A stretch of 64,000 bases of DNA, taken from contig NZ_JAAKGS010000010.1 in assembly GCF_011043555.1 (NCBI RefSeq), positions 124,001-188,000 of the forward strand. Direction: 5' to 3'. The stretch's first letter is position 1. Each line of letters opens with the position of its first letter. This stretch comes from Sphingobacterium sp. SGR-19. Its GTDB lineage: Bacteria; Bacteroidota; Bacteroidia; Sphingobacteriales; Sphingobacteriaceae. A model generated the notes under the pieces. That model had not been told where the DNA came from and did not search any database. It saw nothing but the letters and a program-made list of their open reading frames with translations. Below, one piece after another: positions 1 through 64,000 of this stretch. Made by a program: the position numbers and the translations under genes.

Positions 1-1
1 A

Positions 2-1834
2 CATTTCAATGATAAGGGTATACAATTCAGAAAATTTGAGATCAAAGACTTGCGTGGTAACTCTACCTTGTTAAACGGTTCTATAGCCACGACTACCTAT
101 ACCGATTTTGACTTCAATTTAAATCTGAACATGAACGATTTCGCTGCGGTCAATTCTACAAGAGAAGACAACGATTTATTCTTCGGGAAGCTGTATCTGA
201 CATCTAATCTTCGTATCCGAGGTAATTTGGATCAGCCACGCGTCGATGGTAGTATTATGGTCAATGAGAATACCGACTTTGTATTTGTCGTACCTAATGA
301 CGACCCGGGTGTTGCACAGAGAGATGGTGTAGTTAAGTTTGTGAACCGTAGCGATACCGCAGCAAGGAATATCTTTGCTAGACTTGACTCCATGACCACC
401 GCAAGCCAACTATCCGGAATGGATATCGCTCTCAATCTCTCCACCGACCGAGAGGCGAAGTTTAAAGTGATATTGGACGAAGGGACAAAGGATGCACTTA
501 ACATACAAGGAGTAGCGGAACTAAATGCGACTATCGATGCCAGCGATAAGATTACGATGTCGGGAACGTATACCGTAGAAAAAGGGGACTATACATTTTC
601 ATTAGGTCCTATTTCTAGGCCATTTATCTTCCAAAAAGGAAGTACTATCACGTGGAACGGTGATCCACTCGATGCACGTTTGGATATTACGGCTATCTAC
701 AGGAATCGTTTTGCTACACTGGAATTAGTACAATCTCAAATTGGAGCAGAGAGTCAAAATCTGTATAAACAACGTATTCCTTTTGACGTAAAACTTATCC
801 TAACAGGAGAGCTTTTCAAACCAGAAATCAATTTTGACATTGATTTAGATGAAAATAACGCCATTGTTTCACAAGATGTCGTAAGTAAAGTAAATATCGC
901 ATTGGCGAGCATACGCGAAGATCCCGCCGAACTAAACAAACAGGTGTTCTCATTGATTGCACTGGGTCGGTTTATGTCGGCCAACCCATTTGAAAGTCTT
1001 TCAGGTGGTGGCGGAGCCGAAGGTATGGCGCGCAGTACGGTTAGTTCATTTTTAACGAGTCAGCTAAACAACCTGGCTTCCGATCTAATTAAAGGTGTGG
1101 AACTAGACTTCAACTTGCAATCAGAAGAAGATTATCTATCTGGAAATGCCCAAACACGAACAGACCTAAATGTCGGGGTCTCCAAAATGCTATTTGATGA
1201 TCGCTTAAAGATTACGATCGGTTCTAACTTTGAAGTGGAAGGGAATACGCGTCCGGGCGAAAAAGCATCCAATATAGCCGGTGATATTTCCTTAGATTAT
1301 CAACTTTCGAAAGATGGGCGTTACTTCGCACGTGTATACCGAAAAAATCAATATCAAGCGACACTACAGGGACAATTCGTCGAAACGGGTATTGGTTTCA
1401 TTATCACGATGAGTTATGATAAATTCAAGGAATTGTTTATGAGTTCGCGGGCATTGGAGCAATATTATAATACCGATAGCAAGGGGTTCCGTCGCCGTTT
1501 CGATGTGGAGCGCATGGAATCTGACTCGGTGTATCGAGACAGCGTCCGCATAGTCATCCGGGATAGCCTGATGAAAAACAGCCCCGAATTTCGTAAACGT
1601 TTCGAGGAACGTCAAAAAGACGAACAGTTAAAACGTCAAGAAAACCACACAGACAGTTCAACGACTGATGCACGGACAGATTCTACACAACGCGTTATTC
1701 GCAGGGAAGAGCTAGACGAACAGGAAGAAAAAGAAACAGAACGTGAACACAAAGATTCAACGAATACAAACGTAGATGGGACACCAGATACCGTCAGAGA
1801 CGATGAAGAAGAAAGGGGGCCACATGAAAACTAA
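2..1834 (+). CDS. tamB: TamB (translocation and assembly module), C-terminal part
   Basis: The reading frame is open from the first bases of the window, so only the last ~611 residues of a larger protein are present. They look like the C-terminal DUF490/TamB domain: long beta-rich stretches of polar and hydrophobic residues, a conserved segment around 'YTFSLGPISRPF', and the 'SQLNN-ASDLIKGVELDFN' region typical of the end of the family. TamB is known as an inner-membrane-anchored periplasmic bridge that works with an Omp85 partner in outer-membrane assembly or lipid transport. Unusually, the last ~100 residues form a very charged, Glu/Lys/Arg/Asp-rich tail, probably disordered. The stop codon overlaps the start of tamL by 11 bp, so the two are translationally coupled. 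The family call is firm; only the upstream part is missing. Confidence 0.9.
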   Translation, partial: HFNDKGIQFRKFEIKDLRGNSTLLNGSIATTTYTDFDFNLNLNMNDFAAVNSTREDNDLFFGKLYLTSNLRIRGNLDQPRVDGSIMVNENTDFVFVVPNDDPGVAQRDGVVKFVNRSDTAARNIFARLDSMTTASQLSGMDIALNLSTDREAKFKVILDEGTKDALNIQGVAELNATIDASDKITMSGTYTVEKGDYTFSLGPISRPFIFQKGSTITWNGDPLDARLDITAIYRNRFATLELVQSQIGAESQNLYKQRIPFDVKLILTGELFKPEINFDIDLDENNAIVSQDVVSKVNIALASIREDPAELNKQVFSLIALGRFMSANPFESLSGGGGAEGMARSTVSSFLTSQLNNLASDLIKGVELDFNLQSEEDYLSGNAQTRTDLNVGVSKMLFDDRLKITIGSNFEVEGNTRPGEKASNIAGDISLDYQLSKDGRYFARVYRKNQYQATLQGQFVETGIGFIITMSYDKFKELFMSSRALEQYYNTDSKGFRRRFDVERMESDSVYRDSVRIVIRDSLMKNSPEFRKRFEERQKDEQLKRQENHTDSSTTDARTDSTQRVIRREELDEQEEKETEREHKDSTNTNVDGTPDTVRDDEEERGPHEN

Positions 1835-4130
1835 CCGACATATTATTGTGGCAGGTATGATTTCGCTAATTTTTGCAGCAAGCTGTAATCCTACGAAATA
1901 TCTTGCAGAAGACGAAAAGCTCTATAATAAAGGGCATGTGGCGATTCATCAAGATAGTATACCCACAGATAGGAAAGAGGCATTTGAAGCTCATCTCGAG
2001 GACATGCTACGTCCCAAGCCTAATAAAAAAATCTTAGGTGTCCGTTATAAACTCGGACTCTATAATATGGGTGGCGGGCCGGATTCGACCAATAGCTTTA
2101 TCAAAAGGTGGTTAAAAAAACAGGGCGAAGAGCCAGTTCTTCTTAGCGATGTAAACCGTGAATATAACGAAACACTTCTACGCAGCCGGATGGAGAATCT
2201 TGGTTTCTTCAACGCTTATGTCACTTCCGATACGACAATAGATGGTAAATTTGCAGAAGTGACCTATGACGCATTTCCCGGCAGTATCTACCGCATTGCA
2301 AAGATCGACTTTGAAGTGGATTCGACTAAACAGCTTGGTAGGGATATTTTAAGCACCAAGCAACACACATTGTTAAAGCCAAAGAGCAATTATAACCTTG
2401 ATGTTATCCTAAATGAGCGGGATCGCATTGACAACGACCTGAAAAACAAGGGTTATTATTACTTTTCTCCGGATAACATCTTGCTAGAAGTCGATAGCAG
2501 CAAAGGAAGTCACGAAGTCGATATGTATGTCACCCTGAAACCGGAAACGCCGCAAAAAGCTCGACAGCCACAAAAGATAGGAAATGTTTATATCTACCCC
2601 AATTACGAGCAAACTTCGGGAGGACTCCAATTAAGACGCCCTCGACGTGCCCAGTTATTTGACGATAGGTATTATATCATCGATCCGGAAAACACATACC
2701 GAAAGAAGGTACTGGCTAACCATATTTTTTTTAATACTGGACAGATGTACAACCGGTGGGATCACAACCTAACGATCAGTCATTTGGTAAATTTGAATGC
2801 ATTTAAGTTTGTAAAAAACACATTCGTCGATAGCCCGGACTCTGCGAATACCTTGGATGTTTACTATCACCTCACGCCTATGCAACGCAAAACGATTCGT
2901 TTTGAGGTACTAGGGAAAACGGCGTCTGTTTACAACGGTACAGAAGCAAATATTAATTGGACATTGCGTAACGCATTTAAGGGTTTCGAAACATTAAATT
3001 TGACCTTGTTCGGCGGCTACGAAACCCAGACAGGCGGCAGTGTCAACCTGAACTCCAGTTACATACGTTATGGAGCAGAAGTAGGCGTGGTGTGGCCACG
3101 TTTATTATCGCCCTATAAATGGGCTCCTGCGCGACGGTATATACCTAAAACATATACAAAAGTAGGTTATGAGTTTTTAAATCGGAGAAATGCATACACG
3201 CTCAATTCACTGTCTATTAATTATGGTTATAACTGGAAAGAAAATGAACAGAAACAGCACGACTTAGCCCTAGCTGAAATTATCTATGTGCAACCGCGTA
3301 ATATTTCGGACGACTATCGGGCACAAATGGATACTGTTCCGACTCTACGTCATATTGTTGACCCTCAATTTTCTTTTGGCCCTAACTATAATTATACATA
3401 TACGAACTCGATGGACGCAGAACGTAAACATACCTTTTATGCAAAAGCGGGCTTAAATACTTCTGGCAATATATTAGGATTAATTCAAGGAGCAAATTAT
3501 GACGAGGGCGCAAAAGAAATTTTTGGAACACCATACGCACAATTTGTCAAAGCGGAAGCTGATTTTCGTCACTATATGAAATTGACAGCTAATTCCCAAC
3601 TTGCCTCCAGGATAATGGTGGGTATGAGTCATTCGTATGGAAATTCCCGCTCCCTCCCCTATTTAAAACAATTTTTCTCCGGCGGTCCCAATGGACTACG
3701 TGCTTATCGCGCTAGAGCAGTTGGGCCCGGATCAGCTTATCCTGAAAACCTAGGTGAAAACAATTTCTTTGCCGACCAGACCGGTGATTTCAAATTGGAG
3801 CTTAACACGGAATACCGAGCGCAGATAGCCGGCATGTTACATTGGGCTGCGTTCATCGATGCAGGGAATATATGGCTACAGCGTGAAGACGAGAACAAAC
3901 CTGGCGGAAAATTGTCCAAAGATTTTTACAAAGAACTAGCCGTAGGTGCAGGTCTGGGACTACGTCTTGATCTGGATTTCTTGATTGTCCGGACAGATTT
4001 CGCTATACCCGTACGTGTACCGTATCGGGATCCGGGAGATCGTTGGGTATTCAAATACATTGATTTTAGAGACAGGCAATGGAGACGCGAAAACGTTGTG
4101 TTTAATTTAGCCATCGGTTATCCATTCTAA
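1824..4130 (+). CDS. tamL: TamL, Omp85-family outer-membrane lipoprotein
   Basis: This 768-residue protein begins with a lipoprotein signal (MKTNRHIIVAGMISL, then FAASC), so it should be anchored at Cys~21. POTRA-like repeats follow, and a C-terminal Omp85 beta-barrel carries the conserved 'GGPNGLRAYRAR' element and ends in a barrel-like 'AIGYPF'. In Bacteroidota the TamA role is taken by such a lipidated Omp85 protein, called TamL. I place the start at 1824 because a purine-rich AAAGGGGG lies just before it and because the lipobox is then ~20 residues from Met. An in-frame ATG 48 bp upstream would add a hydrophilic leader before the signal. The gene overlaps tamB by 11 bp, the usual tamB-tamL pair. 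A second, divergent homologue lies at 37.9-40.3 kb. Confidence 0.92.
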   Translation: MKTNRHIIVAGMISLIFAASCNPTKYLAEDEKLYNKGHVAIHQDSIPTDRKEAFEAHLEDMLRPKPNKKILGVRYKLGLYNMGGGPDSTNSFIKRWLKKQGEEPVLLSDVNREYNETLLRSRMENLGFFNAYVTSDTTIDGKFAEVTYDAFPGSIYRIAKIDFEVDSTKQLGRDILSTKQHTLLKPKSNYNLDVILNERDRIDNDLKNKGYYYFSPDNILLEVDSSKGSHEVDMYVTLKPETPQKARQPQKIGNVYIYPNYEQTSGGLQLRRPRRAQLFDDRYYIIDPENTYRKKVLANHIFFNTGQMYNRWDHNLTISHLVNLNAFKFVKNTFVDSPDSANTLDVYYHLTPMQRKTIRFEVLGKTASVYNGTEANINWTLRNAFKGFETLNLTLFGGYETQTGGSVNLNSSYIRYGAEVGVVWPRLLSPYKWAPARRYIPKTYTKVGYEFLNRRNAYTLNSLSINYGYNWKENEQKQHDLALAEIIYVQPRNISDDYRAQMDTVPTLRHIVDPQFSFGPNYNYTYTNSMDAERKHTFYAKAGLNTSGNILGLIQGANYDEGAKEIFGTPYAQFVKAEADFRHYMKLTANSQLASRIMVGMSHSYGNSRSLPYLKQFFSGGPNGLRAYRARAVGPGSAYPENLGENNFFADQTGDFKLELNTEYRAQIAGMLHWAAFIDAGNIWLQREDENKPGGKLSKDFYKELAVGAGLGLRLDLDFLIVRTDFAIPVRVPYRDPGDRWVFKYIDFRDRQWRRENVVFNLAIGYPF

Positions 4131-4137
4131 TTTCTTT

Positions 4138-4145
4138 TATTTTTG
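4138..4145 (+). promoter_or_regulatory. putative -7 element upstream of mdh
   Basis: TATTTTTG matches the Bacteroidota housekeeping -7 consensus TAnnTTTG and lies just after the tamL stop. No clear TTTG -33 box is visible at the usual distance. It would give mdh a leader of roughly 140 nt containing a short reading frame at 4206. Confidence 0.35.
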
Positions 4146-4205
4146 CTCTCTTTTCCGTACATTTATCTACACATCAATTCCACCAGCAACAAAGGAGAAA
4201 AAAAT

Positions 4206-4256
4206 ATGCAGACGAAACCATCACGATTTATTCAGACTACATCGAAGGATGAATAA
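4206..4256 (+). CDS. possible 16-codon leader peptide upstream of mdh
   Basis: A short frame, MQTKPSRFIQTTSKDE, follows a near-perfect Shine-Dalgarno (AAAGGAG, spaced about 8 nt from ATG). Strong Shine-Dalgarno sites are rare in Bacteroidota, so this one stands out; it ends 33 nt before the mdh start. The peptide resembles nothing I recognise, and expression is inferred only from the ribosome-binding site. It could equally be a purine-rich leader segment of the mdh mRNA that is never translated. Confidence 0.3.
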   Translation: MQTKPSRFIQTTSKDE

Positions 4257-4289
4257 ATCTGATAGCTTCGTCACAATCTAAAAACAAAC

Positions 4290-5234
4290 ATGCAGATGAA
4301 AATAACAGTTATTGGAGCAGGAGCTGTGGGCTCGACTACAGCGGATAATCTTGTACGGCGGAACATCGCAGAAGAAGTTGTATTATTGGATATCAAAGAA
4401 GGTGTTGCGGAAGGTAAGGCGCAAGATATGATGCAGACAGCTGCGCTTTTGGGATTTGATTCTACCATAAAAGGGGTCACCAATGATTATACACAGACGG
4501 CGGGTTCGGCGGTAGCGGTCATTACTTCCGGTATCCCTAGAAAACCGGGGATGACACGTGAAGAACTCATAGGCACGAATGCGGGTATCGTCAAATCGGT
4601 TGTAGAAAATTTAATAAAACATTCCCCCGATATTATTATCCTTATCGTGTCCAACCCAATGGATACCATGTCGTATCTTGCATTAAAATCAAGTGGTCTT
4701 CCTAAAAACAGGATTATAGGCATGGGTGGTGCACTGGATTCTGCACGTTTCAAATACCAAATTTCCCAAAAGCTACAAGCGTCAGCAAACGATTTAAATG
4801 CTATCGTAATAGGTGGGCATGGTGATACTACGATGATTCCATTGATACACCACGCTACGTGGAACAGCATTCCTGTGCGTAGTTTCCTAACACAGGAAGA
4901 GCAAGACGATATCGTCAAAAAAACAATGGTAGGTGGAGCTACGTTAACCGCATTGATCGGTACTTCAGCCTGGTATGCGCCAGGGGCAGCAGCAGCAGCT
5001 ATGGTAGAAAGTATTGTACGTGACCAAAACAGACTATTTACCGCTTCTGTATTCCTTGAGGGAGAATATGGCGAAGAAGATATCAATATCGGCGTACCTG
5101 TCATTATAAACAAAAAAGGTTGGGATCGCATTGTTCCACTGGAACTATCGGAAGACGAGAAAACATTGTTTAAAAACAGTGCAAATGCCGTACGAAACAT
5201 GAACCAAGTATTGAAAGATAGCAATATCATTTAA
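4290..5234 (+). CDS. mdh: malate dehydrogenase (LDH-like, NAD-dependent)
   Basis: This 314-residue protein interconverts malate and oxaloacetate in the TCA cycle. The N-terminus has the Rossmann glycine motif GAGAVG, followed by an acidic residue (LLDIKEG) that predicts NAD over NADP. The substrate-binding arginine is in 'GIPRKPGMTRE', the catalytic Asp in 'GALDSARF', and the proton-acceptor His in 'GGHGDT'. Arg in the substrate loop (PRKPGM) favours malate over lactate. Length is normal for the tetrameric LDH-like MDH class. Two ATGs lie two codons apart (4290 and 4296); the second gives the more typical start MKITVIGAG. The gene appears to stand alone, between tamL and an unrelated protease gene. 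Confidence 0.95.
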   Translation: MQMKITVIGAGAVGSTTADNLVRRNIAEEVVLLDIKEGVAEGKAQDMMQTAALLGFDSTIKGVTNDYTQTAGSAVAVITSGIPRKPGMTREELIGTNAGIVKSVVENLIKHSPDIIILIVSNPMDTMSYLALKSSGLPKNRIIGMGGALDSARFKYQISQKLQASANDLNAIVIGGHGDTTMIPLIHHATWNSIPVRSFLTQEEQDDIVKKTMVGGATLTALIGTSAWYAPGAAAAAMVESIVRDQNRLFTASVFLEGEYGEEDINIGVPVIINKKGWDRIVPLELSEDEKTLFKNSANAVRNMNQVLKDSNII

Positions 5235-5311
5235 CACACTTTTTTGCATGGGTTTTATTTTTATATATTTCCTCTTATAAAATAGCCCTTGATGGCAGAG
5301 GAGAGCGAAAT

Positions 5312-5360
5312 AAATTCATTTTATATTATGCGCAATTAAATTGCATATAAAAATGAATTT
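5312..5360. repeat. inverted repeat across the upstream start codons of the aspartyl protease gene
   Basis: The arms read AAATTCATTTTATATTATGC and, after a short AT-rich centre, GCATATAAAAATGAATTT, pairing over ~20 bp with a small bulge. The right arm contains an in-frame ATG at 5353, which a folded RNA would hide, leaving the ATG at 5377 free. There is no T-run, so it is not a simple terminator for mdh. Confidence 0.7.
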
Positions 5361-5376
5361 ATTTAGGTTTACACCC

Positions 5377-5814
5377 ATGCAAAAAATTCCGTTAGAAATA
5401 TTGGAACTACAGGGCGATGGTTACCATGTATTGATTGATGTTCGCTTATTTGATCAACCTTTTAAAATGGTGCTAGATACCGGCGCATCAAAAACCGTAC
5501 TTGACAAAACCACACTCCTACAGTCGGGTATTCCGGAAGAAAAAATTGAAAATACCAATATCATCTCGACGGGATTAGGTACGAATTCTATGGAAAGTTT
5601 TATTCTAGAGCTACCAACTTTCGAGATAGGCAACTGGAAAATAACGAAATTTATAACGGCAGTACTCGACTTGAGTGCCGTAAATTATGCCTATCAGCAG
5701 ATGAACTTACCCCCTGTAATCGGTGTATTGGGTGGAGACATCTTGGTATCGTATGCTGCTCGGATTGATTATAGAAAACAACTTTTGACCTTAAGGAATC
5801 GTAAAGTAAGTTGA
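5377..5814 (+). CDS. retropepsin-like aspartic protease (single domain)
   Basis: This ~145-residue protein has the single aspartic-protease motif 'VLDTGASKTVLD' near residue 30 and the second conserved hydrophobic-Gly element 'VIGVLGGDIL' near the C-terminus. That is the layout of retropepsin-like/gag-asp proteases, which must dimerise to form an active site. There is no signal peptide or membrane segment, so it is probably cytoplasmic. I prefer the ATG at 5377 (MQKIPLEILEL) because the earlier in-frame starts (TTG 5341, ATG 5353) lie inside an inverted repeat and add an unrelated stretch. The next gene starts 8 nt downstream, so the two are likely co-transcribed. The substrate is unknown. 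Confidence 0.75.
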   Translation: MQKIPLEILELQGDGYHVLIDVRLFDQPFKMVLDTGASKTVLDKTTLLQSGIPEEKIENTNIISTGLGTNSMESFILELPTFEIGNWKITKFITAVLDLSAVNYAYQQMNLPPVIGVLGGDILVSYAARIDYRKQLLTLRNRKVS

Positions 5815-5822
5815 GATGGGAT

Positions 5823-7079
5823 ATGTTTTTGAGTTTAAAATCAATATTTTTCCATTTATTATTATTCTGCGGTCCTCTCGTCGCTTTCCCGTTTGACACA
5901 TTACTTCGGGATACACTTTCGGTTGATACCGCACATAAACTAAATGGCGCAGGACGATTTGCACATCACTTGGGGATAGAAATTCGTCCGGGCTATGTAT
6001 TACCTAATGTACCATTTTATGCGGGAGTTAATCAACAACGAAAACCTATTCAAAACGCATTATCGGGTCACATCAAATACGCCTTTCGATTCCCAAATGG
6101 ATCTCTGGGCGACCAAATTTATGCCCATACCTATCAAGGAATCGGTGTGTCTTTCTATAGTTTCGGCAACCGACGAGAATTGGGATCTCCTAAAGCGATG
6201 TATTTTTTTCAGCGTTCCAATATCACACAACTCAATACAGACTTGGCACTAGATTACGAATGGAATTTTGGCTTATCGACCGGCTGGAAACCACATAATT
6301 TTGAGTACAACCCTTATAATGTTGCCATCGGTTCCAAGACCAATGCCTATCTAAACGCCGGCCTGTATTTGAGATGGATATTAACGAAACATATGGGATT
6401 GACAACTGGTATCGATTTCACTCATTTTTCAAATGGCAACACCAATTTCCCTAATGCGGGCCTCAACATGCTTGGACTAAAAATTGGTGTTTTATATGAC
6501 TTCCGAAAAAAAGAACGCATCGCAACGCCTGCTGGAATTCCCGATTCTTTGCTCACACAATATCCTAAACATATCAACTATGATCTAGTTTTTTTCGGCT
6601 CATGGCGACGAAAAGGTGTCGAAGTTATGGGGCAACCTGTACCTTCGCCACATCAATATCCGGTTTTGGGAATGTATTTTGGTCCGATATACAATTTTAG
6701 CTATAGGTTTCGGGCAGGCGCTTCTATTGATGTTGTATATGATGGCAGCGCAAATGTTTACACCAAGAATTACTTCTCTGCCACTTCCGAAGAAAAGTTT
6801 TTTAAACCCTCGATAGATAGACAGCTGGCATTCGGATTATCGGCAAGAGCCGAATATATCATGCCTATTTTTACTATTGGTATCGGTCTAGGTGGTAACG
6901 TACTTCATAAAGGTGGAGACCTGCGGGGTACTTATCAAACATTTGCTCTTAAAATAGCAACTACTAGAAATTCATTCTTACACATCGGTTATAATTTAAA
7001 GGATTTCCACGAACCAAATTATCTCATGTTAGGTCTGGGTTATCGATTTAAAAACAAAGCACCGTCGTTGTTATATTGA
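5823..7079 (+). CDS. acyloxyacyl hydrolase, PagL-type lipid A deacylase
   Basis: This 418-residue outer-membrane protein has a hydrophobic signal peptide (MFLSLKSIFFHLLLFCGPLVA). The middle contains 'THFSNGNTNFPNAGLN', the His-Ser-Asn signature of PagL-like lipid A 3-O-deacylases, where His and Ser form the catalytic pair. The rest is alternating beta-strand sequence and ends in a barrel-type 'LMLGLGYRF'. PagL itself is ~170 residues; this protein is more than twice as long, as is usual for Bacteroidota members, with a second beta-rich half of unknown role. The start is ATG 5823; a TTG at 5811 overlaps the stop of the preceding protease gene. It likely remodels lipid A in the outer leaflet. 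Confidence 0.75.
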   Translation: MFLSLKSIFFHLLLFCGPLVAFPFDTLLRDTLSVDTAHKLNGAGRFAHHLGIEIRPGYVLPNVPFYAGVNQQRKPIQNALSGHIKYAFRFPNGSLGDQIYAHTYQGIGVSFYSFGNRRELGSPKAMYFFQRSNITQLNTDLALDYEWNFGLSTGWKPHNFEYNPYNVAIGSKTNAYLNAGLYLRWILTKHMGLTTGIDFTHFSNGNTNFPNAGLNMLGLKIGVLYDFRKKERIATPAGIPDSLLTQYPKHINYDLVFFGSWRRKGVEVMGQPVPSPHQYPVLGMYFGPIYNFSYRFRAGASIDVVYDGSANVYTKNYFSATSEEKFFKPSIDRQLAFGLSARAEYIMPIFTIGIGLGGNVLHKGGDLRGTYQTFALKIATTRNSFLHIGYNLKDFHEPNYLMLGLGYRFKNKAPSLLY

Positions 7080-7086
7080 TAATATT

Positions 7087-8319
7087 TTATATTTTTTTAA
7101 ACAATCGTCGATGAATATGTAGCCGTAGATACGTATAAAAGCTTAACGCTATTGCGATACCTGCTGCGCCCATTGTATATAGTGTACTCTTAATTCCAAG
7201 ATATTCAGCCATTGCTCCTACCAATAACGTTCCGATGGGAGCAACACCTTGGAAAGCCATTACATAATAACCTATTACACGAGCACGGTAGCTGGGAACA
7301 GCATGCGTCTGGATATACGTGTTAATGGAAGAATTTTGCATCATCATGGCAAACGCCACCATCATGGTGAATGCCAAAGCTAATGGCAGAAGACGCGCAA
7401 ATGCTAATAAACAAAGCGCTGCCCCCATTAAAAAAGCGGAAAATAAAACACGATACCGGAGATTTTCCCCCGTCTTCAACCTGGCCATATTGATAGCACC
7501 GATCATTGCACCAAAACCTGCTGCACTTTCAAACCAAGAGAATGTTGATTCGTCTCCCGAAAAAAGATCTTTTGCCACTGCCGGCAATAGAGACGTATAG
7601 GGAATAACGAATAAACTCGAAAAGACCAATACGACAATCAACGAAGCAATATGTGGGGAACGCCGTAAATAGCTAAACCCTTCTATAAGTGCCCGCCAGT
7701 TGCTTTCCTTTATCAGTTTCGATGGATCTTCTGTCACACGCATCAGTAGTAGACATATAATAACGGGGACAAAACTAATAAAGTTGATGCCGAAGCAAAC
7801 AAATTCCCCATAATTGGTCAACAGAATACCGCCAATGGCAGGCCCTACCATCCTCGCCGCATTGAAGATGGAAGAGTTTAAGGCGATGGCATTGGGCAAA
7901 TCCCTTTTATTATCTACGAGCGATATCATCAATGATTGGCGGCCAAGCACATCAAAAGCGCTGATGACGCCTTGTAAAAAACCTAACATAGACAAGATAA
8001 AAACAGTTTGCAGCTGCAATCCCACGACCAAGGTCAATACACCTGCTTGTATCATTAATCCTATTTGGGTAAGAAATACCAATTTGTATTTCCTATGCTT
8101 ATCAACAAATGAACCGACAAACGGAGAAAGAATCAGTGAAGGAAGCAGAGCAATAAATTGTACAAAACCCAACCAAAAAACAGAGTTTGTCATTTCGTAG
8201 ACCATCCAACTGATAGCGATTCGCTGCATCCAAGTACCTAAAAGTGATATGGCTTGGCCAATGACATGTAATCGAAAATTAGGATAAGAAAGCGATCTAA
8301 ATATATCCATGAACGGCAA
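7087..8319 (-). CDS. MFS transporter, EntS/MFS_3-type exporter
   Basis: This 410-residue protein has about 12 hydrophobic segments and the MFS loop 2-3 motif in the form 'GSFVDKHRKYKL'. The opening 'LSYPNFRLHVIGQAISLLGTWMQRIAISWMVYEMT' region resembles the MFS_3 family, which includes the enterobactin exporter EntS and macrolide-efflux-like proteins. Exporters of this type use the proton gradient; the substrate cannot be told from sequence. It faces the acyloxyacyl hydrolase gene tail to tail with only 7 bp between them, and is divergent from the transaldolase gene. No regulator is adjacent. The family is secure, the substrate open. Confidence 0.85.
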   Translation of the reverse strand: MPFMDIFRSLSYPNFRLHVIGQAISLLGTWMQRIAISWMVYEMTNSVFWLGFVQFIALLPSLILSPFVGSFVDKHRKYKLVFLTQIGLMIQAGVLTLVVGLQLQTVFILSMLGFLQGVISAFDVLGRQSLMISLVDNKRDLPNAIALNSSIFNAARMVGPAIGGILLTNYGEFVCFGINFISFVPVIICLLLMRVTEDPSKLIKESNWRALIEGFSYLRRSPHIASLIVVLVFSSLFVIPYTSLLPAVAKDLFSGDESTFSWFESAAGFGAMIGAINMARLKTGENLRYRVLFSAFLMGAALCLLAFARLLPLALAFTMMVAFAMMMQNSSINTYIQTHAVPSYRARVIGYYVMAFQGVAPIGTLLVGAMAEYLGIKSTLYTMGAAGIAIALSFYTYLRLHIHRRLFKKI

Positions 8320-8361
8320 AAAATGTTTTGATTAAACGCAATCAGATTGAGATAATATAAT

Positions 8362-8369
8362 TACTTTTG
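8362..8369 (+). promoter_or_regulatory. putative -7 promoter element of the transaldolase gene
   Basis: TACTTTTG fits TAnnTTTG. It lies 61 bp before the ATG at 8431, in the intergenic region divergent from the MFS gene. No well-spaced -33 box is visible. Confidence 0.4.
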
Positions 8370-8430
8370 TAACATACATACGTATATTATGTTTTAAATA
8401 TTTTAAATCACTATAAACAATCTATTAAAC

Positions 8431-9090
8431 ATGAAGTTTTTTATCGATACCGCAAACCTTGCTCAGATCAAAGAAGCGCAAGATCTAGGCGTGTTAGACG
8501 GCGTAACCACGAATCCTAGCCTCATGGCAAAAGAAGGTATCAGTGGAGAAGAAAATGTAATTAATCACTATAAAGCCATCTGCGATATCGTAGATGGGGA
8601 TGTCAGTGCAGAAGTTATCTCCACGGATTTTGACAATATGGTTAAAGAAGGTGAAGCATTAGCTGCCTTGAATCCAAAAATTGTAGTGAAGGTTCCAATG
8701 ATCAAAGATGGTATTAAAGCTATTAAATACTTCAGCCAAAAAGGTATCAAAACGAATTGTACACTAGTATTTTCTGCCGGCCAAGCTTTATTGGCTGCCA
8801 AAGCGGGAGCTACTTATGTTTCGCCATTTATCGGCCGGCTGGACGATATATCCGTAGATGGTCTAGCATTAATTGAAGAAATCCGTTTAATTTACGATAA
8901 TTACGGTTTTACAACACAAATCTTAGCCGCATCTGTACGTCATAGCGCACATATATTAGGATGTGCGAAAATTGGAGCAGATGTGATGACCGGTCCTTTA
9001 TCCGCTATTTTATCGCTATTAAAACATCCGCTAACAGATAGCGGATTGGCACAATTCCTAGCCGACCACGCGAAAGCAGCAGGAAAATAA
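8431..9090 (+). CDS. fsa: small transaldolase / fructose-6-phosphate aldolase family
   Basis: This 219-residue protein has the compact single-domain form of the transaldolase family (TalC/MipB/FSA). The N-terminus '[16 protein letters not shown]' and the '[13 protein letters not shown]' element are family hallmarks. The Schiff-base lysine is expected in 'IVVKVPM' (Lys~87), and 'FIGRLDD' and '[10 protein letters not shown]' line the barrel. Members either move dihydroxyacetone between sugar phosphates in the pentose phosphate pathway or cleave fructose 6-phosphate. Sequence alone does not settle which; many Bacteroidota proteins of this length are annotated as transaldolase. It is a single-gene unit with its own terminator. 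Confidence 0.9.
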
Positions 9091-9112
9091 AAAGATACCG
9101 TTTACGGTTTCA

Positions 9113-9146
9113 AAGCCTCTTCGAATATCATTCGGAGGGGCTTTTT
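9113..9146 (+). terminator. rho-independent terminator after the transaldolase gene
   Basis: Arms AAGCCTCTTCGAAT and ATTCGGAGGGGCTT pair over 14 bp around a 3-nt loop and are followed by TTT. It is 22 nt past the stop codon. Confidence 0.85.
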
Positions 9147-9354
9147 AATGCAAATGACCAAGCCGGCCTTTGACTGGGTACCATCTTACGTGCATTGGGC
9201 TTATTTTGTAGGCTGAAAAAGAATCATTAAACAGGAACGGATTTTGATCCTTCGGACTTCTTTTTTGTAAAATGGAAAAAAGGAAAACCCAAACTTTTAT
9301 TTGGCGACCCACACACAGCGTCATTTTAAAAAAAAACGTAACTTTACACTTATC

Positions 9355-9801
9355 ATGGCGAATGAAAAGACAGAAAAAAACAAAGACTTCACCGAGCTTC
9401 TTCGTGAAAATGGATTAAAAGTAACCTCCCCAAGATTGCGTGTTTTGAATGAAATAACGCAAAAAGAAGCAGCAATATCCCAACCTGATTTAGAAAAAAT
9501 TATAGGAAAAGACATTGACAGGGTAACTTTATACCGTATTCTATCGAGCTTCGAAGAGAAGGGAATTGTACATAAAATATTCGATTTGAATGGTACAGCA
9601 ACCTATGCCATGTGCACGTCAAACTGTACGGAGAACCATCACCACGACCAACACGTTCATTTCATTTGTTCGGTATGCAATAGTGTATATTGTCTCGACG
9701 AGGTATCCCTTCCGAAGATCACTTTACCTCCTCATTTTGCACTTCATTCTCTCGCGATAAACGCCGTCGGATTATGTGCAAATTGCCAAAAAGAAAACTA
9801 A
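9355..9801 (+). CDS. Fur-family transcriptional repressor
   Basis: This 148-residue protein has the Fur layout. A winged-helix DNA-binding half carries 'LRENGLKVTSPRLRVLNEI' and the recognition segment 'DIDRVTLYRILSSFEEKGIVHKI'. A metal-binding half has a His-rich stretch (HHHDQHVHF) and two CxxC pairs (CSVC, CANC) that should hold structural zinc. Fur, Zur and PerR cannot be separated by eye; the preserved CxxC pairs and His cluster fit zinc- or iron-sensing members. I start at ATG 9355 (MANEKTEKN), because the longer frame from TTG 9301 adds a basic stretch not seen in the family. It is monocistronic and followed by a strong terminator. Confidence 0.85.
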   Translation: MANEKTEKNKDFTELLRENGLKVTSPRLRVLNEITQKEAAISQPDLEKIIGKDIDRVTLYRILSSFEEKGIVHKIFDLNGTATYAMCTSNCTENHHHDQHVHFICSVCNSVYCLDEVSLPKITLPPHFALHSLAINAVGLCANCQKEN

Positions 9802-9830
9802 ATATCCTCTCTAAAGCACGTTATTAAATG

Positions 9831-9863
9831 AAATGCTTTCCCTAACCGGAAAGCATTTTTTTA
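9831..9863 (+). terminator. rho-independent terminator after the Fur-family gene
   Basis: AAATGCTTTCC and GGAAAGCATTT form an 11-bp stem with a 6-nt loop, followed by a run of T. It lies 30 nt after the stop. Confidence 0.92.
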
Positions 9864-10326
9864 AACAAAAAATACTAAAAAAACAATTTAAAAAAACACA
9901 ATAAAATTTTACTATATAACACATAATATACTTATTATAAATATATTAAAACAAGTAAACAAATGTTATGATGCACAAAAATAATTTTACTATCTTCATA
10001 AAGAAACCAACGTTTAGACACGAAATTGGCTTCATTTCTCAAAAAGCAATCCGAAAATTAAACAATTTTTAGCATAAAATATTTTATCATGCACATTATC
10101 AATATATTAAAAAAGGTAAAGTAAATAATAAAAAAACATTACTAATTAAATTGAGAACAGGTTATTTTTTGAGCAAACATCGAGAACAATTTTTATGTAT
10201 CTTAGTTATATAAATGAGACAACGATACCGTTCCATCTGGAGCTTACATATATCCGCCCCTCCTGTTGAATCTCCTACTTAGATTCGACAATGAGAGAAC
10301 TGGAATTGAGTAATAATTTTAGACAC
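9864..10326. other. AT-rich intergenic region before rnr, no gene seen
   Basis: About 460 bp of very AT-rich sequence with A-tracts. I find no open frame with plausible composition, no tRNA fold and no strong hairpin. It must hold the rnr promoter, but I cannot single out a convincing -33/-7 pair. Confidence 0.6.
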
Positions 10327-12456
10327 ATGAAACAAAAAAAAGAGAACGCTTACAAAGACGTACTGACACATCTCATCGTCGATATATTTGAAAAATCAAA
10401 CAACACACCACTCAACTATAAACAGGTAGCCGCAAAACTCAACCTTAGTGATATTGACTCAAAAAGCGCAATTGCAGAGATTCTTTCTGATGAATCTAAA
10501 TCCGGCAAATTCCTGCAAGTGGAACGCGGCAAATTTAAGTTGCATCAATTGAATGTTTACATCCAGGGAAAGGTCGACATGACAGCCGATGGCTCGGCAT
10601 ATGTCATCCCAGATGATGAACTGGAAAATGATGTTCATATCGCGCCTCGAAAACTGCGACAAGCTCTTCACAACGATATTGTAAAAGTGCATGTATACGA
10701 ACGTCGAAAAGGCCGGAAGCGAGAAGGAGAAGTGGTCGAAATTATCCAACGGGCAAAAACCGATTTTACAGGAACTATAGACATTTCCAAATCGTATGCT
10801 TTTTTCTTACCTGACGACAGAAAGATGATCCATGATATATTCGTCCCACTAGACAATCTAAACGGTGCCCAGCATGGAGAAAAAGTTGTCATCTCGATTG
10901 TCGAGTGGCCAAAGAACGCCAAGAATCCGATCGGAAAGGTTAAAACTATTCTAGGTAAAAAAGGAGAGAATGACACGGAAATGAACGCGATTCTCGCTGA
11001 CTTTGGTTTTCCGCTAGCATTTCCATCCAAAGTCGAAGCAGAGGCAAACGCGATTCCAGAGCTATTGCCTTCTAATGAAATAAAGAAAAGGCGTGATTTC
11101 CGTGACGTGCTTACATTCACTATAGATCCTTTTGATGCAAAGGACTTTGACGACGCTATTTCTTTCCAAACACTGGATAACGGAAATTACGAAGTAGGCG
11201 TACATATAGCCGATGTTTCTCACTACGTACAGCCAGATTCGCTATTAGATAAGGAAGCTTTTGAACGGGGTACGTCCGTATATCTGGTAGACCGTGTTAT
11301 CCCTATGCTTCCCGAACGTTTATCAAATGGTGTGTGTTCCTTGCGTCCACATGAAGACAAGCTCTGTTTTTCCGCCGTGTTTGAAATGGACGACAAGGCA
11401 AACGTTTTAAACCAATGGTTTGGACGCACCGTTATCAACTCCAATCGCCGTTTTAGCTATGAGGAAGCACAGGAAGTTATTGAAACAAAACAAGGAGATC
11501 ATGCACCGGAAATACTCAAACTAAATGAACTTGCCTATATTTTGCGGGAGCGGAAGTTTAAAAATGGCGCTATCAGCTTCGAAAGTGAAGAGGTTAAATT
11601 CCATCTTGATGAAAAAGGGAAACCCTTGGGTGTCTATACTAAAGTGCGGAAAGACGCGCATAAGCTTATCGAGGACTTCATGCTTCTTGCCAACCGAAAA
11701 GTTGCAGAATATATCGGCAAGCAAGGTAGAGGTAAAAATAAGCTAACGTTTGTCTATCGATTCCATGATACGCCCAACTTGGAAACGTTGACTACTTTTT
11801 CCCAGTTTGCTTTACGGTTTGGACACAAGCTCACTATTAAAACAGATAAAGAGGCTGCACGGTCACTGAATACACTCTTGACAAAGATCGAAGGCACGAA
11901 GGAGCAAAACATGTTAACTACACTAGCCATCCGATCGATGGCAAAAGCTATTTATACAACCAAAAGTACTAGCCACTATGGGCTCGCTTTCGATTACTAT
12001 ACGCATTTCACCTCCCCTATCCGTCGTTATCCGGACGTAATGGTACATCGCTTGTTGCAATTTTATCTGGATGGCGGAAAGAAAATCAATGCAGAGCATT
12101 ACGAAAAACTGGCAGAGCACTCCTCCCAAATGGAGAAAAGGGCCGCCGAGGCGGAACGTGCTTCTATTAAATATAAACAGGCTGAATTTCTGGAAGACCA
12201 GATCGGCATAGAATACACGGGAATTGTATCAGGTGTCACTGAGTGGGGCATGTATGTGGAAATCCAAGAAAATAAATGTGAAGGTATGGTACGCCTACGC
12301 GACATCACTGATGATTTCTACACACTTGACGAAAAAAACTATGCGATTATTGGCCAACGGAAAAAAAAGAAATATCAACTGGGGGATGAAGTACAGATCA
12401 AAGTAAAGAAGGTCGATCTGGAAAAGAGGCAGATTGATTTTACGTTGGTATCGTAG
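10327..12456 (+). CDS. rnr: ribonuclease R
   Basis: This 709-residue processive 3'-to-5' exoribonuclease degrades structured RNA and takes part in RNA quality control. Domains in order: an N-terminal winged helix (~1-75), two cold-shock-type OB folds, the RNB catalytic domain with 'TIDPFDAKDFDDAIS' (metal-binding aspartates) and 'GVHIADVSHYV', the 'TSPIRRYPDVMVHR' motif, and a C-terminal S1 domain ('YTGIVSGVTEWGMYVEI'). Length fits bacterial RNase R rather than RNase II. I choose ATG 10327 (MKQKKENAYKDVLTHLI); an in-frame ATG at 10291 would add 12 residues outside the family pattern. It stands alone and converges with a GNAT gene. Confidence 0.95.
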   Translation: MKQKKENAYKDVLTHLIVDIFEKSNNTPLNYKQVAAKLNLSDIDSKSAIAEILSDESKSGKFLQVERGKFKLHQLNVYIQGKVDMTADGSAYVIPDDELENDVHIAPRKLRQALHNDIVKVHVYERRKGRKREGEVVEIIQRAKTDFTGTIDISKSYAFFLPDDRKMIHDIFVPLDNLNGAQHGEKVVISIVEWPKNAKNPIGKVKTILGKKGENDTEMNAILADFGFPLAFPSKVEAEANAIPELLPSNEIKKRRDFRDVLTFTIDPFDAKDFDDAISFQTLDNGNYEVGVHIADVSHYVQPDSLLDKEAFERGTSVYLVDRVIPMLPERLSNGVCSLRPHEDKLCFSAVFEMDDKANVLNQWFGRTVINSNRRFSYEEAQEVIETKQGDHAPEILKLNELAYILRERKFKNGAISFESEEVKFHLDEKGKPLGVYTKVRKDAHKLIEDFMLLANRKVAEYIGKQGRGKNKLTFVYRFHDTPNLETLTTFSQFALRFGHKLTIKTDKEAARSLNTLLTKIEGTKEQNMLTTLAIRSMAKAIYTTKSTSHYGLAFDYYTHFTSPIRRYPDVMVHRLLQFYLDGGKKINAEHYEKLAEHSSQMEKRAAEAERASIKYKQAEFLEDQIGIEYTGIVSGVTEWGMYVEIQENKCEGMVRLRDITDDFYTLDEKNYAIIGQRKKKKYQLGDEVQIKVKKVDLEKRQIDFTLVS

Positions 12457-12508
12457 GAAATAACTTCAGCCATAATCGGGCAAACTTTCAGCTATATATT
12501 TCTACCGA

Positions 12509-12988
12509 TTATCTGCGAAGAACAAGTTTTTGTGTAGGAACACCATGTTCCTCTCCTACAAAATAACTTTTGAATCCAAATTTTTCTAACAATCGGCATG
12601 ATGCAATATTATCGGGATCTACAATCCCGATAATATCATCATCAGGTGCTATCTCCGCTGCGCGCTCTAAAAGGGCCTTACAGACCCCCGATCCGAAACC
12701 TTTTTTCCAAAATACCTGTTTCAAAAGATACCCTATTTCTAACGCGGAACGATCGCGTTTGTATCTTACCAACTTACAATCCCCAATCAGTCCGATATCA
12801 TGATCTATAACTTTAAAGTAGCCCAGCAAATCATCTTCTTCATTAATCTGCATGATGGATGTAAACTTTTCTCTTGCTCGTTCTTCCGACATCCCCTTTC
12901 CAGTAATGTATTTCATGACGTGATCGTCCGCGACTAGAGAACAATAATCCTGAAAATCTTCCCATGTGTATTTTTGAAACTGTAGCAT
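12509..12988 (-). CDS. GNAT-family N-acetyltransferase
   Basis: This 159-residue protein has the RimJ/RimL-type GNAT fold. The acetyl-CoA pyrophosphate-binding turn corresponds to 'VFWKKGFGSGVCKALLERA', and the C-terminal 'NIASCRLLEKFGFKSY' is the typical alpha4-beta7 element of this subfamily. It transfers acetyl from acetyl-CoA to an amine, either a protein N-terminus or a small molecule; the substrate is unknown. Its first codons lie ~115 bp from the divergent nitroreductase gene. An inverted pair (ATAATCGG/CCGATTAT) straddles its 3' end and the end of rnr. Confidence 0.85.
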   Translation of the reverse strand: MLQFQKYTWEDFQDYCSLVADDHVMKYITGKGMSEERAREKFTSIMQINEEDDLLGYFKVIDHDIGLIGDCKLVRYKRDRSALEIGYLLKQVFWKKGFGSGVCKALLERAAEIAPDDDIIGIVDPDNIASCRLLEKFGFKSYFVGEEHGVPTQKLVLRR

Positions 12989-13063
12989 AAATAACGTTAT
13001 ATGTATATATTTGAAATTACATTACTCGAACATTTGTTTTCTACACCCAAACGACAAAATAAT

Positions 13064-13071
13064 TAGCTTTG
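13064..13071 (+). promoter_or_regulatory. putative -7 promoter element of the nitroreductase gene
   Basis: TAGCTTTG fits TAnnTTTG. A TTTG lies 27 bp upstream, a little far for a -33 box. The element is in the region divergent from the GNAT gene. Confidence 0.4.
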
Positions 13072-13102
13072 CCGAAAATAACAAACAATAATGTTTCGAC
13101 GT

Positions 13103-13702
13103 ATGCATTTTTTAGATATTGCCAAAAACAGATATAGCACAAAAAAATATAATCCAGACGAAAAAATATTGGAAGATACGATTCAGCAGTTAAAGGAAAT
13201 CTTACAACTAAGTCCCTCCTCGATCAACAGTCAACCATGGAAATTCACAATTATTGCAAATACAAAAGTCAAAAGCGAATTAGCGACAGTGTCGTATCAC
13301 AATCTGGAAAAAATTAATCAAGCAAGCCATTTGGTCGTATTCAATGTGATCGATAACGTAGAGAAATTTGAAAACGAAAACTTGCGTAAATTACCCGAAG
13401 GCGCTATAAATTATTATAATCAACATGTAAAACCACTAGGTGAAGCAGGTATAAAAAATTGGATGCAACATCAAGTTTACCTTTCGTTAGGTTTTTTCCT
13501 CGCCGCTTGCGCCAGCATGGGTATTGATTCGACACCCATGGAAGGCATTCAAACGGATGAGTACAACAAAATATTGAAATATGATGGATATACAGCACTG
13601 TTTGCAGCTGTGATAGGCCGTAGGAATGTCGCGGATTTTAACCAACCGGCTCTCAAGCCGAAATTTCGCAGACCACTAGACGAGATAATAGAAGATATCT
13701 AA
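13103..13702 (+). CDS. nitroreductase-family NAD(P)H-dependent oxidoreductase
   Basis: This ~199-residue flavoprotein is of the NfsB-like type. FMN-binding elements are 'RYSTKKYN' near the N-terminus, 'SPSSINSQPWKF' near residue 40, and the C-terminal 'AAVIGRRN'. Family members reduce nitroaromatics or quinones with NAD(P)H as homodimers in the cytoplasm; the physiological substrate here is unknown. Two in-frame ATGs exist, at 13091 and 13103. I use the second (MHFLDIAKNRYS) because the flavin-binding RYSTKKYN motif then sits at the usual distance from the start. Confidence 0.87.
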   Translation: MHFLDIAKNRYSTKKYNPDEKILEDTIQQLKEILQLSPSSINSQPWKFTIIANTKVKSELATVSYHNLEKINQASHLVVFNVIDNVEKFENENLRKLPEGAINYYNQHVKPLGEAGIKNWMQHQVYLSLGFFLAACASMGIDSTPMEGIQTDEYNKILKYDGYTALFAAVIGRRNVADFNQPALKPKFRRPLDEIIEDI

Positions 13703-13752
13703 TCAAACATAATACGCTTTTTCGCCCAAGATGCACAACTTTTATATAGGAT

Positions 13753-13993
13753 CTAGCCCCTATATTGCGAAGGCACAGGAAGACACTCATATTTAGGCTG
13801 AAGGAACTCAATTGTAGAATTGGCCAGTTCTTTCAACACATCTTGATTGATGTCGGAAAGCTTTTAACAACTCATCTTGTCCCGCACAACCGCTATAAAC
13901 GTACAGAGAAATTGCCGCTTTTCTTGGTGAAAAACCAATCAGCGGCCAGTCTCCCTCTTGTTTGCTCCTCTCGGACTTATAATGATACCTCTA
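13753..13993 (-). pseudogene. remnant of a DUF1801-family gene, frameshifted and internally deleted
   Basis: On the minus strand two frames together spell the C-terminal part of a DUF1801 protein. First comes 'RYHYKS...EGDWPLIGFSPRK' and 'AAISLYVYSGC...DELLKAF' (about 13980 down to 13856). In another frame, 'SDINQDVLKELANSTI' and a C-terminus ending in a stop at 13753 follow. Intact family members, as I recall them, have ~15-20 residues between these two blocks (a Gly/Lys-rich loop and 'IKKL'). They are missing here, with a frame change at the junction. A stop lies in frame just upstream of RYHY, and the N-terminal half is absent. Deletion between two AAGCTTT-like copies is a plausible mechanism (inference). 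Confidence 0.7.
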
Positions 13994-14062
13994 TTGGTCC
14001 CAGCTAAGACCTACACACTAAAATTTTATATATCAACTATTTATTATTCAAAACAGAATCAC

Positions 14063-14070
14063 TATCTTTG
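14063..14070 (+). promoter_or_regulatory. putative -7 promoter element of the str operon
   Basis: TATCTTTG is an exact fit to TAnnTTTG and lies 47 bp before rpsL. Transcription would start near 14077. No TTTG is visible at the -33 position. Confidence 0.55.
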
Positions 14071-14117
14071 CAGACTTAAAAATTAATTTTAAACAAATTA
14101 AAAACAAAAACAGGTAA

Positions 14118-14525
14118 ATGCCTACTATTCAGCAATTAGTTAGAAAAGGTAGAGTAGCTCTGGAAGACAAGAGTAAGTCTCCGGCGTTGGACTCATGTCC
14201 ACAGCGAAGAGGTGTGTGTACGCGTGTATACACTACTACCCCTAAAAAACCAAACTCAGCAATGCGTAAAGTCGCTCGTGTACGTCTTACCAATGGTAAA
14301 GAGGTGAACGCCTACATCCCTGGTGAAGGACACAACTTACAAGAGCACTCTATCGTGTTAATCCGTGGCGGTCGTGTTAAAGACTTACCAGGTGTTCGTT
14401 ACCACATCATCCGTGGTGCATTGGATACTTCTGGGGTTAATGGTCGTAACCAACGTCGTTCTAAATATGGAACTAAGCGTCCTAAACCAGGACAAGCTGC
14501 AGCTCCAGCAAAAGGTAAAAAATAA
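14118..14525 (+). CDS. rpsL: 30S ribosomal protein S12
   Basis: S12 sits at the decoding centre of the small subunit and helps check codon-anticodon pairing. All landmarks are present: '[12 protein letters not shown]', the '[22 protein letters not shown]' loop with Lys at the position where streptomycin-resistance changes occur, 'VRVRLTNG'-type sequence (here [12 protein letters not shown]), and '[20 protein letters not shown]'. The C-terminus has a short Ala/Lys-rich extension ([12 protein letters not shown]). At 135 residues it is a little longer than the E. coli protein. It is the first gene of the str cluster, 19 nt ahead of rpsG. Confidence 0.98.
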
Positions 14526-14544
14526 TTAAACGGAGGGAAAGAAA

Positions 14545-15012
14545 ATGAGAAAATCAAAACCAAAAAAAAGAATCATTTTACCTGATCCAAAGTTTAATGA
14601 TGTTCAGGTAACACGTTTCGTAAACAACATGATGGTAGACGGTAAGAAATCTATCGCGTATTCCATCTTTTACGATGCTGTAGAAATAGTTGAGCAAAAG
14701 ACACAGGAGAACGGCTTAGAGACTTGGAAAAAAGCTTTGAATAACGTAATGCCTTCAGTAGAGGTTAAATCTCGTCGTGTGGGTGGTGCCAACTTCCAAG
14801 TTCCTATGGAAGTACGTCCAGAACGTAAAATCGCTTTGGGTATGAAGTGGTTGATCTCCTACTCTCGTAGACGCGGTGAAAAAACCATGCGTGAAAAATT
14901 AGCAGGAGAAATCATCTCCGCTGCTAAAGGCGAAGGTGCGGCTGTAAAGAAGAAAGAAGATACGCACAAAATGGCGGAAGCAAACAAAGCGTTCTCACAC
15001 TTCAGATTCTAA
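14545..15012 (+). CDS. rpsG: 30S ribosomal protein S7
   Basis: S7 nucleates assembly of the 30S head by binding the 3' domain of 16S rRNA. The 155-residue protein carries '[24 protein letters not shown]', '[22 protein letters not shown]' and '[16 protein letters not shown]', and ends with 'NKAFSHFRF'. A clear Shine-Dalgarno (CGGAGGGAAAG) precedes the start, unusual for this organism's genes. The next gene, fusA, begins 103 nt later, behind a large hairpin. Confidence 0.98.
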
Positions 15013-15016
15013 TATC

Positions 15017-15104
15017 ATGAAATTGATTACACAGATATAAAAGGATTACACAGATGGATATACTTGAAATCTGTGTAATCCTTTTTCGATTTGTGTAATT
15101 TCAT
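15017..15104. repeat. large inverted repeat (hairpin) between rpsG and fusA
   Basis: The left arm contains GATTACACAGAT twice (after ATGAAATT and after AAAAG). The right arm holds the reverse complements ATCTGTGTAATCC and TTTGTGTAATTTCAT. The arms pair over roughly 36 bp with small bulges, leaving a ~12-nt loop. No T-run follows the stem directly. It fills nearly the whole intergenic space within the operon. Confidence 0.85.
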
Positions 15105-15115
15105 TTAAAAACAAA

Positions 15116-17239
15116 ATGGCAAAAGATTTAAGTTTAGTAAGAAACATCGGTATCGCCGCTCACATTGATGCCGGTAAAACAACAACAACAGAGCGTATCC
15201 TATTCTACTCTGGTGTTAACCACAAATTGGGGGAAACCCACGAAGGTTCTGCTACAACAGACTGGATGGCACAAGAGCAAGAACGTGGAATCACGATCAC
15301 TTCTGCTGCTGTTACTGTGTTCTGGAACTATCGCAACAAGAAGTATCAAGTAAACGTTATCGATACGCCTGGCCACGTAGACTTTACCGTAGAGGTAAAC
15401 CGTTCTTTGCGTGTATTGGATGGATTGGTATTCCTGTTTTCTGCAGTCGATGGTGTTGAGCCTCAATCAGAAACAAACTGGCGTTTGGCTGATGGATACA
15501 AAGTGCCACGTATTGGTTTCGTTAACAAAATGGACCGTTCAGGTGCTGATTTCTTGAAAGTTGTAAAACAAGTAAAAGAAATGTTGGGCTCCGAGGCAGT
15601 TGCATTACAATTGCCTATCGGTGCAGAAGATGATTTCGAAGGTGTAGTCGACTTGATCAATAACCGTGGTATGGTATGGAATAAGGAAGATAAAGGGATG
15701 ACCTTTACAGAAGTACCTATCCCAGACGATATGGCTGACGAAGTTGCTGAATACCGTGAGAAATTATTGGAAGCTGTGGCTTCTTACGACGAATCATTGA
15801 TGGAGAAATTCTTCGATGATCCGAATTCATTAACGGAGAGGGAAATCCTTGACGCTTTGCGTAAAGCCGTATTGGATAACGCTATCGTTCCTATGGTATG
15901 TGGTTCATCTTTTAAAAACAAAGGTGTACAGACCATGCTTGATTTGGTAATGGAACTATTGCCTTCTCCATTAGATATCGAAGCTGTTAAAGGTACAGAT
16001 CCACGTAACGAAAATGAAATTGAGCGTAAACCATCTGAATCCGAGCCTTTCGCAGCGTTAGGATTCAAGATTGCTACTGACCCATTTGTTGGTCGTCTAT
16101 GCTTTATCCGTGCATATTCGGGCGTATTGGAAGCCGGCTCTTATGTTTTAAATACGCGTTCAGGTAACAGAGAACGTATCTCACGTATCTTTCAAATGCA
16201 CGCCAACAAACAAAACCCAATCGAACGTATCGGTGCGGGTGATATCGGTGCCGTAGTTGGTTTTAAAGATATCAAAACAGGTGATACCCTTTGTGATGAA
16301 AAGAACCCTATCGTTCTAGAATCTATGGTATTCCCTGAGCCAGTTATTGGTTTAGCGATCGAGCCTAAAACACAAGCTGACGTAGATAAATTGGGTATTG
16401 CTTTAGGTAAACTCGCTGAAGAAGACCCTACGTTCGTTGTAAAATCGGATGAAGAAACTGGTCAGACGGTTATCTCCGGTATGGGTGAGCTTCACTTGGA
16501 TATTTTGATCGACCGTTTAAAACGTGAGTTTAAAGTTGAAGTTAACCAAGGTGCCCCACAGGTAGCTTACAAAGAGTCTATCAATGGAACTACTGAACAC
16601 CGCGAAGTATACAAAAAACAATCCGGTGGTCGTGGTAAATTTGCCGACATCAAAGTAGTTGTTTCTCCTGCAGATGAGGACTACGATTTATCAAAATCCC
16701 CTCTTCAATTCGTAAACGAAATCGTGGGTGGTGCTATTCCAAAAGAATACATTCCTTCGGTACAAAAAGGTTTTGAAGTATCTATGAGCAATGGTGTATT
16801 GGCAGGTTATCCACTTTCAGGCATGAAGGTTCGTTTGATCGATGGTTCATTCCACGCGGTCGACTCGGATTCTTTATCATTCGAATTGGCAGCTAAAATG
16901 GCATACCGTAATGCGTTACCTAAATGTTCTCCTGTATTGATGGAGCCTATCATGAAGGTAGAAGTATTGACTCCGGAAGAAAACATGGGTGATGTTATGG
17001 GTGATTTGAACCGTCGTCGTGGGCAAATGCAAGGTTTGGATACACGCGGCGGGGCGCAGGTTATCAAAGCACACGTGCCTCTTTCCGAGATGTTCGGTTA
17101 TGTAACGCAATTGCGTACGATTACTTCTGGACGTGCAACTTCTACGATGGAGTTTGATCACTACGCAGAAGCTCCTCGTAACGTACAAGACGATGTAATC
17201 GCGAAATCTAAAGGTAAGATCAAAGCGATCGAAGATTAA
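15116..17239 (+). CDS. fusA: elongation factor G
   Basis: EF-G is the GTPase that moves tRNAs and mRNA through the ribosome after peptide-bond formation. The 707-residue protein has the G1 motif '[16 protein letters not shown]', the G2 region '[11 protein letters not shown]', G3 'DTPGHVDF' and G4 'NKMDR'. Domain II to V signatures follow ('GMGELHLDI', '[10 protein letters not shown]', and near the C-terminus '[14 protein letters not shown]'). The length is normal and nothing suggests the specialised EF-G2. It lies in the str order rpsL-rpsG-fusA-rpsJ, 64 nt ahead of rpsJ. Confidence 0.98.
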
Positions 17240-17303
17240 TAATAATTTACCGACTGCTGGTTGTGAATAGCTCTAATCAGCAGTCATATTTAAACAAATA
17301 AAA

Positions 17304-17609
17304 ATGAGCCAAAGAATCAGAATTAAATTGAAATCTTACGATTACAACTTGGTCGACAAATCGGCTGAGAAAATCGTAAAAACAGTAAAGCCTACAGGCG
17401 CAGTAGTGAGTGGTCCTATTCCATTACCTACAGAGAAAAAAATCTATACGGTTTTACGTTCACCACACGTTAACAAAAAAGCACGTGAGCAATTCCAATT
17501 GTGTGCTTACAAAAGACTATTGGATATTTACTCGTCCAACTCTAAAACTGTTGATGCATTGATGAAACTTGAATTACCTTCAGGTGTTGAAGTAGAAATC
17601 AAGGTGTGA
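17304..17609 (+). CDS. rpsJ: 30S ribosomal protein S10
   Basis: S10 (also NusE in antitermination) is recognised from '[25 protein letters not shown]', '[28 protein letters not shown]' and '[11 protein letters not shown]'. At 101 residues it is the normal length. In many bacteria rpsJ opens the S10 operon and rplC follows directly. Here a strong hairpin with flanking A and T runs comes 17 nt after the stop, and an unrelated gene faces it, so the S10 operon appears cut after its first gene. Confidence 0.98.
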
Positions 17610-17626
17610 TAGATTTCAAAAACAAC

Positions 17627-17658
17627 AAAATAGGCTGCCCGTTTGGGCAGCCTATTTT
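17627..17658. terminator. bidirectional terminator between rpsJ and the beta-barrel gene
   Basis: AAAATAGGCTGCCC and GGGCAGCCTATTTT form a perfect 14-bp stem with a GTTT loop. A/T-runs on both sides let it serve both converging genes. Confidence 0.95.
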
Positions 17659-17678
17659 GTTTTCTAATCCCTTTCTTC

Positions 17679-18305
17679 TTAAAACTGGAAACCGACTCCA
17701 AAGGACCAAACTCGATTTGACACATTATTATCTGCATTTGGCACTAATTGCGTCAGACCAAGGTTATATCCTGCATTGAGAAGCAAGCCATTATAGAGCT
17801 TATACCCTACCATAAAATTTGCACCGGCATCGATAACATTCATATCTTTATTATCTCCGGAGAAATTCAAATCCCACTCCGTCTCACCACTATAATCACC
17901 TAGGCTTCCTTTTAACTTTTCTTTTCCACTGACATTGAATCCGATATAGGGACCCGCTCCCAAGAATACGCTACCTGTTCCTGCCGGAATCCAGTATACG
18001 GCATTTACAGGAACTTCTATTGACATCACATTTCGAGAGAACTCAGCATCAGTGATACCATCATAATTTTCGTAAAATCTAGTGCCCTTGCCTTGCAAAG
18101 AAACTCCCGGCTGGATGGAAAAATTGGCAGCTACTGGTACATCTGCAAAACCAGTAACATGGAATGATGTGTTGTTCTTTTGATCATCACCAAAGTTACT
18201 ATATTTACCTAAGTTTACACCGGCTTTTAAGCCCCAAGATGTTTGGGCTTGTGCGCCCGCAGCCAATAAAAAGGCCGCTCCTAATGAAAGTAAAATCTTT
18301 TTCAT
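17679..18305 (-). CDS. outer-membrane beta-barrel protein (PorT/OmpW-like)
   Basis: This 208-residue protein starts with a clean signal peptide (MKKILLSLGAAFLLAAGAQA, then QTSW). The mature part alternates glycine-rich beta-strands and turns: 'GLKAGVNLGKYSNF', 'QPGVSLQGKG', 'FLGAGPYIGFNVSG', 'GYKLYNGLLLNAGYNLGLTQL', and a C-terminal aromatic 'SFGVGFQF' as expected for BamA recognition. It fits the 'outer membrane beta-barrel domain' family (PorT-like) so common in Bacteroidota. The function is unknown; such small barrels are often structural or stress-related. It converges with rpsJ and shares the terminator with it. Confidence 0.8.
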   Translation of the reverse strand: MKKILLSLGAAFLLAAGAQAQTSWGLKAGVNLGKYSNFGDDQKNNTSFHVTGFADVPVAANFSIQPGVSLQGKGTRFYENYDGITDAEFSRNVMSIEVPVNAVYWIPAGTGSVFLGAGPYIGFNVSGKEKLKGSLGDYSGETEWDLNFSGDNKDMNVIDAGANFMVGYKLYNGLLLNAGYNLGLTQLVPNADNNVSNRVWSFGVGFQF

Positions 18306-18449
18306 ACTCTTTTACATTTGTTTTTACATGTAGCTATATACAATATTCAGACCAAAAAATAATTCCAATAACCTTCAGATGATATCACACTCAATAACAA
18401 CAACTTACCCTGGCTATTTATTGATTTTAGATTTTTAATTTTCAATTTA

Positions 18450-18480
18450 TTGGATATATGAAAAGTAAATTTTATTTTTG
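18450..18480 (+). promoter_or_regulatory. promoter of tRNA-Cys and the following small gene
   Basis: TTGG at 18450 and TATTTTTG at 18473-18480 are 20 bp apart, matching the Bacteroidota -33/-7 arrangement. Transcription would begin near 18487, about 14 nt before the mature tRNA. Confidence 0.65.
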
Positions 18481-18500
18481 CATTCCCTTGAGGGGGAAAG

Positions 18501-18571
18501 GGTCGGATGGCCGAGTGGCTAGGCTGAGGTCTGCAAAACCTCCTACAGCGGTTCGAATCCGCTTCCGACCT
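18501..18571 (+). tRNA. tRNA-Cys (GCA)
   Basis: The 71-nt sequence folds as a full cloverleaf: acceptor stem GGTCGGA/TCCGACC, anticodon stem GAGGT/ACCTC around loop CTGCAAA (anticodon GCA), a 4-nt variable loop, and T-stem AGCGG/CCGCT with loop TTCGAAT. The discriminator base is T (U73), required for cysteinyl-tRNA synthetase. CCA is not encoded. Confidence 0.96.
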
Positions 18572-18599
18572 CGTTTTTAAAGACAAAAAAAATTGAACC

Positions 18600-18779
18600 A
18601 TGGGAGTTACACGTTTAAAAAGAAAAGATAGAAGAAATAAAACTACTTCACGTATGGAAGTACAGTTTTTGAAGTTAGGTCGTAATGTTGAGCTAGGCTC
18701 AAGAAGCAAAATGCCTAAAAATAGCCAAATCACAAAAAACAATGAGATTTTGGATAAGTTAGCCGCAGAAGCAAAATAA
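18600..18779 (+). CDS. small basic conserved-looking protein downstream of tRNA-Cys
   Basis: A 59-codon frame begins at ATG 18600, 29 nt after the tRNA. The protein opens with a strongly basic segment (MGVTRLKRKDRRNKTTSR), continues with 'MEVQFLKLGRNVELGSRSK' and ends with an acidic-to-neutral helix (NNEILDKLAAEAK). The composition and third-base pattern look coding, and a good terminator follows 28 nt after the stop. I recognise no named family; it may bind RNA or the ribosome, judging only by charge. Sharing one promoter and one terminator with tRNA-Cys suggests a single tRNA-mRNA transcript. Confidence 0.65.
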   Translation: MGVTRLKRKDRRNKTTSRMEVQFLKLGRNVELGSRSKMPKNSQITKNNEILDKLAAEAK

Positions 18780-18806
18780 TAATCGTTTTAACGATCATAA
18801 AGTACA

Positions 18807-18836
18807 GGGAGAACGCACTAGAGTTCTCCTTTTTAT
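18807..18836 (+). terminator. terminator of the tRNA-Cys transcription unit
   Basis: GGAGAAC and GTTCTCC pair around an 8-nt loop and are followed by TTTTTATTT. Confidence 0.9.
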
Positions 18837-18856
18837 TTGTCTGAACTATTTATTAT

Positions 18857-19882
18857 CTATAATAATATAAGTCCTTCTTCTCGCATTGCATTCCAAAAAA
18901 CAGTCGGAATGTCTTTTGTAGCCATAGCGGCGTTATGACGAACTTTTTCAGATTTCGTGGTATTCAATGCTACACTACAAACACCAGGGATATTAAATCC
19001 AAAATTAAAACAAGCTTCAGCAGGCAATATATCAAACCGAGCACAAAGTGTCCAGAATTTATCTCGCCAAGCATATAATGCTTTTCCCTCTACGGTATCC
19101 TTATCAATAAGTTGATAATTATAATAATCGCTTCCTACTAAAAATCCCCCATTAAATACAGCGGAGTTGATGACAACAACACCTCTTTTTTCCAATTCTC
19201 CTATAAAATCAATAAGCTCTTTTGGATGATTATATACCGTTAAGCTATTCGCTATCATCACCCAATCTAGTGCAACATCATTTGCTATACGCTGGATAAC
19301 TTTCCAATTTTTTGCCCCCACACCTATACCCAAAACTTTTCCTTCGGCCTTCAATTCTGCAAGCGCGCGATAGGCATCTAGAATGTCCCGATAAAGCTCT
19401 TCCCCCTCTTCCAGACTTTTTGCATTGGCTAAATATTCATCTGGATCATGAACTGAAACTAAATGTGCCGTGTAATCACCCAATAATGCATTACCTTGAT
19501 GAAAACACGCTAAGATGCCATCATAGCTTATTTTCTGCACCGCGTCATTCTTCAACCCTTTCCATACACCCGATTCAAATGTCGGTTCTTCTGTTGTCAG
19601 AGGAACTTGATACCAACCGAGTTTATTACTAATCAGTACCTCAGACGGTTCAACGTTCAATTGGCTTAGGCTCTTTCCTATCGATTCCAGAGAGAGGCCA
19701 GCACCGTACTTTCCAGCTGTATCGAATACCGCTTTCCCCGGAGCGTATTTTATACATTCCCTCACAATCGCCAATTTTTCTTTGAAGGGCAATTCCACAT
19801 ATAGATTTCCCAGTCCACTTGTTCCGAATACTATGGGAGGCAATTGACGATTTAAATTTAGATGTTTATTGTTGTTTTGCAT
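18857..19882 (-). CDS. aldo/keto reductase, L-fucose / D-threo-aldose dehydrogenase type
   Basis: This 341-residue (beta/alpha)8 oxidoreductase shows the AKR catalytic set: Asp and Tyr in 'VFDTAGKYGAG', Lys in 'LISNKLGW' and His in 'LVSVHDPDEY'. The opening 'PPIVFGTSGLGNLYVELP' and the 'GIGVGAKNWKVIQRI' strand resemble bacterial L-fucose (D-threo-aldose) 1-dehydrogenases, which oxidise fucose to fuconolactone with NAD(P). No other fucose genes are adjacent, so the substrate is uncertain. It is separated by ~145 bp from surE, which is read in the same direction upstream of it. Confidence 0.82.
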   Translation of the reverse strand: MQNNNKHLNLNRQLPPIVFGTSGLGNLYVELPFKEKLAIVRECIKYAPGKAVFDTAGKYGAGLSLESIGKSLSQLNVEPSEVLISNKLGWYQVPLTTEEPTFESGVWKGLKNDAVQKISYDGILACFHQGNALLGDYTAHLVSVHDPDEYLANAKSLEEGEELYRDILDAYRALAELKAEGKVLGIGVGAKNWKVIQRIANDVALDWVMIANSLTVYNHPKELIDFIGELEKRGVVVINSAVFNGGFLVGSDYYNYQLIDKDTVEGKALYAWRDKFWTLCARFDILPAEACFNFGFNIPGVCSVALNTTKSEKVRHNAAMATKDIPTVFWNAMREEGLILL

Positions 19883-20028
19883 TTATATCCTTTTCCAACG
19901 CGAATGAATGGATACAAACCTAAATAAAATGCGCCGCATTCACGAATATCATAAAATAAAAAACTATCATGAGTAATTCGTTTTTATATACAGTTTAATT
20001 GTATACCATATAAAAGTGAAACATACAA

Positions 20029-20754
20029 TTAAAAATTAGATTTCTCCCTAAGTATCCTTTCATCTGTTAAATCCAAACGTAAAGGTGTAATCGAAACCAT
20101 ATTATTTTCTATCGCCCAGCGGTCGGTTCCTTCTTCTGCCGGATCCAATGGCGTCACTGTAAACCAATAGTGCTTTCTACCTAGCGGATCGGTTCCAGGA
20201 ACGATAGTTCCATCATACAACCGCACTGACTGTCTCGTCCATACAATATCAGTAGGTTCAGGCGGAAAATTGACATTATATAATGCGAGTTCATTATTTT
20301 TCAACAAGAGTTCGAGCGTCTTCGACACATACGTCTCTAAATGTTCAAAATCAGGTTCATCCTTTCCGACGGGTGTGCTCAAGGCTATTCCCCTCACACC
20401 AAACAGTACCGCCTGTTTGGCCGCCGCTAAAGTCCCTGAATGCCACATGGAATTCCCTAAATTAGGCCCCATATTAATCCCCGATAAAACCACATCCACA
20501 TTCTTCCATAAGTGCATTCCCATCGCTACACAGTCGGCAGGTGTCCCGTTTACGCGGTGAGCTTCTATATCAGGAAATTCAATAGGTGATTTTTTGTAGC
20601 CCAATGGTCTTGAATGTGTTACCGCATGTCCCATAGAAGATTGTTCCACATCTGGTGCGACGACCCTCACTTCTCCAAAATTCTTCGCTACTTTTGCCAG
20701 GGCTGCAATACCTGGGCTATATATACCATCATCATTTGTCACTAAAATTCTCAT
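20029..20754 (-). CDS. surE: 5'/3'-nucleotidase SurE
   Basis: SurE removes phosphate from nucleoside 5'- and 3'-monophosphates and is linked to stationary-phase survival. The 241-residue protein opens with the metal-binding 'MRILVTNDDGIYSPGIAAL' (the Asp pair binds the divalent ion). It continues with 'VAPDVEQSSMGHAVT', 'RVNGTPADCVAMG' and 'VVLSGINMGPNLGNSMWHSGTLAAA', all family signatures. The length is typical. It is divergent from the lipid-kinase gene, with 72 bp between their starts. Confidence 0.95.
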   Translation of the reverse strand: MRILVTNDDGIYSPGIAALAKVAKNFGEVRVVAPDVEQSSMGHAVTHSRPLGYKKSPIEFPDIEAHRVNGTPADCVAMGMHLWKNVDVVLSGINMGPNLGNSMWHSGTLAAAKQAVLFGVRGIALSTPVGKDEPDFEHLETYVSKTLELLLKNNELALYNVNFPPEPTDIVWTRQSVRLYDGTIVPGTDPLGRKHYWFTVTPLDPAEEGTDRWAIENNMVSITPLRLDLTDERILREKSNF

Positions 20755-20826
20755 AACACTTTTTATTTTTTTCTTAATCTAACAACAATTGATCCCACCA
20801 AATTGTTCTCCTATTAAACAGTAGAT

Positions 20827-21726
20827 ATGAAGCAGGTAATCCTATTACACAACCCCAATGCAGGCGACGCCGACCATTTTAAAACTGATCTGATCGAAGC
20901 TATCGAGAAAGAAGGGTATCGATGTACTTACTTTTCTATTAAAGACAACGACAGCTGGAAACACCAACTCAATGAAGCAGATTTTGTTGTCGTGGCTGGT
21001 GGCGATGGTACCGTCCGAAAAGTCGTCAAAGCGCTTGTCCAAAGAGGCGTTAACGACAAAAGAATAATAATGGCACTTCTCCCGATGGGTACTGCAAACA
21101 ATCTGTCCAAGACATTATTCCTAGACAAAGAAGCAAGTTTTGAAGATCACGTAGGTACCTGGAAATATGGCAAACGCCAGCGATTTGATGTCGGTATGCT
21201 CGCGTACGATAGCAGTTTTGATTTTTTTCTAGAAGGCGTCGGGTATGGTCTATTTCCAACACTCGTCCAAACAATGGATAAGATAGACGTCAGTCATTTA
21301 GAGACGACAGAAGAGCAATTGCAATTAGCTTTGGAAAAACTGCATCAGATTATATTAACCGCAGAGGCGTATGATTACATAATTCACGTCGATGAAAAAG
21401 CTTATGAAGGTAGGTATCTATTATTGGAGGTTATGAATATTCCGTCCATAGGCCCCAATCTTGTGTTGGCTCCCGCCGCGCAGATAGACGACGGCTATTT
21501 AGATTTAGTGATGATTACCGAAGAAGAACGGAATGCATTCGCGTTGCATGTTAAAAAAATTATCGATCAGGAAGAAACATCTTTTGATTTTCAAACGCTT
21601 CGGGCAAAAAAGTTCAAGATACAATCGACTAATAAGAATATCCATATCGACGACAAATGCCTATCCATATCCAATGGTTCCCTTACTATACAAGTGGATG
21701 AACATATACTTGATCTCATTATGTAG
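20827..21726 (+). CDS. diacylglycerol-kinase-family lipid kinase (YegS/BmrU-like)
   Basis: This 299-residue protein carries the DAGK catalytic motif 'VVVAGGDGTVRKVVKAL' and 'LPMGTANNLSKTLF', and starts with 'MKQVILLHNPNAGD', the usual opening of YegS/DgkB-type lipid kinases. The C-terminal half has the beta-sandwich features of the family ('GPNLVLAPAAQIDDGYLDLVMI'). Members phosphorylate diacylglycerol or related lipids in the cytoplasm near the membrane. The substrate is not determined by sequence. It has no obvious operon partner. Confidence 0.88.
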   Translation: MKQVILLHNPNAGDADHFKTDLIEAIEKEGYRCTYFSIKDNDSWKHQLNEADFVVVAGGDGTVRKVVKALVQRGVNDKRIIMALLPMGTANNLSKTLFLDKEASFEDHVGTWKYGKRQRFDVGMLAYDSSFDFFLEGVGYGLFPTLVQTMDKIDVSHLETTEEQLQLALEKLHQIILTAEAYDYIIHVDEKAYEGRYLLLEVMNIPSIGPNLVLAPAAQIDDGYLDLVMITEEERNAFALHVKKIIDQEETSFDFQTLRAKKFKIQSTNKNIHIDDKCLSISNGSLTIQVDEHILDLIM

Positions 21727-22004
21727 ACCATGCTGTGTGTTCCAATAACACGATAGTTTTACGGATGGGTTGGGCAGCACTGACAAATAGTACAAATTGA
21801 CTATATTCTTGTCATAATATACGCAATGTTGGCAGGTCGGAAATGATAAAAAACTGAATATGTCAAAGATCTGTCAATTGTATAAAGACTATCGCTCACA
21901 AATATGTTAAGAGGTGTTAAAATGCCCGGTGTATATATCAGAGGCATAGAAATTGATATTATAATAATACTTCATAATTTAGGTTTATAATTGGTTAGTT
22001 AGTT
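21727..22004 (+). other. intergenic region of ~280 bp ahead of an isolated terminator
   Basis: No reading frame of note and no tRNA fold. The stretch ends in a textbook terminator at 22005 that is ~280 nt from the nearest upstream stop. It may be a long 3' untranslated region of the lipid-kinase gene or hold a small RNA; no clear promoter is visible. Confidence 0.4.
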
Positions 22005-22037
22005 AAAAATCCTGAGGTTCCCCGCCTTAGGATTTTT
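22005..22037 (+). terminator. strong rho-independent terminator with no gene just upstream
   Basis: AAAAATCCTGAGG and CCTTAGGATTTTT form a 13-bp stem (one G-T pair) with a 7-nt loop, and the 3' arm runs into T6. It lies 278 nt after the lipid-kinase stop and 56 nt before the SemiSWEET start. Confidence 0.9.
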
Positions 22038-22093
22038 TGTGAATCAGCTTTGCAAAACAATTTCGATTGATTTTGCGTACTCTAATAAAAAAT

Positions 22094-22348
22094 ATGGAAA
22101 CAATTATAGGGATTACAGCTGGCATATTTACCTCTATTTCCATGGTGCCACAACTACTAAAGGTTTTAAAGGAAAAAGATGTGGAGAATCTTTCTCCCTA
22201 TATGATTGCTATCCTATTAACAGGTGTATCGTTGTGGGTCATTTACGGTTTCATGTTAGATGAATGGCCTATTATCCTTTCGAACTTATTTTCTGTGCTC
22301 GTCAATGCAACCTTATTAGTTTGCTATTTTTTCTTTAGGGAGCAGTAG
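22094..22348 (+). CDS. SemiSWEET sugar transporter
   Basis: This 84-residue protein has three hydrophobic segments and the PQ-loop signature 'GIFTSISMVPQLLKVLKEKDVENLSPYM', followed by 'LTGVSLWVIYGFMLDEWPII' and 'NLFSVLVNATLLVCYFFF'. SemiSWEETs are three-helix proteins that dimerise to move small sugars down a gradient across the inner membrane. I start at ATG 22094 (METIIGITAG), which gives the standard length; a longer frame from an upstream TTG adds nothing family-like. It is an isolated gene right after a terminator. Confidence 0.88.
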   Translation: METIIGITAGIFTSISMVPQLLKVLKEKDVENLSPYMIAILLTGVSLWVIYGFMLDEWPIILSNLFSVLVNATLLVCYFFFREQ

Positions 22349-22454
22349 TAGATCCCACATAAACAAAAATCACGTGTTAATCTTCTTAAACATAAAGGTA
22401 AATCGACTGTTTAATAATAAGATAAGGTGACGTAGCGATAAAAAAATTAAACAG

Positions 22455-22817
22455 ATGAAAAATCATAAAATAAACTTGAAAAAATCAGCTTGTGTTGTGA
22501 TAGCGATGATTACCAATAGTCCGGGTCGCAGAGATGAGGAATTCGGAGACACTGACGGTCAGGAAATTAATAAAGATCCTATTATAGGAGGTGCAGATGA
22601 TGTATATCGCGAGAACCCTACGGACGATCTAGGAGATTCTGACATAGTAGACGCAGAACCTCTCCAAGAGGATATCAAACATCTAGAAGATGAAGGTAAA
22701 CAAACCGAGGAAAATCAAGAAAAAACAGAAGAATCTGATACGCCAACTGATTCAGAAGAGGAAAATCTGGATATCAGCAATCTAGAAGATAATGAGGATA
22801 TCACGGATGGGCTATAA
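22455..22817 (+). CDS. small, highly acidic protein of unknown function
   Basis: I do not recognise this 120-residue protein. The first ~20 residues are basic and mildly hydrophobic (MKNHKINLKKSACVVIAMI). The rest is dominated by Asp and Glu with Asn, Thr and Ser ('DDLGDSDIVDAEPLQED', 'EENQEKTEESDTPTDSEEEN') and is probably disordered. Its composition resembles acidic linker or stress proteins but does not identify a family. It lies 23 nt ahead of another uncharacterised gene and 106 nt after SemiSWEET, so these small genes may form one unit. Confidence 0.6.
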   Translation: MKNHKINLKKSACVVIAMITNSPGRRDEEFGDTDGQEINKDPIIGGADDVYRENPTDDLGDSDIVDAEPLQEDIKHLEDEGKQTEENQEKTEESDTPTDSEEENLDISNLEDNEDITDGL

Positions 22818-22840
22818 ACTGACTTTTTAAGAAATGTATT

Positions 22841-23446
22841 ATGAAAAAGAAAATTCCAGAACAGGTAGAGGGTAAATCCCTAGACTGTTTCAAGTCCGTC
22901 AATTTGTCTTCCCAAGAAGAGGCTACAAGATTTTTTGAGCGCATAAAGAGCAGATTACTGGATGTTAATCGTTGGAACGAGATTACCAAAGCGCCCTCCG
23001 CCACATTTACTATCAAAGATGCCTTCGGTCGTACGATGGAACGCTTGGTTCAAAAAGGAGACTACATCCGGATCGATATTCCCGGCCCAGGGCTTCCCTC
23101 CGCCAAAGGGTACGATTGGGTACAAGTAGAAGATATCGCGGAAACGGCTGATACCGATGGTGCTAGCATCGTTTTGACTCTAAGACCTTGTGCCGACCCA
23201 ACGCAAGATAATACAGATACAGCTCACTTTTTCAAGCAACTAGCGACTTCTTCTTTTCTTGTTGAACAAAAAGGCGATCATATTTATCTGCACTACGCAG
23301 GACGTAATGAAATCATCAATACCGACAATGCATCCATACTGGACAATTTACGCAATTTTATGGTGGGTTTGGGAGCAAAAATGGGTGCATCATTTCCACA
23401 GTGGAAGGCATTAGTTGAAGGGCTTGGCGACGTTGAAAACTACTAA
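22841..23446 (+). CDS. conserved-looking hypothetical protein (201 aa)
   Basis: The protein is soluble, with no signal or membrane segment. It starts with 'KKIPEQVEGKSLDCFKSVNLSSQEEATRFFERI' and contains 'LDVNRWNEITKAPSATFTIKDAFGRTMERLVQKGDYIRIDIPGPG', a beta-rich stretch, and 'KGYDWVQVEDI'. It ends with an alpha segment around 'MVGLGAKMGASFPQWKALVEGLG'. Similar proteins are, to my knowledge, annotated only as hypothetical in Sphingobacteriaceae. The composition is clearly coding. It stands 23 nt after the acidic-protein gene and 47 nt before the AI-2E-family permease gene, so it may be co-transcribed with either. Confidence 0.75.
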   Translation: MKKKIPEQVEGKSLDCFKSVNLSSQEEATRFFERIKSRLLDVNRWNEITKAPSATFTIKDAFGRTMERLVQKGDYIRIDIPGPGLPSAKGYDWVQVEDIAETADTDGASIVLTLRPCADPTQDNTDTAHFFKQLATSSFLVEQKGDHIYLHYAGRNEIINTDNASILDNLRNFMVGLGAKMGASFPQWKALVEGLGDVENY

Positions 23447-23493
23447 TGCACACTATGACCAACTAAAAAATAAAGGACCTTCACAAAAACAGC

Positions 23494-24561
23494 ATGGGCA
23501 AATCAATTTCTAAAGTTTTACAAATAACCTTCACCCTCGTTTTAATTGTTGTTATCTTATATTACGGCAAAGGCGTATTGGCTCCACTGGCCATCGCCTG
23601 CATTTTATCCATGCTCTTTGTCGCACCTTCGGTATGGATGGAAAAAAGGAGGGTACCTCGCTGGGCAACGGCATTGATCGCGGTCAGTGCTCTAATGGTA
23701 TGCCTTGTAGGAATTGGTTTCCTTTTGAGTTGGCAGTTGCAAAATTTTGCCGAACAAATCAGCTCGTTGAAGCAAAACCTGTCGCAGATACTTTCCAGTG
23801 TACAACACTGGATACAGGATCGATTGGATATCGATCAGGCCAAACAGCAAGCCATAGCGGAAGAGCAAATGAAAAGCCAACCTACAGACGGTTCCACAGT
23901 CAAACAGCTGGCATCGGGCTTTTTTGGTTTGCTTGTGGATTTCATCTTAGTGATGGTGTATACGTACCTCTTACTCTTTTACCGCTCTCGATTAAAAAAA
24001 TTTTTACTTAAAATAGCGCCATCCGGAGATCAAAAGAAAACCATGGAAATCGCTGAATCGGCAAGCCAGGTGGCAGCGAATTATATGACGGGGCTTGCCA
24101 AAATGATCGTTGTGTTATGGATTCTTTATGGATTCGGGTTTACAGCCATTGGCGTCGAAAACGCATTATTTTTTGCGGTGATATGCGGATTATTAGAACT
24201 CGTTCCTTTCATAGGAAACCTAACCGGGACTGCAATAACGATCGTAGGCGTAACGGCACAAGGCGGTGAAACCAATATGATCTTAGGCGTTATATTAATA
24301 TATGGCTTTGTCCAATTTGTTCAAACGTATCTGCTGGAGCCTCTTATCGTAGGAAATGAGGTTAATATCAATCCGTTGTTTACTATATTCAGCTTAGTGG
24401 CGGCAGAAGCAGTTTGGGGCATTCCGGGCATGATACTTGCCATTCCGGTTACGGGTATGATTAAGATTATATGCGACCGCATCCCCCGATTGCAACCTTA
24501 TGGTTATTTAATAGGCAGCGATAAAAAAGCTAAAAAATCATTCTGGAAGCGGAAGAAGTAA
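23494..24561 (+). CDS. AI-2E family transporter (PerM/YdiK-like), copy 1
   Basis: This 355-residue inner-membrane protein has the family's layout of about eight membrane segments: a pair at the N-terminus, a long soluble stretch (~85-140) with a Gln-rich helix, then a C-terminal bundle. Family sequence marks are 'YLLLFYRSRLKKFLLK', 'GLLELVPFIGNLTG', 'LLEPLIVGNEVNINPLFTIFSLVAAEAVWGIPGMILAIPVTGMIKIICD'. Despite the family name, export of autoinducer-2 is shown for very few members; others act as ion or solute permeases. The substrate is unknown. The stop is 4 bp from that of the converging FAD/Rieske gene. A paralogue lies at 42.2 kb. Confidence 0.88.
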   Translation: MGKSISKVLQITFTLVLIVVILYYGKGVLAPLAIACILSMLFVAPSVWMEKRRVPRWATALIAVSALMVCLVGIGFLLSWQLQNFAEQISSLKQNLSQILSSVQHWIQDRLDIDQAKQQAIAEEQMKSQPTDGSTVKQLASGFFGLLVDFILVMVYTYLLLFYRSRLKKFLLKIAPSGDQKKTMEIAESASQVAANYMTGLAKMIVVLWILYGFGFTAIGVENALFFAVICGLLELVPFIGNLTGTAITIVGVTAQGGETNMILGVILIYGFVQFVQTYLLEPLIVGNEVNINPLFTIFSLVAAEAVWGIPGMILAIPVTGMIKIICDRIPRLQPYGYLIGSDKKAKKSFWKRKK

Positions 24562-24565
24562 TGGG

Positions 24566-26092
24566 CTACTTTTCCAGTTGCCATACTTTTAGCGGCGCGA
24601 CAGAAGGCCCATTCAGCAAGCTTCCGTCTGGAGCATACCGCGCTCCATGGCATGCACAATCCCAGCTTCGCTCCGTGTTATTCCATTTTACAATGCACCC
24701 TGCGTGGCGACATACGGGATCGATAGCAAACAACGCCCCCTGCTCATCTTTGAACAGTCCTATCCTTTTCCCTTGATAATTTAATATCTTTCCTTCGCCA
24801 CGGCTCAATCCTGCTAGCTCGTTTATCTCTTCCAAAAAGAAGCGATCTTTTACAAAGTGTTTTGCTACATCATAGTTTTCGACAAGTAGATCGCGTATTG
24901 ACGAAAGCGGTCCTATACGACTAGGTGAATAGATCTCTTGAAAATCTGTCGTCCCATGCAATACCAGATCTGCCATCATAGAGCCGCCAAGCGTCCCGAA
25001 AATCATTCCGTTCCCCCCATAACCTGTGGACAGCAACTCCCGGTGATGTTTTTTACCTGGATAATAACCGATAAATGGCAAGCTATCTTGACTCTCATAA
25101 TATTGGGATGACCATTCGTAAACCTTTTTGTTGACGGTATAGAGACTTCGAATATGAGCTTCCAATTCTAGGAAATTCTTTTCTTGGTTATCGTGATGAG
25201 CTGTTTTATGGTCCTGACCGCCGACTAAAAGATAGGATTTATCTTCGTGTTCTACCGTTCGGAAATAATGGAACGGCTCCTGCATATCGTACACCAATGC
25301 TTCCGGAAAATCTATCGGGCGCATTAACTCCCATACCTGTATATAACTTCTGTAGGGCGTTAAGCGAAAATTCATCAATTGTATGCCCGGCGGGGTATGT
25401 GTGGCATACAGCACATAATCGGAAGTAAAAACAAGGTCGTCAGCAGTTTTAACCAATAACACACCGTCTTCCTCCTTCACGTGTTGCACGATCGTTCCTT
25501 CCCTGATTTGTCCTCCTAAACTGTTGTAAGCGTTGGCGAGTCCAGCGAGGTATTTAGTAGGGTGGAATCGCGCCTGTTCATCGAATTCGATGGCATAAAT
25601 AAAGGAAGCTGGAACGGGAATTTCATCCACTTCAGAACAGGGAACCCCTATTTGTTCCAATGCATCTCTTATTTCGGTAAGTGCTTTCTTCTGTTCCTCA
25701 TTTTCAGCATACATAAACCCCAAACAGGGCACAAAGTCACAGTCAATTTTATATCGGTCTTTATTTTCCTTGATGATCGATATCGCTTTCCGTGTGGATG
25801 TCAACACTGTTCGCGCCTCTTCCAAGCCGTGTTGCTCCACAATATCGGTGTAAGGTGTATCAAGTACCGTATTTATATGTGCCGATGTGCCACCTGTGGT
25901 ACCAAACCCAATCGTATTTGCTTCCATAACGACACAGCTTTTACCAGCCTCCCGCAGCTTTAAGGCTGCTGTAAGCCCGGTGATACCCGCGCCGACAATA
26001 ATTACTTCGACATGCTCTTGATCGCGAGGCGCAGATAGTTCCGGCGCAGCTACCTCTTGCCAAATGCTTCTGTTTATTCCGTCTCTTTGCAT
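24566..26092 (-). CDS. FAD-dependent oxidoreductase with C-terminal Rieske domain
   Basis: This 508-residue fusion begins with a DAO-type FAD domain: 'HVEVIIVGAGITGLTAALKLREAG' near residue 30 binds the ADP moiety. It ends with a Rieske [2Fe-2S] domain whose ligands are in 'CRHAGC' (Cys-x-His) and 'CACH' (Cys-x-x-His), about 18 residues apart, near residues 460-485. The pattern is typical of soluble DAO-Rieske proteins found in many Bacteroidota. They probably oxidise an amine or hydroxy compound, passing electrons through the cluster, but I know of no assigned substrate. There is no signal peptide. It is a single gene, with its start ~260 bp from the DJ-1 gene on the other strand. Confidence 0.87.
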   Translation of the reverse strand: MQRDGINRSIWQEVAAPELSAPRDQEHVEVIIVGAGITGLTAALKLREAGKSCVVMEANTIGFGTTGGTSAHINTVLDTPYTDIVEQHGLEEARTVLTSTRKAISIIKENKDRYKIDCDFVPCLGFMYAENEEQKKALTEIRDALEQIGVPCSEVDEIPVPASFIYAIEFDEQARFHPTKYLAGLANAYNSLGGQIREGTIVQHVKEEDGVLLVKTADDLVFTSDYVLYATHTPPGIQLMNFRLTPYRSYIQVWELMRPIDFPEALVYDMQEPFHYFRTVEHEDKSYLLVGGQDHKTAHHDNQEKNFLELEAHIRSLYTVNKKVYEWSSQYYESQDSLPFIGYYPGKKHHRELLSTGYGGNGMIFGTLGGSMMADLVLHGTTDFQEIYSPSRIGPLSSIRDLLVENYDVAKHFVKDRFFLEEINELAGLSRGEGKILNYQGKRIGLFKDEQGALFAIDPVCRHAGCIVKWNNTERSWDCACHGARYAPDGSLLNGPSVAPLKVWQLEK

Positions 26093-26350
26093 ATTATTCC
26101 GTCTGTTTTTTATCTATTCCCTTTAAATAGAATGCACAAAAGGGCTTCCTTGTTTCTAAAGCGTTACAAATAGGTACAATTACGTTGTCCCACGTATTTT
26201 TCGTTTTTATAAAATTAAAATACGATGCTCCCATTAAAGTCCGCAAATAATGACAGTGTCAGTATTTTAAATTTCTCAGAACTAGATAATTCTTCGGTTG
26301 TTCTTTGATTAAAGAATGTTCTAGATAAAAAATTTAAAAAGGTAAGTGTT

Positions 26351-26911
26351 ATGGGAAAATTAAATGGAAAAAGAATAGCCATATTGACGGAAGATGGTTT
26401 TGAGCAAATTGAGTTAACAAGTCCGAAAGAAGCATTGAAAAATGAAGGTGCACAGGTGGATATCGTTTCTCCACGAGAAAAAGTTGTGCGCTCGAAAAAA
26501 GGTGATGATTGGGACGATGAATATCCAGTTGACATGCCAATAAGTCAAGCAAGAGTCGATGACTATGATGGATTACTGATTCCAGGAGGTGTAATCAATC
26601 CAGATAAATTGCGTACCAATGAAAGAGCACTCTCTTTCGTACGTGATTTCTTTGCGGCCGGCAAACCAGTCGCTGCTATCTGCCACGGACCTCAAGTATT
26701 GATCGATGCAGAAGTTGTGGAAGGCCGTAAACTAACGTCAGTAGCAGCCATCAAAAAAGATTTGATCAATGCAAAAGCACGTTGGGAAGATACGCAAGTA
26801 GTGACAGACCAGGGATTGGTAACTAGCCGTACACCAGACGATCTTCCTGCTTTTAATCGGAAAATTGTAGAAGAATACGCAGAAGGAAAACATACCGGAC
26901 AACATGTTTAA
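26351..26911 (+). CDS. DJ-1/PfpI family protein (type 1 glutamine amidotransferase fold)
   Basis: This 186-residue protein contains the nucleophile elbow 'PVAAICHGPQVLIDAEVV' with the reactive Cys before His, and an N-terminal 'KRIAILTEDGFEQIELTSPKEAL' with the conserved Glu. Members close in length (YhbO, PfpI) act as deglycases, glyoxalases or chaperones protecting proteins and DNA from carbonyl damage; claims about protease activity are older. The upstream ~150 bp carry an imperfect inverted repeat, suggesting a regulated promoter. It is a stand-alone gene with its own terminator. Confidence 0.9.
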   Translation: MGKLNGKRIAILTEDGFEQIELTSPKEALKNEGAQVDIVSPREKVVRSKKGDDWDDEYPVDMPISQARVDDYDGLLIPGGVINPDKLRTNERALSFVRDFFAAGKPVAAICHGPQVLIDAEVVEGRKLTSVAAIKKDLINAKARWEDTQVVTDQGLVTSRTPDDLPAFNRKIVEEYAEGKHTGQHV

Positions 26912-26948
26912 TGCTGCTCAAGCAACTATTTTTTAATGAAAACACAAC

Positions 26949-26979
26949 AAAAAGGAGAACATCAAATGTTCTTCTTTTT
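26949..26979 (+). terminator. terminator after the DJ-1/PfpI gene
   Basis: AAAAAGGAGAACAT pairs with ATGTTCTTCTTTTT (one G-T) around a 2-3-nt loop, and the T-run continues. Confidence 0.85.
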
Positions 26980-27044
26980 GTTTTTAATCTTTAGCTTTAC
27001 TAAAAATTTCAAGTGATGAGCTCGACATGATTAAAATTCTACAT

Positions 27045-27797
27045 ATGAAACGTGCTGTAAGGTGGTACCCTTTGTTTTCTGTTGCGCTATTACTATTTTC
27101 TTGTAAAACACAACTTCATCACCAAGTAGATAAGGGCCAATATTATCCCGTTAATGCTTCGATCGTTGCTGACAGCAGCATTGTTAACTATTACGCACCC
27201 TACAAAGCAAAACTGGAAGCGGAGATGAATCGCGTGGTGGGCTATGCCGACAATCACGTCACACGCAACCGTAATGCGCCGGAGAGCTTAATGGGCAATT
27301 TCTTTGCTGACGCGCTATTGTGGAAAGGGAAACAATTGGATCCAGCGGTACAGGCGAGTTTTGCTACTAAAGATGGGATTCGGGCAGATTTTAATGTGGG
27401 AAATATAACGGTAGGCAATATATTTGAAGTTATGCCTTTTGAAAATGCCGTATCAATTTTAACGTTAAGTGGAACAGATATGCTACGTTTGGCAGATTAT
27501 ATGGCAAAAGCAGGTGGTCAGCCCGTAGGTGGCATTCAGCTTGTCATCGAAAATGGACAGGTAAAGGAGTTTTTGTTACAGGGCAAACCGATTAACCCCG
27601 ATGCCCAATATAAACTCGTGACCTATGATTATCTAGCAAATGGCGGGGATTATGTAACATTTTTTGATAAACCTATCGCTCGCGAGGATTATACTCAACT
27701 TCTTCGCGAAACGTTGATGGAATATGTTTCAGCTATAACAAAACAAGGAAAGCACGTTCAAGCACAATTAGATGGAAGAGTTCAAATCACTAAATAG
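27045..27797 (+). CDS. 5'-nucleotidase C-terminal-domain lipoprotein
   Basis: The 250-residue protein has a lipobox signal (MKRAVRWYPLFSVALLLFSC), so it should be anchored at Cys20. The rest is the C-terminal substrate-binding domain of the 5'-nucleotidase family: 'NFFADALLW', 'FATKDGIRADFNVGNITVGNIFEVMPFENAV' and 'YKLVTYDYLANGGDYVTFF' include the residues that stack on the nucleobase. The catalytic metallophosphatase half is missing here and is encoded by the next gene, which overlaps by 26 bp. In most bacteria the two domains are one chain in the opposite order. An in-frame ATG at 27027 would add six residues before the signal. Confidence 0.85.
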   Translation: MKRAVRWYPLFSVALLLFSCKTQLHHQVDKGQYYPVNASIVADSSIVNYYAPYKAKLEAEMNRVVGYADNHVTRNRNAPESLMGNFFADALLWKGKQLDPAVQASFATKDGIRADFNVGNITVGNIFEVMPFENAVSILTLSGTDMLRLADYMAKAGGQPVGGIQLVIENGQVKEFLLQGKPINPDAQYKLVTYDYLANGGDYVTFFDKPIAREDYTQLLRETLMEYVSAITKQGKHVQAQLDGRVQITK

Positions 27798-28725
27798 AAG
27801 AAGCTTCATTAGGCAGTCGCTGACGCTAGGAGCGATGGCGACATTCGGGGCTTTTCCAATACAAGCAGTAACCGCTTCTAAAACCAAACGTTTGACGATT
27901 CTCCACACCAACGATGTACATAGCCGAATTGACCCTTTCCCGATGGACGGTTCGCGGAATCAAGGTTTAGGTGGGGTGGCAAGGCGAAGCACACTTATTG
28001 ACAAGATTCGGCGAACGGAAAAAAATGTGTTGTTGGTCGATTCGGGAGATATGTTCCAAGGCACCCCCTATTTCAATATGTTTGGCGGAAAGCTAGAGTT
28101 GGAATTAATGTCTAAATTAGGTTATGAAGCAGGCACATTTGGCAATCATGAATTTGACAACGGAATGGAGAGCCTCGCCGAACAACTCCATTACGCCAAC
28201 TTTCCTTTTCTGACCGCAAATTATGATTTTTCAGGAACTCCGCTAGCGGGTCATACAAAAGAATATATCATCATCGAAAAAGGAGGGATTCGCATTGGTC
28301 TCACCGGTGTAGGCATTGACGTAACGGGGCTGGTGGATCCCAATAATCACAAAGGCATGACCTACCTCGATCCTGTTCCGGTTGTAAACCGCATCGCCAA
28401 AATGCTCAAAGAAAATAAAAAATGTGATTTGGTCATTTGTCTTTCTCATCTGGGATACAAATATAACGACGATAAGATTGATGATCTAAAACTCGCTGCT
28501 CGCTCTCGTCACTTGGATATTATCCTAGGCGGACATACACATACCTTTTTGAATGAACCGACCCGCGTATCCGATCTGGATGGCAAAGAGGTATGGATAA
28601 ACCAAATGGGGTTTGCAGGCATACGGTTAGGACGTCTCGACGTTGTTTTCAATCAAGCTACCGGCGCGAAAAATATAATGGCGCTACATTATACCGTCGA
28701 CATGAACGAAAGCCAATTGGTATAA
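27772..28725 (+). CDS. 5'-nucleotidase metallophosphatase domain protein (Tat-type signal)
   Basis: This 317-residue protein supplies the catalytic half of a 5'-nucleotidase. Metal ligands are in 'LTILHTNDVHSRIDP', 'VLLVDSGDMFQGTPYFN', 'AGTFGNHEFDNGME', 'VICLSHLGYK' and 'ILGGHTHTF', the classic calcineurin-like order. The N-terminus has a twin-arginine motif (LNRRSFIRQSLTLGAMATFGAF), so export by Tat in folded, metal-loaded form is likely. Its start overlaps the preceding gene for the binding domain by 26 bp, so both are made together and probably assemble at the outer face of the inner membrane or in the outer membrane (inference). Confidence 0.9.
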   Translation: MEEFKSLNRRSFIRQSLTLGAMATFGAFPIQAVTASKTKRLTILHTNDVHSRIDPFPMDGSRNQGLGGVARRSTLIDKIRRTEKNVLLVDSGDMFQGTPYFNMFGGKLELELMSKLGYEAGTFGNHEFDNGMESLAEQLHYANFPFLTANYDFSGTPLAGHTKEYIIIEKGGIRIGLTGVGIDVTGLVDPNNHKGMTYLDPVPVVNRIAKMLKENKKCDLVICLSHLGYKYNDDKIDDLKLAARSRHLDIILGGHTHTFLNEPTRVSDLDGKEVWINQMGFAGIRLGRLDVVFNQATGAKNIMALHYTVDMNESQLV

Positions 28726-28937
28726 AAGAGAAAACCTGATACAACTAATAGCAGAACAAACATGCAAAAGGTATAGAAACGCGCCAAATTTTTAGGAGTA
28801 CTTGAAAAGTTTTTTGACGTGTTTTTGAAAGACAGGTACGTCGCATGGCAGACCAGCTTCATGTTCTGAAAAAAAGCTGTATATTTTTGTGATCGTTTGG
28901 TTACCGAAATAGTTATTGTACGGGTAGTATAATAAAA

Positions 28938-28968
28938 GCAGAGCCGCAAAAATCGCGGCTCTGCTCAA
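28938..28968 (-). terminator. terminator of the TonB-dependent receptor gene
   Basis: AGCAGAGCCGC and GCGGCTCTGCT pair over 11 bp. Read on the minus strand, the stem is followed by TTTTATTATAC. It lies 21 nt after the receptor's stop. Confidence 0.9.
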
Positions 28969-28989
28969 AACCTCTTTAGTCATAACGGA

Positions 28990-31632
28990 CTAGAAGTTAT
29001 ATGTCAACCCTGCGTTCCAAGTTGTACCAAGGCCATAGAAATAACCATATCCGTCTTTTCTGGAGAAATATTCTTCATTAAGAAGATTTTTGATATTCCC
29101 TCTAAACTTAATATGCTGCCCATTATTTAATTTAAAGGTGTAACTTAAGCCAAAGTCTACGATATTGTAATTATCCAATTTTTCTGCTTGGTATACTTCG
29201 TTATTCAAAGAAGATTCAATAACATCATCGATATCTACGTTGCCATAAAGTCTGGAGTAATGGTTAAAATCTGCGTCAACGGAAAAGTGGGGTAAGATAT
29301 AATACTTCGCTCCTAAGCCCAAACTGGTTTGTGCTGCGTTACCAACCCGAACACCTGTAAGATCCTGTCCTTCCGTGTCTTCAAAAATTATATCATATGA
29401 ATCGTTGTCTCGAACGCGATAAGGAGATTTTCCGTCATATTTCCAGTCGCCAATTGAACCATATCCCCGTAAAGTTAGTTCTGGAAGAATTCTTGCGTCG
29501 AAATCGAGTTCTAGCCCTTTATGTAGCTGCCCCACCCCCGTGAATAAGTAGGACACTTCATTAATTCCAGGAAATTCGTCCGTTCTCGTCTGGTAGGAGG
29601 TAAAGCGGTTTTCCCACTTAGTATAATAACCATTAATGTTAACATTTACCAAAGAAGTCGAAAACTTGTATCCGCCCTCTAAACCGAAAATTTCCTCGTT
29701 ATCTACTGCCGGATCAGCCAAATCCACGCTATTGGACACGAATATATTATCTAAATACGGTTGACGGGAATATTTCCCTAAATTCACAAAGAATGTATGG
29801 TTGTCAGCAACTGTATAAGATGCTCCCCCCTTTAAATTATAGCCGAACTTTTTCTCAAAGTCAGATTTCGCTTCACCTTCGGCGTAGTTCCAGCGGTCGA
29901 TTTTTTGGTAAGCCTGATTAGATATAGACCCCTGTATAAAAGCACTAAAACCATCTTTACTGAACTCTGCCTGCCCAAATAGTCCTTGATAATTAATATT
30001 CTCCGCATTATCATAACCTACGCGCTCATCAACCTTCGCTGAATTGAATAATGCAGACCACGGATTGGCAGAAAAAGTTTTGGAAACAATATGTCCTTCG
30101 GCTCTATTTTCATTATTTTCAATTCGTCCATTTGCTCCTAAAAGATTAACAAGTTGCTGGTAGTGATCTCCGGTATAAAACCGTAGATCTGTACCGACAT
30201 TAAACGACCAATACTTTTGTGTGTCAAAGTTGTAATTTGCAACCATACCATACCACAAATGGTTGTTTACAGAAGCTCGTAAAACGCTACCGTTATATCC
30301 CTCTGAAAGACCATTAGGTAAACCCGCATTAGCTTGCGCTAATACATCCCAGTTTGTAAAGCCATTCTCCGCGGAATAACCTCCATCGATAAAACCAGGT
30401 CCATTACCTAACACACCAGTTCCTCCTCCTTTACCCAACGAGGCATATAATACCGTTGACAACGAAGATTTTTCGTTGATTTTCCAATCCCAGTTTAAAT
30501 TGGAAACAGGTTTATGATAAAAATTTGTTCGCTGCGATAATCCTTCACCATTAAACCATCCATAGTTATAGTTTCCTCTTACACCGGTAATGTCGTATCC
30601 GGGAGTGGATAAAACACCGTTATTACTATAGGATGATACCAACGGTTTGGAAAAGTTTTGGTCATGCCATTGTGGCGAACCTAAAATCATGAAATTAAAA
30701 ATATGATTATCATTTGGCTTAAAACCAACAGAAACGAAATAGTTTTGTCCTGCGCCAGCTGTTCCAACAGCATATTTTCGATCACCTCTCCAGCCGTCAA
30801 GCATGAACGATGCCCCCCATTTCCCCTGTAAGCCGGTATTATAACCAATCGTCGCTTTGGCATAACCGTCATTACCTGTCGTCATTCTAACATATCCTCC
30901 TTTTTGCATTTCTGTTGCCTTCGTTACGATATTGACGGTACCGCCAACAGACGAAATAGCCAATTTAGAAGAACCTAAGCCTCTTTGAATTTGGATAAAA
31001 CTGGCAATGTCGGTCATCCCGGCCCAGTTCGACCAGTACATGTTTCCGTCTTCCATTCCGTTAATAGGTTGTCCATTCAACAGGAAGGCTGTATTTGATT
31101 GATCAAATCCACGTACGTACATTTTGGAATCACCAAAACCACCCGCCTGGTCGGCAACATAAACAGAAGGTGTATTTTTCATGATCTCCGGAAACTCAAC
31201 ATTCCCTACACCTTTTTCTTGGATTTCTAACGGTGTAATAGTAGACGCAGCAATCGGGGTTTTCCGATCAGCAATGTCAATTACTCCCCTGCCTACAACA
31301 ACGACTTCTCCCAGATTCTGGGAATTATCTACATTCATAACTATTGTTCCCAAATCAGTCGCACCTCCGGGAAAATTAACTTCAGCGGGCAGAAAACCGA
31401 GAAACCGAATCACGAGGGTGCCTGCGTCGACAGGAGAGTTTAAGGAGAAAGCGCCATTGCTATCTGTAGAGGTACCAACTGTTGTACCTTGAATGGCGAT
31501 AGAAGCACCAATAATTGGCTCCTTACCATCTGTAACGACTCCCCTTAATACCGTTTGTGCAGAAACAGCATGACAAAGGAATACTAGCATGAAAATCACT
31601 GATAATCTAGTAGAGATTGTTTTCATAATCAA
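28990..31632 (-). CDS. TonB-dependent receptor with carboxypeptidase-like N-terminal domain
   Basis: The 880-residue outer-membrane receptor has a signal peptide (TRLSVIFMLVFLCHAVSA). It then has a carboxypeptidase-regulatory-like fold ('VLRGVVTDGKEPIIGASIAIQGTTVGTSTDSNGAFSL'), a plug domain ('SVYVADQAGGFGDSKMYVRGFDQSNTAFLLNGQPINGMEDG', 'SVGGTVNIVTK') and a long barrel ending in 'WNAGLTYNF'. Such receptors import large ligands using TonB energy. No SusD gene follows, and the pattern lacks the SusC-type extra features I would expect, so it is more like a lone receptor for a siderophore, cofactor or oligomer. Two Met codons lie two residues apart at the start (31632 and 31626). It is monocistronic with its own terminator. 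Confidence 0.9.
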   Translation of the reverse strand: MIMKTISTRLSVIFMLVFLCHAVSAQTVLRGVVTDGKEPIIGASIAIQGTTVGTSTDSNGAFSLNSPVDAGTLVIRFLGFLPAEVNFPGGATDLGTIVMNVDNSQNLGEVVVVGRGVIDIADRKTPIAASTITPLEIQEKGVGNVEFPEIMKNTPSVYVADQAGGFGDSKMYVRGFDQSNTAFLLNGQPINGMEDGNMYWSNWAGMTDIASFIQIQRGLGSSKLAISSVGGTVNIVTKATEMQKGGYVRMTTGNDGYAKATIGYNTGLQGKWGASFMLDGWRGDRKYAVGTAGAGQNYFVSVGFKPNDNHIFNFMILGSPQWHDQNFSKPLVSSYSNNGVLSTPGYDITGVRGNYNYGWFNGEGLSQRTNFYHKPVSNLNWDWKINEKSSLSTVLYASLGKGGGTGVLGNGPGFIDGGYSAENGFTNWDVLAQANAGLPNGLSEGYNGSVLRASVNNHLWYGMVANYNFDTQKYWSFNVGTDLRFYTGDHYQQLVNLLGANGRIENNENRAEGHIVSKTFSANPWSALFNSAKVDERVGYDNAENINYQGLFGQAEFSKDGFSAFIQGSISNQAYQKIDRWNYAEGEAKSDFEKKFGYNLKGGASYTVADNHTFFVNLGKYSRQPYLDNIFVSNSVDLADPAVDNEEIFGLEGGYKFSTSLVNVNINGYYTKWENRFTSYQTRTDEFPGINEVSYLFTGVGQLHKGLELDFDARILPELTLRGYGSIGDWKYDGKSPYRVRDNDSYDIIFEDTEGQDLTGVRVGNAAQTSLGLGAKYYILPHFSVDADFNHYSRLYGNVDIDDVIESSLNNEVYQAEKLDNYNIVDFGLSYTFKLNNGQHIKFRGNIKNLLNEEYFSRKDGYGYFYGLGTTWNAGLTYNF

Positions 31633-31668
31633 CTTTTAGTTTGTTGCTTGTTTTAAAAATTAACAGTG

Positions 31669-31676
31669 CAAAGTTA
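31669..31676 (-). promoter_or_regulatory. putative -7 promoter element of the TonB-dependent receptor gene
   Basis: Read on the minus strand the bases are TAACTTTG, an exact TAnnTTTG match. It lies 37 bp before the receptor's start. The nearest TTTG is too far upstream to be a normal -33 box. Confidence 0.45.
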
Positions 31677-31877
31677 TATATATAAAAGGAACACTTTCAG
31701 CACTTAACACAAACTTAATACGGAATATATGAAATACACCTATCAATTATTCGTTTAACAATAACATAAATTATATTCTGATTCAACATCTCATCAAGCC
31801 GGGCAATGTAACATTTGGAGAAAACGCTAACCAACACGGGCATGCTGATTTATTGCGGTGCAATCTATTAACGAAAT

Positions 31878-33539
31878 CTATCGCTCGATAAGCTCTTTTG
31901 CATGTTGCAAAGCTGATGCACCCGGATTTGCACCGCTGAGCATTTGCGCGACTTCCAAGACGCGGTCCTGCTTCGCCAACAATGAAATATCAGTTTTGGT
32001 TTTATCGCCCTCATCTTGCTTAAACACCTTGAAATGGGCTCGGCCTTTTGACGCTATCTGAGGCAAGTGCGTAATAGCAAGTACTTGCATATTTCCAGCC
32101 AAACGTTCCATAATTTCCCCTACTTTTAACGCCACTTCACCTGAAATACCTGTATCGATTTCATCAAATATAATGGTCGGCAATGCAGACGTTTGGGCCA
32201 CGAGCGATTTGACCGCGAGCATGACTCGGGAGAGTTCCCCTCCGGATGCGACACGGTGTATAGATTGCAGCGGTTGCCCTTTATTCGCAGAAAAAAGAAA
32301 TCGGACATCATCCGCACCGGTTGTTTTATATTTATCAATCTCTAATAAAGAAAGCTCTATTTTTAGGTGGGCATTCGGCATCCCTACCTCTGCTAACACC
32401 GCTTGTACATAGTGCTCTACCTGTTTGATCGCTTGTTGTCGAGCATCATGTAATCGTTTCCCAGCCTGTTCTAACGCATGCAAACATTTGGCTACTTCCT
32501 GCTCTAAAGCAGCCAATTGTTCACCTTGATTAGCCACCACCAAAATCTTTTGCTCCAGCTCATCTCGCAGCATAAGAAGTTCCGAAAGGGAATCTACCCG
32601 ATGCTTTTTTTGCAAGCTATATAATAGGCTCAATCGCTCATTAACCTTTACTAGCCGGCCTTCATCCATAAACACGTCTTGTTCCTTGGCACTGACCTCG
32701 TCTGCTATATCTTTCACTTCAATCCATGCACTTTGCAAACGCTTCGTTAACTCCTCCATTGATGGCATGAAGCGCTCCACAGATTGGAGTTGTTGCAACG
32801 ACTCTTTTAAAGAAAAAGTAGCCGATTGTTCACTTTCACTTAACAAATGGCTCGCCCCCAATAGGCCTCTTTTTATCTCCTCTGCATTTTCCAATTGGCT
32901 GAGTTCTGCTTCGAGCTTTTCCTGCTCACCTTCTTCTAAATGCGCTTGATCCAATTCATCAAACTGAAACTGGTTAAAGTCCAGCGCCGCGTTCGCACTG
33001 GCAATATCTTCCCGTAGGTGGTTCAAGAATTCCTGTTGTTGTTTATATAGCGATAGGCTTTGTTTATACTCTTGTAGAATCTCTTGGTTCTTTGCCACAC
33101 TATCCAATATCATCAACTGAAAACGTTCGGTGTTCAATTGCAACGTAGCATGCTGTGAATGGATATCGATCAACTGTTCGCCTAACAGCTTTAGGATATT
33201 CAGGGTTACGGGTGAATCATTTACAAACGCGCGCGACTTACCGTCAACAGCTATCTCGCGACGGATAATGGTTTCCTCGTCGTATTCCAATTCATTTTCT
33301 TGAAAAAACTCTCGCAAACCGTAAGCATCTATCTTGAAAAAGCCTTCTATCACACATTTTTGGTCTTCCCGAAAGAAATGCTTTCCTTCCACACGGTTGC
33401 CCAATATGAGCCCTAATGCACCCATCATAATGGATTTACCTGCTCCTGTTTCTCCCGTAATAATGTTCAACCCAGCATCAAATTGTATATCTAGGTTTTC
33501 AATTAATGCGTAATTCCTGATAAAAAGTCTATTTAGCAT
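31878..33539 (-). CDS. recN: DNA repair protein RecN
   Basis: This 553-residue SMC-like ATPase acts in double-strand break repair. It starts with 'MLNRLFIRNYALIENLDIQF' and the Walker A 'TGETGAGKSIMMGALGL'. The centre is two long coiled-coil arms rich in Leu, Glu and Gln, and the C-terminal half has the ABC signature 'VASGGELSRVMLAVK' and Walker B 'PTIIFDEIDTGISGEVALKVGEIM', followed by 'QVLAITHLPQIASKG'. The length and order are canonical. The upstream intergenic region is long and repeat-rich. Confidence 0.96.
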   Translation of the reverse strand: MLNRLFIRNYALIENLDIQFDAGLNIITGETGAGKSIMMGALGLILGNRVEGKHFFREDQKCVIEGFFKIDAYGLREFFQENELEYDEETIIRREIAVDGKSRAFVNDSPVTLNILKLLGEQLIDIHSQHATLQLNTERFQLMILDSVAKNQEILQEYKQSLSLYKQQQEFLNHLREDIASANAALDFNQFQFDELDQAHLEEGEQEKLEAELSQLENAEEIKRGLLGASHLLSESEQSATFSLKESLQQLQSVERFMPSMEELTKRLQSAWIEVKDIADEVSAKEQDVFMDEGRLVKVNERLSLLYSLQKKHRVDSLSELLMLRDELEQKILVVANQGEQLAALEQEVAKCLHALEQAGKRLHDARQQAIKQVEHYVQAVLAEVGMPNAHLKIELSLLEIDKYKTTGADDVRFLFSANKGQPLQSIHRVASGGELSRVMLAVKSLVAQTSALPTIIFDEIDTGISGEVALKVGEIMERLAGNMQVLAITHLPQIASKGRAHFKVFKQDEGDKTKTDISLLAKQDRVLEVAQMLSGANPGASALQHAKELIER

Positions 33540-33558
33540 GGCTTCTGATTCCTGCTAT

Positions 33559-33566
33559 CAAAGATA
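33559..33566 (-). promoter_or_regulatory. putative -7 promoter element of recN
   Basis: TATCTTTG on the minus strand fits TAnnTTTG and stands 19 bp before the recN start, implying a leader of about 13 nt. Confidence 0.45.
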
Positions 33567-33599
33567 ATGATTTGTTATTTGTTTCTATAACATGAATTT

Positions 33600-34060
33600 T
33601 GTGATGTAAAACGAAGGTTTTTTCTCTTCATTTTTTCTTGATAAAAAACGAAGCAAAAAATCAAGGCTGAGTGTGTTTCTGCTATTTTTACTTGTCTATT
33701 CCTGAACAGAATGGAACTCACTTCGTTCAGACAACATTCTGTTCTATACGGAATAGTCTTCATAAAAATGGACGCAGAAAAACACAAGGCCGTTTTACAC
33801 CGCCTAATCGTTGTCATTTATGACCGTTTTTGATCACGCTATTGCATGATCCATTCCTTACCTTCAAGGTCGCCTCCGGATGTTTTACAACTGCACACAT
33901 TCATCCTTAGTACTATCCCAAATGTAAAATATCCGCAGCGACGCTTTTTATGAACTAGTGTTTACTTTGGTGTTCATGAACTCACTCCGTTCGGTTTGTG
34001 TAACTTTTTTCTAAAAAAAGTTGCATAAAGAAAACCTTCAATTTTTTTAGACAATCACGG
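33600..34060. repeat. repeat-rich intergenic mosaic between recN and the SprT-like gene
   Basis: About 460 bp without a convincing gene. It contains CTTGAT/ATCAAG arms around an A-rich spacer (33650 region) and an ACAGAATG/CATTCTGT hairpin near 33707-33742. Two near-identical copies of GAACTCACTTCGTTC lie at 33714 and 33968. There is a ~93-bp palindromic element (listed separately) and an AACTTTTTT/AAAAAAGTT hairpin near 34002-34023. Short inverted ends GAAGGTTTT (33613) and AAAACCTTC (34031) bracket most of it. This looks like nested or decayed non-autonomous repeats. Confidence 0.6.
33851..33943 (+). repeat. ~93-bp palindromic dispersed repeat, copy A
   Basis: The element begins CCATTCCTTA and ends ATATCCGCAGCGACG. 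Its inner arms, GGTCGCCTCCGGATGTTTTACA and TGTAAAATATCCGCAGCGAC, are inverted complements over ~20 bp around a ~30-nt loop containing TAGTACTA. A second copy of the same length lies inverted at 56941-57033, with most positions identical and the arms best conserved. Copy A is followed by CTTTTTA. Confidence 0.85.
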
Positions 34061-34126
34061 CCGCATCAACCTAGCAACGAAAGAAGAAATAACGTTTTTA
34101 TAAAAAAATCAATATGTTTGCAACAC

Positions 34127-34759
34127 ATGCCAGATTTTTCTCAACAACTCAGTCAATATATGCCCGAGGCCGCCGCTCCGATTATCTCGGCATGGATTAA
34201 CGACACGGGATGCCAATTTAGGATTGCGCGCCGTCGCAGAACAAAACTCGGCGACTACACCGCACCTTTCCGAGGTGCTCCACATAAGATCTCGGTCAAT
34301 CATGACCTCAACCCCTATGCTTTCCTTATTACGACCATACACGAATTTGCACATTTACAAACGTGGCAACAGTATAAACATCGGGTGAAACCACATGGTA
34401 TGGAATGGAAAGGCCACTACAAACAGCTGATGGCTCCTTTTCTCCGATTAGGTATTTTCCCCCCCGATGTTCGATATGCTATTCTTCAATACATGGAAAA
34501 TCCGGCGGCTTCCAGCTGTACAGATGTACATTTATATCGTGCATTAAGAAAATACGACGAAAACGTAACAGAACAGTGTACCATAGAATCCATTCCGACA
34601 AATAGTATATTTGCGCTAGAAAACGGGCGCGTATTCCAAAAACTAGAAAAACTTAGAAAACGATATAAGTGTATAGAGCTCAGTACAGATCGCACTTACC
34701 TCATTCACCCTATCGCGGAGGTCATTTTAATCAAGGAAGCAGCTGGTATTAAAAAATAA
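34127..34759 (+). CDS. SprT-like zinc metalloprotease-fold protein
   Basis: This ~210-residue protein has the SprT-type zinc signature 'FLITTIHEFAHLQTWQQYKHRVKPHGMEWKGHY' near residues 65-97, where HExxH and a downstream His should hold zinc. Bacterial SprT-like proteins are related to Spartan, the eukaryotic protease for DNA-protein crosslinks, but their own role is poorly known. The C-terminal part ('NSIFALENGRVFQKLEKLRKRYKCIELSTDRTYLIHPIAEV') looks like a small beta domain, seen in other Bacteroidota SprT-like proteins. I use the ATG at 34127; a TTG three codons upstream is possible. It lies 37 bp before an M28 peptidase gene and may share its transcript. Confidence 0.82.
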   Translation: MPDFSQQLSQYMPEAAAPIISAWINDTGCQFRIARRRRTKLGDYTAPFRGAPHKISVNHDLNPYAFLITTIHEFAHLQTWQQYKHRVKPHGMEWKGHYKQLMAPFLRLGIFPPDVRYAILQYMENPAASSCTDVHLYRALRKYDENVTEQCTIESIPTNSIFALENGRVFQKLEKLRKRYKCIELSTDRTYLIHPIAEVILIKEAAGIKK

Positions 34760-34796
34760 TCTCGTATTTTTAAACACGCATAATCTTTCAATATAT

Positions 34797-36464
34797 ATGA
34801 TGAAACCAAACTTACTATTGATTCCAGCTCTTGCGAGTATATTATTCTCTTGTCAAGAGGGTACACAAGACAGTCATAATACCGATGGGCTTGATTCTGC
34901 AGCTTTATCTGCCATCACAGAGGATACCTATAGAGCACATGTGGTTAAACTCTCCTCTGATGAATTTCTAGGTCGGAAGCCATTTACGAAGGGAGATACG
35001 CTGACCGTACAATATATCGAGCAGCAGTTTAAAGATTTAGGGTTACAACCTGGCAACGGTAAATCTTTTTTTCAAGAAGTACCTTTAGTGGAAATTGCCT
35101 CGGAACCTAAAAATAAAGTGCTAACGTTCAAAGGTGAATCGGGCACTGTTTCGGCGAACCATCTCGATGATTATGTTATTGGAAGCCGACGTCTACAAGA
35201 CGATATCGATATATCCGAATCAGAATTGGTTTTCGTAGGGTTCGGCATTGTCGCTCCCGAGTTTGGCTGGAATGATTATGAAGGTCTGGATGTTAAGGGT
35301 AAAACAGTAGTAGCCATGGTAAGCGATCCGGGCAGATATGACAAAAGCTTATTTAAAGCAGATACGATGACCTATTATGGTCGTTGGAAATATAAATACG
35401 AGGAAGCCGCACGGCAGGGTGCGACCGGTATCCTTCTGATTCACGAAACCGAGGCGGCAAGTTACGGTTGGAACGTCGTGCGATCAGGATGGTCTGGACC
35501 GCAACTCGAATTGATATCAGAAGACGACGGCGCTTCATTCGCCGCGTTTGAAGGATGGATTTCCAACGAAACATCAAAAAAGCTTTTCCAGCTGGCTGGA
35601 GTCTCACCAAATCTTATGGAAGAAGCTAAGAAGCCAGGTTTTAAGGCTGTACCATTAAATGTCACTACGTCAGTTGGCATCCGTAATACATTTAGAAAGT
35701 CAACTTCCAATAATGTTATTGCGAAGCTGGAAGGTTCAAAGAGACCAGACGAAGTGATTATATATACGGCACATTGGGACCATTTGGGTGTGGGTGAGCC
35801 TGTCGACGGCGATGCTATTTATAATGGTGCGATTGACAACGCAGCTGGCGTAGCAGCGTTGTTTGAAATAGCGAAGGCTTTTCAGGCAGCGCAAGCAAAA
35901 CCTGAACGTTCAATTGTTTTTCTAGCGGTAACAGCAGAAGAGGAAGGATTACTGGGATCAGCCTATTACGCGCAACATCCTATTTATCCGTTGAATAAAA
36001 CGGTTGCCAACCTCAATATGGACGCTTTCAGTGCATTAGGGGCAACGAAAGACGTTTCTGTCGTCGGCATCGGACAAACGGAAATCGAGGATTACGTAGA
36101 AAAATCAGCCGCCAAATTTGGCCGTGTGATGAAAGGAGAAAGCGATCCAACTTCTGGTGGTTTCTACCGTTCCGACCATTTTAACTTTGTCAAAGCAGGC
36201 GTTCCGGGGCTTTTCATGGGTGCCGGCAGCGAACTTGTTTCGACTGATAACGCTGATATTGAACGTAAAAGAGAAGCGCTTGCGGGAAGATACCATACGG
36301 TAGCGGACGAAGTCGATGAAAACTGGGATTTTGGCGGCATTATTGAAGATGTACGCCTATTTTTTGATATCGGCTATACCATGAGTATGGAAAGCACATT
36401 CCCTAATTTTAAAGCCAAGTCAGAATTCAAAGAATTGGGCGATAAACGTCTAAAAGTATTATAA
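34797..36464 (+). CDS. M28-family aminopeptidase lipoprotein
   Basis: This 555-residue exported metallopeptidase has a lipobox signal (MMKPNLLLIPALASILFSC), so it is membrane-anchored. It includes a PA-type insert ('ARQGATGILLIHE') and the M28 zinc-site residues in 'IIYTAHWDHLGVG', 'GAIDNAAGVAALFEIA', 'LAVTAEEEGLLGSAYY', 'LNMDAF' and 'YRSDHFNFVKAGVPGLFMGAG'. Such enzymes remove N-terminal amino acids from peptides in the periplasm or at the cell surface. It has the length usual for Bacteroidota M28 enzymes. It follows the SprT-like gene closely. Confidence 0.92.
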   Translation: MMKPNLLLIPALASILFSCQEGTQDSHNTDGLDSAALSAITEDTYRAHVVKLSSDEFLGRKPFTKGDTLTVQYIEQQFKDLGLQPGNGKSFFQEVPLVEIASEPKNKVLTFKGESGTVSANHLDDYVIGSRRLQDDIDISESELVFVGFGIVAPEFGWNDYEGLDVKGKTVVAMVSDPGRYDKSLFKADTMTYYGRWKYKYEEAARQGATGILLIHETEAASYGWNVVRSGWSGPQLELISEDDGASFAAFEGWISNETSKKLFQLAGVSPNLMEEAKKPGFKAVPLNVTTSVGIRNTFRKSTSNNVIAKLEGSKRPDEVIIYTAHWDHLGVGEPVDGDAIYNGAIDNAAGVAALFEIAKAFQAAQAKPERSIVFLAVTAEEEGLLGSAYYAQHPIYPLNKTVANLNMDAFSALGATKDVSVVGIGQTEIEDYVEKSAAKFGRVMKGESDPTSGGFYRSDHFNFVKAGVPGLFMGAGSELVSTDNADIERKREALAGRYHTVADEVDENWDFGGIIEDVRLFFDIGYTMSMESTFPNFKAKSEFKELGDKRLKVL

Positions 36465-36550
36465 GTGATGAACGGATGAGTGATAAGTTAACCGAGCTTA
36501 CGAGCTCATCGAAAATAATTACGAGAGAGAATAATTAAATACAAACAAAC

Positions 36551-36979
36551 ATGTTAACAGGAATGAAACATCTACATTCGACGCTGGCTATTGTACTATT
36601 GCTGGCATTGGTAATTGCCATTGTAATTACAGCAGTCAATTATTTCAAGGCAAACCCATACAACCGCAAAATAGCATTGATTGGACTAATCAGTGCACAC
36701 CTGCAGCTTATTGTAGGGTTAGTTATCTATTTCGTTTCCCCTCTCGGGATACAGAGTTTTTCCGGAGAAAACATGAGCAACAGCTTATCCAGATTATATT
36801 TTTTAGAGCATCCGCTGATGATGCTTATTGGGATTGTACTGGTTACTATCGGTTATGCAAAAGCAAAAAGAGCAACCGAGGATTATGCCGCCAATAGGAC
36901 AGTGTTCATTATGTACACTATTGGGTTAATTGTATTTTTATCCCGTATTCCCTGGAGTACCTGGTCGCTTTTAGCATAA
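36551..36979 (+). CDS. four-helix membrane protein of unknown function
   Basis: The 142-residue protein has four hydrophobic segments: 'STLAIVLLLALVIAIVITAVNYF', 'IALIGLISAHLQLIVGLVIYFV', 'HPLMMLIGIVLVTIGYAKA' and 'VFIMYTIGLIVFLSRIP'. Histidines sit in or near the first three ('KHLHST', 'SAHLQL', 'LEHPLMM'), an arrangement seen in small b-type cytochromes and in CtaA/COX15-related proteins; a haem role is inference only. Homologues in Bacteroidota are usually left as hypothetical. Two Met codons lie four residues apart. It ends in a strong terminator. Confidence 0.7.
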   Translation: MLTGMKHLHSTLAIVLLLALVIAIVITAVNYFKANPYNRKIALIGLISAHLQLIVGLVIYFVSPLGIQSFSGENMSNSLSRLYFLEHPLMMLIGIVLVTIGYAKAKRATEDYAANRTVFIMYTIGLIVFLSRIPWSTWSLLA

Positions 36980-36982
36980 TAA

Positions 36983-37020
36983 AACAAAAGCCCGGACGAA
37001 AATGTCCGGGCTTTGTTTTT
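36983..37020. terminator. bidirectional terminator after the four-helix membrane protein gene
   Basis: ACAAAAGCCCGGAC and GTCCGGGCTTTGT pair over ~13 bp, with TTTT after and AAAA before. It also suits the converging gene at 37040. Confidence 0.93.
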
Positions 37021-37039
37021 TATCTTTAAAAAAGGAAAC

Positions 37040-37300
37040 TTAGTTTTTGTTCTTTCCAAATCCCAAAATATCGAATACCACTTTAAATGCAATGATCGAT
37101 GCCACAATCATCAATATGTTTGCTATCAGAGAAAATACAAAAGTCATCTGGTCTAATGAAGGCAAAACATCAGGCACGAACCGGATGAATACACCTACCA
37201 AACCAATGACAATTGCAACTGTTAACTGTACATAATATTCTGTACGGTTTGCGTTATTGTCTGTCTTTTTTGCGGGTCTTTGAGACACAGTATTTTCCAT
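37040..37300 (-). CDS. small two-helix membrane protein
   Basis: The 86-residue protein has a hydrophilic N-terminus (MENTVSQRPAKKTDNNANRTEYY) and two hydrophobic segments ('VQLTVAIVIGLVGVFIRFV' and 'FVFSLIANILMIVASIIAFKVV'). I do not recognise a named family; composition and position, with a terminator on one side and a divergent promoter space on the other, support a real gene. Function is unknown. Confidence 0.65.
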   Translation of the reverse strand: MENTVSQRPAKKTDNNANRTEYYVQLTVAIVIGLVGVFIRFVPDVLPSLDQMTFVFSLIANILMIVASIIAFKVVFDILGFGKNKN

Positions 37301-37375
37301 ATCAGTCTATATCTTTTTTATTTCCACAAATATATTACTTTTTTCTTATTATTGCAGCGGAGATTTTAATCTAAC

Positions 37376-37909
37376 GTGAAGCAAATCATTCGCATACTGG
37401 TTTTCGTTCTTTTGTCTGTTGCACACGCCCAGGCCCAACCCCAACGCATTGATAATTTTATCGTCAAAGAGAATCTGACCCAAAACAGCAAGCTTGCCAT
37501 TATCGCTCTTGACAGTACCGAACAACCTTTAGAAAGAATCAACGGGACGTTTGTTTTTAATCTAAATGGTTTTCAACAAAACCTCCAATTTCACGATGGA
37601 GTTGCAGTTGTACAACAGCCAGTAGAATCCTCTACATTTGTTTTCTTCAAACACAAAAATCAGGAAAATACAGTAAGCAAGCTATACTACATCCATAAGA
37701 AAGACAAGGAACTGAAGCCATTTAAAATTAACGGTTTGTTGCTATTACTTATTCCGCTGGCCATCCTACTGATAGCTTATCTATTTAGACGATTTATCGT
37801 GACCCTCGTCATCATAGCCATCGTATACGCCTATTTCCACTTTGCTAAAGGATTGGATTTTTCCACGATCATGGAAAGTATACTGGATGCGTTGAAGAAT
37901 TTGATCTAA
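37376..37909 (+). CDS. exported membrane protein of unknown function
   Basis: This 177-residue protein begins at a GTG (no ATG fits) with a signal-like stretch (KQIIRILVFVLLSVAHAQAQ). A soluble beta-rich part follows ('KENLTQNSKLAIIALDS', 'FVFNLNGFQQNLQFHDGVAVVQQPV'), then two C-terminal membrane segments ('LLLLLIPLAILLIAYLF' and 'FIVTLVIIAIVYAYFHFA'). No family is recognised. Its stop codon overlaps that of the converging tamL-like gene (the bases CTAA serve both). The GTG start and overlapping stops are the only oddities. Confidence 0.65.
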   Translation: MKQIIRILVFVLLSVAHAQAQPQRIDNFIVKENLTQNSKLAIIALDSTEQPLERINGTFVFNLNGFQQNLQFHDGVAVVQQPVESSTFVFFKHKNQENTVSKLYYIHKKDKELKPFKINGLLLLLIPLAILLIAYLFRRFIVTLVIIAIVYAYFHFAKGLDFSTIMESILDALKNLI

Positions 37910-40257
37910 AAAGGTAATCCCACACTAAAATTGTATTGGATAAAATTATAACGGTCGGGACGGTGTGTTTCATAATAGTTCTGTTTGAATTCGCGACTAT
38001 TAAAGAATTCTTTTATCACCCACTGTTCTCTTTTTGCAAATTGCGGATCTTTTAATTTTAACCCCGCATCTAAACGGATAATAAAATAGTCCATGTCCAG
38101 CCGAATGCCAAACCCCGTACCGAGAGCAATCTGCGAAAGAAATTCATTTGCTTTAAATGTACCGTTGGTCGTTATTTCATTATCTCTTAATAACCAGATA
38201 TTTCCGGCATCAAGAAATGTAGCTCCATTCAACTTCGCACCTAAAAAATTATTCAACATTCTAAAACGGTATTCTGCGTTTGCTTCTAATTTAAGCTCGC
38301 CCAATTGATCCAGATTACGCAAATTCAGCCGTAAACGTTCCGGTAGATCTGCCCGATTATAATTACCTGGGCCTAACGTACGTGCTTGCCAAGCTCGAAT
38401 TCCATTCATACCGCCACCGAAGAAGCTTTTTTCAAATATCAACAACCTGGAATTGTTGCCATACGGAACAGCAACTCCACCGCTGAATCGTAACACAAAT
38501 TGTTTATTGCCTCCCAAATGGCGGTACCATCTGTAATCGATTTCTGTTTTGGCAAACTGTAAGTAAGGTACGCCAAATAACAAGCGTTCGCCTTCTGACG
38601 ATGTCTGCAACTTTAACACGTCGCTTAATACGCCTAATACATTTCCACTACTTTCCAGTCCAACACGGAAATAACTGAAATTCTCCCTAGTTAATAGTTT
38701 CGCAGCGTTGTAGGTATAATTATATTGTGCACTTAAACCAAAATACTCCCGATTATTACTTCTGACGTATAATAAATACCCTTCATCTTCCAATTGCCGT
38801 TGAAAGGCATCGTCTAGTTTTCCCACGCGATACTCCACAGAAACGGGGGTTAAACTATGTTGTGAACGGGGGCTCGTATACCATATATAATTTAGAGAAT
38901 TAGTAAAATATCTATTGGAATAGGTTTGATCCTGTTGAAAAAATTGCAACGTACTGGAAAAGGTAGTTCGTGGCAGGCCATAGCTTCCCGTGCTGGAATT
39001 TTCAAAGGGTGTCATCAAACGTGGGATAATAAGATTGACGCCCACTTGAAAATCATTATTAAAAATCTTATCCGCTAAGTTCCCTTCCAAGCGAGGGTCA
39101 AACAACACCCCATACCGCATCTTTACTTCCAATTGTTCCGCCCCACCGAATACATTACGATGGGAAAAGGTATTTCCGATATTAAAACCACTCATACCCG
39201 AACTAAACGTAAACTCCCCTTCTACTTGGTTTGCCATAACCGGACGAGGCGTCAGTTCATAAAATGTATTCAAACGACCATTCCCTATTTTTTGATGATT
39301 GATCTTGACATTCCTAAAGCCATTCATCTCATAAAGGCGGTCGTAAGATTGATTTTCCTTTTTGAAATCATAGCGCATACCCGACCGTAAATACATATAC
39401 CTGGATAAAGGCTTTAGCCGAAATCGTCCCGTTTCATCGTTATAGGTAATACGCAGGCTAGTGTCTACAGTCGAACGAGGATTCCGTGTACTGGTCTGCC
39501 CGTAAGGCAATATGACCTTCACAAATACACTATCAATATGATAAATAATATGCTGCGTACTATCCGTGGGATCTTGTATCTCCACGTGGAGGTCAGCTTG
39601 CTTCGCCACCACATTCGTATCAATACCTACCCGCATATATTGTCGAAGGTAATCGTAGTATCCGCGTTCTTTCAATTTTTCATAGAGTTTCTCCCGTTCA
39701 TCCAGTAAATCTGCACTGTCGAACTGCTTTCCCGTTTTAGCAGGTGATTTCGGTCTTACTTCTCGTGCATACATCTCCTCAATTACAGGATCGTCGGCAC
39801 GATAGCGGATATCTCCAAACAGAAAAGGTTGTCCCAATTCAACGTGAAAATCAATACGTGCTTTCTTCTTTCTCACTTCGATCTGAGGTGTTACAAACGC
39901 ATTAAAATACCCTTTTGTTTGGAGATATCGATTAATTTGTTGTGCAGACAGTTCAACCAAGGATGAATCGAGCACATGGGGAGGCTCCCCGACATTTCGC
40001 CTGTTTTCCTCTTTATAACGCCCTTTCCGCGTATTGAACAAATTGTATATCGTGAGATTTAGCCTCGAGTTTGGCTTAATTTCATTCGATATATAAGCTG
40101 TTGCATTTTCTTTTATATCCGGGGAAACCCCTGTAATATCGACGTCCGTCACTAATGCTTGTCCTTCTTCTAAGTACCTTGCCGAACGACAGGATGCAAA
40201 AAATAGCAACAAAAGCATTATACTTGCACAAACAAAAAAACTGTACTTCTTAATCAT
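37906..40257 (-). CDS. second TamL-type Omp85 outer-membrane lipoprotein
   Basis: This 783-residue protein has a lipoprotein signal (MIKKYSFFVCASIMLLLLFFASC), POTRA-like repeats ('DITGVSPDIKENATAYISNEIKPNSRL...') and a C-terminal barrel with 'GGMNGIRAWQARTLGPG' and 'ATFLDAGNIWLL', matching tamL at 1.8 kb in order and motifs. The overall sequence is clearly divergent, so it is an old paralogue. Known Bacteroidota genomes often pair such a copy with a TrmH-type rRNA methyltransferase, as here; the divergent start codons are only 6 bp apart. Whether it binds TamB or has its own partner is unknown. Its 3' end overlaps a converging gene by 4 bp. Confidence 0.88.
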   Translation of the reverse strand: MIKKYSFFVCASIMLLLLFFASCRSARYLEEGQALVTDVDITGVSPDIKENATAYISNEIKPNSRLNLTIYNLFNTRKGRYKEENRRNVGEPPHVLDSSLVELSAQQINRYLQTKGYFNAFVTPQIEVRKKKARIDFHVELGQPFLFGDIRYRADDPVIEEMYAREVRPKSPAKTGKQFDSADLLDEREKLYEKLKERGYYDYLRQYMRVGIDTNVVAKQADLHVEIQDPTDSTQHIIYHIDSVFVKVILPYGQTSTRNPRSTVDTSLRITYNDETGRFRLKPLSRYMYLRSGMRYDFKKENQSYDRLYEMNGFRNVKINHQKIGNGRLNTFYELTPRPVMANQVEGEFTFSSGMSGFNIGNTFSHRNVFGGAEQLEVKMRYGVLFDPRLEGNLADKIFNNDFQVGVNLIIPRLMTPFENSSTGSYGLPRTTFSSTLQFFQQDQTYSNRYFTNSLNYIWYTSPRSQHSLTPVSVEYRVGKLDDAFQRQLEDEGYLLYVRSNNREYFGLSAQYNYTYNAAKLLTRENFSYFRVGLESSGNVLGVLSDVLKLQTSSEGERLLFGVPYLQFAKTEIDYRWYRHLGGNKQFVLRFSGGVAVPYGNNSRLLIFEKSFFGGGMNGIRAWQARTLGPGNYNRADLPERLRLNLRNLDQLGELKLEANAEYRFRMLNNFLGAKLNGATFLDAGNIWLLRDNEITTNGTFKANEFLSQIALGTGFGIRLDMDYFIIRLDAGLKLKDPQFAKREQWVIKEFFNSREFKQNYYETHRPDRYNFIQYNFSVGLPF

Positions 40258-40263
40258 TAAGCA

Positions 40264-41019
40264 ATGTTATCAAAAGCGCAAATTAGTTTAATTACGTCAT
40301 TGCAACATAAAAAGTTTCGCAAACAACATGGACTTTTTATCGTCGAAGGTGTGAAGTCAGTGCTCGAATTTCTATCTTCTGATTACCAAGTTCACAGCTT
40401 ATATACCACGGCGGAAGCTCGAACAAAAATGGGGAATTTACCGCAAAAATTAAAATGTATAGAGGTTACTCTGTCCGAATTTCAAAAAATATCCGGTTTG
40501 ACCAATCCTCAGGGAGTATTGGCACTCGTTCATCTTCCAACGATTGAAAGCTTTGACTGGGCTCTTTTAAGGCAACAGCACAATTTGCTTTTAGACGATA
40601 TACAGGATCCAGGAAACCTAGGAACCATTATCCGAACAGCAGAGTGGTTCGGCATAAACCACATTATTTGCTCTGTTGGAACCGTAGATGCTTTTAACCC
40701 TAAAGTTGTACAGGCAACGATGGGTTCGCTGGCTCGTGTTAAAATTTATTATACACCGTTGGCAAACTTCATTGATCAATCCGAAATGCCTACTTTTGGT
40801 GCATTGCTCGACGGAAAATCCATTTATAAAACCGACTTTGGAAATGCTGGACTTATCATCATGGGTAACGAAGGAAATGGCATCAACGATGACATTGTAG
40901 AGAAGGTAGATCATCCGATCACCATTCCACGTATTGGACATGCAGAATCACTTAATGTAGCCGTTGCTTCCACGATTTTCTGTTCTGAAATCGCAAGACA
41001 AAAATTGGAGAATGGATAA
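40264..41019 (+). CDS. TrmH/SpoU-family 23S rRNA or tRNA methyltransferase
   Basis: This 251-residue protein has an N-terminal substrate-binding region ('MLSKAQISLITSLQHKKFRKQHGLFIVEGVKSV') and the knotted SPOUT domain with 'LDDIQDPGNLGTIIRTAEWFGI', 'MGNEGNGIND' and 'IPRIGHAESLNVAVASTIFCSEIARQ', the three conserved SpoU motifs. It transfers a methyl group to a ribose 2'-OH using SAM. RlmB-like is plausible, but the exact nucleotide cannot be read from sequence. The start lies 6 bp from the divergent tamL-like gene. The stop overlaps the start of the downstream MFS gene by 8 bp. Confidence 0.9.
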   Translation: MLSKAQISLITSLQHKKFRKQHGLFIVEGVKSVLEFLSSDYQVHSLYTTAEARTKMGNLPQKLKCIEVTLSEFQKISGLTNPQGVLALVHLPTIESFDWALLRQQHNLLLDDIQDPGNLGTIIRTAEWFGINHIICSVGTVDAFNPKVVQATMGSLARVKIYYTPLANFIDQSEMPTFGALLDGKSIYKTDFGNAGLIIMGNEGNGINDDIVEKVDHPITIPRIGHAESLNVAVASTIFCSEIARQKLENG

Positions 41020-42196
41020 GCAGGCGGACGACACCAAGTCGATATACACATTACCTTTTATTTTATTATGTCTTAGTTCGCTGCTATTTTGTGCGAGCTT
41101 CAATATGATTATTCCCGAATTGCCGAACCACCTTAGCCAGATGGGGGGAGCCGAACACAAGGGATTGATTATTGCGCTTTTCACATTGACAGCCGGTATA
41201 TCCCGCCCTTTCAGCGGTAAGCTAACAGACCGTTGGGGACGCGTACCCGTCATGGCGATCGGTTCGATTGTATGTTTTGTCTGCGGCTTTCTCTATCCTA
41301 TTCTTACTTCCATAGCCGGTTTCTTCTTTCTTCGGCTTATCCACGGTTTTTCGACAGGGTTCAAGCCAACTGCAACGGCCGCTTATATCGCCGATATCAT
41401 TCCACAAAACCGCTGGGGCGAAGCGTTGGGCATGCATGGCCTTGCATTTGCCGTCGGCAGTGCCATTGGGCCTGCTATTGGTAGTTACATCGCCAAAGAG
41501 TATGGTATGGACTTTATGTTTTACTGTTCATCGGCCTTTGCGTTGCTTTCGATTCTCATTGTGATACGTATGGGAGAAACACTGGCTGACAAACGAAAAT
41601 TCTCTTTAAGCATGCTTCGGATCAATAGAGGGGAAATCATTGAATGGCGCGCCATTCCAGCCGGTATCGTGACACTGCTGTCCTATTCCGGATACGGCGT
41701 TATTCTCACATTGATACCCGATTGGAGCGACCATTTAGGTATTGGCAACAAAGGTTTATTTTTCACCGCTTATACGTTAGCTTCGATTAGCATCCGTTTT
41801 ATATCCGGAAAAGTATCGGATCGGTATGGTCGGATACGCGTCATGTATGTGGGAATTGTCATTATCTCTATTTCGTTGTTGCTCTTAGGGTTGGGCAACA
41901 CCATAGAGGGATTGATTTTGGGTGCTGTTGTGTACGGGATAGGCAGTGGTATCCTTTCTCCAGCTGTCAACGCTTGGACCATAGACCTCAGTTTACCGCA
42001 GCATAGAGGAAAAGCGATGGCGACCATGTATATCGCCTTAGAAATTGGTATTGGTGGGGGTGCACTTTTAGCAGGATATGTTTATCATGATGAGATTAGC
42101 AAAATTCCTCTTATCTTTATACTCAATAGCGTTATCATATTTTTAGCATTTTTTTATGTCCTCTACTGGGATATAGAAAACAAAAGAAACCGTTAA
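41012..42196 (+). CDS. MFS transporter
   Basis: This ~394-residue protein has about 12 hydrophobic segments, the MFS motif 'GKLTDRWGRVPVMAIG' between helices 2 and 3 and its repeat 'GKVSDRYGRIRVMYVG' between helices 8 and 9. 'GFKPTATAAYIADIIPQNRWGEALG' resembles sugar/drug efflux families such as YfcJ/YhhS. I start at ATG 41012 (MDKQADDTKS), which overlaps the methyltransferase stop by 8 bp and gives a normal N-terminus; an in-frame ATG at 40964 lies deep in the previous gene. The substrate is unknown. Confidence 0.85.
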   Translation: MDKQADDTKSIYTLPFILLCLSSLLFCASFNMIIPELPNHLSQMGGAEHKGLIIALFTLTAGISRPFSGKLTDRWGRVPVMAIGSIVCFVCGFLYPILTSIAGFFFLRLIHGFSTGFKPTATAAYIADIIPQNRWGEALGMHGLAFAVGSAIGPAIGSYIAKEYGMDFMFYCSSAFALLSILIVIRMGETLADKRKFSLSMLRINRGEIIEWRAIPAGIVTLLSYSGYGVILTLIPDWSDHLGIGNKGLFFTAYTLASISIRFISGKVSDRYGRIRVMYVGIVIISISLLLLGLGNTIEGLILGAVVYGIGSGILSPAVNAWTIDLSLPQHRGKAMATMYIALEIGIGGGALLAGYVYHDEISKIPLIFILNSVIIFLAFFYVLYWDIENKRNR

Positions 42197-42227
42197 TCGT
42201 TTTCATTTACAATTAAGAAGCCTTAAC

Positions 42228-43493
42228 ATGGACAACAATTCAAAAAAATACCCCTACTCACTTGACTTAGCATCGAGTTTCATGGCTATGGCACTTTTGC
42301 TGGCTTTTATGTACGTTACGCAAAGTGTTCTTGTTCCCTTGTTGTTTTCTATTCTTATATCGATTTCGTTGTTTCCACTCGCTCGCTTTCTGGAGCGTCT
42401 ACGTTTAGGAAAAGCATTCGCTGCGATACTTTCCGTGCTTATCGCCATCGCGATCATTTGGGCGCTTGGCTGGTTTATCGTACACCAAAGTATCATTATC
42501 GGTAAAGATGCGTCAGCTATAACAGCCAAAGTTATTTCCGTATTGGAACGCGCACAGGCTTGGGTGGAGCAGAGTTTTGGTATCGAACGTACGGAGATAA
42601 TGGATCAATTACGGGATCAAGGCAATAAACTGGCTTCTAATGCAGGCAGTGTCATAACAGCAACGTTCGGTTCCATTGGAAATATGGTCGCCGGCGTTAT
42701 TTTGGTACCGCTGTTTAGTTTTTTCTTGTTATACTATCGCGATTTCTTTCGGGAGTTCTTTTTTAGGGCCTTTAAAAGTGTTCCGCATACGAAAGTGGAC
42801 ACTACACTGAATAAGATATATGATGTTGTACAAAGTTATCTTTTAGGCCTGATAACGGTAATGGGAATTGTTGCCGTGCTGAATACTGTCGGCTTAATGG
42901 CTATGGGCATCGAATATGCTTGGTTTTTTGGCACGCTAGCTTCGTTATTGATGCTCCTCCCTTATATCGGGATTGCCATCGGTTCCATTTTACCTGCTCT
43001 ATTTGCGCTAGCCGTAAAAGACAGCGCTTGGTATGCTGTCGGCGTCGTCGCGTGGTTCCAGGTCGTACAGTTTTTGGAAGGAAATATTATCACGCCAAAT
43101 ATCGTAGGCAGCAAAGTTAGCATTAACCCCCTGATGGCAATTATAGCCATATTATTAGGCGGTATGTTATTCGGCCTTTCGGGGCTGATTCTCGCACTGC
43201 CGTTAACAGCGACCATTAAAGTTCTTTTCGACGCTATCCCTTCTATGGAAGCGTTTGGCTTCTTAATAGGCGAGCCCGAGAAGGAACATCTAAAACGAAA
43301 TTCAACTCAGGTTTTGCTGATGAAATGGGGTGTTGTCAGAAAACCCAAGAGTTCCAAAAAAGTTGAAGTCGAAATGGAAGTCGACACCGAGACCGTCCCG
43401 GAGACGGTCACAATGAAATACAAAGAAGTTCATGAATCGGAAGAGCTACCGAAGGACGATGATGATGATGTTGACGCTAATTCAAAATCTTAA
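42228..43493 (+). CDS. AI-2E family transporter (PerM/YdiK-like), copy 2
   Basis: This 421-residue inner-membrane protein repeats the design of the permease at 23.5 kb: N-terminal membrane pair, soluble helical stretch, then a bundle with 'LLMLLPYIGIAIGSILPALF' and 'NIITPNIVGSKVSINPLMAIIAILLGGMLFGLSGLILALPLTATIKVLFD'. It has a longer C-terminal tail (~75 residues) that ends in a strongly acidic run ('ELPKDDDDDVDANSKS'). The two copies differ enough to be old paralogues. The last 17 bp overlap the end of holA on the other strand. Confidence 0.88.
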   Translation: MDNNSKKYPYSLDLASSFMAMALLLAFMYVTQSVLVPLLFSILISISLFPLARFLERLRLGKAFAAILSVLIAIAIIWALGWFIVHQSIIIGKDASAITAKVISVLERAQAWVEQSFGIERTEIMDQLRDQGNKLASNAGSVITATFGSIGNMVAGVILVPLFSFFLLYYRDFFREFFFRAFKSVPHTKVDTTLNKIYDVVQSYLLGLITVMGIVAVLNTVGLMAMGIEYAWFFGTLASLLMLLPYIGIAIGSILPALFALAVKDSAWYAVGVVAWFQVVQFLEGNIITPNIVGSKVSINPLMAIIAILLGGMLFGLSGLILALPLTATIKVLFDAIPSMEAFGFLIGEPEKEHLKRNSTQVLLMKWGVVRKPKSSKKVEVEMEVDTETVPETVTMKYKEVHESEELPKDDDDDVDANSKS

Positions 43494-44487
43494 ACACGAG
43501 CTCACGGATAATTTCTCCATTGTCGGTAAAGGGCCCCACATCTAAGCCTTTGGTTTTTAGATCATAAACACTCAAATGATGGATGACCTCAAACGTCTTT
43601 TTTCGATTGAAATTTCGTGCCGCAATTTCATATTCTTTTAGAAAAAAGGCGTGCACACCTAATTGCTTCGAGGCAACTTGCGGTGATTTGTCGGGCAGAT
43701 AATGATATTTTAAGATTTTCGTGAAGTAATTACCCAAATTCCCGATAACGACGGGCAATGGATTCGATTTAGGGTTCGCCACAAAATAATTAACAATTTG
43801 CATCGCTTTCGCGGTGTTTCTTTTCGCGAGCGCAGATTGCAATTCGAATACATTAAAATCTTTACTTATACCAATATTTTGTTCAATATGTAGCGGCTGA
43901 ATCTCCTGCTCTTTGGAGACATTTAAGATCAGCTTATTGATTTCATTGGCTATCTTGGAGAGATCGGTTCCCAGATATTCCGCCATCATGGCGGCTGCTT
44001 GTGGGTGAATTTGGCGCTGGGCAACCCGAAACTGTTCTGTAACCCACTCTCCTATTTTATTCTCATACAGTTTAGCGGACTCGACAACAACTCCAGCTTT
44101 TTCAAAGGCTTTATAAATTTTCTTACGCTTATCGAATTTACCATGTTTGTATGCAAACACCAATATTGTCGTAGGGGTCAGATTCTCAAGGTATTTTAAC
44201 AATAGGTCCTCTTCCGTTTTCCACTTCAGATCCTGTGCCTCCTTTATAATAATCAACTGGTGGTCACTCATCATCGGATAGCGCTTTGCTGCGTTTACCA
44301 CATGCACAATACTCGTATCTTTCCCATATAATATGGTTTGGTCAAAACCTTTTTGGGCATCGGTTAACACTTGCTCTTCCAATGCTTCACTTAGCAAGTC
44401 GATATAATAGGACTCCTCGCCATGAAGAAGATACACCGGGCTGAATTTTCTTTTTTTGATATCGGTGAGGGTTGTATTTGCGTTCAT
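43477..44487 (-). CDS. holA: DNA polymerase III delta subunit
   Basis: HolA is the wrench subunit of the clamp loader that opens the beta ring. The 336-residue protein begins with 'FSPVYLLHGEESYYIDLLSEAL' (the usual 'YLLxGEExxL' opening). It contains 'DQTILYGKDTSIVHVVNAAKRYPMMSDHQLIIIKEA' and 'LGTDLSKIANEINKLILNVS', the marks of the delta family, with a C-terminal helical collar. Its 3' end overlaps the AI-2E gene by 17 bp. It is divergent from a HsdR_N-type gene, with 39 bp between starts. Confidence 0.92.
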   Translation of the reverse strand: MNANTTLTDIKKRKFSPVYLLHGEESYYIDLLSEALEEQVLTDAQKGFDQTILYGKDTSIVHVVNAAKRYPMMSDHQLIIIKEAQDLKWKTEEDLLLKYLENLTPTTILVFAYKHGKFDKRKKIYKAFEKAGVVVESAKLYENKIGEWVTEQFRVAQRQIHPQAAAMMAEYLGTDLSKIANEINKLILNVSKEQEIQPLHIEQNIGISKDFNVFELQSALAKRNTAKAMQIVNYFVANPKSNPLPVVIGNLGNYFTKILKYHYLPDKSPQVASKQLGVHAFFLKEYEIAARNFNRKKTFEVIHHLSVYDLKTKGLDVGPFTDNGEIIRELVFKILN

Positions 44488-44515
44488 ACCTTGCGAAAAT
44501 ACGATTTTAAATTTC

Positions 44516-44523
44516 TATTTTTG
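44516..44523 (+). promoter_or_regulatory. promoter -7 element of the HsdR_N gene
   Basis: TATTTTTG fits TAnnTTTG exactly, with TTG at 44491 about 22 bp upstream as a -33 box. The ATG begins 4 bp after the element, so the transcript would start at or next to the ATG. Confidence 0.5.
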
Positions 44524-44526
44524 TAT

Positions 44527-44994
44527 ATGTTTGAGCCGATACCGTTGAATTTACCTCCTTGTTCTTCCAAAATAACACAAAAGCTTGACAAGATTTTTAT
44601 TTTTGACGAACTCCGCAAAAAGAATCTGGTACTTACACCGGAAGAATGGGTAAGGCAACATTGGGTACATTATCTTCACAACCACAAGGGCTATCCGAAA
44701 TCGTTGATGCATATCGAAGGAGGACTGAAATTGAATACATTGCAAAAACGGAGCGACCTATTGGTTTTTAACAATAATGGAGAAAAAATACTTTTGGCAG
44801 AGTTTAAGTCGCCTACTGTCAAAATTACCGAAAAGGTATTTCATCAGATCGCCAACTACAACAGTATCCATAAAATACCTTTACTCGTCGTCAGCAATGG
44901 TATACAGCATTATTATTGTAAAATACATTTCGAAGAAAATAGGTTTGAGTTTTTACCCGAACTGCCAAATTACAATTCGGTTCTAAATTTGTAG
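44527..44994 (+). CDS. stand-alone type I restriction HsdR N-terminal domain protein
   Basis: The 155-residue protein is an isolated HsdR_N-type PD-(D/E)xK nuclease domain. 'LTPEEWVRQHWVHYLHNHKGYPKSLMHIE' is the family opening, and the active-site pattern is 'KRSDLLVF' (Asp) followed by 'LLAEFKSP' (Glu-x-Lys). No helicase, methylase or specificity gene is near, so it is not a restriction system as it stands. In Bacteroidota such small proteins often neighbour holA, which suggests a housekeeping role, perhaps in DNA repair (inference). I start at ATG 44527; the longer frame from 44422 reads antisense to holA. Confidence 0.82.
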   Translation: MFEPIPLNLPPCSSKITQKLDKIFIFDELRKKNLVLTPEEWVRQHWVHYLHNHKGYPKSLMHIEGGLKLNTLQKRSDLLVFNNNGEKILLAEFKSPTVKITEKVFHQIANYNSIHKIPLLVVSNGIQHYYCKIHFEENRFEFLPELPNYNSVLNL

Positions 44995-45051
44995 AGCATA
45001 TTGAAATTATAATTTTATATTAGTCTTTTGGAAAAAGAAAAACAGAATCGT

Positions 45052-45750
45052 ATGAATATAGATAAAAACGAATTTAGAAAATATGCTATCAAGCATCATC
45101 GTATAGGAAGCCAACATGTAGATGGTTTTATTTCCCGTGTACAAAGCAACATACCGACAAATCTCACACCTTATATTATTGAGGAACGTCAGTTAAACGT
45201 CGCGCAAATGGACGTGTTTTCACGCTTGATGATGGACCGCATTATCTTCTTAGGTGACGCTATCAATGATCAGGTAGCCAATATTGTACAGGCACAGTTA
45301 TTATTTTTACAGTCTACAGACGCTCAGCGTGATATTCAGATTTATATCAACTCGCCGGGTGGTAGCGTATATGCCGGATTGGGTATCTATGACACCATGC
45401 AATACATTGCACCTGACGTAGCTACTATCTGTACCGGAATGGCGGCATCCATGGGAGCTGTATTATTGGTTGCTGGTGCCAAGGGTAAGCGCGCTGCGCT
45501 AAAACACGCTCGTGTGATGATTCACCAACCGTCTGGCGGAGCACAAGGTGTTGCTGCCGATATGGAAATCAATCTACGCGAAATGCTAAAGTTAAAAGAA
45601 GAATTATACACCATCATTTCTGAACATTCCGGCCAATCTTACGAGTGGGTAGAAAAGTCATCTGATCGTGACTATTGGATGAAAGCAGCAGAAGCGAAAG
45701 AGTTTGGTATGATTGATGAGGTATTATTACCCAAAAAAGAAGTTAAATAA
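45052..45750 (+). CDS. clpP: ATP-dependent Clp protease proteolytic subunit
   Basis: ClpP forms the tetradecameric serine-protease chamber fed by ClpX. The 232-residue protein has the catalytic Ser in 'CTGMAASMGAVLL', His in 'ARVMIHQPSGGAQG' and an acidic partner in 'SSDRDYWMKAAEAKEFGMIDEVL'. The N-terminal ~35 residues before the mature core are longer than in E. coli and may be processed. I start at ATG 45052 (MNIDKNEFRKYAIKHH); the frame from an upstream TTG adds eight unconvincing residues. clpX follows 10 nt after the stop, the common clpP-clpX pair; tig, often upstream, is not present. Confidence 0.96.
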   Translation: MNIDKNEFRKYAIKHHRIGSQHVDGFISRVQSNIPTNLTPYIIEERQLNVAQMDVFSRLMMDRIIFLGDAINDQVANIVQAQLLFLQSTDAQRDIQIYINSPGGSVYAGLGIYDTMQYIAPDVATICTGMAASMGAVLLVAGAKGKRAALKHARVMIHQPSGGAQGVAADMEINLREMLKLKEELYTIISEHSGQSYEWVEKSSDRDYWMKAAEAKEFGMIDEVLLPKKEVK

Positions 45751-45760
45751 CAATTAATCA

Positions 45761-47011
45761 ATGAGTAAGATTAATAATAGAGACGTCCGTTGCTCCTTTT
45801 GTGGTATCAGTAAAAATGATGCACAGATGCTTATTGCGGGTGATGGAGCTCATATTTGTGATCGCTGTGTGACGCAGGCTGGTGAAATTTTGGCCGAAGA
45901 ATTGAAACAACGGAAAAGCAAATCTTTGCAAACAGCTCTAAAGTTAGTTCGTCCGACAGAAATAAAGCAACACCTTGACCAATATGTGATCGGACAGGAT
46001 GATGCGAAAAAAGTAATTTCCGTTGCTGTGTACAACCACTACAAACGGCTGAACCAAAAAGTGAATAAAGATGAGATTGAAATCGAAAAATCAAACCTCA
46101 TTATCGTAGGAGAAACTGGAACTGGAAAAACATTGCTCGCAAAAACAGTCGCGAAAATATTGAATGTTCCTTTTTGTATTGTTGACGCCACAGTTTTGAC
46201 CGAAGCAGGTTATGTTGGGGAAGATGTCGAAAGTATTTTGACCCGCTTGTTGCAGGCGGCAGACTATGATGTTGCAGCAGCTGAAAGAGGTATCATCTAT
46301 ATCGACGAGATTGACAAAATTGCCCGTAAGAGTGACAATCCATCCATTACAAGGGATGTATCTGGAGAAGGTGTTCAACAGGCACTATTGAAAATTTTAG
46401 AGGGTACTAACGTCAACGTTCCTCCCCAAGGAGGTCGTAAACATCCAGACCAGAAAATGATTTCCGTTAATACGAGTAATATTCTTTTCCTTTGTGGTGG
46501 AGCTTTTGATGGAATCCAGAAGAAGATAGCCAACCGTTTGCGCACACAAACAGTTGGCTATAAAATGAAAGAGGAAGAACAAGATGTGGATCTTAACAAT
46601 CTCTATAAATATATTACTCCATTAGATCTGAAGAACTTCGGGCTCATTCCAGAATTAATTGGTCGATTGCCTGTATTGACGTATTTGAATCCACTAGATA
46701 AGGAGACATTATTAAGTATCTTAACCGAACCTAAAAACTCCTTGATCAAGCAGTATGTGAAGTTATTTCAATATGAAGATATTGAATTAGTGTTCGATAA
46801 AGATGTCTATGATTTTATTGTAGATAAGGCCTGGGAATTCAAGCTGGGTGCTCGAGGTCTGCGCAGTATTTGCGAAGCGATCATGCTGGATGCGATGTTT
46901 GAATTGCCAACAAGTAAAGAGGAGGACGACTCAAAAGTCTTGCATATCACACTCGATTACGCGAAGCAGAAGTTTGCAAAATCAGACATAAAAAAACTGC
47001 ACGTTGCATAA
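45761..47011 (+). CDS. clpX: ATP-dependent Clp protease ATP-binding subunit ClpX
   Basis: ClpX is the hexameric unfoldase that delivers substrates to ClpP. The 416-residue protein has a C4 zinc finger ('CSFCGISKNDAQMLIAGDGAHICDRC', residues ~11-36), Walker A 'GETGTGKTLLAKTVA', Walker B 'GIIYIDEIDKIARK', the pore-loop region 'TEAGYVGEDVESI' and the sensor/C-terminal part 'LGARGLRSICEAIMLDAMFELP'. It is co-transcribed with clpP and ends at a rho-independent terminator. Confidence 0.98.
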   Translation: MSKINNRDVRCSFCGISKNDAQMLIAGDGAHICDRCVTQAGEILAEELKQRKSKSLQTALKLVRPTEIKQHLDQYVIGQDDAKKVISVAVYNHYKRLNQKVNKDEIEIEKSNLIIVGETGTGKTLLAKTVAKILNVPFCIVDATVLTEAGYVGEDVESILTRLLQAADYDVAAAERGIIYIDEIDKIARKSDNPSITRDVSGEGVQQALLKILEGTNVNVPPQGGRKHPDQKMISVNTSNILFLCGGAFDGIQKKIANRLRTQTVGYKMKEEEQDVDLNNLYKYITPLDLKNFGLIPELIGRLPVLTYLNPLDKETLLSILTEPKNSLIKQYVKLFQYEDIELVFDKDVYDFIVDKAWEFKLGARGLRSICEAIMLDAMFELPTSKEEDDSKVLHITLDYAKQKFAKSDIKKLHVA

Positions 47012-47017
47012 AGCAAG

Positions 47018-47048
47018 AAAATCCCTCAACATATCGAGGGATTTTTTG
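47018..47048 (+). terminator. terminator after clpX
   Basis: AAATCCCTC and GAGGGATTT pair around an 8-nt loop and are followed by TTTTTG. Confidence 0.9.
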
Positions 47049-47118
47049 TATATTATATAACGCATTTGAAACTTGGACTGATTTTTAAAAGCGTTGTTTT
47101 ATCAATCGAAAGGCGCTT

Positions 47119-47940
47119 ATGACAAAAAAAAAGAAGAAAACGGTGGAGACACCGGTCACACCGGGACTAGGCACGAAAGAAGATATCGTTACAAATTGGT
47201 TACCCCGTTATACAGGATGTCCACTAGAGGAATTTGAGCCGTATGTACTGTTGACAAACTTTTCGAAATATGTCAAGATGTTTTCCGAGATGCATGACAA
47301 CGCACCTATTTATGGTGAGGATAAAGCGATGCAGGCTTGTACAGCTAGCGGTATAACCATGATCAATTTTGGTATGGGAAGCCCAATGGCCGCTACTGTC
47401 ATGGATCTTTTATCTGCCATAGCTCCGAAAGCCGTGTTGTTTCTTGGAAAGACCGGCGGTTTAAAAAGGAAAATTCCAGTTGGCGAACTCATCTTGCCCA
47501 TCGCCGCTGTACGAGGCGAGGGTACATCCAACGACTATTTCCCCCCTGAAGTCCCATCCCTTCCCGCCTTCGCCTTGCAAAAAGCAATTTCAACAACCAT
47601 TCGTGATTATTCACTGGATTATTGGACGGGAACCGTGTACACGACCAACAGACGGGTATGGGAGCACGACAAAAGGTTTAAAAAATACTTAAAAAGTATA
47701 CGTGCCATGGCTGTTGACATGGAGACCGCAACGATATTTAGTGTCGGTTTTGCTAATAAAATCCCAACTGGGGCTCTCCTATTAGTCTCAGATCAACCTA
47801 TGGTACCCGATGGTGTTAAAACTGCGGAAAGCGACTTAACGGTAACAGCAAAATATGTGGAAACCCATTTAAAAATAGGTATAGATGCGCTAAAGCAACT
47901 TATAAACAATGGGTTAACCGTCAAACATTTGAAGTTTTAA
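47119..47940 (+). CDS. amn: AMP nucleosidase (nucleoside phosphorylase fold)
   Basis: The 273-residue protein splits AMP into adenine and ribose 5-phosphate. It has the phosphorylase/nucleosidase fold: 'FGMGSPMAATVMDLL', 'KAVLFLGKTGGLKRKIPVGELILPIAAVRGEGTSN' and 'IRAMAVDMETATIFSVGFANKIPTGALLLVSDQPM'. 'DMETAT' holds the substrate ribose, and 'SDQPM' sits where the base is recognised. It lacks the extra N-terminal domain of E. coli Amn, as is usual in Bacteroidota. An unusual Lys-rich start (MTKKKKKTVETPV) is probably disordered. It converges with the FtsB-like gene with 9 nt between stops. Confidence 0.85.
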   Translation: MTKKKKKTVETPVTPGLGTKEDIVTNWLPRYTGCPLEEFEPYVLLTNFSKYVKMFSEMHDNAPIYGEDKAMQACTASGITMINFGMGSPMAATVMDLLSAIAPKAVLFLGKTGGLKRKIPVGELILPIAAVRGEGTSNDYFPPEVPSLPAFALQKAISTTIRDYSLDYWTGTVYTTNRRVWEHDKRFKKYLKSIRAMAVDMETATIFSVGFANKIPTGALLLVSDQPMVPDGVKTAESDLTVTAKYVETHLKIGIDALKQLINNGLTVKHLKF

Positions 47941-47949
47941 ATAATAACA

Positions 47950-48249
47950 CTACTCAGCAGATTCGATTTCTTGGATGACGTAAATATCTTCGTTATCCTT
48001 TTTCATTTTATAACGTTCTCTCGCTATACGTTGAATTTCACTGGGATTATATTGGACATCTTTTATCGCTTTCTCAATCCTCGTAATTTCCGATTCATAA
48101 AATTGCTTTTCGTTTTTCAGTTTATTTTTTTCTTGTTGATAGGAGAATTGGGTACTGAAATCGTATCTATCGAAAAAGCACATCCAAATAAAAAATGCGA
48201 CACCTGCAATAAGGTATTTGTTCTGAATCAATGCTAGAAAACGTTCCAT
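47950..48249 (-). CDS. FtsB/DivIC-family septum formation protein
   Basis: This 99-residue single-pass membrane protein has a short cytoplasmic start, one membrane helix ('KYLIAGVAFFIWMCFF'), a charged coiled coil ('YQQEKNKLKNEKQFYESEITRIEKAIKDVQYN') and the family C-terminus 'PSEIQRIARERYKMKKDNEDIYVI'. Such proteins link FtsL and FtsQ in the divisome at the septum. The family call rests on length, topology and the 'ERYKM-K--E' motif. It lies downstream of eno on the same strand, behind a terminator. Confidence 0.85.
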   Translation of the reverse strand: MERFLALIQNKYLIAGVAFFIWMCFFDRYDFSTQFSYQQEKNKLKNEKQFYESEITRIEKAIKDVQYNPSEIQRIARERYKMKKDNEDIYVIQEIESAE

Positions 48250-48356
48250 AAAGAGGCAAAGTTAAAATTCTTTGATAAAGATAATATATTTTTTCACAAA
48301 GTCCTTTTTTTAGATCGCATAAGTAGATTTTACCCGTATGTTATAAATAAAATAGA

Positions 48357-48386
48357 AAAGGAAGCATGACGCCTCCTTTTTTTGGT
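48357..48386. terminator. terminator downstream of eno
   Basis: AAAAGGAAGC and GCCTCCTTTT pair with one mismatch around a 5-nt loop, with T7 after on the plus strand and a T-rich run after on the minus strand. It lies 20 bp past the eno stop. Confidence 0.75.
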
Positions 48387-48405
48387 ATTAAATTTTCAAA
48401 ACGCC

Positions 48406-49719
<1,314 letters not shown>

Positions 49720-49754
49720 TTAGTCTATTTCCCAATCTTAGTGTATAATCAACA

Positions 49755-49786
49755 CTAAGATAGCATTTATCGTTGGCATAATCAAA
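49755..49786 (-). promoter_or_regulatory. putative promoter of eno
   Basis: On the minus strand TTTG (49783-49786) and TATCTTAG (49755-49762) are 20 bp apart; the -7 has one mismatch to TAnnTTTG. A CTTAGTGT/ACACTAAG hairpin (49737-49760) overlaps the -7 and start region and could affect expression. Confidence 0.5.
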
Positions 49787-49807
49787 TATATGCATTTCTA
49801 TTTTATA

Positions 49808-50908
49808 TCACGCCTTAACCATGGCAATGAAATCATCAAATAGATAACGTGAGTCGTGCGGACCTGGAGATGATTCAGGGTGGTATTGTACCGAGAATGC
49901 TTTTTTTCCTTTTAACCGGATTCCTTCAATTGAATTATCGTTGAGGTTGATATGGGTCACTTCCACTTTATCTGACTTCTCCAGATCTTCTGCTACAACG
50001 CTAAAACCATGATTTTGAGAGGTAATTTCACAACGATTGGCGATTATATTCTTCACTGGATGGTTTATACCGCGGTGTCCATTATGCATTTTTTCTGTAC
50101 GGATTCCGTGTGCCAGCGCTAGCATCTGATGGCCTAGGCATATACCAAACATGGGCTTATCTGCCGCTACTATCTGTTTGATAGTTTCTATCGCATAGTC
50201 TATTGCTGCTGGATCACCGGGCCCATTAGATATAAAATAACCATCAGGATTCCATTCCTCCATTTCTTTAAATGTGGTTTTGGCTGGAAATATTTTCGCA
50301 TAAACTTGACGTGCATCAAAGTTGCGTAGTATGTTCTTTTTGATCCCCAAATCCAAAACGGCTATTCGAGTAGGCGCACTTTCTTCTCCGTAGAAATAAG
50401 GTTCTTTGGTTGATACGACAGAAGACAGCTCCAATCCCTCCATAGAAGGCACTTCCGCTAATTGAGACTTCAATTCCTCTACAGCAAGTGTTTCGGAAGA
50501 TATAATGGCGTTCATCGCACCTTTATTTCGTATATGGCGTACCAATGAACGCGTGTCAATATCGGAGATACCAACTAAGTTTTCTTCTTCGAAATAGGTT
50601 TGAATAGATTTGTCGGCCATTTGACGGCTGTAATTAATGTTATAATTTTTACAGACCAAACCAGCGATCTGAATTTTTTCAGACTCTGTATCGTCCCCAT
50701 CAATTCCGTAATTACCAATATGCGCGTTGGTCGTTACCATGATTTGCCCGTAGTAAGATGGATCTGTAAAGATTTCCTGATAACCGGTCGTCCCTGTATT
50801 AAAACAGATCTCGCCTGTCGTTGTACCGATTTTTCCCGCAGCCTTGCCGTGATAAACCGTTCCATCTTCAAGCACCAAAATGGCTGGTAGTTTACTGTAG
50901 TTGGTCAT
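49808..50908 (-). CDS. carA: carbamoyl-phosphate synthase small subunit
   Basis: CarA removes ammonia from glutamine for carbamoyl phosphate, used for pyrimidines and arginine. The 366-residue protein starts with the CPSase small-chain domain ('LVLEDGTVYHGKAAGKIGTTTGEICFNTGTTGYQEIFTDPSY'). It ends with a class I amidotransferase domain: the nucleophile Cys in 'MFGICLGHQMLALAHG' and the His-Glu pair in 'AFSVQYHPESSPGPHDS'. carB is not within the window. On the same strand, ywbE lies upstream and eno downstream. Confidence 0.97.
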   Translation of the reverse strand: MTNYSKLPAILVLEDGTVYHGKAAGKIGTTTGEICFNTGTTGYQEIFTDPSYYGQIMVTTNAHIGNYGIDGDDTESEKIQIAGLVCKNYNINYSRQMADKSIQTYFEEENLVGISDIDTRSLVRHIRNKGAMNAIISSETLAVEELKSQLAEVPSMEGLELSSVVSTKEPYFYGEESAPTRIAVLDLGIKKNILRNFDARQVYAKIFPAKTTFKEMEEWNPDGYFISNGPGDPAAIDYAIETIKQIVAADKPMFGICLGHQMLALAHGIRTEKMHNGHRGINHPVKNIIANRCEITSQNHGFSVVAEDLEKSDKVEVTHINLNDNSIEGIRLKGKKAFSVQYHPESSPGPHDSRYLFDDFIAMVKA

Positions 50909-50960
50909 TCTCTTATTTCTCTGTTAAATTATTTCTGTAATCGTTCTTTCCCTTATGGAT

Positions 50961-50985
50961 ATAAAAAAAGCCCAAACGGGCTAAA
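50961..50985 (-). terminator. second terminator downstream of ywbE
   Basis: GCCC and GGGC pair tightly around AAAC. On the minus strand the stem runs into TTTTTTTA, so it can act as backup for the terminator at 51113. Confidence 0.6.
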
Positions 50986-51112
50986 ATAAATTCAAATATG
51001 ATAGGTTTCCATGTTACCACCGAAGCCTTGCGATATTATGACGAGATATGTTACCTCATTTTTCACGGGAGACAAAGGTAAAAAATAAAATGTGAAAAAT
51101 AAAACGTAAAAT

Positions 51113-51137
51113 TAAAAAAGAGGACATCATTCGTCCT
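51113..51137 (-). terminator. terminator overlapping the ywbE stop codon
   Basis: GAGGAC and GTCCTC pair around a 7-nt loop that contains the ywbE stop; on the minus strand TTTTTTAAT follows. Confidence 0.75.
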
Positions 51138-51330
51138 CCTCCAATATCTCCTGTACACGACCTATCTGGCCATCTTGCAATCTCACCTTGATACCTCTAT
51201 GATGAAAAGGTGCCGAAGTAAGTAAGTCCTTTACAATACCCTCTGTCAATATACCTGTACGTTGATCCTTTTTCAATACAATATTCACCAGCATCCCAGG
51301 TTTTATATTTGCTCTCGTTTTTCCGTCCAT
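51127..51330 (-). CDS. ywbE: YwbE family protein
   Basis: This 67-residue protein matches the small conserved YwbE family (DUF2196): 'DGKTRANIKPGMLVNIVLKKDQRTGILTEGIVKDLLTSAPFHHRGIKVRLQDGQIGRVQEIL' is nearly the whole domain, with the invariant His-rich 'FHHRGIKVRL'. The function is unknown; its small beta-barrel-like fold suggests nucleic-acid or protein binding (inference). It is the last gene of a four-gene set on the minus strand, 16 nt after rseP. The terminator overlaps its stop. Confidence 0.9.
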   Translation of the reverse strand: MDGKTRANIKPGMLVNIVLKKDQRTGILTEGIVKDLLTSAPFHHRGIKVRLQDGQIGRVQEILEEDE

Positions 51331-51346
51331 TATATATAACTCTCCA

Positions 51347-52669
51347 TTACCACTTTATAATATCATTTCCGAGTGTAAATAGCATAAGTGCTATCAATAT
51401 AAAGAAACCAACCATTTGCGCCTTCTCGAGGAAGTTATCACTCAACGGTTTACCTTGAATCATTTCTACCAGCAGGAATAGTACATGTCCGCCATCCAAG
51501 GCAGGTATTGGCAAGAGATTCATAAAGGCCAAAGCCATCGACAACATTCCCACTAAGCTCCAAAACCTAAGCCAATTCACTTCTGTACCGAACATTTTGG
51601 CTATTCCCACAGGTCCCGACAAGGCTTTATCTGCTCGCACATCACCCTTAAAAATTTTGCCAAAGCCTTTAATGTTAACAGTAATGACTTCAAAGGCACG
51701 TTTCGTGCCGATAGGTAAAGATTCCATCAAACCATATGTACGCGCTGTAACGGGTAGATCTTCCATTGTCGGTCCTACACCGACGGTCGCAGTAGAGTCT
51801 AGCTGGCCCGCCAAACTCATTTCTTGTCCGTCTCTTATAATGCTGACGTTTATCGCTTTATTAGCATATTTTTTAACCTCCTCAGAAAATTGGTCAAAAA
51901 ACGGGGTTGATATACCATTTACTGCCAGAATACTGTCTCCAACTTGAAACTGCATACGTTCCGCTTCCGAACCTTCCTGTATTCTGCCAATTTTCGCTGT
52001 AAGCCGAGGTTCTGCAAATACAAGCCCCTTATTTTTATGGTCGGCCACTTTGTTCAGTATATCGGAAGGTATATGAATTTCTTGTTGTTGGCCTTGTCTT
52101 TCTATGGTCAGCACTGCATCGCCCAACATCACTTCAGCACCCAGCACATCCGCGTAGAAAGCTACTGCGGGCTTACCATTTACCATTAGGATCTTATCTC
52201 CTGCCTGGATACCGACCTCCTTACCGATAACACCCGGAACCACTCCATAGGCCAGTTTAGTATTGTCGACATCGCTATCTCCGTAGCTAAAAGCCAACAT
52301 CCAAAAGACAACAATCCCCACAATAACATTGACAATAATTCCCCCCAGCATCACAATAAGGCGTTGCCATGCAGGTTTGGAGCGAAATTCCCATGGCTGC
52401 GGCTCCTGTTTCATTTGCTCGGTATCCATGGATTCATCGATCATACCTGCAATCTTCACATATCCACCTAATGGTAGCCAACCAATCCCATATTCACAAC
52501 CTTTGTAGTTAAACTTAAAAAGCTTGACACCCCATGCATCAAAGAAAAGGTAAAATTTTTCCACTTTAATACCGAATGCTCTCGCTGCCAGAAAGTGTCC
52601 CAGTTCATGCAATATTATCAAAATCGACAGGCCTAAAATTACCTGTCCAATCATTATCAATGTTCCCAT
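51347..52669 (-). CDS. rseP: site-2 protease RseP
   Basis: RseP cleaves single-pass membrane proteins such as anti-sigma factors inside the lipid layer. The 440-residue protein has the zinc motif 'LHELGHFLAARAFG' in the first membrane segment. It has two PDZ-type domains ('GIQAGDKILMVNGKP' and 'MQFQVGDSILAVNG') and the second metal-site segment 'FMNLLPIPALDGGHVLFLLVEMI'. It follows dxr by 20 nt, the usual dxr-rseP order in bacteria, and precedes ywbE. Confidence 0.95.
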   Translation of the reverse strand: MGTLIMIGQVILGLSILIILHELGHFLAARAFGIKVEKFYLFFDAWGVKLFKFNYKGCEYGIGWLPLGGYVKIAGMIDESMDTEQMKQEPQPWEFRSKPAWQRLIVMLGGIIVNVIVGIVVFWMLAFSYGDSDVDNTKLAYGVVPGVIGKEVGIQAGDKILMVNGKPAVAFYADVLGAEVMLGDAVLTIERQGQQQEIHIPSDILNKVADHKNKGLVFAEPRLTAKIGRIQEGSEAERMQFQVGDSILAVNGISTPFFDQFSEEVKKYANKAINVSIIRDGQEMSLAGQLDSTATVGVGPTMEDLPVTARTYGLMESLPIGTKRAFEVITVNIKGFGKIFKGDVRADKALSGPVGIAKMFGTEVNWLRFWSLVGMLSMALAFMNLLPIPALDGGHVLFLLVEMIQGKPLSDNFLEKAQMVGFFILIALMLFTLGNDIIKW

Positions 52670-52689
52670 TTATTAAATTATTCGTTCTC

Positions 52690-53844
52690 TTATTTCACTA
52701 AACTTCGTGCCACAATACGCGTTTCCCTGTCTATCGCCAGTAAATCCTCCAAAGAAGGATTTTCGACCATTTTTTGCTGACACATTGTCGCTTCAATCAA
52801 ATCACTCATTCCTAAAAATGAAATTTCATCTGCCAAGAACGCCGCAACAGCAACTTCATTCGCAGCGTTCAATACACAGGGGCGATCACCCCCATCTCTT
52901 AAAGATTGATACGCGAGTTCCAAATTACGAAAAGTATCTTTATCCACCTCTTCGAAAGTCAAAGAAGCGTAATTCATAAAATCAAAACGTTCGAGCGAAT
53001 TCGGCTGACGACTTGGATATGTCAACGCATTTTGAATCGGCAACTTCATATCCGGTAATCCCATCTGTGCTTTCATAGAGCCGTCCTGAAACTGCACCAC
53101 CGAATGGATAATAGATTGGGGATGCACAATGACGTCAATCTGCTTGACATCCAAATCGAAAAGCCATTTTGCTTCAATAACTTCCAACCCTTTATTCATG
53201 AGGGATGCAGAATCGATTGTTATCTTAGCACCCATCACCCAATTAGGATGCTTCAATGCCTGCTGTTTCGTAACGGAAGTCAAAAAATCACGGTCCTTTC
53301 CTCGAAATGGTCCACCAGATGCTGTTAGATATATTTTTTCCAACGGATTGGCGTGCTCTCCTACCAAACATTGAAATATAGCAGAATGCTCGGAATCCAC
53401 GGGCAACATTGCTACGTCATATTGACGAACCAAATCCATCACTAGCGCACCGGCTACCACCAGCGTTTCTTTGTTTGCCAACGCAATATCCTTTTTTCGT
53501 TCAACCGCTTTAACGGTAGGTCGTAGACCTGCTGACCCCACAATGGCATTGAGAACCATATCGATTTCATCGTATTGCACGACTTCCTCCAAACCTTTTT
53601 CTCCGGAGAGTACGGTTATTCCCAAGCTTTCCAACGCATTTTTCACCTGCGCATATTTATCCTCACAGACGATCACTGCGGCTTTCGGCTTAAATTCTTG
53701 AGCTTGGGCAATCAACAGATCAGCATTTGCACTCGCAGTCAACACCGAAACTCCAAACAATTCCGGAAATGCCCTTATTACCTCTAGGGCTTGTGTACCT
53801 ACACTTCCCGTAGAACCCAATATGGCAATATTTTTCTTCTTCAA
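52690..53844 (-). CDS. dxr: 1-deoxy-D-xylulose 5-phosphate reductoisomerase
   Basis: Dxr makes methylerythritol 4-phosphate, the committed step to isoprenoids. The 384-residue protein starts with the NADPH-binding '[21 protein letters not shown]'. It includes '[18 protein letters not shown]', metal and substrate residues in '[14 protein letters not shown]' and '[11 protein letters not shown]', and the '[24 protein letters not shown]' block (here as [23 protein letters not shown]). The C-terminal helical domain follows. It is transcribed with a preceding membrane protein gene (8 nt apart) and rseP. Confidence 0.97.
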   Translation of the reverse strand: [384 protein letters not shown]

Positions 53845-53852
53845 AATGCGGT

Positions 53853-54644
53853 TTAAATTATATTTTTTAATAATTGCGGATCATCACCTCCCTTATAATC
53901 TTTCATCATATTGTGATAGGCCGTTGCCATAACTAAACTGACCGATGGTATGATCACGAAGGTGTTGATCACACTAAAGATTTTGGCTACAATAAAGTAA
54001 CCTAAATACTCAAACGACACCTGAAGTATATAAGCTGTCCCCACCACCAGCATCAGTAAAAACAAATTGATAACGTTGCCCTTTGTTAATGCTATACTCA
54101 ATCTAAAAGCGCGGAAAAGGCTATATTTTTTATCAACGATAAAAAATGGAAAAAAAGTAATCCGAAGCAACACAAACATCATAATCAAACCTGTAAGAAA
54201 CGGATTAACTTCCATACTCAATGTTTCCATATCCGCTCCTAGATACAGCAGAGGGAAACTCAGCAAAGAAGAAAGCAGGTAGACTATTCCCAATAGGAAA
54301 GAATATAGTATGAAGCCCATTAGAAAATTCACAAACTGTTTTGCTGATGGAATATAGTCCTTAATATCTGCATGTTCAACGCCTTGCGCAAGTAACAAAG
54401 CTCTTTTTATCAACACCAATTGCGTTCCGAAAAACAATGTCACAAAGACAAAACACATCAAACCGTTTACGATATCGCCATTAGATTCTGCCAAGAGAAA
54501 AGCCAAATAAGACGATAGATTAGAGGTTACAAATAATAAAAAGCAAAGCCCGGCAATCGAAAAGTAATGGCTTTTCAAAATACTTATTGCTTTCATAAAA
54601 ACATCGTTCGCTTTAAACGTGCTTTGCTTCAAATATTGTAACAT
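53853..54644 (-). CDS. multi-pass membrane protein of unknown function upstream of dxr
   Basis: This 263-residue protein has about six hydrophobic segments (for example 'HYFSIAGLCFLLFVTSNLSSYLAFLL', 'LMCFVFVTLFFGTQLVLI' and 'FLMGFILYSFLLGIVYLLSSLLSF'). The charged segment 'FFIVDKKYSLFRAFRLSIALTKGN' recalls the cytoplasmic part of DUF975/glycerophosphoryl-diester-phosphodiesterase-linked membrane proteins. I do not assign a family firmly. It is the first gene of the set with dxr, rseP and ywbE, its stop 8 nt from the dxr start, so a link to envelope or membrane biology is plausible. Confidence 0.75.
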   Translation of the reverse strand: MLQYLKQSTFKANDVFMKAISILKSHYFSIAGLCFLLFVTSNLSSYLAFLLAESNGDIVNGLMCFVFVTLFFGTQLVLIKRALLLAQGVEHADIKDYIPSAKQFVNFLMGFILYSFLLGIVYLLSSLLSFPLLYLGADMETLSMEVNPFLTGLIMMFVLLRITFFPFFIVDKKYSLFRAFRLSIALTKGNVINLFLLMLVVGTAYILQVSFEYLGYFIVAKIFSVINTFVIIPSVSLVMATAYHNMMKDYKGGDDPQLLKNII

Positions 54645-54739
54645 GCTGAAAAATAATTATGCAAATATCAGATTATTCCCCCTAACCCCCAAGAGTGAAA
54701 CATTTTTTTATCATTATCTCCAACATTTGCAAGTCATGT

Positions 54740-56860
54740 TTATTTAAATTCTTCCGGTACTGGTTTCTCTAATAGATACTGATAATAAAAGCGCACCCGC
54801 TCTTTAAAATCATACATCGATTTCGAACGTGCAAACCCATGTCGACTACCAGGATAAATCATTAACTCAAACGGAACAGCCTTATCAGTCAGTGCATCGA
54901 CCAGCTGCATCGTATTTTGTAAATGAACATTGTCATCCAAATCGCCATGCATAATACGTAAACCGCCTTTATAATTATCCACATACGTTAAGATAGATCC
55001 CGCTTTGTAGCCTTCAGCGTTATCCTGGGGGGTATCCATCCACCTTTCCGTATAATGGGTATCGTAAAGCTCCCAGCTTGTCACCGGTGCGCCTGCAATA
55101 CCATAATCAAAATAGTCAGCGCCTTTTGTCAATGCTAAACAGGTCATATAACCGCCATAGCTATGTCCTGTAATCAATAGTTTATTGTCAGCCACCCAAG
55201 GTTTTCCTTTCAGCCACTTTGCTACAGTAGTATAGTCTATCATTTCCCACTTACCGAGATTTCTATGCATCCAAGCTACTCCTTGTTTACCAAAATGCCC
55301 CGATGCGCGATGATCGGCAGTAACCTGAACCACCCCTTCTTTTGCCCAATATTGGTTTGACATACCTTTCCACGTATTTCGCACGGTACCGGCATCCGGA
55401 CCACCATAAATGCTCATAATTACCGGATAGACTTTAGTTTCATCAAAATCTACAGGATACGTTATGATAATAGGTAAATCAAACTTTCCATCCTCCGAGG
55501 GGATAGTAAAATATTCCGTTTTTCCGATATGGTAACTTTCAAAATCACTTGACTTGCTGTCAGCCAATTCTTTCACTAGTTTACCCTTATTATCAACCAG
55601 TGCGATTTTATTGGGAGTAGAAATATTGGAATAGTTCGTTATAAAATATTTTCCATCCGGAGACACTTTCACTTGATGTGTATAATCACCGAATGTCAAG
55701 CGTTTCAGCCCTTTTCCGGAATAATCTACACGATACAAGTCCACAGTAGCAGAATTTTCCTTACGTGCAGTAAAATACACCACTTTGTTTTTCTCGTCTA
55801 CAAATTCCAACGATGTTACCTGCCAGTCGCCTGACGTCAATGGATTAACCAATTTACCATCCAATGTATAAAGATAATAATGGGCCCATCCAGTACGGTC
55901 AGATTTCAAAATGTAATGCTTATTGTCGGCTAAATAGGTTATACGCTCACTATGATCAAGGTTAATCCAAGTAGGTTGTTCTTCATCGTATATCTCGCTT
56001 TTATTACCATCGGTTGGATTCACGGAATAGAATTTCAGATTGGTCTGATCACGATTCATCCACTGTACCATAATAGATTGACTATCAAAACTCCAATAAG
56101 GCTCTCCAAAATATTGGTCGTCTTTCTCATTAAAGTCTGCCCAGACCACCGGCGATCCCTCTACTTTCACAAAACCTATTTTTACTTCAGGATTGGGGTC
56201 TCCTGCCTTCGGATAGCGCGTCTCTTCCAAATATCCGTGCTGCCCTTTAGAAACGTAAATCGGAAACATAGGTACCTGCGTGTCATCAAAACGCATAAAA
56301 GCCAATTGCTTACTATCTGGCGACCACCAAAATGCTTTATAATTTGTTGAACGACCCAAAATTTCTTCATAGTATACCCACGACGACCAACCGTTGTAGA
56401 TAACATCTGTACCATCTGACGTGTAACGAACTTCACTTCCATCGTCTATCTTTACACTAAATAAATCGTTATCTCTTGTAAATGCTACATATTGTCCATC
56501 TGGCGACAATGTAGGATTTTTCTCTTCTACATCTGATGATTGTGTTAAACGTCTCTCCGGATCATTTCCATAACGGATATAGATATCTTTATCCTTCATA
56601 AACACATCTGTATCTGACTTAACTGGCGGCGTATAAGATAGGCGTTTACCTGTTCTTACATGCACTTGATAAAGTTTGTCATCGGTAACATCATGCTCGA
56701 TATAATGTTCGTTATCCGCCCAACCAACATATCGGTTGATCGGTTTCGTGACCGAAGTTTCCTGCCCCCATGCTTGGGCAAAGCTCAACGTTTTCTTCTG
56801 AGCCTGTAACTGGGTAACAAATAGAAGCCCTATAATTGATTTTACTAAAATCTTATTCAT
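54740..56860 (-). CDS. dipeptidyl peptidase IV-like S9 serine peptidase
   Basis: The 706-residue exported enzyme has a signal peptide (MNKILVKSIIGLLFVTQLQA). A long beta-propeller (DPPIV_N) follows, with repeated 'SPDGQYVAF'/'SPDGKYF' blades, then an alpha/beta-hydrolase domain. The catalytic Ser is in 'LLITGHSYGGYMTCLALTKG', Asp in 'IMHGDLDDNVHLQN', and His in 'MIYPGSRHGFARS'. The Glu pair that binds the peptide N-terminus in DPP-IV is likely in 'WVYYEEILGR'. Such enzymes trim X-Pro dipeptides in the periplasm. I start at 56860, because the frame from 56935 adds 25 residues before the signal peptide. Confidence 0.9.
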   Translation of the reverse strand: MNKILVKSIIGLLFVTQLQAQKKTLSFAQAWGQETSVTKPINRYVGWADNEHYIEHDVTDDKLYQVHVRTGKRLSYTPPVKSDTDVFMKDKDIYIRYGNDPERRLTQSSDVEEKNPTLSPDGQYVAFTRDNDLFSVKIDDGSEVRYTSDGTDVIYNGWSSWVYYEEILGRSTNYKAFWWSPDSKQLAFMRFDDTQVPMFPIYVSKGQHGYLEETRYPKAGDPNPEVKIGFVKVEGSPVVWADFNEKDDQYFGEPYWSFDSQSIMVQWMNRDQTNLKFYSVNPTDGNKSEIYDEEQPTWINLDHSERITYLADNKHYILKSDRTGWAHYYLYTLDGKLVNPLTSGDWQVTSLEFVDEKNKVVYFTARKENSATVDLYRVDYSGKGLKRLTFGDYTHQVKVSPDGKYFITNYSNISTPNKIALVDNKGKLVKELADSKSSDFESYHIGKTEYFTIPSEDGKFDLPIIITYPVDFDETKVYPVIMSIYGGPDAGTVRNTWKGMSNQYWAKEGVVQVTADHRASGHFGKQGVAWMHRNLGKWEMIDYTTVAKWLKGKPWVADNKLLITGHSYGGYMTCLALTKGADYFDYGIAGAPVTSWELYDTHYTERWMDTPQDNAEGYKAGSILTYVDNYKGGLRIMHGDLDDNVHLQNTMQLVDALTDKAVPFELMIYPGSRHGFARSKSMYDFKERVRFYYQYLLEKPVPEEFK

Positions 56861-56940
56861 AATGGATGCTGATAAAGCCACGAAATTAACAATAATATAA
56901 TATTGTGTTCTTTTTTTCCCGTAAAAAAGAATCAAAAACC

Positions 56941-57033
56941 TCGTCGCTGCGGATATTTTACATTTGGGGTAGTACTAAAAATAAATTTGTACAGTTGTAA
57001 AATATCCGGATGCGACCAAAAAAGTTAAGGATG
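56941..57033 (-). repeat. ~93-bp palindromic dispersed repeat, copy B
   Basis: This is the inverted copy of the element at 33851-33943, at equal length. Its arms GGTCGCATCCGGATATTTTACA and TGTAAAATATCCGCAGCGAC (minus strand) pair over ~20 bp, better than in copy A. It lies between the S9 peptidase and the DUF3276 gene, behind a terminator, and is followed on the minus strand by AGGTTTTTGATTC. Confidence 0.85.
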
Positions 57034-57062
57034 GAATAATGCATTTGAGCATATCGTCTAAT

Positions 57063-57085
57063 AAAAAAGCCACTTCATAGTGGCT
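57063..57085 (-). terminator. terminator after the DUF3276 gene
   Basis: AGCCACT and AGTGGCT form a 7-bp stem with a TCAT loop, and on the minus strand TTTTTTA follows. Confidence 0.85.
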
Positions 57086-57110
57086 CTGTATGTTTTTACG
57101 CTGGAATGCG

Positions 57111-57434
57111 TTAGAAAGAATAGTTATCTTTCTGCGCATATTCGGCTGAGTCTTCTTGATTCGGTTCGTAGCGTTTTTCAACAACTTCTTGGTTAGCCTT
57201 GATGTAATCCACAACCTCTGTCAACCCTTCAGCAAATTTCTCAAAATCTTCTTTGTACAAGAAAATCTTGTGCTTAATAAATTGTCCATCTTCAAAACGC
57301 TTTTTGCTTTCCGTGATGGTCACATAATAATCGTTAGAACGAGTTGCTTTTACATCAAAAAAATAAGTACGTTTTCCCGCTCTCACCTTTTTTGAAAATA
57401 CCTCTTCACGCTCTTTGTTTTCAAAATCTCCCAT
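57111..57434 (-). CDS. PUR-alpha-like DNA/RNA-binding protein (DUF3276)
   Basis: This 107-residue protein matches the DUF3276/PUR family of Bacteroidota: 'EEVFSKKVRAGKRTYFFDVKATRSNDYYVTITESKKRF' and 'FIKHKIFLYKEDFEKFAEGLTEVVDYIKAN' form one PUR repeat. The best-known member is a dimeric nucleic-acid-binding protein resembling human Pur-alpha. The C-terminus ('YEPNQEDSAEYAQKDNYSF') is short and acidic. The gene stands alone. It may bind single-stranded DNA or RNA; the targets are unknown. Confidence 0.9.
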   Translation of the reverse strand: MGDFENKEREEVFSKKVRAGKRTYFFDVKATRSNDYYVTITESKKRFEDGQFIKHKIFLYKEDFEKFAEGLTEVVDYIKANQEVVEKRYEPNQEDSAEYAQKDNYSF

Positions 57435-57572
57435 TAGTATTGTAAGTATTTAAGTTTAAATCCTTTTTCGCTATAAATATATAATAATTAATTTCATGTT
57501 TCCAAATTAAATTAAAAAAAACGTTTATAATTGGACATACGAACACCAACAGGGATAAAGAGAGCAAAAAGG

Positions 57573-57610
57573 TTTCACCGAAAAAAGTGCGGCGTTTACC
57601 GAAAAAGTGC
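57573..57610. promoter_or_regulatory. tandem operator-like direct repeats upstream of the LytTR operon
   Basis: TTCACCGAAAAAAGTGC (57574) and TTTACCGAAAAAGTGC (57595) are near-identical copies whose ACCG cores are 21 bp apart, two helical turns. LytTR regulators are known to bind such paired direct repeats. They lie ~45-80 bp before the promoter element at 57654, so they could serve for autoregulation by the LytTR protein two genes on (inference). Confidence 0.6.
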
Positions 57611-57653
57611 ATTGTATTGCCTATTTTGGCTAACGAATTATTAAGTATTGCCT

Positions 57654-57661
57654 TACTTTTG
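57654..57661 (+). promoter_or_regulatory. putative -7 promoter element of the LiaF-LytS-LytTR operon
   Basis: TACTTTTG fits TAnnTTTG and is 24 bp before the first ATG. A TTTG lies 25 bp upstream, somewhat far; activation from the direct repeats could compensate. Confidence 0.5.
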
Positions 57662-57685
57662 AATCAAACATAAATACAAGTAGTA

Positions 57686-58567
57686 ATGGAAAGAGAAAGA
57701 GATCATAAAACACCACCTCCTATTCCCCCTCGCGGTAACAACAAAAGTGCAAATATCGTTGGGTTTGCGATCGTATTTCTGGGCGCGGCTCTCCTAATAC
57801 GTAATTTGGACTTAGGTTTTCCGTTTCCTAGGAATATCTTTGGTTGGGAAATGATTTTGATCATCATCGGGATAGTGATTGGCGTTAATTCTAAATTTGA
57901 AAAGAAATCTTCAGTCATTTTGATTGCTATTGGTGGGCTTTTCTTTCTCAAAAGGTTTCTAGATGTTCCTTTCTGGGGTACCATCTTTCCTATCATGGCT
58001 ATCATCATTGGCATCTATTTTATCGCACGGAACCGTAATCAACCCACCCCACCTGTACCTCCGCATACACCGTCAGGCAAAGACACAGGCAAAGATGAAT
58101 TTGACTGGGATAAACGAGTGGATGTCACGAATGAAACCGTCGATGCGTATAAGTCTTCTTTTGAAGAGCCTGGCGATACATATCATGGTAATGAACCACA
58201 AAAAAAACGAACGTATACCTATGAAGGTGAGAATTATATAAAAGTCGAATCGATATTTGGTTATGCGAAAAAGATCATTTTTTCAAAAAATTTTCTCGGT
58301 GGCACGATGACCAATCTCTTTGGTAGTACTGAAATCAATTTATTACAAGCTGATATACAGCAACCAGTAGCTTTAGATGTGTTTCAACTATTCGGAAGCA
58401 CCAAAATTATTGTTCCGCCACATTGGGTGGTAGCGACGACTGCATCTTGCATCTTGAGTGAGAACGACGACCGACGCGTGATATTGACAAACGTAAAAGA
58501 TCAAAACAAATGTCTGTATATTACCGGTACATCTATCTTTGGAAACATCACGATAAAAAATAGCTAA
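57686..58567 (+). CDS. LiaF/LiaI-like transmembrane protein (DUF5668 and cell-wall-active-antibiotics response domains)
   Basis: This 293-residue protein has a Pro-rich cytoplasmic start (KTPPPIPPRGNN) and about four hydrophobic segments between residues 23 and 115 ('VGFAIVFLGAALLIRNLDLGF', 'WEMILIIIGIVIGV' and others). A linker follows, then a soluble beta-helical-like C-terminal domain ('KVESIFGYAKKIIFSKNFLGGTMTNLFGSTEINL' and 'VALDVFQLFGSTKIIVPPHW') like that of LiaF/VraT-type proteins that sense or modulate envelope stress. It is the first gene of a three-gene unit with a LytS-type kinase and a LytTR regulator. Confidence 0.82.
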   Translation: MERERDHKTPPPIPPRGNNKSANIVGFAIVFLGAALLIRNLDLGFPFPRNIFGWEMILIIIGIVIGVNSKFEKKSSVILIAIGGLFFLKRFLDVPFWGTIFPIMAIIIGIYFIARNRNQPTPPVPPHTPSGKDTGKDEFDWDKRVDVTNETVDAYKSSFEEPGDTYHGNEPQKKRTYTYEGENYIKVESIFGYAKKIIFSKNFLGGTMTNLFGSTEINLLQADIQQPVALDVFQLFGSTKIIVPPHWVVATTASCILSENDDRRVILTNVKDQNKCLYITGTSIFGNITIKNS

Positions 58568-58573
58568 CGTAGC

Positions 58574-59611
58574 ATGACGTTTAAACTAACGACAAAAAAT
58601 CGCTTAATTCATGTTACAGCATGGACCATCTGTATTTTATACTTTGCTGTTTCTTATTTCCTATTGTGGTGGGACTTTAGTCCGAAAGCGGTTACACCGT
58701 ATGAACCTATCATTGGTGCGCTTTCCATAACCATTTGTTGTTATCTTATTTACAGCACCCTTCAGTTTTATTTACCACGCAAGAACCAATATGTGAAGAT
58801 AATATTAATCTGCCTGGTATTGACTGTTGTGAGCATTGGATTGTCTATTTTTTTCCTAAACCAATTTTTTGATGGCTTTTCGCTTACACGTTTCTACCAG
58901 ATTTTACCATATCGCTTCATCATTAATTTCCTATTGTTATTGTGCGTGACGATTATTAACGTTGTTTGGAACATTCAAGAAGAATATGAGGAAAATAAAA
59001 AGAGAAAAGAGGAATCTGAGCGCATCTTAAGGGATGCTGAATTGTATAACCTACGACAGCAACTTCAACCTCACTTTCTATTTAATAGCCTGAACTCGAT
59101 CATTGCGCTTATCGGCATTAAGCCAGATGAGGCGCGCAATATGACGTTTCAACTCTCTGATTTTCTTCGTGGAACGATGCGGAAAGATGATAAACAGTTA
59201 ATTCCACTCGCTGACGAAATCGCGCATTTAAGGCTCTACCTTGATATCGAAAAAGTACGTTTCGGACATCGGCTAACGACAACTTTCTATTTACAAGAAG
59301 AGGCAAGTCAAGCTAAAGTCCCTTCGATGATCATCCAACCGCTACTGGAAAATGCCATTAAATTCGGTTTGTACAACGTAATAGGTAAAGTAGAAATCAC
59401 AATTGACATCCGGATCGAAAACTACATGTTGTATATTACAATTACCAATCCATTCGATTCTGATCAGTTTGAGAGCAGAAAAGGCACAGGCTTTGGGCTT
59501 TCCAGTATCCAACGTCGATTATTCTTGCTATATAGCCGTACAGATTTACTAGAGACTTCTATTCATGAAAATACATTTATATCAACCTTAAAAATTCCGC
59601 AATATGATTAA
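58574..59611 (+). CDS. LytS/YesM-type sensor histidine kinase
   Basis: This 345-residue kinase has four membrane helices in the first ~140 residues ('TAWTICILYFAVSYFLLWW' onward), a short coiled coil, and the His_kinase domain with the phosphorylation site in 'LRQQLQPHFLFNSLNSI'. The ATP-binding part includes 'PSMIIQPLLENAIKFG' and 'KGTGFGLSSIQRRL'. There is no extracytoplasmic sensor domain, so it may sense through its membrane part or through the LiaF-like neighbour, 6 nt upstream. It overlaps the regulator gene by 8 bp. Confidence 0.92.
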   Translation: MTFKLTTKNRLIHVTAWTICILYFAVSYFLLWWDFSPKAVTPYEPIIGALSITICCYLIYSTLQFYLPRKNQYVKIILICLVLTVVSIGLSIFFLNQFFDGFSLTRFYQILPYRFIINFLLLLCVTIINVVWNIQEEYEENKKRKEESERILRDAELYNLRQQLQPHFLFNSLNSIIALIGIKPDEARNMTFQLSDFLRGTMRKDDKQLIPLADEIAHLRLYLDIEKVRFGHRLTTTFYLQEEASQAKVPSMIIQPLLENAIKFGLYNVIGKVEITIDIRIENYMLYITITNPFDSDQFESRKGTGFGLSSIQRRLFLLYSRTDLLETSIHENTFISTLKIPQYD

Positions 59612-60341
59612 GATTATCATTATAGACGACGAACCGTTAGCCCGCATGGTTATCTCCCAATATTTGCAACAACATAACGATGTCGAAATAGTTGCCGAAT
59701 GTGGAGATGGGTTTGAGGGAGCAAAAATGATTCAACAAATGCGTCCTGATCTCATTTTTTTAGATATTCAAATGCCAAAGCTGACCGGATTTGAGATGTT
59801 AGAGATCCTCGATGAAATGCCAAACGTCATCTTTACAACAGCGTTTGACGAATTTGCTATTAAAGCTTTTGAGAAAAATGCCATAGACTATCTTCTAAAA
59901 CCCATTAACAAGGATCGCTTCGAACAGGCGTTAACAAAATTCAGGAACAATCACCATAGCAATACTCCAAGAGAAACTTCAGCAAAAGTAGAAGCTGCGC
60001 GAGAGGATGAAACATTAGAGCGGATTGTAGTTAAAAACGGTTCACAAATTAAGATTATTCCTGTACAACAGGTTATTTTTCTGGAAGCTTACGACGACTA
60101 TGTAAAAATTCATACGAAAGACGGTATGTTTCTGAAAAACAAAACGATGAGTTCCTTTGAAAAGCAGCTAGATCCAAAACAGTTTGTGCGAGTACACCGC
60201 TCATTTATCGCGAAAGTAGATCAACTTGCAAAAATTGAGCCTATGGAAAAAGAAAGTTACATCGCTACTTTGCTAACAGGCGAAAAAATCAATATCAGTA
60301 AATCGGGATATGCTCGTTTGAAGCAAATAATTGGTTTATAA
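59604..60341 (+). CDS. LytTR-family response regulator
   Basis: This 245-residue regulator has a receiver domain with the acidic pair 'IIIIDDEPLARMVI', phosphorylation Asp in 'PDLIFLDIQMPKLTGFEML' and Lys in 'YLLKPINKDRFEQAL'. A linker and a LytTR DNA-binding domain follow ('ERIVVKNGSQIKIIPVQQVIFLEAYDDYVKIHTKDG' and 'FVRVHRSFIAKVDQL'). It is the partner of the preceding kinase. The direct repeats at 57573-57610 are a plausible binding site. Confidence 0.94.
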   Translation: MIKIIIIDDEPLARMVISQYLQQHNDVEIVAECGDGFEGAKMIQQMRPDLIFLDIQMPKLTGFEMLEILDEMPNVIFTTAFDEFAIKAFEKNAIDYLLKPINKDRFEQALTKFRNNHHSNTPRETSAKVEAAREDETLERIVVKNGSQIKIIPVQQVIFLEAYDDYVKIHTKDGMFLKNKTMSSFEKQLDPKQFVRVHRSFIAKVDQLAKIEPMEKESYIATLLTGEKINISKSGYARLKQIIGL

Positions 60342-60385
60342 ATATCAGCTTCAGACATACATATTTGTCTTTCGTTAGACCATCT

Positions 60386-60440
60386 GAAATATCCGTTTAA
60401 TCTTCAAACGGATTTGTGCTTCCTATGAAAGGGATATTTC
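60386..60440. repeat. alternative hairpins between the LytTR gene and the hydrolase gene
   Basis: ATCCGTTT/AAACGGAT (60391-60413) is one hairpin. GAAATATCC/GGATATTTC (60386-60440) is another that shares the left-arm bases, so only one can form at a time. No T-run follows directly. Confidence 0.5.
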
Positions 60441-60442
60441 TG

Positions 60443-60450
60443 TAATTTTG
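60443..60450 (+). promoter_or_regulatory. putative -7 promoter element of the serine hydrolase gene
   Basis: TAATTTTG fits TAnnTTTG and is only 4 bp before the ATG, implying a leaderless or nearly leaderless transcript. A TTTG is 26 bp upstream. Confidence 0.45.
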
Positions 60451-60454
60451 GGGC

Positions 60455-61900
60455 ATGATTCGTATATTATTTTTCTTATTGTTGACGTGCACTGCGCTGA
60501 CGGGACTGGGACAAACAAAGACAGAAGAAGCCAATCGGGCCGTTTTCAATAAAATAGAGTTTTTCATCAACACACAGATGACAGATTCTATCTACAACTT
60601 AGCCTCTGAAGCTTTTAGGGAGCAGGTTAGTAAAGACCAACTCGCCTTTATGTTACAAAATCTTTATCAACTAGGTAGAATAATAGATGTGGAAGTGGAA
60701 GATTTTAAAGGCCAGACTGCTACTTATCGAGTATCTTTTACAGCAGAACGTCAACTGCTCGCCAAATTAGCTGTAGATAGTACGTTTCGTTATACGACAT
60801 TAGCTTTTACTGCTACTGACAATAGTACCAAAAAAGTTGAAAAACCGGAAAAAGAAGAGGTGATCAGTCAGGTCGCAACCGAAACTCGGTTAGACTACTA
60901 TATAGATTCCGTAGCTAATACCTATATCAGAAAAGGGAACACACAATCTTTGTCAATAGCCGTTTTTCACAAAAACAAATACACAACATTTTTGTACGGT
61001 GAGACGGAGAAGGGAAACAATACGCTTCCCACAGAAAACACGTTATATGAAATTGGATCAATAACTAAAGTTTTTACTGCGACATTACTTGCTGATCTCG
61101 TCACAAAGGATGTTATTCGGTTGGATGACTCTATAATGTCCTTTTTACCCGATTCAGTTTCTTCTAATCCGGCATTAAAAGGAATTACGTTCAAAACCTT
61201 AGCTAACCATACTTCAGGGCTTCCTCGTATGGGAGATAACTGGAACCGCGTAGCTGGATACAATGAGAAAGATCCATTTGCTACTTATGACCAAAAAGCA
61301 CTTTTCAGCTTTCTGAAAAATTACAAAGCGTCGCGTGAGCCGGGCGAAGAGTATGAGTATAGCAACCTAGGCTATGGCTTGTTGAGCGAACTAATCGCTA
61401 TTGTCTGCAAAAAAAACTACATCCAGTGTTTAGAGGAAACGATTTTGAAACCTTTACAACTTAACCATACAACCGACAAGCCGGATGCAAAAAAACAACA
61501 GATAATTTCTCCTGGATTAGATAAAGAAGGAAATACAACACCATTATGGAATTGGGAAGCCTTGATAGGGGCCGGCGGCCTAAAATCCAACATAAGAGAT
61601 CTTATGCTATTTGCGGTGGAGCAATTTAAAATGCCGGAAAACGAATTGCAGAAAGCAATGGCCTTAACGAGACAATTTACTTTTTTCACACCGGAAAATC
61701 TGGACATTGGGCTAGCCTGGCGTATAAGTATGATGGAGGATGGAATTATATACTTCCACCACACCGGAGGAACAGCGGGTAGCAGCTCGTTTGTCGGGCT
61801 TTCTCCAGACACAAAAACAGCAGTGGTCATTTTATCCAATGCTTCCGAAAGTGTACTTCCAATCAGTAGGGAAATTATGGAGAAATTGTTAGCAGAGTAG
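60455..61900 (+). CDS. class C beta-lactamase-like serine hydrolase with N-terminal DUF3887-like domain
   Basis: This 481-residue exported protein has a signal peptide (MIRILFFLLLTCTALTGLG). A small alpha/beta domain (~25-110) resembles DUF3887 ('MTDSIYNLASEAFREQVSKDQLAFMLQNLYQLG'). A class C beta-lactamase/esterase-type domain follows, with SxxK in 'YEIGSITKVFTATLLADL', YxN in 'YEYSNLGYGLLSE' and 'HHTGGTAGSSSF' in place of KTG. HTG at the third motif is common in esterases and D-Ala-D-Ala-type hydrolases of the family, so hydrolysis of beta-lactams is not implied. It lies 113 bp after the LytTR gene. Confidence 0.85.
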   Translation: MIRILFFLLLTCTALTGLGQTKTEEANRAVFNKIEFFINTQMTDSIYNLASEAFREQVSKDQLAFMLQNLYQLGRIIDVEVEDFKGQTATYRVSFTAERQLLAKLAVDSTFRYTTLAFTATDNSTKKVEKPEKEEVISQVATETRLDYYIDSVANTYIRKGNTQSLSIAVFHKNKYTTFLYGETEKGNNTLPTENTLYEIGSITKVFTATLLADLVTKDVIRLDDSIMSFLPDSVSSNPALKGITFKTLANHTSGLPRMGDNWNRVAGYNEKDPFATYDQKALFSFLKNYKASREPGEEYEYSNLGYGLLSELIAIVCKKNYIQCLEETILKPLQLNHTTDKPDAKKQQIISPGLDKEGNTTPLWNWEALIGAGGLKSNIRDLMLFAVEQFKMPENELQKAMALTRQFTFFTPENLDIGLAWRISMMEDGIIYFHHTGGTAGSSSFVGLSPDTKTAVVILSNASESVLPISREIMEKLLAE

Positions 61901-61954
61901 GTTAAAGCCCATCATAAAGGTAAATTCACACTCGAAAGTATCCAGAAAATTACC

Positions 61955-61962
61955 TAAATTTG
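61955..61962 (+). promoter_or_regulatory. putative -7 promoter element of purN
   Basis: TAAATTTG fits TAnnTTTG and is 39 bp before the GTG start, giving a ~33-nt leader. Confidence 0.45.
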
Positions 61963-62001
61963 GGTAAAAATCAACTTTAACACATAAAAAGACACATTAT
62001 C

Positions 62002-62577
62002 GTGAAAAAACGCATTGCTATTTTTGCTTCCGGCTCGGGTTCAAATGCACAGAAAATTATGGAGCATTTTAAGTACTCCAATCTGGCCGAAGTAGCTTTG
62101 GTGTTGAGCAATAATCCTGAGGCCTATGTTCTACAACGCGCCGATAACTTCGAAATTCCGTCTCATATCTTTGACAAGAGAACGTTCTATGAAACAAATG
62201 AAATCATCGATATTTTAAAACGTTTAGAAATAGATATCATTGTTTTAGCCGGTTTTTTATGGTTGGTTCCAGAAAATCTTCTAAAAGCATTTCCAAATAA
62301 AATCATCAATATCCATCCAGCCTTACTGCCTAAATATGGTGGCAAAGGCATGTACGGTGATAGGGTACATAAAACTGTTCTTGAAGCTGGAGACGAAGAA
62401 CACGGCATCACCATCCATTTTGTTAACGAAAAATTCGACGAAGGAGAGATTATTCACCAAGCGAAATTCAAGATTGAACCGGACGATACGTTGGACGTCA
62501 TCAAGTTTAAAGGACAGCAATTGGAGCATCAATATTTCCCGAAAATCATTGAGAATTTATTAAAGAAATATAATTAA
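62002..62577 (+). CDS. purN: phosphoribosylglycinamide formyltransferase
   Basis: PurN adds the first formyl group in purine synthesis from 10-formyl-tetrahydrofolate. The 191-residue protein starts at a GTG ('VKKRIAIFASGSGSNAQKIMEHF', with the glycine-rich substrate loop). The catalytic Asn-His-Asp set is expected around 'NIINIHPALLPKYGGKGMYG' and 'LEAGDEEHGITIHFVNEKFDEGEII'. No ATG in frame fits the family start. It precedes purH by 127 bp, with its own promoter and leader between. Confidence 0.96.
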   Translation: MKKRIAIFASGSGSNAQKIMEHFKYSNLAEVALVLSNNPEAYVLQRADNFEIPSHIFDKRTFYETNEIIDILKRLEIDIIVLAGFLWLVPENLLKAFPNKIINIHPALLPKYGGKGMYGDRVHKTVLEAGDEEHGITIHFVNEKFDEGEIIHQAKFKIEPDDTLDVIKFKGQQLEHQYFPKIIENLLKKYN

Positions 62578-62591
62578 GCCCAATAAATTCT

Positions 62592-62599
62592 TATCTTTG
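62592..62599 (+). promoter_or_regulatory. putative -7 promoter element of purH
   Basis: TATCTTTG fits TAnnTTTG exactly and lies 15 bp after the purN stop. It implies a ~100-nt leader that holds the hairpin at 62615-62683. Confidence 0.55.
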
Positions 62600-62614
62600 T
62601 CACTCCAAAAAATA

Positions 62615-62683
62615 GGGCAATGAAATACCCATGTTTAATTTAAACAAACGCGAATACATATAGTTTGGGTATTCCATATGGCC
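62615..62683 (+). promoter_or_regulatory. structured 5' leader of purH with small reading frame
   Basis: GGGCAATGAAATACCCA and TGGGTATTCCATATGGCC pair across the leader (core AATACCCA/TGGGTATT plus flanking ATG/CAT and GGC/GCC). Inside is a GTTTA/TAAAC hairpin and a 10-codon frame (MFNLNKREYI, ATG at 62632, stop TAG at 62664). An ATG at 62678, in frame with purH, lies in the right arm. This is a candidate regulatory leader, not a known riboswitch class that I recognise. Confidence 0.5.
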
Positions 62684-62704
62684 TTAAAAGATAAAAAATT
62701 ACAT

Positions 62705-64000
62705 ATGAATCATCCTGTTAAAATTAAAAATGCTTTGGTGTCGGTATATTACAAAGACAACTTAGCCCCCCTGATTAAACTACTAAATAAATACGGAGTC
62801 ACTTTTTACTCTACAGGTGGTACGGAAGCATTTATCCGTGAACAGGGCGTCGACGTTGTCGCAGTCGAAGATTTGACCAGCTACCCTTCTATTCTCGGTG
62901 GTCGTGTAAAAACGTTACACCCGAAAATATTTGGAGGTATATTGGCACGTCGGCCTTTAGCAGGTGATCAGGAACAATTGGCACAATACGAAATTCCTGA
63001 AATTGACCTTGTTATTGTGGATTTATACCCATTCGAAGAAACCGTAGCTTCGGGTGCTCCCGAACAAGATATTATCGAAAAGATCGATATTGGCGGTATC
63101 TCTTTGATCCGTGCCGCTGCTAAAAATTTTAACGATGTGGTGATTATCTCCTCCAAAAGCGATTACCAGGAGCTTGAAGGTATGTTGGCTACACAAGATG
63201 GACAAACGACATTGGAACAGCGTAAAGAATTTGCAAAACGCGCGTTTAATACGTCCTCTCACTACGACACCGCAATTTTTAACTATTTTAATCAAGAAGG
63301 TCCGCTTTCTGTTTTCAAGCAGTCGGTGCAACAGGCGCAGGCACTGCGATACGGTGAAAATCCACATCAAAAAGGAACTTTCTTCGGTAACTTGGAGGCT
63401 ATGTTCGACAAGTTAAACGGGAAAGAGCTTTCTTACAACAATTTGGTAGATGTAGACGCAGCCGTTGCTATCATTGATGAGTTTAACGATCCTACGTTTG
63501 CCATTCTAAAACATACAAACGCTTGCGGTGTGGCTTCGCGTTCTACCATTAAACAAGCGTGGATAGATGCACTGGCATGTGACCCTGTATCGGCATTTGG
63601 AGGTGTATTGATTACCAATGGGGAAATTGATCAGGAAACTGCAAACGAAATCAATAACCTTTTCTTTGAAGTACTTATCGCCCCATCTTATACAGAGGGT
63701 GCTTTACATGTGTTAACGGCAAAGAAAAACCGTATCATTTTAAAACGCAAGGATGTTCAGCTACCTAAAGAGCAGTTCAAAACGTTATTGAATGGCGTTA
63801 TCGTACAGGATAAGGATCATACGGTAGAGGGCCCTGAAGAGATGACAACGGTCACTGAAGTTCAACCAACAACAGCGCAATTAAATGATCTGTATTTCGC
63901 AAATAAGATTGTAAAGCATACCAAATCGAATACGATTGTTTTTGCCAAGAACAATACCTTGGTTGCTTCTGGCGTTGGGCAAACATCACGCGTCGATGCG
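62705..64000 (+). CDS. purH: bifunctional AICAR transformylase / IMP cyclohydrolase (5' part)
   Basis: PurH carries out the last two steps of IMP synthesis. The 432 codons in the window are open to the end. The N-terminal IMP cyclohydrolase domain has 'MNHPVKIKNALVSVYYKD', 'YSTGGTEAFIREQG', 'RVKTLHPKIFGGILARR', 'IDLVIVDLYPFEETVASG' and 'IDIGGISLIRAAAKNF'. The transformylase part begins with 'RYGENPHQKGTFFGN' and reaches 'LKHTNACGVA' and 'VASGVGQTSRVDA'. About 70-80 residues are expected beyond the window. I take ATG 62705; an in-frame ATG at 62678 would add nine residues and lies in the leader hairpin. Confidence 0.97.
   Translation, partial: MNHPVKIKNALVSVYYKDNLAPLIKLLNKYGVTFYSTGGTEAFIREQGVDVVAVEDLTSYPSILGGRVKTLHPKIFGGILARRPLAGDQEQLAQYEIPEIDLVIVDLYPFEETVASGAPEQDIIEKIDIGGISLIRAAAKNFNDVVIISSKSDYQELEGMLATQDGQTTLEQRKEFAKRAFNTSSHYDTAIFNYFNQEGPLSVFKQSVQQAQALRYGENPHQKGTFFGNLEAMFDKLNGKELSYNNLVDVDAAVAIIDEFNDPTFAILKHTNACGVASRSTIKQAWIDALACDPVSAFGGVLITNGEIDQETANEINNLFFEVLIAPSYTEGALHVLTAKKNRIILKRKDVQLPKEQFKTLLNGVIVQDKDHTVEGPEEMTTVTEVQPTTAQLNDLYFANKIVKHTKSNTIVFAKNNTLVASGVGQTSRVDA

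Follow-up and report, generated by a model that had tools for sequence, protein, structure and literature searches.

We identified a set of phased, putative operator boxes (57574-57623) in front of an operon encoding a LiaF-like membrane protein, a LytS-type histidine kinase and a LytTR response regulator, within a window that comprises the whole 64-kb stretch of DNA analysed here. Judging from sequence comparisons, we put at roughly 0.78 the probability that the LytTR regulator activates, through these boxes, both its own operon and a Lia/Psp-like envelope regulon that has no PspA. The source genome measures 4.6 Mb, and its nearest relatives by locus are Sphingobacterium species, in which the regulator is up to 96% identical.

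The gene content given in a preliminary description of this DNA was borne out by Pfam matches (Table 1). The LiaF-like protein matches the LiaF-TM model over its cut-off (E 3.6e-16) and LiaF-like_C (PF09922) under it (22.5 of 29 bits). Its predicted structure consists of four transmembrane helices and a C-terminal toastrack-like beta domain (mean pLDDT 70, with most of the C-terminal part exceeding 85). The best structural match was 4qrk, which is among the named toastrack structures (PMC11237479); the Foldseek hit was weak (E 0.022), and realignment gave a Z score of 10.1 and an rmsd of 3.0 for 115 residues, over model residues 178-293. The kinase matches His_kinase (1.1e-25), with HATPase_c_5, a GHKL model, as its sole other match, under the cut-off. 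Alignment places its histidine, H167, in QLQPHFLFNSLNS. Hydropathy gives four hydrophobic segments with short loops, and the predicted structure (mean pLDDT 78) has no extracytoplasmic domain, which fits the earlier view of a kinase without an outside sensor. In the regulator, both Response_reg (2.2e-24) and LytTR (1.9e-23) exceed their gathering scores.

Table 1. Control elements and genes of the LiaF-kinase-LytTR operon (window coordinates).
Feature	Position	Strand	Basis or remark
Operator box 1, TTCACCGA	57574..57581	+	sequence; conserved in orthologues
Operator box 2, TTTACCGA	57595..57602	+	21 bp past box 1; conserved in orthologues
Operator box 3, GCCTA	57619..57623	+	21 bp past ACCGA of box 2; degenerate
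Sigma-A -7 box, TACTTTTG	57654..57661	+	+80 from first base of box 1
LiaF-like membrane protein, 293 aa	57686..58567	+	PF22570; model; 4qrk match
LytS-type histidine kinase, 345 aa	58574..59611	+	PF06580; hydropathy; alignment; model
LytTR response regulator, 245 aa	59604..60341	+	PF00072 and PF04397; putative box binder

The two near-identical repeats that first drew attention to this region are present, as ACCGAAAAAAGTGC at 57577 and ACCGAAAAAGTGC at 57598, with cores 21 bp apart. What is conserved around them differs from the repeat given in the preliminary description. Upstream regions of orthologues rule out ACCGAAAAA(A)GTGC as the full conserved unit: the AAAA(A)GTGC tail is lineage-specific, and the conserved core is TTYACCGA. 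Across 57 orthologous upstream regions, TTYACCGA is followed by a second copy 21 bp on and by a weaker third box 21 bp further, so that the conserved operator unit reads TTYACCGA-N13-TTYACCGA. In the window the third box, GCCTA, stands in register with the two repeats first noted, giving three phased boxes at 57574, 57595 and 57619 with a period of 21 bp. Base counts over 42 distinct liaF contexts show CCTA in box 3 in all 42; in 82 other target contexts of the genus this box is mostly [AG][TC]CTA. A single T at +57, in the -33 region, is also strongly conserved in the genus contexts.

The preliminary description had set the repeats 45-80 bp before the promoter, a position that can now be tied to a -7 box found exactly 80 bp past the beginning of box 1. 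The motif TANNTTTG is the sigma-A -7 consensus in Flavobacterium psychrophilum, where it occupies positions -12 to -5 (PMC9723704). Applying that placement, transcription would start near 57666, the boxes would begin near -92, -71 and -50, and box 3 would span about -50 to -43. An RNA element was ruled out as the identity of the repeats, Rfam giving no match across 57430-57700.

Taken singly, the 9-mer ACCGAAAAA is not unusual: it occurs three times in the window against 1.43 expected, and 18 of 100 shuffles reach three. The pair behaves otherwise. TTYACCGA-N13-TTYACCGA occurs once without mismatch in the 64-kb window, where 0.12 occurrences are expected even at up to two mismatches; the whole source genome holds four exact pairs and none of the reversed control. 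All 60 genus genomes carry an exact pair, for a total of 183 sites, again with none for the reversed control. When the gap was allowed to range from 3 to 33 in the 60 genomes, 350 matches were found, the count for gap 13, made separately, being 183. Among the matches listed, other recurrent spacings comprised an invariant multi-copy sequence with gap 9 in several genomes, and TTTACCGAGTGTTTACCGA with gap 3 in four genomes.

The preliminary description had its case depend on the motif standing before orthologous operons, and there it stands. Searching for a relaxed pair (at most two mismatches of 16, spacing 21 bp) with 20 shuffles per locus, we found it before LiaF in 51/51 near loci (shuffles 0/1020), in 18 of 19 hand-picked loci from 15 other genera of the family (shuffles 2/380) and in six of seven more distant loci (shuffles 0/140). 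The near set consists of the window and L061-L110 (by title, 48 Sphingobacterium loci, the Parapedobacter locus L101, and L093, labelled Sphingobacteriaceae); the distant set is L111 and L113-L118, with L116 also titled Sphingobacterium. Excluded from these counts were L112 and L119-L140, which have no LiaF match, and L388, which is without LiaF. L373, the only one of the 19 without the relaxed pair, shows three mismatches in its pair and a -7 box at +80. Within the 50 near loci the exact pair is confined to the region before LiaF, where 42 of them have it. At one distant locus (L117) the pair lies on the opposite strand, as it does, judged by eye, at L113. A DUF3276 gene diverges from the operon in 50/50 near loci, and was not found in the distant-locus stretches examined; the possibility that the operator belongs to it was ruled out, as the boxes precede LiaF at the distant loci all the same. 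Beyond the family we make a claim for the LiaF promoter only, on the strength of the distant loci, because the exact pair is little above control outside the family (45 matches vs 27 in 380 genomes).

The distance from the boxes to the -7 box is held fixed. In the liaF contexts, TANNTTTG lies at exactly +80 in 35 of 42, with three more at +81; in the target contexts of the genus it does so in 69 of 82, with one more at +81 and 13 without it at +80. Any other offset shown had at most three hits in the liaF contexts and at most one in the target contexts. Outside the genus, the -7 box is at +80 in 15 of 19 liaF promoters and in 13 of 21 target sites, being absent there from the other 8/21. A box-to--7 distance that stays fixed before unrelated genes points strongly to an activator that contacts polymerase.

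The search of the genome for the paired motif, suggested in the preliminary description, turned a candidate autoregulatory site into a candidate regulon. Defining the full promoter grammar by 16 fixed bases, those of both ACCGA cores plus the -7 box, we found eight sites without mismatch in the source genome, and at 8/8 a gene start codon lies 106-155 bp past the first ACCGA. These perfect promoters precede the LiaF operon, a LiaI/toastrack-like gene (308 aa), a Pmp3-like gene (65 aa, its Pmp3 match precisely at the cut-off) and five paralogues of a secreted NTF2-like family (141 aa), one of them truncated; for L143, the match to Lumazine_bd_2 falls just under the cut-off. PspC is not among the genes behind the eight, and a search for PspA (PF04012) at E 0.001 returned no match in the source genome, the control being found in 9 of 14 named genomes. 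A ninth site (L431) departs from the grammar at one position; it carries three ACCGA boxes, and the gene behind it encodes a 91-aa protein. Eight further matches with two mismatches are at control level (six at up to two mismatches) and were not counted as sites.

The same kinds of gene recur behind the operator elsewhere. As the target of each genus site we took whichever open frame was longest among those with an ATG 45-500 bp downstream, and Pfam assignments were made from representatives. Among 83 target loci in 26 genus genomes, we counted NTF2-like proteins (46), LiaI/toastrack (15), DUF4342 (8), OMP_b-brl_3/CarboxypepD_reg (5), Pmp3 (2) and others (7, one of them DUF2807); these loci were hand-picked among the matches listed, with LiaF-operon sites set aside, and the shares are not an unbiased census. 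Most site rows (83 of 87, some sites being repeated in overlapping stretches) fall outside open frames of at least 100 aa. Other genera add PspC linked to a LiaI-TM region (g35), a toastrack protein of the DUF4097 family and OMP_b-brl_3 proteins (g210), DUF2807 proteins (g34), Lumazine_bd_2 proteins (g209), and both Lumazine_bd_2 and OMP_b-brl_3 proteins (g213), the families resting on Pfam for L390, L394, L397, L399, L402, L403, L406 and L407 and on likeness for the rest. Four of the 21 other-genus sites lie inside open frames of at least 100 aa. One of these, L404, still has its target gene at +136; the remaining three (L389, L398 and L408) look like chance occurrences. The envelope link drawn in the preliminary description gains support from the LiaI/toastrack and Pmp3 targets, and from the PspC, DUF4097, DUF2807 and outer-membrane receptor targets of other genera.

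Whether the operon's own regulator owns these sites can be approached through genomes that lost the operon. Taking a profile match of E 1e-20 or better as presence of LiaF in 121 family genomes, we found that 75 of the 106 LiaF-bearing genomes and one of the 15 others hold the exact pair (Fisher p 2.4e-6, uncorrected for kinship). Among the 31/106 that have LiaF and no exact pair, at least two (L376, L377) carry one-base variants. The one LiaF-less genome with a pair, G544, has kept the regulator while losing the greater part of LiaF and the kinase: at L388 its boxes precede a gene in which the start of LiaF is fused to the regulator, the regulator match beginning at residue 22. In none of the other 14 does a full-length match to the regulator exceed 40% identity. 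As a test of ownership, the joint loss of LiaF and the pair is only suggestive, because these 14 losses are confined to four genera, mostly with small genomes. Within genus g35, genomes with LiaF have a perfect pair at the PspC gene in 5/6. G506, which has no LiaF or regulator orthologue, shows no pair upstream of PspC (best 7/16 mismatches), and G497 has LiaF and the site at LiaF with no pair at its PspC gene.

Several other explanations bear on these observations. That the repeats arose by chance or from base composition has next to no probability: the single 9-mer has no significance by itself, as such a reading would have it, yet a chance repeat is ruled out by the reversed, shuffled and expectation controls, which contradict it at the scale of the window, the genus and the orthologues alike. 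Were the boxes repressor sites, the regulator would shut off its own operon and regulon until stress relieved them, and position alone does not decide the sign of regulation. Nevertheless, the boxes are placed ahead of the core promoter, box 3 included if our inferred start is right, and the strictly fixed -7 distance, together with the conserved T in the -33 region, fits better with an activator seated next to polymerase, so that we consider repression improbable. A different protein, such as another LytTR regulator, might instead fill the boxes and have the LiaF operon as merely one target; other proteins encoded in the source genome do resemble the regulator, with matches that cover most of it at about 30% identity. 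We rate this, too, as a poor prospect, given that the site accompanies the LiaF operon at nearly every locus, distant Bacteroidota included, that 14/15 LiaF-less genomes lack it although some have LytTR-like regulators of 36-40% identity, and that G544 retains regulator and site together. We infer that the LytTR protein of the operon binds the boxes and activates from them. Autoregulation, as earlier proposed, thus has a candidate operator that conservation, geometry and co-loss strongly support, and it would be one part of a multi-gene regulon rather than the whole of it.

The signal itself is a separate matter. The system may respond to something other than envelope damage, for instance a metabolite, as BtsS does to pyruvate, the membrane genes among its targets being incidental. 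BtsR is the NCBIfam model closest to the regulator, and the family most often targeted, secreted and NTF2-like, has no assigned function, both of which such a reading would accommodate. We nonetheless think it unlikely, since the target proteins scanned include no match to an inner-membrane transporter family (some match outer-membrane receptor models), since LiaI/toastrack, Pmp3, PspC, DUF4097 and DUF2807 proteins are among them, and since the kinase matches only His_kinase and the GHKL model below its cut-off.

In the activator model that we favour, the LiaF-like protein, with its four transmembrane helices and toastrack domain, would most likely sense membrane damage and restrain or gate the kinase. 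We assign it the sensor role because the four-TM kinase has no outside domain; a role as sensor or brake is consistent with that kinase and with the conserved operon linkage. The kinase would then phosphorylate the regulator, dimers of which would occupy the phased 21-bp repeats near -92, -71 and -50 and activate the promoter whose -7 box stands at a fixed distance. The LiaF-kinase-LytTR operon would in this way be driven by its own regulator in a positive loop, and the same grammar would drive the LiaI/toastrack, Pmp3 and secreted NTF2-like genes of the source genome and, in relatives, PspC, DUF4097, DUF2807 and outer-membrane receptor genes.

Parts of this arrangement are familiar. As in LiaFSR of Bacillus and other Firmicutes, a LiaF protein with four transmembrane helices and a toastrack is encoded with a two-component system, and LiaI-like genes are among the targets; LiaF is a negative regulator of LiaRS in B. 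subtilis (PMC3543457), which serves here as an analogy. However, LiaS has a HAMP domain and LiaR joins a receiver to a wHTH domain (PMC11237479), whereas the kinase here is of the LytS type without a LiaS-type HAMP and the regulator is a LytTR protein; the host is a Gram-negative Bacteroidota, and no PspA/LiaH was detected in the source genome. LytTR domains have been noted beside LiaI-LiaF-TM/toastrack proteins in Firmicutes, and toastrack docking has been proposed to activate transcription via associated LytTR domains or two-component systems (PMC11237479), but the accessible portion of that article describes no operator, regulon or Bacteroidota LytTR system. LytTR sites are repeats of 9-11 nt with spacers of 11-13 nt, about two helical turns (PMC4847170). 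The 8-nt core, 13-nt spacer and 21-bp period found here resemble LytTR operators, that of E. coli YpdB among them, and differ in having three boxes, the sequence TTYACCGA and a multi-gene regulon.

The gammaproteobacterial BtsS/BtsR (YehU/YehT) system is akin through the regulator, which falls under the cut-off of the BtsR model, PRK11697, with 202 vs 246 bits. The BtsR site consists of repeats of ACC(G/A)CT(C/T)A separated by 13 bp, and would share with the TTYACCGA boxes an ACCG core and the 21-bp period. BtsS is described as a 7-transmembrane pyruvate receptor (PMC10653868), unlike the kinase here with its four hydrophobic segments. For Bacteroidota, a role of PspC in beta-lactam stress has been suggested (PMC9239133), with no operator or regulon described in the accessible text. 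A sigma/anti-sigma envelope response (PMC9308784) and mutations in LytTR and kinase genes of coevolved F. johnsoniae (PMC10197871) have, as far as the accessible parts of these articles go, no bearing on the LytTR/LiaF system. In the literature covered, which takes in few of the subscription journals, we recognised no LytTR operator or regulon of this kind for Bacteroidota. Within that coverage the parts and the class of switch are known; what appears to be new is their combination, together with the promoter grammar and the regulon.

A broader proposal, which we hold at even odds, is that Bacteroidota have a PspA-less envelope stress response in which Lia/Psp parts (LiaF, LiaI/toastrack, PspC, Pmp3) are placed under a three-box, fixed-distance LytS/LytTR switch, with the secreted NTF2-like proteins, an expanded family of which the source genome has five members behind the operator, as a new class of stress effector. 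To our knowledge, little is known of envelope stress signalling in Bacteroidota. The system described here offers a single regulator, a single operator grammar and a brief list of conserved targets, each of them testable, and it ties DUF4342, DUF2807, DUF4097 and Lumazine_bd_2-like families of unknown role to one switch. It also suggests that Lia/Psp modules may be pluggable into different classes of two-component system.

In one family genome without a full LiaF (G544), the operator stands before a fusion of the start of LiaF with the regulator, a natural deletion from which the whole kinase and most of LiaF are gone. The operator also precedes genes of another kind: the window's own genome carries five copies of a secreted 141-aa NTF2-like (Lumazine_bd_2-like) family behind it, and some relatives likewise hold several operator-linked copies at other loci of the genus.

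Locations of features (G000, the window's own genome; C, contig)
Feature	Location
Operon remnant (L388)	G544:C1:34500-36600
AmpH-like gene	window 60455-61900
NTF2-like copies (L425-L429)	G000:C22 near 413, 12185, 22549, 24271, 234840
Three-box site (L431)	G000:C30:170236-170320

A serine beta-lactamase-family (AmpH-like) gene comes after the operon in the window, and such a gene was found in 46 of the 50 near loci. At another locus (L144), an operator-bearing LiaI/toastrack gene is divergent from MlaE/MlaF-type lipid transporter-like genes, as read by eye from the translations.

Upstream of LiaF in two distant loci, L117 and, judged by eye only, L113, the 21-bp pair lies on the strand opposite to the operon. 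Among the matches listed, many genus genomes have two TTCACCGA at gap 9 within an invariant multi-copy sequence. Site L431 has three full ACCGA boxes in 21-bp steps before a gene for a 91-aa protein, which by eye resembles 73-aa proteins close to sites in loci L256 and L261.
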